Below, piece after piece: positions 1 through 20,319 of a DNA stretch of 20,319 bases; position 1 is the stretch's first letter; each line of letters begins with the position of its first letter. Below the pieces are notes generated by a model. That model was not told where the DNA came from and did no database searches. It saw only the letters and a list, made by a program, of their open reading frames with translations. The stretch covers positions 1 through 20,319 of IMG/VR virus record IMGVR_UViG_3300030102_004237. One strand, 5' to 3'. Origin of the DNA: a virus. The translations under genes and the position numbers were made by a program.

Positions 1-725
1 AGATGATCCACGTCTGCCCCTGCCCATCTAAAAATGGCTTGATCGTCGTCTCCGGCAATATAGACGCGCTCCGAATTATTTGCCAAAAGTTCTACTAACT
101 TCCATTGCAAGGGACTAAGGTCTTGCGCCTCGTCTACGAACATGACGTCCAGTTTAGGGGCCAGCTGTTTTTGGACACAGAGGTCGAGCATATCGGTAAA
201 GTCGTGCAAGCCTCTTGCTTGCTTAAATTGGTACAGCCCTTTCTGGAACCGCTCTAACGCGAACCAATCAATATCTTCGTCATAATGCTGGTGCCATTGA
301 TCTCGTAACGGTACGCACCTGAGCCGCGACAAACCCTCGATAAAACTGAGTCGGTCATCCTTCGATAACATGGAGATCGAACCTTCTTCCATGTCCGAGC
401 GACCAGATAGCCGCAACCCCATGATGTCGTTAAACTCGCGCAATGAATTACCGTTCAAAACAGAACTGCGCGATAGTCCTAACATTCGATGACAAAGGGA
501 GTGTAGCGTACGAAAATTTGGTAGCTCTTTTGAACTCAACCCAAAGCGCTCCATCGTCCGGTCACGCCCTTCTTCTGAAGCCTTTTTAGTAAAAGCAAAA
601 TACCCGATACGGTCAGGCGGTGTACCGTTTTGCATTTCTAATTCGATAAGGTTCAAGATCGTTGTCGTTTTGCCTGTACCGGGAGGCCCAAGGATAATCG
701 ACCATGTATTTGGGTCCGCGCTCAT
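1..725 (-). CDS. UvrD/Rep-type superfamily 1 DNA helicase (partial, C-terminus beyond left edge)
   Basis: Reading leftward from an ATG at 725, the frame is open for 241 codons to the window edge. It shows the SF1 helicase motifs in order: Walker A GPPGTGKT (residues 13-20), a motif Ia-like FAFTKKAS (43-50), RTLHSLCHR (72-80), HDFTDML (174-180), the DEAQD Walker B/motif II (198-202) and motif III GDDDQAIFRWAGAD (225-238). These are diagnostic of UvrD/Rep/PcrA-like ATP-dependent 3'-5' helicases; motifs IV-VI would lie outside the window. The spacing between motifs Ia and II is short, so much of the 1B insertion seen in full-length UvrD seems reduced. The start overlaps the zinc-ribbon stop by 4 bp (ATGA), implying translational coupling. 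It most likely unwinds DNA during phage replication or recombination. The family call is firm; the precise role is inferred from its neighbours. Confidence 0.93.
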   Translation of the reverse strand, partial: MSADPNTWSIILGPPGTGKTTTILNLIELEMQNGTPPDRIGYFAFTKKASEEGRDRTMERFGLSSKELPNFRTLHSLCHRMLGLSRSSVLNGNSLREFNDIMGLRLSGRSDMEEGSISMLSKDDRLSFIEGLSRLRCVPLRDQWHQHYDEDIDWFALERFQKGLYQFKQARGLHDFTDMLDLCVQKQLAPKLDVMFVDEAQDLSPLQWKLVELLANNSERVYIAGDDDQAIFRWAGADVDH

Positions 726-898
726 TCGTCTGAGGTCTTAAAAAGGTGTGGTTTTACAACAACTTCGTCGAGTGTTTCCCACTCCATAGCATCAGTGCAT
801 GTTCGACAAGCGTCGCGTGGGTGGGGCCGTTTATATTCAGCGTAATATGTTTTCCACCGGCTCTTACACTTATCGCAATAATAATGTGCTTCATACAT
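722..898 (-). CDS. Small zinc-ribbon protein, 58 aa
   Basis: This short frame runs from ATG at 898 to TGA at 722. It is wedged between the primase, whose stop it overlaps by 1 bp (TAATG), and the SF1 helicase, whose start overlaps its own stop (ATGA). The protein begins MYEAHYYCDKCKSRW and has two CxxC knuckles: C8/C11 and C31/C34. That spacing fits a single structural zinc site of the zinc-ribbon type. The C-terminal third is acidic and lacks further motifs. The double overlap and paired cysteines argue for a real gene despite its size. The function is unknown. Position between a primase and a helicase suggests an accessory nucleic-acid-binding or bridging factor, but that is inference only. 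Confidence 0.8.
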   Translation of the reverse strand: MYEAHYYCDKCKSRWKTYYAEYKRPHPRDACRTCTDAMEWETLDEVVVKPHLFKTSDE

Positions 899-2430
899 TA
901 GAACGGTTCCTCCTTCATCTCTGGCGTATCAAATGAACTATCCTGACCAGTATATTCAGGTATAAACCAAACCGTGATGCCTTTACCTTTTACATGGAAG
1001 AAGTGATGACCTCCACCAAGCTCACGGATACGCGCCGCTATGTTATTACGGCCATAGTCCCGGAACTGTTGTCGACTGAAGTAATCAAGAAGGTCTTTTA
1101 GCCTAAAGTATGTTTTACCTTCTTCCGTCCACGGCTTCCCTAACAACAACTCGTCGCGGCTTTGAGCTTGCGCTCGTTCCGTGCAGAATGACTCCAGTAA
1201 CTCCATAAACTGACCCTCGACGGATACGTCCTTCGGCACTTCAATAATCGAAACAGCGTCGAGTAGCGACTGCATCGTATTACGCCAAGTATTTTGCCGT
1301 TGGGTCGGTGGCATAAAATTTAAAGCATCCATACACCGTCGTTGAAACTTCGTTTGGTTTTGAAGCTCTTCTGTTGTCAGCTCTAGGCGGTGTCCTTCTA
1401 CATCAAGAAACCAGATCGGAGGTTGGGAATCCTGTTTTTGCAGATTACCAAACTGCGGCAACCCACCTGACGACCCTACACCGTAGTCACAAGTTCGACA
1501 GACCGCTGCATTACAATATGCCGCGATAGGCTGGTCGTTACATTTGTAGAGGTAATCTTTATTGTTCAAAGCGCGGATAACGGTCAAAACTTCTTGAGCG
1601 CCTAGCGGCGGCTTCATAAACTTGAAGTTAAATTCTTCGACCTTGCGCTCCCAAGTATCCTGAAACTTTTTACGTGCGAACACCCCAAGGTCGAATAAGC
1701 CGTTATTACGCGTACCTTCAGGAAAGCCCATCGTACAAAGCGACCGTAGGCACGGCGGCGCACCCTGCAGATCAGGATCATCGTCAGCATTATGGATGGC
1801 TTGGGGTGATAAGTTCTCAAGTTCACGGCGTGTAATTTGCTTCGACTTAGCGTGTTCAATAAACTCCTCTAAATCAAGAATACCTTCGCCGTCGTCGTTA
1901 TGGCAATAACGTGTTGATGTCGCACCGCCGAAGTAAGGCATATTCAGGATATTGCCCCGGTCGCCCTTCTCTAAAAGCAGTTTTATTTGTTTCGGAAAAA
2001 TCTCGGCGGTGCCGTAGCCTAACGCAGATGCGATTTCTTTTAATTTACCCTGCATTACAGACGCGGGTACAGGCTCCGATGCAAAACAATAAACATGTGC
2101 GCCGCCGGATTTAGAACGCGCAACAACAAATGGAAGTTCGTTTCGTTTTACTAAACGCTCAACAAGATCGTCGTGTTTAAGTGGGTAAGTATCAATGTCG
2201 ATAGCGCCCCAGATACAGCTGTTATCTTCCCGGATGGGTACAATGCCAAGGGACTCTTTGCCGCCTAAATGGTTTTCCCATAGTTCGAGTAAACGATCGT
2301 CATCTAAATCTTCTGAAACAACCCGATATTGACCCTTTTGTTTACCGGGACCGTTATCTTCATTTGGGCGGTAACACCCATAAGCCAAACGCAATCCAGC
2401 AAATAGCTCAGCAAAATCTTTCGCCGACAT
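898..2430 (-). CDS. Archaeo-eukaryotic-type primase (TOTE-like AEP) with C-terminal Cys cluster
   Basis: The protein has 510 residues, with ATG at 2430 preceded by an AAGGA Shine-Dalgarno six bases upstream. The N-terminal 200 residues carry the AEP primase/polymerase signatures. These are a catalytic DxD in AIDIDTY (D78, D80), the SxH-type motif SGGAHVY (S108-Y114, H112), and downstream EIFPKQ and NMPYFGG segments. This resembles the primase domain of TOTE conflict systems and phage relatives. The middle (225-320) resembles the PriCT-like linker of plasmid and phage AEPs (PPCLRSL, PEGTRNN). It contains C227, C297, C306, C311 and C314, which could hold a zinc ion or iron-sulfur cluster. Residues 440-490 may form a winged-helix-like domain. 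The C-terminus ends acidic, with EEPF. It probably primes phage DNA replication; TOTE-like defence is less likely because the nuclease and helicase fusion is absent. Confidence 0.85.
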   Translation of the reverse strand: MSAKDFAELFAGLRLAYGCYRPNEDNGPGKQKGQYRVVSEDLDDDRLLELWENHLGGKESLGIVPIREDNSCIWGAIDIDTYPLKHDDLVERLVKRNELPFVVARSKSGGAHVYCFASEPVPASVMQGKLKEIASALGYGTAEIFPKQIKLLLEKGDRGNILNMPYFGGATSTRYCHNDDGEGILDLEEFIEHAKSKQITRRELENLSPQAIHNADDDPDLQGAPPCLRSLCTMGFPEGTRNNGLFDLGVFARKKFQDTWERKVEEFNFKFMKPPLGAQEVLTVIRALNNKDYLYKCNDQPIAAYCNAAVCRTCDYGVGSSGGLPQFGNLQKQDSQPPIWFLDVEGHRLELTTEELQNQTKFQRRCMDALNFMPPTQRQNTWRNTMQSLLDAVSIIEVPKDVSVEGQFMELLESFCTERAQAQSRDELLLGKPWTEEGKTYFRLKDLLDYFSRQQFRDYGRNNIAARIRELGGGHHFFHVKGKGITVWFIPEYTGQDSSFDTPEMKEEPF

Positions 2431-2457
2431 AATTAATCCTTTCTAATAGAGTGCAGA

Positions 2458-2482
2458 AAGGGGGCAGTAGAACTGCCCCCTT
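2458..2482 (-). terminator. Perfect 11-bp hairpin, possible attenuator or weak terminator
   Basis: AAGGGGGCAGT (2458-2468) and ACTGCCCCCTT (2472-2482) are perfect inverted complements around a 3-base loop. The hairpin lies between the SSB-like stop (2495) and the primase start (2430). Read leftward the stem is followed by TTTCTGCAC-type sequence, not a long U-run, so efficient intrinsic termination is doubtful. It could cut read-through, or protect the 3' end of the upstream SSB-like message. Confidence 0.65.
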
Positions 2483-2494
2483 AGAAGTTTGACC

Positions 2495-3289
2495 CTAGAA
2501 AGGAACGTCGTCGTTGACTTTGTCAGAAGATGCTCCGGCGGCTTCAGGATCTTTAGCCTGTACCTCACCCGCCTTAATCATCTTGAGGAAGTTAGCTCCT
2601 TCAAGAATCATATCGCGGTTTGAAGCTTGGCCTTCCAGACCAATAGACCAACCGTACCAAGAGCCACGGTCGTTTTGCTCAGCTACCGTTTTGAGACGGT
2701 ACTTGAACAGGAACATAGGAGCTTCGACCATTGCACCAGCGGAGTTTTTTACGCGCCGCTGTTTCATTTGGCTAACCCACTTACGAGCCTTCGAAAGCTG
2801 TGTAGACGTCATCGCGATTACCGCTTGCGTCCACTCTGTTTCGTCCTCGTTACAGACCATGACATAAAACTGAGCAGTCTCGGCAATGTAGTTGCCGTTG
2901 TCCAATACGAACTGACCGCGTTCGTTTTTCGTAGTCTGCGAGAGGATGTCCCGACTATCGTGGGTATTGATAAGGCCACCCCCGCTTTCACGAGGTGCCC
3001 ACTCGAGATACTTCTTATTGTAGTAGCAAGGAACTACAATAAGACCCTCATCTCCATCTGTCGCCTCACCGGTGACAGTATTAAAGATATTACCCTGCTC
3101 AGCACCTTTGACGTATTTACCGTCGTTTTTGTTGAGCTGTGGGCTGAGAGCTTGTAACAGCTGAAGGAACGGAATAGCAAAGTCATCAGAGGACGTATCC
3201 TCCAAGCCTGTGCCAAGCGACAACAGATCGTCGTCAATTACTGCGACTGCACCGCCGCCGTTCTTTACTGCAACTTCGTTTTTCGCCAT
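2495..3289 (-). CDS. Candidate phage single-stranded DNA-binding protein with acidic tip
   Basis: The protein has 264 residues. Its ATG at 3289 sits 5 bases after a full-consensus AGGAGGT Shine-Dalgarno (3295-3301) that overlaps the upstream stop, which predicts very strong translation. The N-terminal ~35 residues look disordered. Residues 36-230 form a mixed, aromatic-rich core (YYNKKYLEW, WYGWSIGLEG). A low-complexity Ala/Asp/Ser tail ends NDDVPF (259-264). That ending closely matches the DDDIPF acidic tip by which bacterial and phage SSBs recruit partners. High predicted expression, the tail, and location upstream of the primase support an SSB role. I do not see a classical OB-fold signature, so a different ssDNA-binding or recombination family remains possible. 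No gene symbol is given because homology to Ssb is not demonstrated. Confidence 0.7.
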   Translation of the reverse strand: MAKNEVAVKNGGGAVAVIDDDLLSLGTGLEDTSSDDFAIPFLQLLQALSPQLNKNDGKYVKGAEQGNIFNTVTGEATDGDEGLIVVPCYYNKKYLEWAPRESGGGLINTHDSRDILSQTTKNERGQFVLDNGNYIAETAQFYVMVCNEDETEWTQAVIAMTSTQLSKARKWVSQMKQRRVKNSAGAMVEAPMFLFKYRLKTVAEQNDRGSWYGWSIGLEGQASNRDMILEGANFLKMIKAGEVQAKDPEAAGASSDKVNDDVPF

Positions 3290-3294
3290 AACTT

Positions 3295-3301
3295 ACCTCC
3301 T
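3295..3301 (-). promoter_or_regulatory. Full-consensus ribosome binding site for the SSB-like gene
   Basis: Read leftward the bases spell AGGAGGT, complementary to the 16S anti-Shine-Dalgarno tail, five bases before ATG 3289. Two of its bases are part of the upstream TAG stop (3300-3302). It is among the strongest ribosome binding sites in the window, consistent with high demand for a stoichiometric DNA-binding protein. Confidence 0.8.
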
Positions 3302-3866
3302 ATTTAGCGATCTTCGATTTAAAGCCGGAATACAGACCAAACAAGTCCACCGGCAAGTCGGTGCCTTGTTCCATCTGCTCTCTAGCAAAAGCCTTCAGGG
3401 TTGAGTGGTGAACCGCTTCTTTGGTTTCGATTTTGATACCCCGAGCTTGCAGTGCTTCGACCGCAATCTTCCAGTTATCGTCACTTTTACCAAATTTTGC
3501 TGTTACCTCCCTTTTGATTATGTCACCAAAACCATTGTCGAGGAGCCACGTGTGGGCTTCTTCGGCTTTAGCTTTCGTGATATGAGCGGTAACAAACGGT
3601 TCGGCTTTTACCCTAGAGCCATCTGCTAAACGTATCTCGGATACGCCAGCTTCGGCCAAAGCATCAGGAAGGTCGTGTTCTTGGACGACACGCAGTTGTT
3701 CCTTCTTCGCTTTCAGCTGATCCTCGAGTTCGGCTACGCCGCGCTCAAGGTCGAGTTGTTTATTTGCCAACTCAGCAATGCGACGGACTTCACCGTCGGT
3801 TGCCTCGACTGCTAAGGTGTTTATCGCCTCGCCCCCGAGGATATCGTCAAGGTTATCGTTAACCAA
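3300..3866 (-). CDS. Conserved-looking phage protein of unknown function, coiled-coil N-terminal half
   Basis: I do not recognise a named family. I place the start at a TTG (3864-3866), six bases after AAGGAG (3873-3878), giving 188 residues beginning MVNDNLDDILGG. The frame is also open to a GTG at 3914, but that has no good Shine-Dalgarno. Residues ~25-60 are a charged heptad-like coiled coil (LANKQLDLERGVAEL...LKAKKEQL). After it come a small compact region (LADGSRVKAEPF), WLLDNGFGDIIK, and a C-terminal segment HHSTLKAFAREQ...LPVDLFGLYSGFK. The last part has the look of a conserved phage domain I have met next to replication genes without a known role. The gene abuts the SSB-like gene, so it is probably a replication or recombination accessory factor; that is inference. 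Confidence 0.8.
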   Translation of the reverse strand: MVNDNLDDILGGEAINTLAVEATDGEVRRIAELANKQLDLERGVAELEDQLKAKKEQLRVVQEHDLPDALAEAGVSEIRLADGSRVKAEPFVTAHITKAKAEEAHTWLLDNGFGDIIKREVTAKFGKSDDNWKIAVEALQARGIKIETKEAVHHSTLKAFAREQMEQGTDLPVDLFGLYSGFKSKIAK

Positions 3867-3950
3867 AGTCTTCTCCTTCTTCAAGGTTGGAGCTAAATAC
3901 CGTATAGTCCTCACCGTAGGTTTTAAAGGACGTTTTACTGTAAAAGCTCG

Positions 3951-4038
3951 TCATAATCTCATAATCTCATAAGAAACGGTTTAACTGGCTGTTAACGCTC
4001 GTATTGTTTCTTATGACAGGGTCGATGACATTATGAGA
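3951..4038. repeat. Iteron-like octamers and an inverted repeat in the longest intergenic gap
   Basis: Three head-to-tail octamers, TCATAATC (3951-3958), TCATAATC (3959-3966) and TCATAAGA (3967-3974), lead into an inverted repeat. Its arms are TCATAAGAAAC (3967-3977) and GTTTCTTATGA (4006-4016), separated by 28 bases. The spacer contains a smaller inverted repeat, TTAAC tggct GTTAA (3981-3995). A further inverted copy, ATTATGAGA (4030-4038), overlaps the end of the nucleotidase gene. There is no U-run or GC-rich stem, so this is not a typical terminator. It could be an operator, a promoter region for the leftward replication genes, or an origin. Confidence 0.6.
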
Positions 4039-4624
4039 TAGATAAGCCGTCGCGAGGGAAAACAGCCTTCTTAGAAAAATTATTCGCTAGATAATCACTA
4101 TAGGCGTCTACATACGCGATTATCTGCGCCCTCATCTTCTTGTTAGAAACGTCTTCAATATCCTCCATCAGTTTATCGCGCACGTTAATGTACACATCCG
4201 CTAACAGCCAATTACCAAGATACATCTGCTCCATGCAATAGAACAAAAGTTCGATGCGGTCTGCAATCTTGATGTATCTATTCTCATATTCCCAAGACGG
4301 AACGCCAGTATGTTCTGACTTCCAGCCCATCTTCTGAAGAAATTCTTTTTCCCTCTGTTCGAGCGCCTCTTCTAACGCTGGGTGCGCCCACTTTACGTTC
4401 GCAGGGATATCACCTGTTACGACCTCCGGTACATCGTGCCGGATCGCAAAGATTAAACCGTCTCTGGAAATATCTGGAAACAAATCTAAGAGGATCATAG
4501 TCAAGCCCCATGTGTGGGCGGCTACGTTCTGTTCCTCACCGTTCATCGGGCGAATATGTAAGCGCCGGATGCGACCCGCCATTCGCGAGTTGTAAATTTT
4601 TTCGGGAAGAGTGTATTGCTTCAT
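4031..4624 (-). CDS. HD-domain 5'-deoxynucleotidase-like phosphohydrolase (YfbR-type)
   Basis: The protein has 197 residues, close to the size of E. coli YfbR. The metal-binding HD set is complete: H37 in VAAHTWG, H63-D64 in RHDVPEVVTGDIP, E67, D72 and D122 in IADRIELLFYCMEQ. In the YfbR/HD_3 family these residues bind a divalent metal and hydrolyse deoxynucleoside 5'-monophosphates to nucleosides and phosphate. In a phage this would adjust dNMP pools, for instance by removing a competing or modified nucleotide or by salvaging host DNA. It is the first gene of the leftward replication operon, starting from the divergent promoter region at 4625-4698. The ribosome binding site is poor: GGAG lies about 13 bases upstream. 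The substrate cannot be read from sequence. Marine phages also encode MazG-like and other pool-shaping enzymes, but the HD spacing points to the nucleotidase branch. Confidence 0.85.
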   Translation of the reverse strand: MKQYTLPEKIYNSRMAGRIRRLHIRPMNGEEQNVAAHTWGLTMILLDLFPDISRDGLIFAIRHDVPEVVTGDIPANVKWAHPALEEALEQREKEFLQKMGWKSEHTGVPSWEYENRYIKIADRIELLFYCMEQMYLGNWLLADVYINVRDKLMEDIEDVSNKKMRAQIIAYVDAYSDYLANNFSKKAVFPRDGLSIS

Positions 4625-4698
4625 AAGTCTAATCTTTCTCCGTATTTACTTGGAAGCTATACTATAATATAAGACCTGAAACGGATAGGTGCTTTTTT
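4625..4698. promoter_or_regulatory. Divergent AT-rich promoter region between nucleotidase and SNF2 helicase genes
   Basis: This 74-base gap separates head-to-head genes. It holds TATAAT (4663-4668) on the plus strand, embedded in the near-palindromic TATACTATAATATA (4658-4671). The opposite strand therefore also offers -10-like boxes (TATTAT, TATAGT). No convincing -35 is present on either side, so either an activator or a phage-specific factor may be needed. The helicase start at 4699 has only a weak ribosome site (ATAGGTG, about 6 bases upstream). Confidence 0.55.
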
Positions 4699-6147
4699 AT
4701 GACATTCACGTTTAAGACGAAACCGTATGACCATCAGCTACAAGCGCTTGAAGCTTCCTATCAAAGTGAGTCGTTCGCGCTGCTTATGGATATGGGAACA
4801 GGAAAGTCCAAGGTTCTAGTAGATACGATCGCGTACCTAGATGGTCAGGACTTAATTAATTCAGCGATTATTCTTGCTCCGAAGGGCGTTTACAAAAACT
4901 GGGTAGGCAAAGAACTTCCTGCCCACATGCCTGATACGACACGGCATAAAGTTGCATATTGGGCGTCCCCTCTAACGAAGGCGCATAAAGAAGCTATTCG
5001 AGAAATATGGAGGCCAGACGATAACCTTCACATTCTTGTTATGAATATTGAAGCGTTATCTACTGGAAAAGCTGAGGAAGTCGCTACCAAATTTATTTCT
5101 TCGCACGGTGGTTCGACATTAATCGCTATCGACGAGTCGACGGTAATTAAGAACCATAAAGCGCGTAGAACAAAAGCGGCTATCCGTATCGCTAAACGCT
5201 GTAAGTACAAGAGGATTCTTACAGGGTCGCCGATTACTAAAACACCGCTAGACTTGTTTGCGCAGTTTCAGTTCTTGGGTGAACAGCTATTAGGATTTAA
5301 ATCGTATTACGCTTTTTGCGCTCGTTATGCAGATATGATCAAACGAAGCGCGGCAGGTGGGTCACATCAATATAACCAGATTCTTGGGTTCCGTAACCTC
5401 GACGAGCTTACTGAATCTATCAAGCCGTATTCGTTTCGAGTTACGAAAGAAGAGTGTCTCGACCTACCGGAAAAAACATATACGATGCGTACGATCGAGC
5501 TAACGCCCGAACAAAAGAAAATGTACAACCAAATGAAGAAGACTGCCGTAGCATTATTAGACGATATGGAAATGGTAACTGCGAACGCTGTTATCACGCA
5601 GCTTCTCAGGCTACATCAAATTAGTTGCGGCTTTGTAAATACGGACGATGGGAATATCGTCCGGTTCAACAACAACCGTATGCCAGAACTGTTGGCTATC
5701 CTAGAAGAGGTAAACGGTAAAGCGATTATCTGGGCTAATTACCGACACGATATTATGGCTATCGAAATGGAGCTAGCAAGAGCCTATGGTCCAAGTTCTG
5801 TAGCTACTTATTTTGGAGATACAGATGGTGAAGCGCGGCAAGATATTGTTGAACGATTCCAAACTGACGACGAGCTACGGTTCTTTGTTGGACAGCCTAG
5901 AACAGGCGGGTATGGATTAACTTTAACTGCTGCATCAACAGTAATTTATTATAGTAACAGCTACGATCTTGAAGTAAGGTTGCAGTCAGAAGACCGTGCA
6001 CATAGAATAGGTCAAACGAACGCGGTTACCTACATCGACTTAATCGCGCAAGGCACGGTCGACGAAAAGATAGTCGGTGCTCTACGCAAGAAGATAAATA
6101 TCGCGACACAAGTGCTAGAGGAAGATTGGAAAAAATGGCTGATCTAA
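4699..6147 (+). CDS. SNF2/DEAD-like superfamily 2 helicase
   Basis: The protein has 482 residues and both RecA-like lobes. Lobe 1 carries a Q-like motif KPYDHQLQALE (8-18), Walker A DMGTGKSK (31-38), the motif II variant DEST (145-148) in place of DEAH, and TGSP motif III (175-178). Lobe 2 carries IIWANYRHD (343-351), RTGGYGLTL motif V (401-409) and RLQSEDRAHRIGQ motif VI (427-439), the last typical of SNF2-family enzymes. It is a DNA-dependent ATPase, likely a translocase or helicase in phage replication, recombination or remodelling of DNA-protein complexes. Many short phage SNF2 proteins share DEST and the lack of accessory domains. Its C-terminus overlaps the HTH gene by 13 bp, so the two are probably co-expressed from the plus-strand promoter at ~4663. 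Its plus orientation contrasts with the rest of the window. Confidence 0.92.
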   Translation: MTFTFKTKPYDHQLQALEASYQSESFALLMDMGTGKSKVLVDTIAYLDGQDLINSAIILAPKGVYKNWVGKELPAHMPDTTRHKVAYWASPLTKAHKEAIREIWRPDDNLHILVMNIEALSTGKAEEVATKFISSHGGSTLIAIDESTVIKNHKARRTKAAIRIAKRCKYKRILTGSPITKTPLDLFAQFQFLGEQLLGFKSYYAFCARYADMIKRSAAGGSHQYNQILGFRNLDELTESIKPYSFRVTKEECLDLPEKTYTMRTIELTPEQKKMYNQMKKTAVALLDDMEMVTANAVITQLLRLHQISCGFVNTDDGNIVRFNNNRMPELLAILEEVNGKAIIWANYRHDIMAIEMELARAYGPSSVATYFGDTDGEARQDIVERFQTDDELRFFVGQPRTGGYGLTLTAASTVIYYSNSYDLEVRLQSEDRAHRIGQTNAVTYIDLIAQGTVDEKIVGALRKKINIATQVLEEDWKKWLI

Positions 6148-6359
6148 TTGACGAGTTCAAACAACTTAGAAAAGAGTCTGGACTTTCTCAAAAAGACGTC
6201 TCCAAAGATACAGGCGTAAGCCTGATTACTGTATATACATGGGAAGCTAAACAGCGACAGCCCACCTTGTCGAACTTCAATAAGGTTCTAAACAAGATGG
6301 GCTACGAGGTCACTATCCGACCGCTCGCATCCGCTGAACCAACCGCTCAGCACGGTTAG
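6135..6359 (+). CDS. XRE/Cro-type helix-turn-helix regulator, 74 aa
   Basis: The preferred ATG at 6135 lies 12 bases after AGAGGA. A TTG at 6126 would add three residues but leaves too little room for the ribosome site. The protein is essentially one HTH_3-type domain: LRKESGLSQKDVSKDTGVSL (helices 1-3), VYTWEAKQRQPTL, then NFNKVLNKMGYEVTI. This matches Cro/CI-like DNA-binding domains, followed by a short Pro/Ala-rich tail. It overlaps the helicase by 13 bp (translational coupling) and its 3' end overlaps the lysozyme gene by 47 bp on the other strand. It plausibly regulates the divergent promoter at 4625-4698 and/or the repeats at 3951-4038. Without a dimerisation domain, integrase or partner repressor, it is not evidence of a temperate lifestyle. 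Confidence 0.88.
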   Translation: MADLIDEFKQLRKESGLSQKDVSKDTGVSLITVYTWEAKQRQPTLSNFNKVLNKMGYEVTIRPLASAEPTAQHG

Positions 6360-6756
6360 TTACCTGCTTATACCAGCGTGAGTCGACCATCTCGTCTGCG
6401 GCTTTTTGCCAATCTCGAGCGTCGACACCGGCTTTCATACCCTTAAATTTGGACAGACGTGGATAGCCAAGGTTAAACATCATGTTGGCTATAATCATCT
6501 GTACTTCTTCAGGTAGGTCACCAAAGTCTTGGTAGAGGTTTTCGCAGTCGTCAAGAACGACTTGAATATCTTCTTCAAACGCCTCTAATACGCGCTCAGA
6601 AGAAACTGCGGCCCCTACCTCTAGTCCATACTCTGGGTCGTTCTTACGAATAAGATGACCAATACCAAAGGTCGGAAGATCGAGATGATCTAGGTAAACG
6701 GCGTAAACACAACCCTCGTCTGCCTCTAGCTCTCGTTTAAGTTTATCTGTATCCAT
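6313..6756 (-). CDS. T4-type lysozyme endolysin (GH24, muramidase)
   Basis: The protein has 147 residues, near the length of T4 lysozyme. The catalytic triad spacing is exact: E14 in DEG, D23 in YLDHLD and T29 in PTFGIGH, i.e. E-x8-D-x5-T as in T4 lysozyme E11/D20/T26. The family cleaves the MurNAc-GlcNAc bond of peptidoglycan. Later segments, MIIANMMFNLG (88-98) and RWYKQVTNRAERLV, are also typical of the fold. There is no signal peptide or SAR segment, so release depends on a holin; the GTA-type holin gene is directly upstream (TAAATG junction). The last 47 bp run convergently through the HTH gene, so transcripts of the two strands would be complementary at their 3' ends. Confidence 0.95.
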   Translation of the reverse strand: MDTDKLKRELEADEGCVYAVYLDHLDLPTFGIGHLIRKNDPEYGLEVGAAVSSERVLEAFEEDIQVVLDDCENLYQDFGDLPEEVQMIIANMMFNLGYPRLSKFKGMKAGVDARDWQKAADEMVDSRWYKQVTNRAERLVQRMRAVG

Positions 6757-7134
6757 TTACTTCTTCAGTCCCTTTATTCCACGGAGTCCAAAGGAGGCTG
6801 CGATTGACGCATACATCGCCCATTGAAACCAATCTGGTGTTGTTGATAATACTTCAAAGCCTCTATCGACATACGGTTGAAGCGGTGGTATAAAACACAT
6901 TGCGATTATCGCAATAAATAAAATTGTCCAAGCCTCATCCTTCCAGCTGTCCTTGCTGGCTTCGGCCATGATTTTTTCCCACCCAGCTTCGTGGGTAGCA
7001 GCAACTTTCATAACTTCTGCTTCAGCCTCAGCTTTAGCGACTTTGACTCGCGATTGAGCAGCCTTTTCTTCGGCTTTGCCTTTTAGCCAACCACCGGCTA
7101 ATTCAGCTATAGCTGGTATTAGAGCTTGTATCAT
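6757..7134 (-). CDS. Holin, GTA-type three-transmembrane family
   Basis: The protein has 125 residues: a short hydrophobic N-terminal stretch (1-16, IQALIPAIAELAGGW), a charged Ala/Glu/Lys helix (18-60), then KDSWKDEAWTILFIAIIAMCFIPPL (segment ~69-87) and WFQWAMYASIAASFGLRGIKGL (~102-123). The order and the SWKDE...FIPPLQPYV and ASFGLRG sequences match the holin family described in gene transfer agents (GTA_holin_3TM), also common in marine phages. It should form the inner-membrane pore that releases the lysozyme encoded immediately downstream. It overlaps the preceding gene's stop by 4 bp. The family alone does not make this region a gene transfer agent; the remaining virion genes are podovirus-like. 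Confidence 0.85.
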   Translation of the reverse strand: MIQALIPAIAELAGGWLKGKAEEKAAQSRVKVAKAEAEAEVMKVAATHEAGWEKIMAEASKDSWKDEAWTILFIAIIAMCFIPPLQPYVDRGFEVLSTTPDWFQWAMYASIAASFGLRGIKGLKK

Positions 7135-7364
7135 TGGTCGTAGATCCTAACCTGTTCCGAGTCAACTGTCTTCGGTACACAATATGCAGTGACTCGGTCT
7201 TTTGGGTTGAGATAGTCGAGACTTCTGTAATTACCGTACCTTTTTGAAACTTGTGCGGCGTAGTAGTTACAATCAACAATCGAGTAGAAATACATATCTC
7301 CGCTCACCAACGATCTAGTATCACCGGTTCCTAAGTAAACCAGTAACAGAAAAGCATGAACCAT
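7131..7364 (-). CDS. Small lysis-cassette protein of unknown function, hydrophobic N-terminus
   Basis: The protein has 77 residues beginning MVHAFLLLVYLGTGDTRSL, a short hydrophobic stretch that may be a weak signal or anchor. It continues with an aromatic-rich core: MYFYSIVDCNYYAAQ, KRYGNYRSLDYLNPKDRV and TAYCVP. Two cysteines (C32 and C62) could pair if exported. I recognise the GDMYFY...RYGNYRS...DRVTAYCVP pattern as recurring near lysis genes of marine phages, but I know of no assigned function. There is no lipobox, so it is not an evident outer-membrane spanin. It overlaps the holin start by 4 bp and follows the two-TM gene by 3 bases. Confidence 0.75.
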   Translation of the reverse strand: MVHAFLLLVYLGTGDTRSLVSGDMYFYSIVDCNYYAAQVSKRYGNYRSLDYLNPKDRVTAYCVPKTVDSEQVRIYDQ

Positions 7365-7367
7365 TGA

Positions 7368-7565
7368 TCATTTCTTTTCAGACCCAAGCCAAACTGCAAA
7401 CGCGCCGGTCATCGCTCCACTAACTACGCTTACCATTGCACTTTGCTGTGTAGTAATATCATCTAACGACATTCCCCATTCGATAACTCGAATGTACATA
7501 ATCGTCATTACGAACATCATAAAACGAGGCAAAATTTTCCATTGTAATACTTGTTCAGCACTCAT
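7368..7565 (-). CDS. Small two-TM membrane protein, possible second holin or antiholin
   Basis: The protein has 65 residues with two hydrophobic helices: PRFMMFVMTIMYIRVIEW (~13-30) and MVSVVSGAMTGAFAVWLG (~44-61). They are separated by a short polar turn (GMSLDDITTQQSA), and the C-terminus is basic (SEKK). Size and topology fit class II holins or holin modulators. The start overlaps the stop of the upstream 148-residue gene by 4 bp, placing it firmly in the lysis cassette. No specific family can be assigned, and with a three-TM holin two genes downstream it may be an antiholin or pinholin-like partner. Confidence 0.75.
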   Translation of the reverse strand: MSAEQVLQWKILPRFMMFVMTIMYIRVIEWGMSLDDITTQQSAMVSVVSGAMTGAFAVWLGSEKK

Positions 7566-8008
7566 CTATCTAAACCTTTTAAGAAGAAAATAAACCAGAC
7601 CAAAATACTTACAGCCCCAGCTAAAGCTAGTCCAACGATCCCCAGACCTATCTTTTCTTTTAACTCTGCGGCACGGCGCTGTGCAGCTCTTTTGGCAGCA
7701 GCACGGCCACTCCTAGCTTCTTCACAAAACTTCTCATAATCGCGCCACATACCGGGGCGACCAGCGTAGATCATCAGCTCTTTTAATTGTTGTTCTTTTT
7801 GTTTAATCTGTTCAAGAGCCATAAACTCTTCGAGATCGTTACCCCCGACACCCCGCGCTCGTTTCTTATTACCAGACTTCGCTAGCTCGTCTTTTGCAGA
7901 GACAAAATCGCCAATGGCTTTTCCAGCCTTAGCGATATCATTTCCGTTTTGCACACACTGCTTAATTACGGCGAATGCTGCATTTGCTGCTGCGAGTTCT
8001 GCGAGCAT
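7562..8008 (-). CDS. Tail-anchored coiled-coil membrane protein, unknown function
   Basis: The protein has 148 residues. The N-terminus is Ala-rich (LAELAAANAAFAVIKQ). The middle is strongly charged and helical (DLEEFMALEQIKQKEQQLKE, 58-77), followed by GRPGMWRDYEKFCEEA and an Arg/Ala-rich helix (100-118). A single transmembrane segment sits at 121-143 (GLGIVGLALAGAVSILVWF) with a short basic tail. I have seen this architecture between the ejection proteins and lysis genes of marine podoviruses, with no established role. Candidates are an inner-membrane lysis accessory or a virion-associated protein. The start overlaps the stop of the 985-residue gene by 1 bp (TAATG) and the stop overlaps the next start by 4 bp. 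Confidence 0.8.
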   Translation of the reverse strand: MLAELAAANAAFAVIKQCVQNGNDIAKAGKAIGDFVSAKDELAKSGNKKRARGVGGNDLEEFMALEQIKQKEQQLKELMIYAGRPGMWRDYEKFCEEARSGRAAAKRAAQRRAAELKEKIGLGIVGLALAGAVSILVWFIFFLKGLDR

Positions 8009-10965
8009 TACCTATTTCCTGCCTCTAGCTCTTGTAGCAATGCACGGGCCGCTGAGGGCCGATCTACAGGTAAATCTTCGTTAGTCGGATCGTCGTACCG
8101 ACCAAGTAAAATACGAGCAAAAGTCTTTTCTAACTCTTTTTGTAACTGTGGCTTCTTTGCAGCTTTAGCTGCTTCCGCCATAATACGTGGATCAGCAAGA
8201 CCCATGGTTAAAGCGTCTTCTTTAATGTTACCACGAATTCTATTAAACGCTGTTAAGAAACGACCGGGCCGAGTAAACATTCCGACATAACTGCGAATAA
8301 TTCCAGTAAGTACATTTGATTCTGTTCTAGCGCCCCGCTTCGGAACTTCTGTTAACGCTGCTTCGGTAGCATCAAGAACAGTTCTTAAATTTTGTACATA
8401 ATCTGCGCCAAAAAGCGTTTTCATTTTAGCTTCGTTAGCGTTCACATAAATACGCATTTGAGCAGGATCTAAAACTTGACGACCATTTACTGTTTTTACG
8501 CGCTTTGCAGCCGGATCAAACATGTCCTTATATACAAACGCTTTGAATGAATCCATTAGTTCAGGGCTTTGACGGAGCGTACTATAAACTTCATCAAATT
8601 TAGTAAACCGATCATTACGCCATGTATTTTCAAAAATAAGCTCAGGCTCGATTTCTTTTCCGCCGCCTAAATTCAGCTGAGTCCTAATTTTATCTGAGGC
8701 TACTTTTTTACCGGCTTGTATTTCGTTTACTTGTTTTGCAAAAGCAGAAGCGTCTCCTAATAAACTGCGCTCAGCAGGAGTAAGATACGCATCCATCGCC
8801 GCACCGTACTCTTTAATAAAACGGTTGTGTTTTGCAACGTCAATGCGGACAATTTCGTTTGTTCTAGGATCCCGAGTAACAACTGTATCCGACCATTCTT
8901 TACGGATCCTAGCCCCTACATCATTAAATAAGTCGCGATTTGCAGGTGTATTTAAAACATCTGCAATATCTAAAACAGCGGTCGCACCACTTGAATCTTT
9001 TTGGAATAGTAAATTCCACGCTGCTTCAGGGTTTTTAGCTGTTCGAAGTTTTGCTACGGCAGATTTTTGTACATTTCGAAACTGAGTAGCAAATTTAGCG
9101 AACGAATCATCAAGAACTTTTAATTCTTCAGCTAACCCTTCGGGTGCGCCTTTTCGTGAAATAACTCGATTACGAGCTGTTTCAAGCGCGTCTACCATTC
9201 CTGAAATAGTTTCTGCAGTAGCCGCGTTTTCACCGCGTTGAGAGGCTAAATATGCTTTGCGCTCTAACCTACGAAGATCCCGAATATTTTCATTTAAAGT
9301 ACGAAGCGAAATTGGTTTAATTTTTATCGCTGCACCAGAACTACTTTCAACAAAAGAGTCTAAAACTCTATTAATAACAGTTACGTCGCCCGGATCGACA
9401 AAAGGACGATCTGGCAGAGTTGCTTTTAATTGTTTAGCGAACTCAACTGCTTCAGTAGGCCGGATTGCACCTTTACCGACTACAACGCTATCAATAGAAA
9501 TACCTGTAGCTTCTGACCAACGCTGAAATAAATCTTCGTATTCTTTGCCAATTCTTAGTGAAGCGGTTTCAAACGCCTCCCCTATTGCATCTTTCGCAGC
9601 AAGACCTAAATCCCTACCTTCACGAAGAGCAGAAGGCAAATTAAGAGCGTCGTCAATCGCTGCTTCAACATTTACAAGCTGTTGGGATACATCTGCTTCA
9701 AGCGCAGCTGTTTTAGTCGCAGCTCTTTCTGCAGCAATATTTTGAATATCAGAACCCATAGCTGCGCGGTCAGCTTCGTTAAGCCTTGGGCTTATTCCAC
9801 GTACACCGGGAGGCATAGCTGGTTCTATCGCAGCTTCCGCACGAATAGCTTCATCTGCCGCAGCTGTTCTCTGAAGACTTGGTCTAAGAAGCGCGTCCGC
9901 TGTTTCGCGCGCTGGTGATTTTGCAATCGAGGCTTCTTGTTCTGCTAATTCTACGGCAGACGCTTGCATCGCGATGCGATCACCACTCTTTTTTGTAGTT
10001 TTCGCAGCAGCCTCTAAAACTTGCGCAGAAGAAGGAAGAATATCAAGTTCTGTAGCTTTCTGTCCTGCGGGACTTGCCATATATTCGTCGTAGGCTTTAA
10101 TAAAAGTAGCCTCGTCGATGTCTACAGCAAATTTAGGACTGGCTACGCCCATAGCTCGAAGGACAGGCTTTATGGCTTTAAAGGCCACAGCGCCGGTTAT
10201 ACCCAAGGCACCACTAAATGCGCCCTCTTTTATAGCCTGCATAATTATTGCATTTTCAGGTATGTCAGGCGGTAAAAACCCTTGGTTTTTAGCATAGGTT
10301 AGACGGCCAAGCGATGCGGCAAAAGCAGCAGTAGATGCAGCAAGAATCGGGGTTAAAGGTACTTGACCCACTCCTGGAATCATTGCAGAGCCAATGCCAG
10401 CGGTAACTTCAGCCGCAATCGGTATTAACATATCTGCTGAAATATCAGCGATATCACCTAAAATATCTTTCGGACCAAACGGATCAACGACGTTATATTT
10501 ACCGTTGAAACGAGGATCTTTGAATTCAAGCCGGCCACTGATATTACCGACTCGCAGACCAAAGTCATAATTATCGTCTTCGCTTATTACGCCTTCTTTT
10601 TCAAAATACCGTTTAAGGTTATATTCGACGTTTTTCTTTTGCAGCTCTTCGTTAAATAACGTCGTCGTACTGAGGTCAAAACGTAACCCAGTAGGAATAC
10701 CTTCATTTAAAATCCCAGCTTCTTTTGTAAGCTGGGCTGTAGACTTCGGAGTCGCGCCGAGCAAGAAATCATCTTCAGGGCCAAGAATATCGTATGGTGT
10801 CGCAGCTTGACCAGCGCCAATCAAAGGATAAAGGTCGTAGAACGACGATCCCATTTGCTGCGAACTTACTTGCGGCACAGTAGCGGTTTTAGCTGCCTGT
10901 GCCGAGGACTGGGACAGCATAGAAGAAATTAAGGGGTCGAGGTCTATTACATCATTCTGCGCCAT
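8008..10965 (-). CDS. Very large putative internal virion / ejection protein (985 aa)
   Basis: There is no named family I can recognise with certainty. The N-terminal 160 residues are polar and aromatic (GSSFYDLYPLIG, ISGRLEFKDPRFNGKYNVVDPFGP). A hydrophobic, Ala/Gly-rich region at ~179-220 and another at ~247-263 could cross a membrane. Residues ~300-460 are Ala/Glu-rich helices, and the remainder (460-985) is mostly long charged helices. A giant, cysteine-free-looking helical protein with buried hydrophobic segments, encoded last in the virion module and just before lysis genes, resembles the internal core proteins (gp16-like) of T7-type podoviruses that are injected to build a channel across the cell envelope. 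I see no transglycosylase motif. The role is inferred from architecture and position. Confidence 0.75.
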   Translation of the reverse strand: MAQNDVIDLDPLISSMLSQSSAQAAKTATVPQVSSQQMGSSFYDLYPLIGAGQAATPYDILGPEDDFLLGATPKSTAQLTKEAGILNEGIPTGLRFDLSTTTLFNEELQKKNVEYNLKRYFEKEGVISEDDNYDFGLRVGNISGRLEFKDPRFNGKYNVVDPFGPKDILGDIADISADMLIPIAAEVTAGIGSAMIPGVGQVPLTPILAASTAAFAASLGRLTYAKNQGFLPPDIPENAIIMQAIKEGAFSGALGITGAVAFKAIKPVLRAMGVASPKFAVDIDEATFIKAYDEYMASPAGQKATELDILPSSAQVLEAAAKTTKKSGDRIAMQASAVELAEQEASIAKSPARETADALLRPSLQRTAAADEAIRAEAAIEPAMPPGVRGISPRLNEADRAAMGSDIQNIAAERAATKTAALEADVSQQLVNVEAAIDDALNLPSALREGRDLGLAAKDAIGEAFETASLRIGKEYEDLFQRWSEATGISIDSVVVGKGAIRPTEAVEFAKQLKATLPDRPFVDPGDVTVINRVLDSFVESSSGAAIKIKPISLRTLNENIRDLRRLERKAYLASQRGENAATAETISGMVDALETARNRVISRKGAPEGLAEELKVLDDSFAKFATQFRNVQKSAVAKLRTAKNPEAAWNLLFQKDSSGATAVLDIADVLNTPANRDLFNDVGARIRKEWSDTVVTRDPRTNEIVRIDVAKHNRFIKEYGAAMDAYLTPAERSLLGDASAFAKQVNEIQAGKKVASDKIRTQLNLGGGKEIEPELIFENTWRNDRFTKFDEVYSTLRQSPELMDSFKAFVYKDMFDPAAKRVKTVNGRQVLDPAQMRIYVNANEAKMKTLFGADYVQNLRTVLDATEAALTEVPKRGARTESNVLTGIIRSYVGMFTRPGRFLTAFNRIRGNIKEDALTMGLADPRIMAEAAKAAKKPQLQKELEKTFARILLGRYDDPTNEDLPVDRPSAARALLQELEAGNR

Positions 10966-10967
10966 TA

Positions 10968-13517
10968 TTACCCCCCTGCTTCCCGCAACTCGTCTCTAAT
11001 ACTCTGCGGCAACGCATCAATTACGGCCTGAAGCCCGTCCGCAGATAAATAATTTGGATCACTTGGATCGAGCCGTGTACGAGCGGCGGCTGCATTAAGA
11101 ACCCTACTTGCGGCCCGTGCGTCAGCCGATAAGCCTCCGGTTCCATCGACGTTTCCAGCTCCGTCACCGCGATATTTATCCAAAGACTGCATCCGGATAA
11201 GCTGGTCGTTTCCATCCGCACCAGAATTGTAGATAACTCTGTCTGATAAACCTGTTCGGATACCCTCGTTTGCTTTTATGAATTTATTTACATCGAATGT
11301 AGTACGGTCTCTTATATCGTCGTCACTTAAACCCTCGACGTCTTTTAAATATTTTATGTTGCCGGGCGACTGATGGACCTTATCATACCGGATAGCATAA
11401 TCGTTAGTTGCTGTCGTTAGCGCTTGGTTAATACCAGTGATTAAAGTTTCGCCGCTAGCAAACCACTTTCCTTCAGAAATATCGCCACCACCGAAAGTAA
11501 CAAGAGCGGCTGCGACGTCTTTATCAGTTAATTTACCAGTTTCACGGCTACCTGCAAGGGCGTAAGCAAAGCTCATTAATTGGCTTTGTACTTCAGCATT
11601 ACCGTCAGCAAGTTCTGATAACCGTGTAAAGACTTTACCAACAGTAGTATTACCAACTTTTTCGTTACTGCCTCGCATGGCGTCGGTGATAGTACCGTTC
11701 AAATAACTTGCTTGGTTATCGGATGCCCTGTCACCAAAGTTACCAGTAATTGCCGCAATCTGACCCGAAACGCCTCTAATACCAAGACCGAATTTAGAAA
11801 CAACGCCAGTAACATCGGAAGGTGCTTGACCCTTTGAAAGTGAAAGCATAATACCATCGGCAAGACCAAAAGCGGCACCAAGTGCATTACCTTGATTAGA
11901 TAAATCGTTCGCTTTTTGTACAGCATCAGATGCGGCGAAAGCACCCGCTGCACCGGGTCCAGCAGCAACCATTTGACCATCAACGAACACATACTGCTGA
12001 GCGGGTTTGCGTTCTGTCAAAAGTGAAATTCGGTTATTAACAGAAGTCAGTTGCGAAGCTAATTCAGCATATCCTTCATCCTCTTTAGACATACCCTGCA
12101 TTGCCGCCAGCAAGTCGGTTCTTGCAGCAAATTGACGTTGTAGTTCGTCAGAAGGCTGGTCACCGATCGACGGTTTAATACCAAGGACATTTACTAATCC
12201 TCGATTATCTTCCCCTACTTTCGATTTATCGGTAAAACCTTCGACGGTATAGATTTTGCCTTCTTTAAATTCCAGACCTTCAAACTGGTTGGGGAAGGCG
12301 TTTTTGTAAAAATCGAATTCTTCTTTCGTTGAAATAACAAAATTCGATTCTACGATATTAGAAGCGTCAGCAACATCCTCCAGCTTTAAACCATTCGCTT
12401 TTAGTAAAGCGAACATCGTAGCCGGAACATTATCTGCAGATACCCCAGAAAACGCTTTAGGGTTACGAGCGATAATCGGTAGCGCTTTTTCTTTTTGATC
12501 TTTAGTTAGGACGTTTAACGTGCCTACAATCGCAGTAGATCGTCCACGCGCGGCTGTATCGTCGATTTTTTCTTGGGTTTGATAAAACTTCGCTAAATCC
12601 ATAACGAGCTTTGTTTGAGCTTGGCGTTCTTCACCAAGTTGTTTAGCTAATTGAACACCCAGCGTTTTCCTTTGTTTCTCGTCTTCACGAAATACACCAA
12701 ACGCTAATTTATTGAGCATATTACTACGCGCAGTTTTTTCTTTTCTACGCTCTTTAGCTACAGCAAACCCGCGTTCGCCAGCAACACCAAGATCTTTAAA
12801 GAGGCCGGTAAGGTCTGAATCACCAGCTGATTTTTTGCCTTCACCGCGAAGTAAGCTAAGGCCGATAGAAACGGCTACGTCTGCCCAAACAGGTGTTTCT
12901 TTACTTGGGTCAGTCTTGAAAAATTTATTAACTTCTTCACGCGCTTTTTCAGGCGTTGTTTTTTCTTTAAGTAATTGCTTAAAGAGGTCTGAAGATTGCG
13001 TGCTATTTTGAATTTTAGTTAAAGCACCGAGAATCTTGGCTAAATCTGTGTTTTCTTCGTAAGCCTTTTTCGCGGGGTCGGTAACATCGTTCGGGTCGTC
13101 CGTTGCCATTGACTCAAGGTCGCGGTCGTTTAAATCTGCAAAATATGAAGCATCGCCCCCAACTACTTCTGTAGCCAGAGCTTTTGCTTGTTGATCATCT
13201 TCGGGCGTCGTTTCTAATAACGCACTAGGTAAACCCATCGACTGCGCAAAATTTTGGTTGACCGACATAGGTGCGTCGGCAAGTAAATCGCCACCTAACG
13301 CTTCAGTAATAAATTGTTGTTGAGATAACGCTTCTAACCCTTGCGGTCCTGATGGACGACTAATTTGCTCGCGCGGTATATTCATACCACGACCGTCTTG
13401 GTAAACAGAAACAACACCTTGCCTGTTTACACCGGGTCGAACAAATCCTGCTCGAGCAGGAGCCGTTGAACGATTCATTAACGCGGCTGGAGTAAAGAGC
13501 CTTGGATCAAGAGCCAT
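10968..13517 (-). CDS. Large putative internal virion protein (849 aa)
   Basis: The protein has 849 residues and no motif that I can tie to a known enzyme. The first ~60 residues are Pro/Gly/Arg-rich (ARAGFVRPGVNRQG, IPREQISRPSG). Residues 105-205 are acidic helices, followed by a hydrophobic patch WADVAVSIGLSLL (211-223) and a long, very basic coiled-coil segment ~250-320 (AKERRKEKTARSN, EKQRKTLGVQLAKQLGEERQAQ). The C-terminal half alternates Gly/Ala-rich and helical stretches (AGPGAAGAFAASDA near 525). It lies between the Gly-rich 307-residue gene and the 985-residue gene, with gaps of 10 and 2 bases, so all are likely co-translated. An ejection-complex component (gp15-like by position) is the best guess; a structural scaffold is possible. 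Confidence 0.72.
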   Translation of the reverse strand: MALDPRLFTPAALMNRSTAPARAGFVRPGVNRQGVVSVYQDGRGMNIPREQISRPSGPQGLEALSQQQFITEALGGDLLADAPMSVNQNFAQSMGLPSALLETTPEDDQQAKALATEVVGGDASYFADLNDRDLESMATDDPNDVTDPAKKAYEENTDLAKILGALTKIQNSTQSSDLFKQLLKEKTTPEKAREEVNKFFKTDPSKETPVWADVAVSIGLSLLRGEGKKSAGDSDLTGLFKDLGVAGERGFAVAKERRKEKTARSNMLNKLAFGVFREDEKQRKTLGVQLAKQLGEERQAQTKLVMDLAKFYQTQEKIDDTAARGRSTAIVGTLNVLTKDQKEKALPIIARNPKAFSGVSADNVPATMFALLKANGLKLEDVADASNIVESNFVISTKEEFDFYKNAFPNQFEGLEFKEGKIYTVEGFTDKSKVGEDNRGLVNVLGIKPSIGDQPSDELQRQFAARTDLLAAMQGMSKEDEGYAELASQLTSVNNRISLLTERKPAQQYVFVDGQMVAAGPGAAGAFAASDAVQKANDLSNQGNALGAAFGLADGIMLSLSKGQAPSDVTGVVSKFGLGIRGVSGQIAAITGNFGDRASDNQASYLNGTITDAMRGSNEKVGNTTVGKVFTRLSELADGNAEVQSQLMSFAYALAGSRETGKLTDKDVAAALVTFGGGDISEGKWFASGETLITGINQALTTATNDYAIRYDKVHQSPGNIKYLKDVEGLSDDDIRDRTTFDVNKFIKANEGIRTGLSDRVIYNSGADGNDQLIRMQSLDKYRGDGAGNVDGTGGLSADARAASRVLNAAAARTRLDPSDPNYLSADGLQAVIDALPQSIRDELREAGG

Positions 13518-13527
13518 TCTTTAACTC

Positions 13528-14451
13528 CTATATAGTCGCATTCGGTGTAAATGCGGTTGGGTTACCAAAAGGTCGATAACCTAATTGACCAGCTAAACCA
13601 AGACCTGTAGCAGCAATACCAGCGATCTGGGATAATGGGCTTTGGCTAGGTGCCGTTGTCATACCGATAGTAGATTGCGTAGTTGGTACACCGCGAACAA
13701 GATCGCTGAAGAAGCCTAACCGCTGATACGGCTCGAAAGCTCTTTGCGTAGCTGTTGCTCTTTGTGCATCCAGAACCGCTTGCGCCTGTTGCTGACCAAG
13801 CGAACCAATACCAAGAAGGTTAGAAATATCTTGCTGACCCATTTGTTGTGTTTGGCCAGCGAGACCAGCTAACTGTCCGCCCATGCCCGCAAGTTGACCA
13901 CCGAAAGCACCAAGCCCAGCCGCACGTTGACCAGCTAAATTTTGCGCGTTTAAAAATCCAGATTCACGGAGCCTCGACGCAACATCGCCAAAACTCTTTA
14001 GCCCTGCTTTACCTATTTCAGATTCAGCGATTCCTTGGCGAGAACCACCAAAGGCTCCAGCTCCTACAGCCGTAGCCCCTAACTGGTTTTGCTGCATACG
14101 AGTTTGTTCAGCAATATCTTGACCTACGCGATCAATAACGTCGCTAGTATAAGGACTCATATACGCAGTGTATGCGGTAGGGTCAGCCATCATTGCCGCC
14201 CCTTGGTTTACTAACCCAGCACCACGTCCAATGAATCCTTCAGAACGATCAAGCATCGGTTGATACGAACCGATCCCACCTCTGGCTAATTCCCCTGCTT
14301 TTAGTTGATCAGCAGTTAAATCAGCTATTTGTTGAGCAGGAAGATCTACCGGATCTTTAACGCGTTGATATCCGGACTCTAAAAGTTTCCGGACATAATC
14401 CTCCATAAACGGAGCGAGGCGTGTAATTTGTTCTACAGTTTGTGTTGACAT
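13528..14451 (-). CDS. Gly/Ala/Gln-rich virion protein, candidate DNA-ejection protein
   Basis: The protein has 307 residues. It carries the recognisable segment AYMSPYTSDVIDRVGQDIA...NQLGATAVGAGAFGGSRQGI (~97-141), which I know as a recurring signature in small ejection-type proteins of marine and T7-like podoviruses. A helical low-complexity run follows, with repeated AFGGQLAGMGGQLAGLAGQ-type units (182-200) and Gln-rich QQMGQQ and LGQQQAQ. The last 40 residues are hydrophobic/Gly-rich (IAGIAATGLGLAGQLGYRPFG). By position and composition it corresponds to a gp14-like protein that may enter the outer membrane during DNA delivery. It starts just upstream of the 849-residue gene, whose start follows an AGGAG site seven bases away. 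Confidence 0.75.
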   Translation of the reverse strand: MSTQTVEQITRLAPFMEDYVRKLLESGYQRVKDPVDLPAQQIADLTADQLKAGELARGGIGSYQPMLDRSEGFIGRGAGLVNQGAAMMADPTAYTAYMSPYTSDVIDRVGQDIAEQTRMQQNQLGATAVGAGAFGGSRQGIAESEIGKAGLKSFGDVASRLRESGFLNAQNLAGQRAAGLGAFGGQLAGMGGQLAGLAGQTQQMGQQDISNLLGIGSLGQQQAQAVLDAQRATATQRAFEPYQRLGFFSDLVRGVPTTQSTIGMTTAPSQSPLSQIAGIAATGLGLAGQLGYRPFGNPTAFTPNATI

Positions 14452-14460
14452 GATAAACCC

Positions 14461-15513
14461 CTACGCCATCGCTCTTGCATTTTTATCGGCTCGTTGTTCA
14501 AACGCCCGCATGATCCCCATCATAGTTTTTGCGCCACGATCTGGATTATTTTGACCAGTTGGGTCCGCGCCAGCTACGGCCTTACCTGTTTGTACAAATT
14601 CTGTATTAGAAAGTAACGTGGGGATTTTATCGTCTCGTGGGCCTCCCGGACCTTTGATGTAACCGCCATAGGCTGCTCTTGTAAACATCGGACGACCTAA
14701 AGTCGGATCAACAATTATGTCGTCGAATGAAGGTAAACCGGCTTGCTTTTCTTGCGCAAATAATGAGTCCTGTGGCGGTGGCGTTAACTCAGGCGGTAAA
14801 GGAGGGTTTTCGCCTCTTGCCAATGCTGCATAATATTCATCAACAACAGAACGTCTATTTGGCTGTGCAACTTCTTCTGGTTTCAGAGCGTCTGAGAGCA
14901 TACCACCAGCTACCGGAGCTAATGTAAGTGCAGCTGCTGTTCCTAGACCCATATTCGAAAGGCTTGCAGGAAGCGCACTAGCGATACCCTCTGGTAAAAC
15001 ACTGCCTATGGTTGATCCAGCGGCAGACGGTCCAGCCGCACCTAAAGAAGTTGCGCCTACCGCCTTATCCCCCATTGGTCCAAGGAACTTAGCACCAGCA
15101 AAACTTAGACCAGCGTTAATAAGCGCTTGTTCGGGCGAAGCGCCGCCAGCTAAGGAACCTAAGCCCCCGCCTATAGCCGCCCCTACAGGGCCACCTATAG
15201 CCCCGCCTACGACGGAACCGATAATAGGCGCAGCCTTTTTTAATATCTTACCGATAGATTTAAAGAAAAATTCAGGTTGACCAGTTTGAGGGTTGATAGA
15301 GTTTAATTCATTACCTACAACATAACGCTCGGGCTGTTCGATACCCATAGCTTTCATTTGCTTAAAAAGGCTATCTTTTAAGCTAGGGTTAGCTTGAAGA
15401 ACTTCGGCAGGAATGACTGTTTCGCCTTCAGCCGCATGAACAATATAGTTGTCCTCAAAGCGGCCAAGAGAAGCTAGTCCATTAGCAACTTCTTGGTATG
15501 GTGCATTCATCAT
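14461..15513 (-). CDS. Glycine-zipper virion protein with N- and C-terminal 'IP..L' motifs
   Basis: The protein has 350 residues; ATG-ATG tandem starts follow GAGGG, so residue 1 or 2 may initiate. The centre (94-125) is a classic Gly-zipper membrane segment with repeated GG at 3-4 residue spacing (GSVVGGAIGGPVGAAIGGGL). It is followed by further Ala/Gly-rich hydrophobic stretches (130-210) and a Pro-rich linker (PPLPPELTPPPQ, 237-248). The N-terminus has VHAAEGETVIPAEVL (25-39). The C-terminus has GYIKGPGGPRDDKIPTLLSN followed by TEFVQTGKAV (284-313), like the 'G.g.sDsIPA.LS.GEFV' motif in phage tail and ejection proteins. It is probably a virion protein that inserts into the host membrane during DNA entry. 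The exact family is not certain. Confidence 0.75.
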   Translation of the reverse strand: MMNAPYQEVANGLASLGRFEDNYIVHAAEGETVIPAEVLQANPSLKDSLFKQMKAMGIEQPERYVVGNELNSINPQTGQPEFFFKSIGKILKKAAPIIGSVVGGAIGGPVGAAIGGGLGSLAGGASPEQALINAGLSFAGAKFLGPMGDKAVGATSLGAAGPSAAGSTIGSVLPEGIASALPASLSNMGLGTAAALTLAPVAGGMLSDALKPEEVAQPNRRSVVDEYYAALARGENPPLPPELTPPPQDSLFAQEKQAGLPSFDDIIVDPTLGRPMFTRAAYGGYIKGPGGPRDDKIPTLLSNTEFVQTGKAVAGADPTGQNNPDRGAKTMMGIMRAFEQRADKNARAMA

Positions 15514-15560
15514 ATATCCCTCAAAGCAAAGATACTCTTATTAGGGTTTTTTCGCAAACT

Positions 15561-15791
15561 CTATGTTGCAACCTTAACAGTACCGCTATCGTTATACAGT
15601 GCGCCAGTTTCTAAACCTGTTGCGCTAGTTGGTAAGTCGGTTAATGTAATTTTTGTACCGCGCAACTCACCGGGGTTACGCTCTTGACTAATAAATAGCT
15701 CTAATGCTCGAATTAAATCGGCCATATATTGCTGTGAATATTCTGCGGATGGTTCTGGTAATCTAGGCGGCGCTATCTGGCTTGAAGACAC
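15561..15791 (-). CDS. Small virion-module protein, 76 aa, GTG start
   Basis: The start is GTG at 15791, overlapping the preceding stop by one base (TAGTG). The N-terminal part is Pro-rich then helical (YMADLIRALELFISQ). The C-terminal part, LTDLPTSATGLETGALYNDSGTVKV, has the 'LPTS..GL..G.LwnD.GtvkV' pattern I associate with small or C-terminal segments of marine phage tail proteins. No function is known to me. The placement directly after the gp10-like gene and before the ejection genes suggests a small structural or assembly component. The overlap with the upstream gene and a family-like C-terminus support a real gene. Confidence 0.78.
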   Translation of the reverse strand: MSSSQIAPPRLPEPSAEYSQQYMADLIRALELFISQERNPGELRGTKITLTDLPTSATGLETGALYNDSGTVKVAT

Positions 15792-17926
15792 TAACGCCTC
15801 CCATCTGTGCGAATATCAATTCGTGGGCTACCCAGTTTCCACTTAGCTCCAAGTGCGCTTGACTCTACTCTCAGAGCAAAAGATCTTCCACGGGCGCGTA
15901 GATGTAATTGATTTGTAAACAGCTCAACAGGAGAGCTTTGCGTTCTTTCCGCTGTACCCGCTGCTGTATTACCAAAATCTTCGCCGGGAAAGTTTCTAGC
16001 TTTAACAGTAAAAGTAGCTTGTGGACTACTGAGGTTGGTTGATCCAGAAAAAGTTAAATCAGGTATTACTCGACGAATATAAGTAAACTGATCTCCATCA
16101 CCAATATCAATCGCAGCTGATTCAATAAATGAACTCATAGCGGACCCATCGTCATCATAACCGATTTCGTGGTTATAAATATAAGACTCCCCTGCCGCCA
16201 TAGGAAATGTTCTAACGCCGCGATCAATCCATGCGGTTCTTGCTAACGATCCGAAGTACCAAACTTTTTCGCCGTAGTTATATACGACATACTTATCATT
16301 ATCGCTGCTACCTGCAGACGGATAAAACCAAAATACTTCCGAGAACTCGGAGTTGACCCCGCTGACAACTTTGTCCGCCTGTTCCGTGTTAAAGTCCAAA
16401 AACACCTTATCTTTAACTGTACAGGGCAGTTGTTGAGTTTGTCCGGCATAGACATAGAAGTTATCTATACCCATCCAGAAGACAACGTCCTCGGTTGCAA
16501 CAGCTGCATTTGGACTCATAATTGTGATGTTCGAGGCAAGCTGTTGTAAACCAAAAGTGAACGGTGGTCCAATGAACCGCATAGAGAATAGAGCCGTATC
16601 GGTCCATACTAGAATCTCACGTTTGGTTTCGACAGCCTGTATAAAGGTCGATCCTGCGCCGAGGCGTAGATCACCCGCCGTGTTTGTCGCAAGTGGATAC
16701 CAAGTAATCGGATCTTCTTGTGAGGAGAACCGGATCAGTAAAGGATCTTGGACGCCATCACCCTGCGTATCTGATGATCCGCCCAACCCATCACAACCAA
16801 AAGCTATAACATGTCGGTCTTGATCAGAAACTAATACTTGTTTAGCTATGGTCGGTACACTACGTTTAGTGCCAGTTAGTGTAGACAGCTCAATAGCGCG
16901 GGTAGACAAATTATTTGTACGATCCCAGTAAAAGATATTACTGTCCCGTGGGTTAATCAGTAGATCTTCACCAAAATTATCGTGCGACCATAGACGAATC
17001 TGTGTTGTGGTCACTAGACCGCCGGATGCTGCATCGCCCCAACCAAAATAATCATTATCGCTGCTGGCGTTGCCCTCAATCAGGGTCACGGTAGCGCCAT
17101 CAGCATGGGTTGACGCCTCTGTCCCAGACTGTGCGCGTGTCACGGTCAAGTCGTTGGTCGATACGTTAGTAACTTTCAATATCTCGTTGTCAATCAATAT
17201 CAGGTCATTAGTGGCGATGCCTGTACCGCTGGTCACGGTTAGCGTGGTGTCAGAATCAGAGAACGTGCCGCCCTCGTTAATCGTTGTCTCTAACGCACCT
17301 GCCGCCACACCGCCATACAAACCGGCACCCCAGCCAGTACCACCAACGGTAGAATCCAGACCGACGTTGATCTGATATGCGCCCACGGTGCTTGATCCAC
17401 CGTTGCCTGTGTCAGAAGAGTTAGCAGCAACACTCGCCCTGATTAAATAACTATTAGCATTGATAATAGTTACGATTTGGTGTTCTGCGTTTAAAATAGT
17501 ATCAGTGATCGCGCCGCCCAGCGAAGCAGCGCCTGAAAATGTAACAAAATCCCCTTCAACAGCGCCGTGTGATGTATCTGTAACAGTAATACTTCTACTG
17601 ATATTCGTGGCTGCAAAGGTTACATCCCCCGCACTGGTGGTAGATCGAATTGGAGTAATGTCGTTAAAGGACGAGCCTTCTTCGATGTAATATTTTAGGT
17701 GTGTGCCAACGCCAAGATAGTTCGAGCCATCTAGTGCGATCCAGTTATGCAACGCTCGTGCAGACCCAAGATAGGTGGAGGACGTTAGCTTCTCCCAGCC
17801 ACCTATTTTTTCTACATAGCCAAAACGGAACCGAATTTTATCACAATCGCGCCAACCGCCTTCATTAGAATACGAAGTGACCTCTTGGTTTACACCGGGT
17901 CGAAACTGTAATTTCGATAAAGGCAT
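15791..17926 (-). CDS. P22 gp10-like tail hub/nozzle (DNA-stabilisation) protein with extra inserted domain
   Basis: The protein has 711 residues, much longer than P22 gp10 (472). The N-terminus has the family hallmark: PLSKLQFRPGVNQE...WRDCDKIRFRFGYVEKIGGWEKL (2-47). Hallmark segments continue with LHNWIALDGSNYLGVGT (59-75), IRLWSHDNFGEDLLINPR (310-327), a beta-propeller-like body, and the C-terminal RRVIPDLTF...FALRVES...WKLGSPRIDIRTDGRR. In P22 the protein forms the hexameric lower tail hub that seals packaged DNA. Two beta-rich insertions stand out. One (~95-190) is usual in marine relatives. A second (~207-290) separates GWGAGLYGG from YFGWGDAAS, which in typical members lie close together. 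The start codon follows the Cys-rich gene with a one-base gap. Family assignment is strong; the role of the insertion is unknown. Confidence 0.87.
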   Translation of the reverse strand: MPLSKLQFRPGVNQEVTSYSNEGGWRDCDKIRFRFGYVEKIGGWEKLTSSTYLGSARALHNWIALDGSNYLGVGTHLKYYIEEGSSFNDITPIRSTTSAGDVTFAATNISRSITVTDTSHGAVEGDFVTFSGAASLGGAITDTILNAEHQIVTIINANSYLIRASVAANSSDTGNGGSSTVGAYQINVGLDSTVGGTGWGAGLYGGVAAGALETTINEGGTFSDSDTTLTVTSGTGIATNDLILIDNEILKVTNVSTNDLTVTRAQSGTEASTHADGATVTLIEGNASSDNDYFGWGDAASGGLVTTTQIRLWSHDNFGEDLLINPRDSNIFYWDRTNNLSTRAIELSTLTGTKRSVPTIAKQVLVSDQDRHVIAFGCDGLGGSSDTQGDGVQDPLLIRFSSQEDPITWYPLATNTAGDLRLGAGSTFIQAVETKREILVWTDTALFSMRFIGPPFTFGLQQLASNITIMSPNAAVATEDVVFWMGIDNFYVYAGQTQQLPCTVKDKVFLDFNTEQADKVVSGVNSEFSEVFWFYPSAGSSDNDKYVVYNYGEKVWYFGSLARTAWIDRGVRTFPMAAGESYIYNHEIGYDDDGSAMSSFIESAAIDIGDGDQFTYIRRVIPDLTFSGSTNLSSPQATFTVKARNFPGEDFGNTAAGTAERTQSSPVELFTNQLHLRARGRSFALRVESSALGAKWKLGSPRIDIRTDGRR
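17057..17308 (-). other. Inserted beta-domain in the gp10-like gene with raised GC
   Basis: This stretch encodes residues ~207-290 of the gp10-like protein, including DTTLTVTSGTGIATNDLILI, EILKVTNVSTNDLTVTRAQ and THADGATVTL. That is a small all-beta module resembling domains found in many unrelated phage structural proteins. My hand count gives 137 G+C in 252 bases (54 %), against 80/180 (44 %) in each of two samples of the same gene (16081-16260 and 17401-17580). It looks like a domain spliced into the loop between two GWG motifs. Confidence 0.6.
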
Positions 17927-17927
17927 A

Positions 17928-18230
17928 TCACATCTCTATGAGCTTCTTGTCTGAAGCTGCTTTCGTGCTAAGGGCCATAATTGTTTGACTAACTTTACTC
18001 GCCTCTACCATTTCATTTCGGAAAGACTCTACTGCAGCACCGGTTTGACGAGACTGTTGAGCATTTTCTATTAAAAGAACAGGGAGCCACGCCATAGCAC
18101 AGCCCCACTCTTCGGTCGGCTTTCCTGTGTTGGGGTTAGTGCCGTCTATTTTCATAAACCACGCACAGTCAAACTGTTTACACGGGTTGAATCCGTTCAA
18201 CGGACAGTTTTGCTTAACTTCTAACTTCAT
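17928..18230 (-). CDS. Small Cys-rich protein of the virion module, 100 aa
   Basis: I choose ATG at 18230, six bases after AAGGA; an in-frame TTG at 18248 lacks such a site. The N-terminal half carries C9, C17, C22 and C44 in CPLNGFNPCKQFDCAWFMK...PTEEWGCAMAWLPVLL, a compact cysteine/tryptophan-rich module that could bind a metal. The second half is an amphipathic helix (AQQSRQTGAAVESFRNEMVEA). I recognise the CPLNGF.PCKQF.CAWF...EWGCAMAWLP pattern as recurrent in marine phage tail modules, but no function is established. It sits between the fibre and gp10-like genes, with tight junctions on both sides. It might be an assembly factor for the hub-fibre attachment, or simply a minor tail protein. 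Confidence 0.8.
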   Translation of the reverse strand: MKLEVKQNCPLNGFNPCKQFDCAWFMKIDGTNPNTGKPTEEWGCAMAWLPVLLIENAQQSRQTGAAVESFRNEMVEASKVSQTIMALSTKAASDKKLIEM

Positions 18231-18232
18231 TC

Positions 18233-19189
18233 TTAATCCTTCGTGCAAATAATTACGTCTACGAAGGAAACATCTAAATCAATCGCTGTTCCGCTAAATG
18301 TCGAACTAACCGCAAGTGTTCCTGCGCCGTGAGTGTGGCCCCCGCCGCCGCCAGTAGCGTCTGTAGTAAAGTTGATCTCACCACCACCAGAACCGGGTTC
18401 GTGAACAATCTGGCTACTTCCGCTACCTCTACTGTTAAAGCCAAGAGTGTGAGTGTGCGACGGAATTTCAGAAACTGACAGAGTATGCGAAGCAGTGCTT
18501 CCAGAAACACTATTAGAAATAGAACCGGCTGGAGTTTGACTAGCAAACGCAGTCTCAAACGCTACAGAACCGCCAGTGCCTACAGTCCCACTTACAATAC
18601 GAAGCGCCTTGTCGTTGTGACTTGTGTCTTTAGTCCAACCTGTAGGCGCGGCGGTTTGTTGAAACAACATTTTTGTGCCAGATGCAAATCTTTCTGCGTC
18701 TGCGATTTTATCTGCTGTTACAGCATCATCTGCGATTTTTGCTGTGGTGACGGCTGAATCTTCAATGGATGCTGTGTCCACCGTCATCTTTGTGACTGCG
18801 GCACCAGAACCTGCGCCATCTGCAAAAATCCAAGCAAACGCACCAGCAACGATGGTGGCATTCGAGCCTGACCCTTGTGAGAAAATAACGGATTGGTTTG
18901 TGTTATTATGAACAAGGTAGGTTTTGTCTTGGTCATTCGGGCTAATCGTAATTGTGTTCGTACCGGACGGTGAGCCGCCAAGAACAAGCACCTTAAACTG
19001 ACCGTCAGACAAAGAACCGTCGTTAGTGGTTAGAGTATGCGTAGTTCCAGACAGCGTAATTGCGCCCACCCCATTCAGAACGCGATCAATAATATCAAAG
19101 TTGGTATTGGTGGTTGTACCCCAAGTACCCGCCTGTTCACCTGATCCGGGTTTTTCAATTCCACTATTAGCGGTGTATGAAGAAGCCAT
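18233..19189 (-). CDS. Tail fibre protein with collar-like C-terminal domain
   Basis: The protein has 318 residues. The N-terminus YTANSGIEKPGSGEQAGTWGTTTNTNFDIID (5-35) is the characteristic virion-attachment end of many marine phage fibres. The middle is beta-rich, followed by a short repetitive stretch (DTASIEDSAVTTAKIADDAVTADKIADA) typical of trimeric fibre shafts. The C-terminal half, FQQTAAPTGWTKDTSHNDKALRIV, IPSHTHTL, GGGGGHTHG and VSFVDVIICTKD, matches the tail-collar/fibre-tip fold with HxH motifs, which in known examples bind metal along the trimer axis. It should mediate adsorption to the host surface. The C-terminal domain is the likely receptor-contact region. The downstream Cys-rich gene's ribosome site begins beyond this gene's stop, so they are adjacent and probably coupled. 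Confidence 0.85.
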   Translation of the reverse strand: MASSYTANSGIEKPGSGEQAGTWGTTTNTNFDIIDRVLNGVGAITLSGTTHTLTTNDGSLSDGQFKVLVLGGSPSGTNTITISPNDQDKTYLVHNNTNQSVIFSQGSGSNATIVAGAFAWIFADGAGSGAAVTKMTVDTASIEDSAVTTAKIADDAVTADKIADAERFASGTKMLFQQTAAPTGWTKDTSHNDKALRIVSGTVGTGGSVAFETAFASQTPAGSISNSVSGSTASHTLSVSEIPSHTHTLGFNSRGSGSSQIVHEPGSGGGEINFTTDATGGGGGHTHGAGTLAVSSTFSGTAIDLDVSFVDVIICTKD

Positions 19190-20212
19190 TTAATTTACCA
19201 CCTCTGTCCATGTTTCTGCGGTGCTATCAGGACTAATTTCAGTCCATGTGCCTCCGCTATGCGTAACTTCTACCCACGACTCCGGTGTAGCCCCCGCATT
19301 AATTTCTACAAATTTTATATCGCCTTGCGTAGATTGTACCATTAAGAACTCAATATTCAAAGCCCCTGATACCAGAAGTCCTCCAAGAGTTTCTTGTAAG
19401 AATGCAAACTCTTGTTCAGATAGCCCTACTTGTATGCGAGTGCCTGCGCTAGTTTGCTCGAACAAGGCTGAAAGATCGGCGTCAGCGGTCTGAATACGAG
19501 TGCCTTGGCTTGTTTGTGTTGCGTTAAAATCTTGCGTAGAAACCCCAGAAAGAACTCGAACAGCAGCGCTGCTTTGCGTAAAGTTGGAAGATACTGTGGA
19601 CACTCCAACAAGAAGGCCAACACCCGCAGATAGAACAGATGATATAGCACTAAGCTCGGCGGTGTTGCTAAGTATCAAAACGCCAGTGCTTGTCTGATTA
19701 AACAGCGCCGATATCGTGGCAGAGTCGATTTGTATACGAGTGCCAACGCTAGTTTGCTCAAGCACTGAAGACATTGTAGCTGAATCTACCAGCGTAGCAG
19801 ATGCCGTAGAGGTCTGAGTAAAGTTTGCAGACTGAGTCGAATCGCCCAACCTCAGCCGTGTACCCGCCGAGCTTTCAATAAAATTGAACGATTGAGTCGA
19901 ATCACCTAGCCGTATCCGCGTACCCGCCGAGGACTCGGTAAAGTTAGCCTGTTGCGAAGATACTCCGCTGAAGAGGCCGATAGCGGCAGAGGATTCGGTA
20001 AAGTTTGACGAGATAGAAGAAGTACCTGCAAGAATACCCACACCCGCGTTTACGACTGACGCGATTGCAGACATCTCGGATACGCCAGAGGCGATAAAGT
20101 TCTGCGTCGCAGTCTGTGTAAAATTAGCCGAAAGCGTTGCTATTCCGTCTATCGGACCTAATCCGTATGGGAACGCAAACGGTTCCTCTGAAAAAGATCC
20201 AGCGGCAAACAT
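19190..20212 (-). CDS. Repeat-built fibre-like or structural protein, fourteen 20-residue repeats
   Basis: The protein has 340 residues. After a 23-residue leader it consists of 14 consecutive units of exactly 20 residues (24-303), with consensus roughly xSTxSxNFTQTSAGTRIxLG. There is no insertion or deletion between units. The consensus is Ser/Thr-rich, with hydrophobic residues at alternating positions, consistent with a beta-solenoid or a trimeric beta-shaft. Residues 304-340 change to a Trp-rich tail with SWVEV, TWTEI and TWTEV. There is no signal peptide, enzyme motif or known domain. The gene sits immediately upstream of the fibre (stop and start separated by no gap, TAAATG) and overlaps the upstream partial gene by 1 bp. 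A tail fibre or tail-spike-like adhesin component is the best guess, not demonstrated. Confidence 0.8.
   Translation of the reverse strand: MFAAGSFSEEPFAFPYGLGPIDGIATLSANFTQTATQNFIASGVSEMSAIASVVNAGVGILAGTSSISSNFTESSAAIGLFSGVSSQQANFTESSAGTRIRLGDSTQSFNFIESSAGTRLRLGDSTQSANFTQTSTASATLVDSATMSSVLEQTSVGTRIQIDSATISALFNQTSTGVLILSNTAELSAISSVLSAGVGLLVGVSTVSSNFTQSSAAVRVLSGVSTQDFNATQTSQGTRIQTADADLSALFEQTSAGTRIQVGLSEQEFAFLQETLGGLLVSGALNIEFLMVQSTQGDIKFVEINAGATPESWVEVTHSGGTWTEISPDSTAETWTEVVN
19304..20143 (-). repeat. Coding tandem repeat, 14 units of 60 bp with a 420-bp super-period
   Basis: The units are strict 60-base blocks. The octamer-plus string TGAGTCGAATC occurs at 19833-19843 and again at 19893-19903, exactly 60 bases apart, and the following CCGNGTACCCGCCGAG segments also align. 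At protein level units 2-6 (residues 44-143) align unit by unit with units 9-13 (residues 184-283), e.g. SSNFTESSAAIGL and SSNFTQSSAAVRV. This implies a duplicated 7-unit block on top of the unit repeat. Confidence 0.8.
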
Positions 20213-20319
20213 TAACTAATATCCTGCTCGACCCACGACAGTGTGTCTTCGTCCCACCTATAGAGGCTAGTTTCATCTGACGGATCAGGTGTTGGCGGCT
20301 CCCAATCCTTCGTAGTGTT
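20212..20319 (-). CDS. C-terminal fragment of an unidentified virion-module protein
   Basis: Only the last 35 codons are present; the gene continues beyond the right edge. The stop TAA (20212-20214) overlaps the ATG of the repeat protein by one base. The tail reads DWEPPTPDPSDETSLYRWDEDTLSWVEQDIS: Pro-rich, then a YRWDEDTLSWVE ending of the kind seen at the C-terminus of small marine phage tail proteins. Nothing more can be said about function. Position at the head of the fibre genes suggests a tail component. Confidence 0.6.
   Translation of the reverse strand, partial: NTTKDWEPPTPDPSDETSLYRWDEDTLSWVEQDIS

Follow-up and report, generated by a model that had tools for sequence, protein, structure and literature searches.

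Iteron-bearing origins of phages and plasmids, such as those of P4 (type I iterons, with ori and crr), R6K and lambda, combine short tandem and inverted boxes, proximity to replication genes and more than one cis-acting site. The element described here, carried by a virus record of 20,319 bases (the window, on which the neighbouring genes and the repeats are numbered), shares these traits: one short repeat recurs in it several times at constant spacing. It differs from iteron origins by its 8-bp step, its three boxes, a fixed facing geometry and the presence of two inverted copies around a gene module, and no initiator was recognised. Cro/CI-type (XRE) operators are also comparable in that an HTH_3 gene lies in a divergent operon, the site is intergenic and boxes occur in both orientations. 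However, these operators are made of separated palindromes whereas the boxes here are tandem with an 8-bp step, and a second copy lies far off, at the late operon. The usual targets of XRE proteins are palindromes and not tandem repeats of 8 bp, which counts against an XRE binder. Arrays bound by RHH proteins (MetJ met boxes, omega heptads) resemble the element by their contiguous boxes of about 8 bp, direct and inverted. The met boxes are palindromic, unlike the boxes here.

The Pelagibacter phages HTVC023P and HTVC027P, together with 023Pt_psg01 and DSL-LC04, have their SNF2, gp33/gp34-like, primase, helicase and polymerase genes in the same order. In contrast to the phages studied here, they carry neither array nor HTH gene (DSL-LC04 being covered in part). 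According to PMC12753301, RNA-seq of the array-less relative HTVC027P distinguishes early, middle and late gene clusters in a mosaic order. No description of the element was found in the literature searched, including passages of PMC9599517 and PMC12753301 (subscription papers lay mostly outside this search), and blastn of the element region against phages gave no match. For relatives of the abundant HTVC023P type of phage, it offers a cis-element of regulation or replication that is concrete and open to testing. Its parts and neighbours in the window are as follows:

3300-3866, minus strand: DUF7307 (Pam3 gp33-like) gene, first in the operon behind the element; a TTG start is proposed
3901-3928, minus strand: promoter-like CTTTAA-16-TATACG, a weak sigma-70 match, negative in a consensus scan
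3951-3972, minus strand: three tandem 8-bp boxes, TTATGAGATTATGAGATTATGA, conserved in relatives and found in 0 of 200 shuffles
3973-4010, no strand: spacer of 38 nt between facing boxes, holding a small inverted repeat; its length is conserved, its sequence is not
4011-4016, minus strand: inverted box TCATAA, 44 bp ahead of the first tandem box, a distance kept in all copy-1 elements (see below)
4023-4028, minus strand: degenerate inverted box TCATCG, 56 bp ahead of the first tandem box; TCAT is invariant in a 9-row alignment
4031-4036, minus strand: inverted box TCATAA, 64 bp ahead of the first tandem box, overlapping the nucleotidase stop codon
4041-4052, minus strand: conserved block CGACGGCTTATC, 80 bp ahead of the first tandem box, encoding here part of the nucleotidase C-terminus
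4031-4624, minus strand: YfbR-like/HD nucleotidase gene, missing in several relatives that keep the element
4699-6147, plus strand: SNF2-like helicase gene, divergent
6126-6359, plus strand: XRE/HTH_3 protein of 77 residues (74 from ATG), a candidate binder

Read along the minus strand, the block CGCGACGGCTTATC is followed by the inverted boxes TCATAA, TCATCG and TCATAA, the 38-nt spacer and three tandem TTATGAnA boxes at 8-bp steps. In window numbering, TCATAA starts at 3951, 3959 and 3967, exactly as the three octamers of the first-pass annotation, and the facing TTATGA at 4011 and 4031. No other hexamer of more than two different letters is tripled at 8-bp steps anywhere in the window, and none of 200 dinucleotide shuffles reproduced the arrangement. 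The repeats are genuine, and chance was rejected as their source. Taken alone, the 11-bp inverted repeat (3967-3977 / 4006-4016, 28-nt spacer) is weak: 0.35 such repeats with spacers of 3-60 nt are expected per window, the maximum in shuffles was 3 (n=60) and the window has them at three places. The further inverted copy announced beyond it was found as a 9-bp match (3964-3972 / 4031-4039). As a single word, TCATAA is mildly enriched in the window (19 against 11.1 expected; 2 of 100 shuffles reach that many).

The minus strand carries the nucleotidase gene (4624-4031), the gap, the DUF7307 gene, a Pam3-gp34-like gene and an AEP-type primase gene, and the plus strand the SNF2-like helicase and HTH_3 genes. 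The DUF7307 gene could start at a TTG at 3866, preceded on the minus strand by an RBS-like AAGGAG, or at a GTG at 3914. With the TTG start, the non-coding gap covers 3867-4030 (164 nt) and is longer than had been claimed. The inverted copy at 4031-4036 overlaps the nucleotidase stop and is therefore partly coding. The element itself extends beyond the stretch first noted, to 4052 within the nucleotidase gene, and a second copy exists elsewhere in related genomes. An additional CTTATGA pointed out over the nucleotidase start (4621-4627) is present in only 3 of 16 distinct nucleotidase-start contexts, namely the window and two near-identical relatives, and is not a conserved feature.

A protein search with the gp34-like gene, blind to the array, gave 73 viral loci. 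The closest (L003-L005) have no nucleotidase gene, yet they keep its last ~25 bases, including the block CGACGGCTTATC, and both box arrays; these bases are therefore constrained as DNA. The block is also retained at the second genomic copy. The nucleotidase is present in L006-L017, among which the loci listed have an extra ORF of ~105 residues between the element and the DUF7307 gene, and absent from L018-L029, where the tandem boxes are present. No array was seen in seven more distant loci inspected from this search, nor in 30 of its loci that combine an extended SNF2 match with sufficient flanking sequence. A scan of one bacterial contig set gave 2 matches (L283, L284), rejected as TTATGATA repeats without the other parts. 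Loci are redundant in these counts, several contigs per population and the same places being retrieved repeatedly.

When nine sequences of the copy-1 region are aligned, variation is concentrated in the spacer and the extension, and the boxes hardly change. We extracted 97 distinct sequences and counted the 82 with a distal block, setting aside 15 without it (second-group elements, microsatellites, strays). Boxes and spacing are kept in 82/82 of these related elements, whereas the 11-bp hairpin and the nested repeat are not. The boxes are thus conserved in syntenic genomes, where an absence of conservation had been named as evidence against the element. The nested inverted repeat emphasised in the first-pass annotation is present in the window, but it is not the conserved part, since the spacer and the GAAAC/GTTTC extension vary and the RNA fold is not conserved. 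The distance from an inverted box to the first tandem box is exactly 44 bp in 39/39 copy-1 elements and 42 bp in 43/43 copy-2 elements, two of the latter (L082, L138) being classed by the downstream hairpin label and not by distance. A second box, whose orientation varies, is found at 62-67 bp, and part of the copy-1 elements carry another at 56 bp. The distal block occurs at 74/78/80, 87-89 or 99-100 bp, in steps of approximately one helical turn; such phasing is suggestive (p about 0.06 on cluster means). At copy 1, the start of the third tandem box and the TATACG hexamer behind it are 50 bp apart, with no indel in 9 aligned sequences.

A pattern scan of viral contigs for TTATGAnATTATGAnATTATGA gave at least 119 stretches. 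Ten of 14 IMG/VR records (up to 3 mismatches) carry the element at exactly two places in opposite orientation, facing inward and 15.3 to 19.4 kb apart, while the four shortest records have one place each; further rows of this search are the same arrays in shifted register. Only the first copy is present in the window record, as expected because this record is a fragment. In six near-complete records, double boxes are confined to the two places and gene order around both copies is the same. Copy 1 precedes the DUF7307/gp34/primase operon. Copy 2 lies between an early-region hairpin and the terminase small-subunit gene (TerS), with the GC-rich hairpin at the early-region end on one side and a promoter-like TTGCGG-17-TATCCT on the distal-block side. 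Between its tandem boxes and this hairpin, a clade-specific inverted repeat was seen by eye (L203, L217, L201), seemingly at the same place. The genes between the copies encode replication and base-modification functions (UvrD-like helicase, methyltransferase, 5-hmdU kinase-like, thymidylate synthase-like and family A polymerase). In one locus (L228, 3412-6073), methyltransferase, 5-hmdU kinase-like and thymidylate synthase-like genes stand in a row, which suggests that these phages may have hypermodified thymine DNA.

The TTATGAnATTATGAnATTATGA scan also drew in phages with a different TerL and with TTATGACA boxes. Among 76 newly fetched TerL relatives, 33 show three 7-mers in tandem and, 38-50 bp upstream of these, a reverse complement, a layout that did not arise once in any of five shuffles of the complete 702 kb. 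Full geometry was counted in the 39 of the 76 loci where TerL starts at 1700 or more: 30 fit with up to 4 mismatches, seven look degenerate and two show nothing. The boxes agree within a locus and differ between loci (TTATGACA, TTATGACG, TTAAGACA, TTATTACA, TTATTACG). These elements (L285-L360) are located about 1.0-2.0 kb upstream of TerL, with further boxes over ~300 bp, and in two records of 57-59 kb boxes cluster at that single place only, by the TerS/early junction. BLAST between the groups detected shared tail, lysis-region and small early genes. A similar layout with concertedly changing letters thus recurs in the second group, whether homologous or convergent.

The conservation of the box arrays at fixed spacing indicates that they are very probably protein-binding sites. 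From the concerted change of letters under a fixed geometry, sequence-specific binding to all boxes would be the best reading. Among array-blind loci, an array near the SNF2 start and an HTH gene at its end occur together in 26 and are both missing in 30, with 0 discordant; for the full set of 124 loci, chosen for a long SNF2 match and sufficient flank and in part retrieved by array or HTH, the figures are 92, 32 and 0. The two sets are, however, two clades (at least 69% versus at most 57% SNF2 identity), so that the association amounts to one historical event. The linkage of an XRE gene to the array, as found at XRE operators, is seen here across one clade split. The AlphaFold model of the HTH protein is poor (mean pLDDT 59).

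All six array genomes encode winged-helix-like proteins, both close to copy 2 and within the early region, and so does the array-less ct3Et533; none was found in HTVC023P, HTVC027P, 023Pt_psg01 or the part of DSL-LC04 read. One genome (G003) carries three such paralogues, two just past TerS (35266-35628, 36575-36925) and one in the early region (22717-23241), with counterparts in five other near-complete genomes. An RHH-like protein was recognised by eye in 3/6 array genomes, of clade A only. HMM searches for a shared binder gave no match for sigma-region-4-like proteins in 18 genomes or parts at E 0.05, detected no homologue of the XRE protein in three second-group records and found no phrog_1448 protein in group 1 that could be shared. 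In some second-group phages, small proteins resembling sigma-70 region 4 by eye are encoded: in L349 (5916-6179, oriented early part) and, as counterparts, in L084 and L341.

Taken together, these results are most likely explained by a multi-site protein-binding element acting as operator/enhancer of the early and late operons. The first-pass annotation, which proposed an origin or operator candidate, was thus right in kind as regards box arrays conserved at fixed spacing, though not as regards the nested repeat. As a whole, we give roughly even chances to a composite platform bound by a phage HTH protein and controlling both operon borders. A small phage-encoded HTH protein would bind side by side on the tandem boxes and, opposite them, on the inverted ones, and boxes and protein would form one nucleoprotein structure on about 100 bp. 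The XRE protein (6126-6359) would be the first candidate and the winged-helix-like proteins near copy 2 in relatives the second. Copy 1 might then control the divergent SNF2-HTH and DUF7307-gp34-primase operons, with autoregulation, and copy 2 the terminase (late) promoter, so that one protein could couple early and late transcription. Consistent with an operator, the array-less cultured relatives have a short intergenic gap at this place, where a sigma-70-like promoter is visible in 023Pt_psg01. Against it, no promoter in the copy-1 gap passed the consensus scan, and the orientation of copy 2 relative to its operon is the reverse of that of copy 1. The lack of a detectable XRE homologue in three second-group records also counts against this reading, and the winged-helix-like proteins of all six array genomes leave more than one candidate binder.

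The main competitor, which we regard as less likely, is a replication origin, or origin plus enhancer, where an initiator on the iteron-like boxes would open nearby AT-rich DNA and the inverted copies would serve as origin and helper, as do ori and crr in P4. The tandem and inverted boxes do adjoin primase, helicase and polymerase genes, the two 57-59 kb second-group records have their single box cluster by the TerS/early junction, and incompatibility would favour a concerted change of box letters. AT-rich DNA follows the boxes at copy 1 of clade B, as judged by eye, but not at copy 2. GC skew, proposed initially as a check, lends the origin no support: it follows gene direction, with no turning point at the copies beyond a dip over the antisense SNF2 gene. 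An operator is favoured over an origin because the array goes with the HTH gene, whereas the primase, polymerase and SNF2 helicase are common to array-less relatives, and because the copies lie at operon borders, adjoining promoter-like sequence.

The two inward-facing copies flanking a 15-19 kb module in 10/14 records could also be inverted recombination, transposition or partition sites around a mobile or invertible replication module. We consider this improbable: no recombinase or transposase was detected by Pfam and PHROGs among ten proteins of one genome's module and border (small genes partly scanned), and the six near-complete records agree in gene order around both copies. A pac/cos site bound by the terminase small subunit would suit the position of copy 2 just upstream of TerS and that of the second-group element, near TerS and within about 1-2 kb of TerL; since the inverted copy 15-19 kb away would presumably package in the opposite direction, packaging seems slightly more improbable still. 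The least credible reading is that the operon transcript forms an RNA hairpin acting as leader or attenuator. RNA folding is good for the window (z -3.8) and for L003 and L013 (z about -3), but L011 gives -0.3, L022 0.0 and copy 2 +0.8, and no Rfam match was obtained up to E 1. A structured RNA element was rejected, since folding is lost where the boxes stay and no Rfam family was found.

Returning to the operator/enhancer, it is conceivable, and we propose it tentatively, that these elements form an undescribed class of phage control elements. A single geometry, in which three tandem 8-bp boxes are preceded at 42-64 bp by two or three inverted ones, would be common to at least two groups of uncultured phages, and its letters would drift in concert with a phage-encoded binder, creating recognition types comparable to incompatibility or immunity groups among phages that are not known to be temperate. 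The concerted change of boxes whose geometry stays fixed would make it possible to pair binder and box through co-variation, and it indicates which short spaced repeats in metagenomic phage contigs merit reading. Among six named phage genomes or parts checked for the geometry, one, Vibrio phage VA-RY-3 (L377), shows any resemblance: at about 6850-6950, an early rightward gene is followed by AGGAT-type boxes in a weakly similar layout. If this layout is real, VA-RY-3 would provide a culturable phage for tests.
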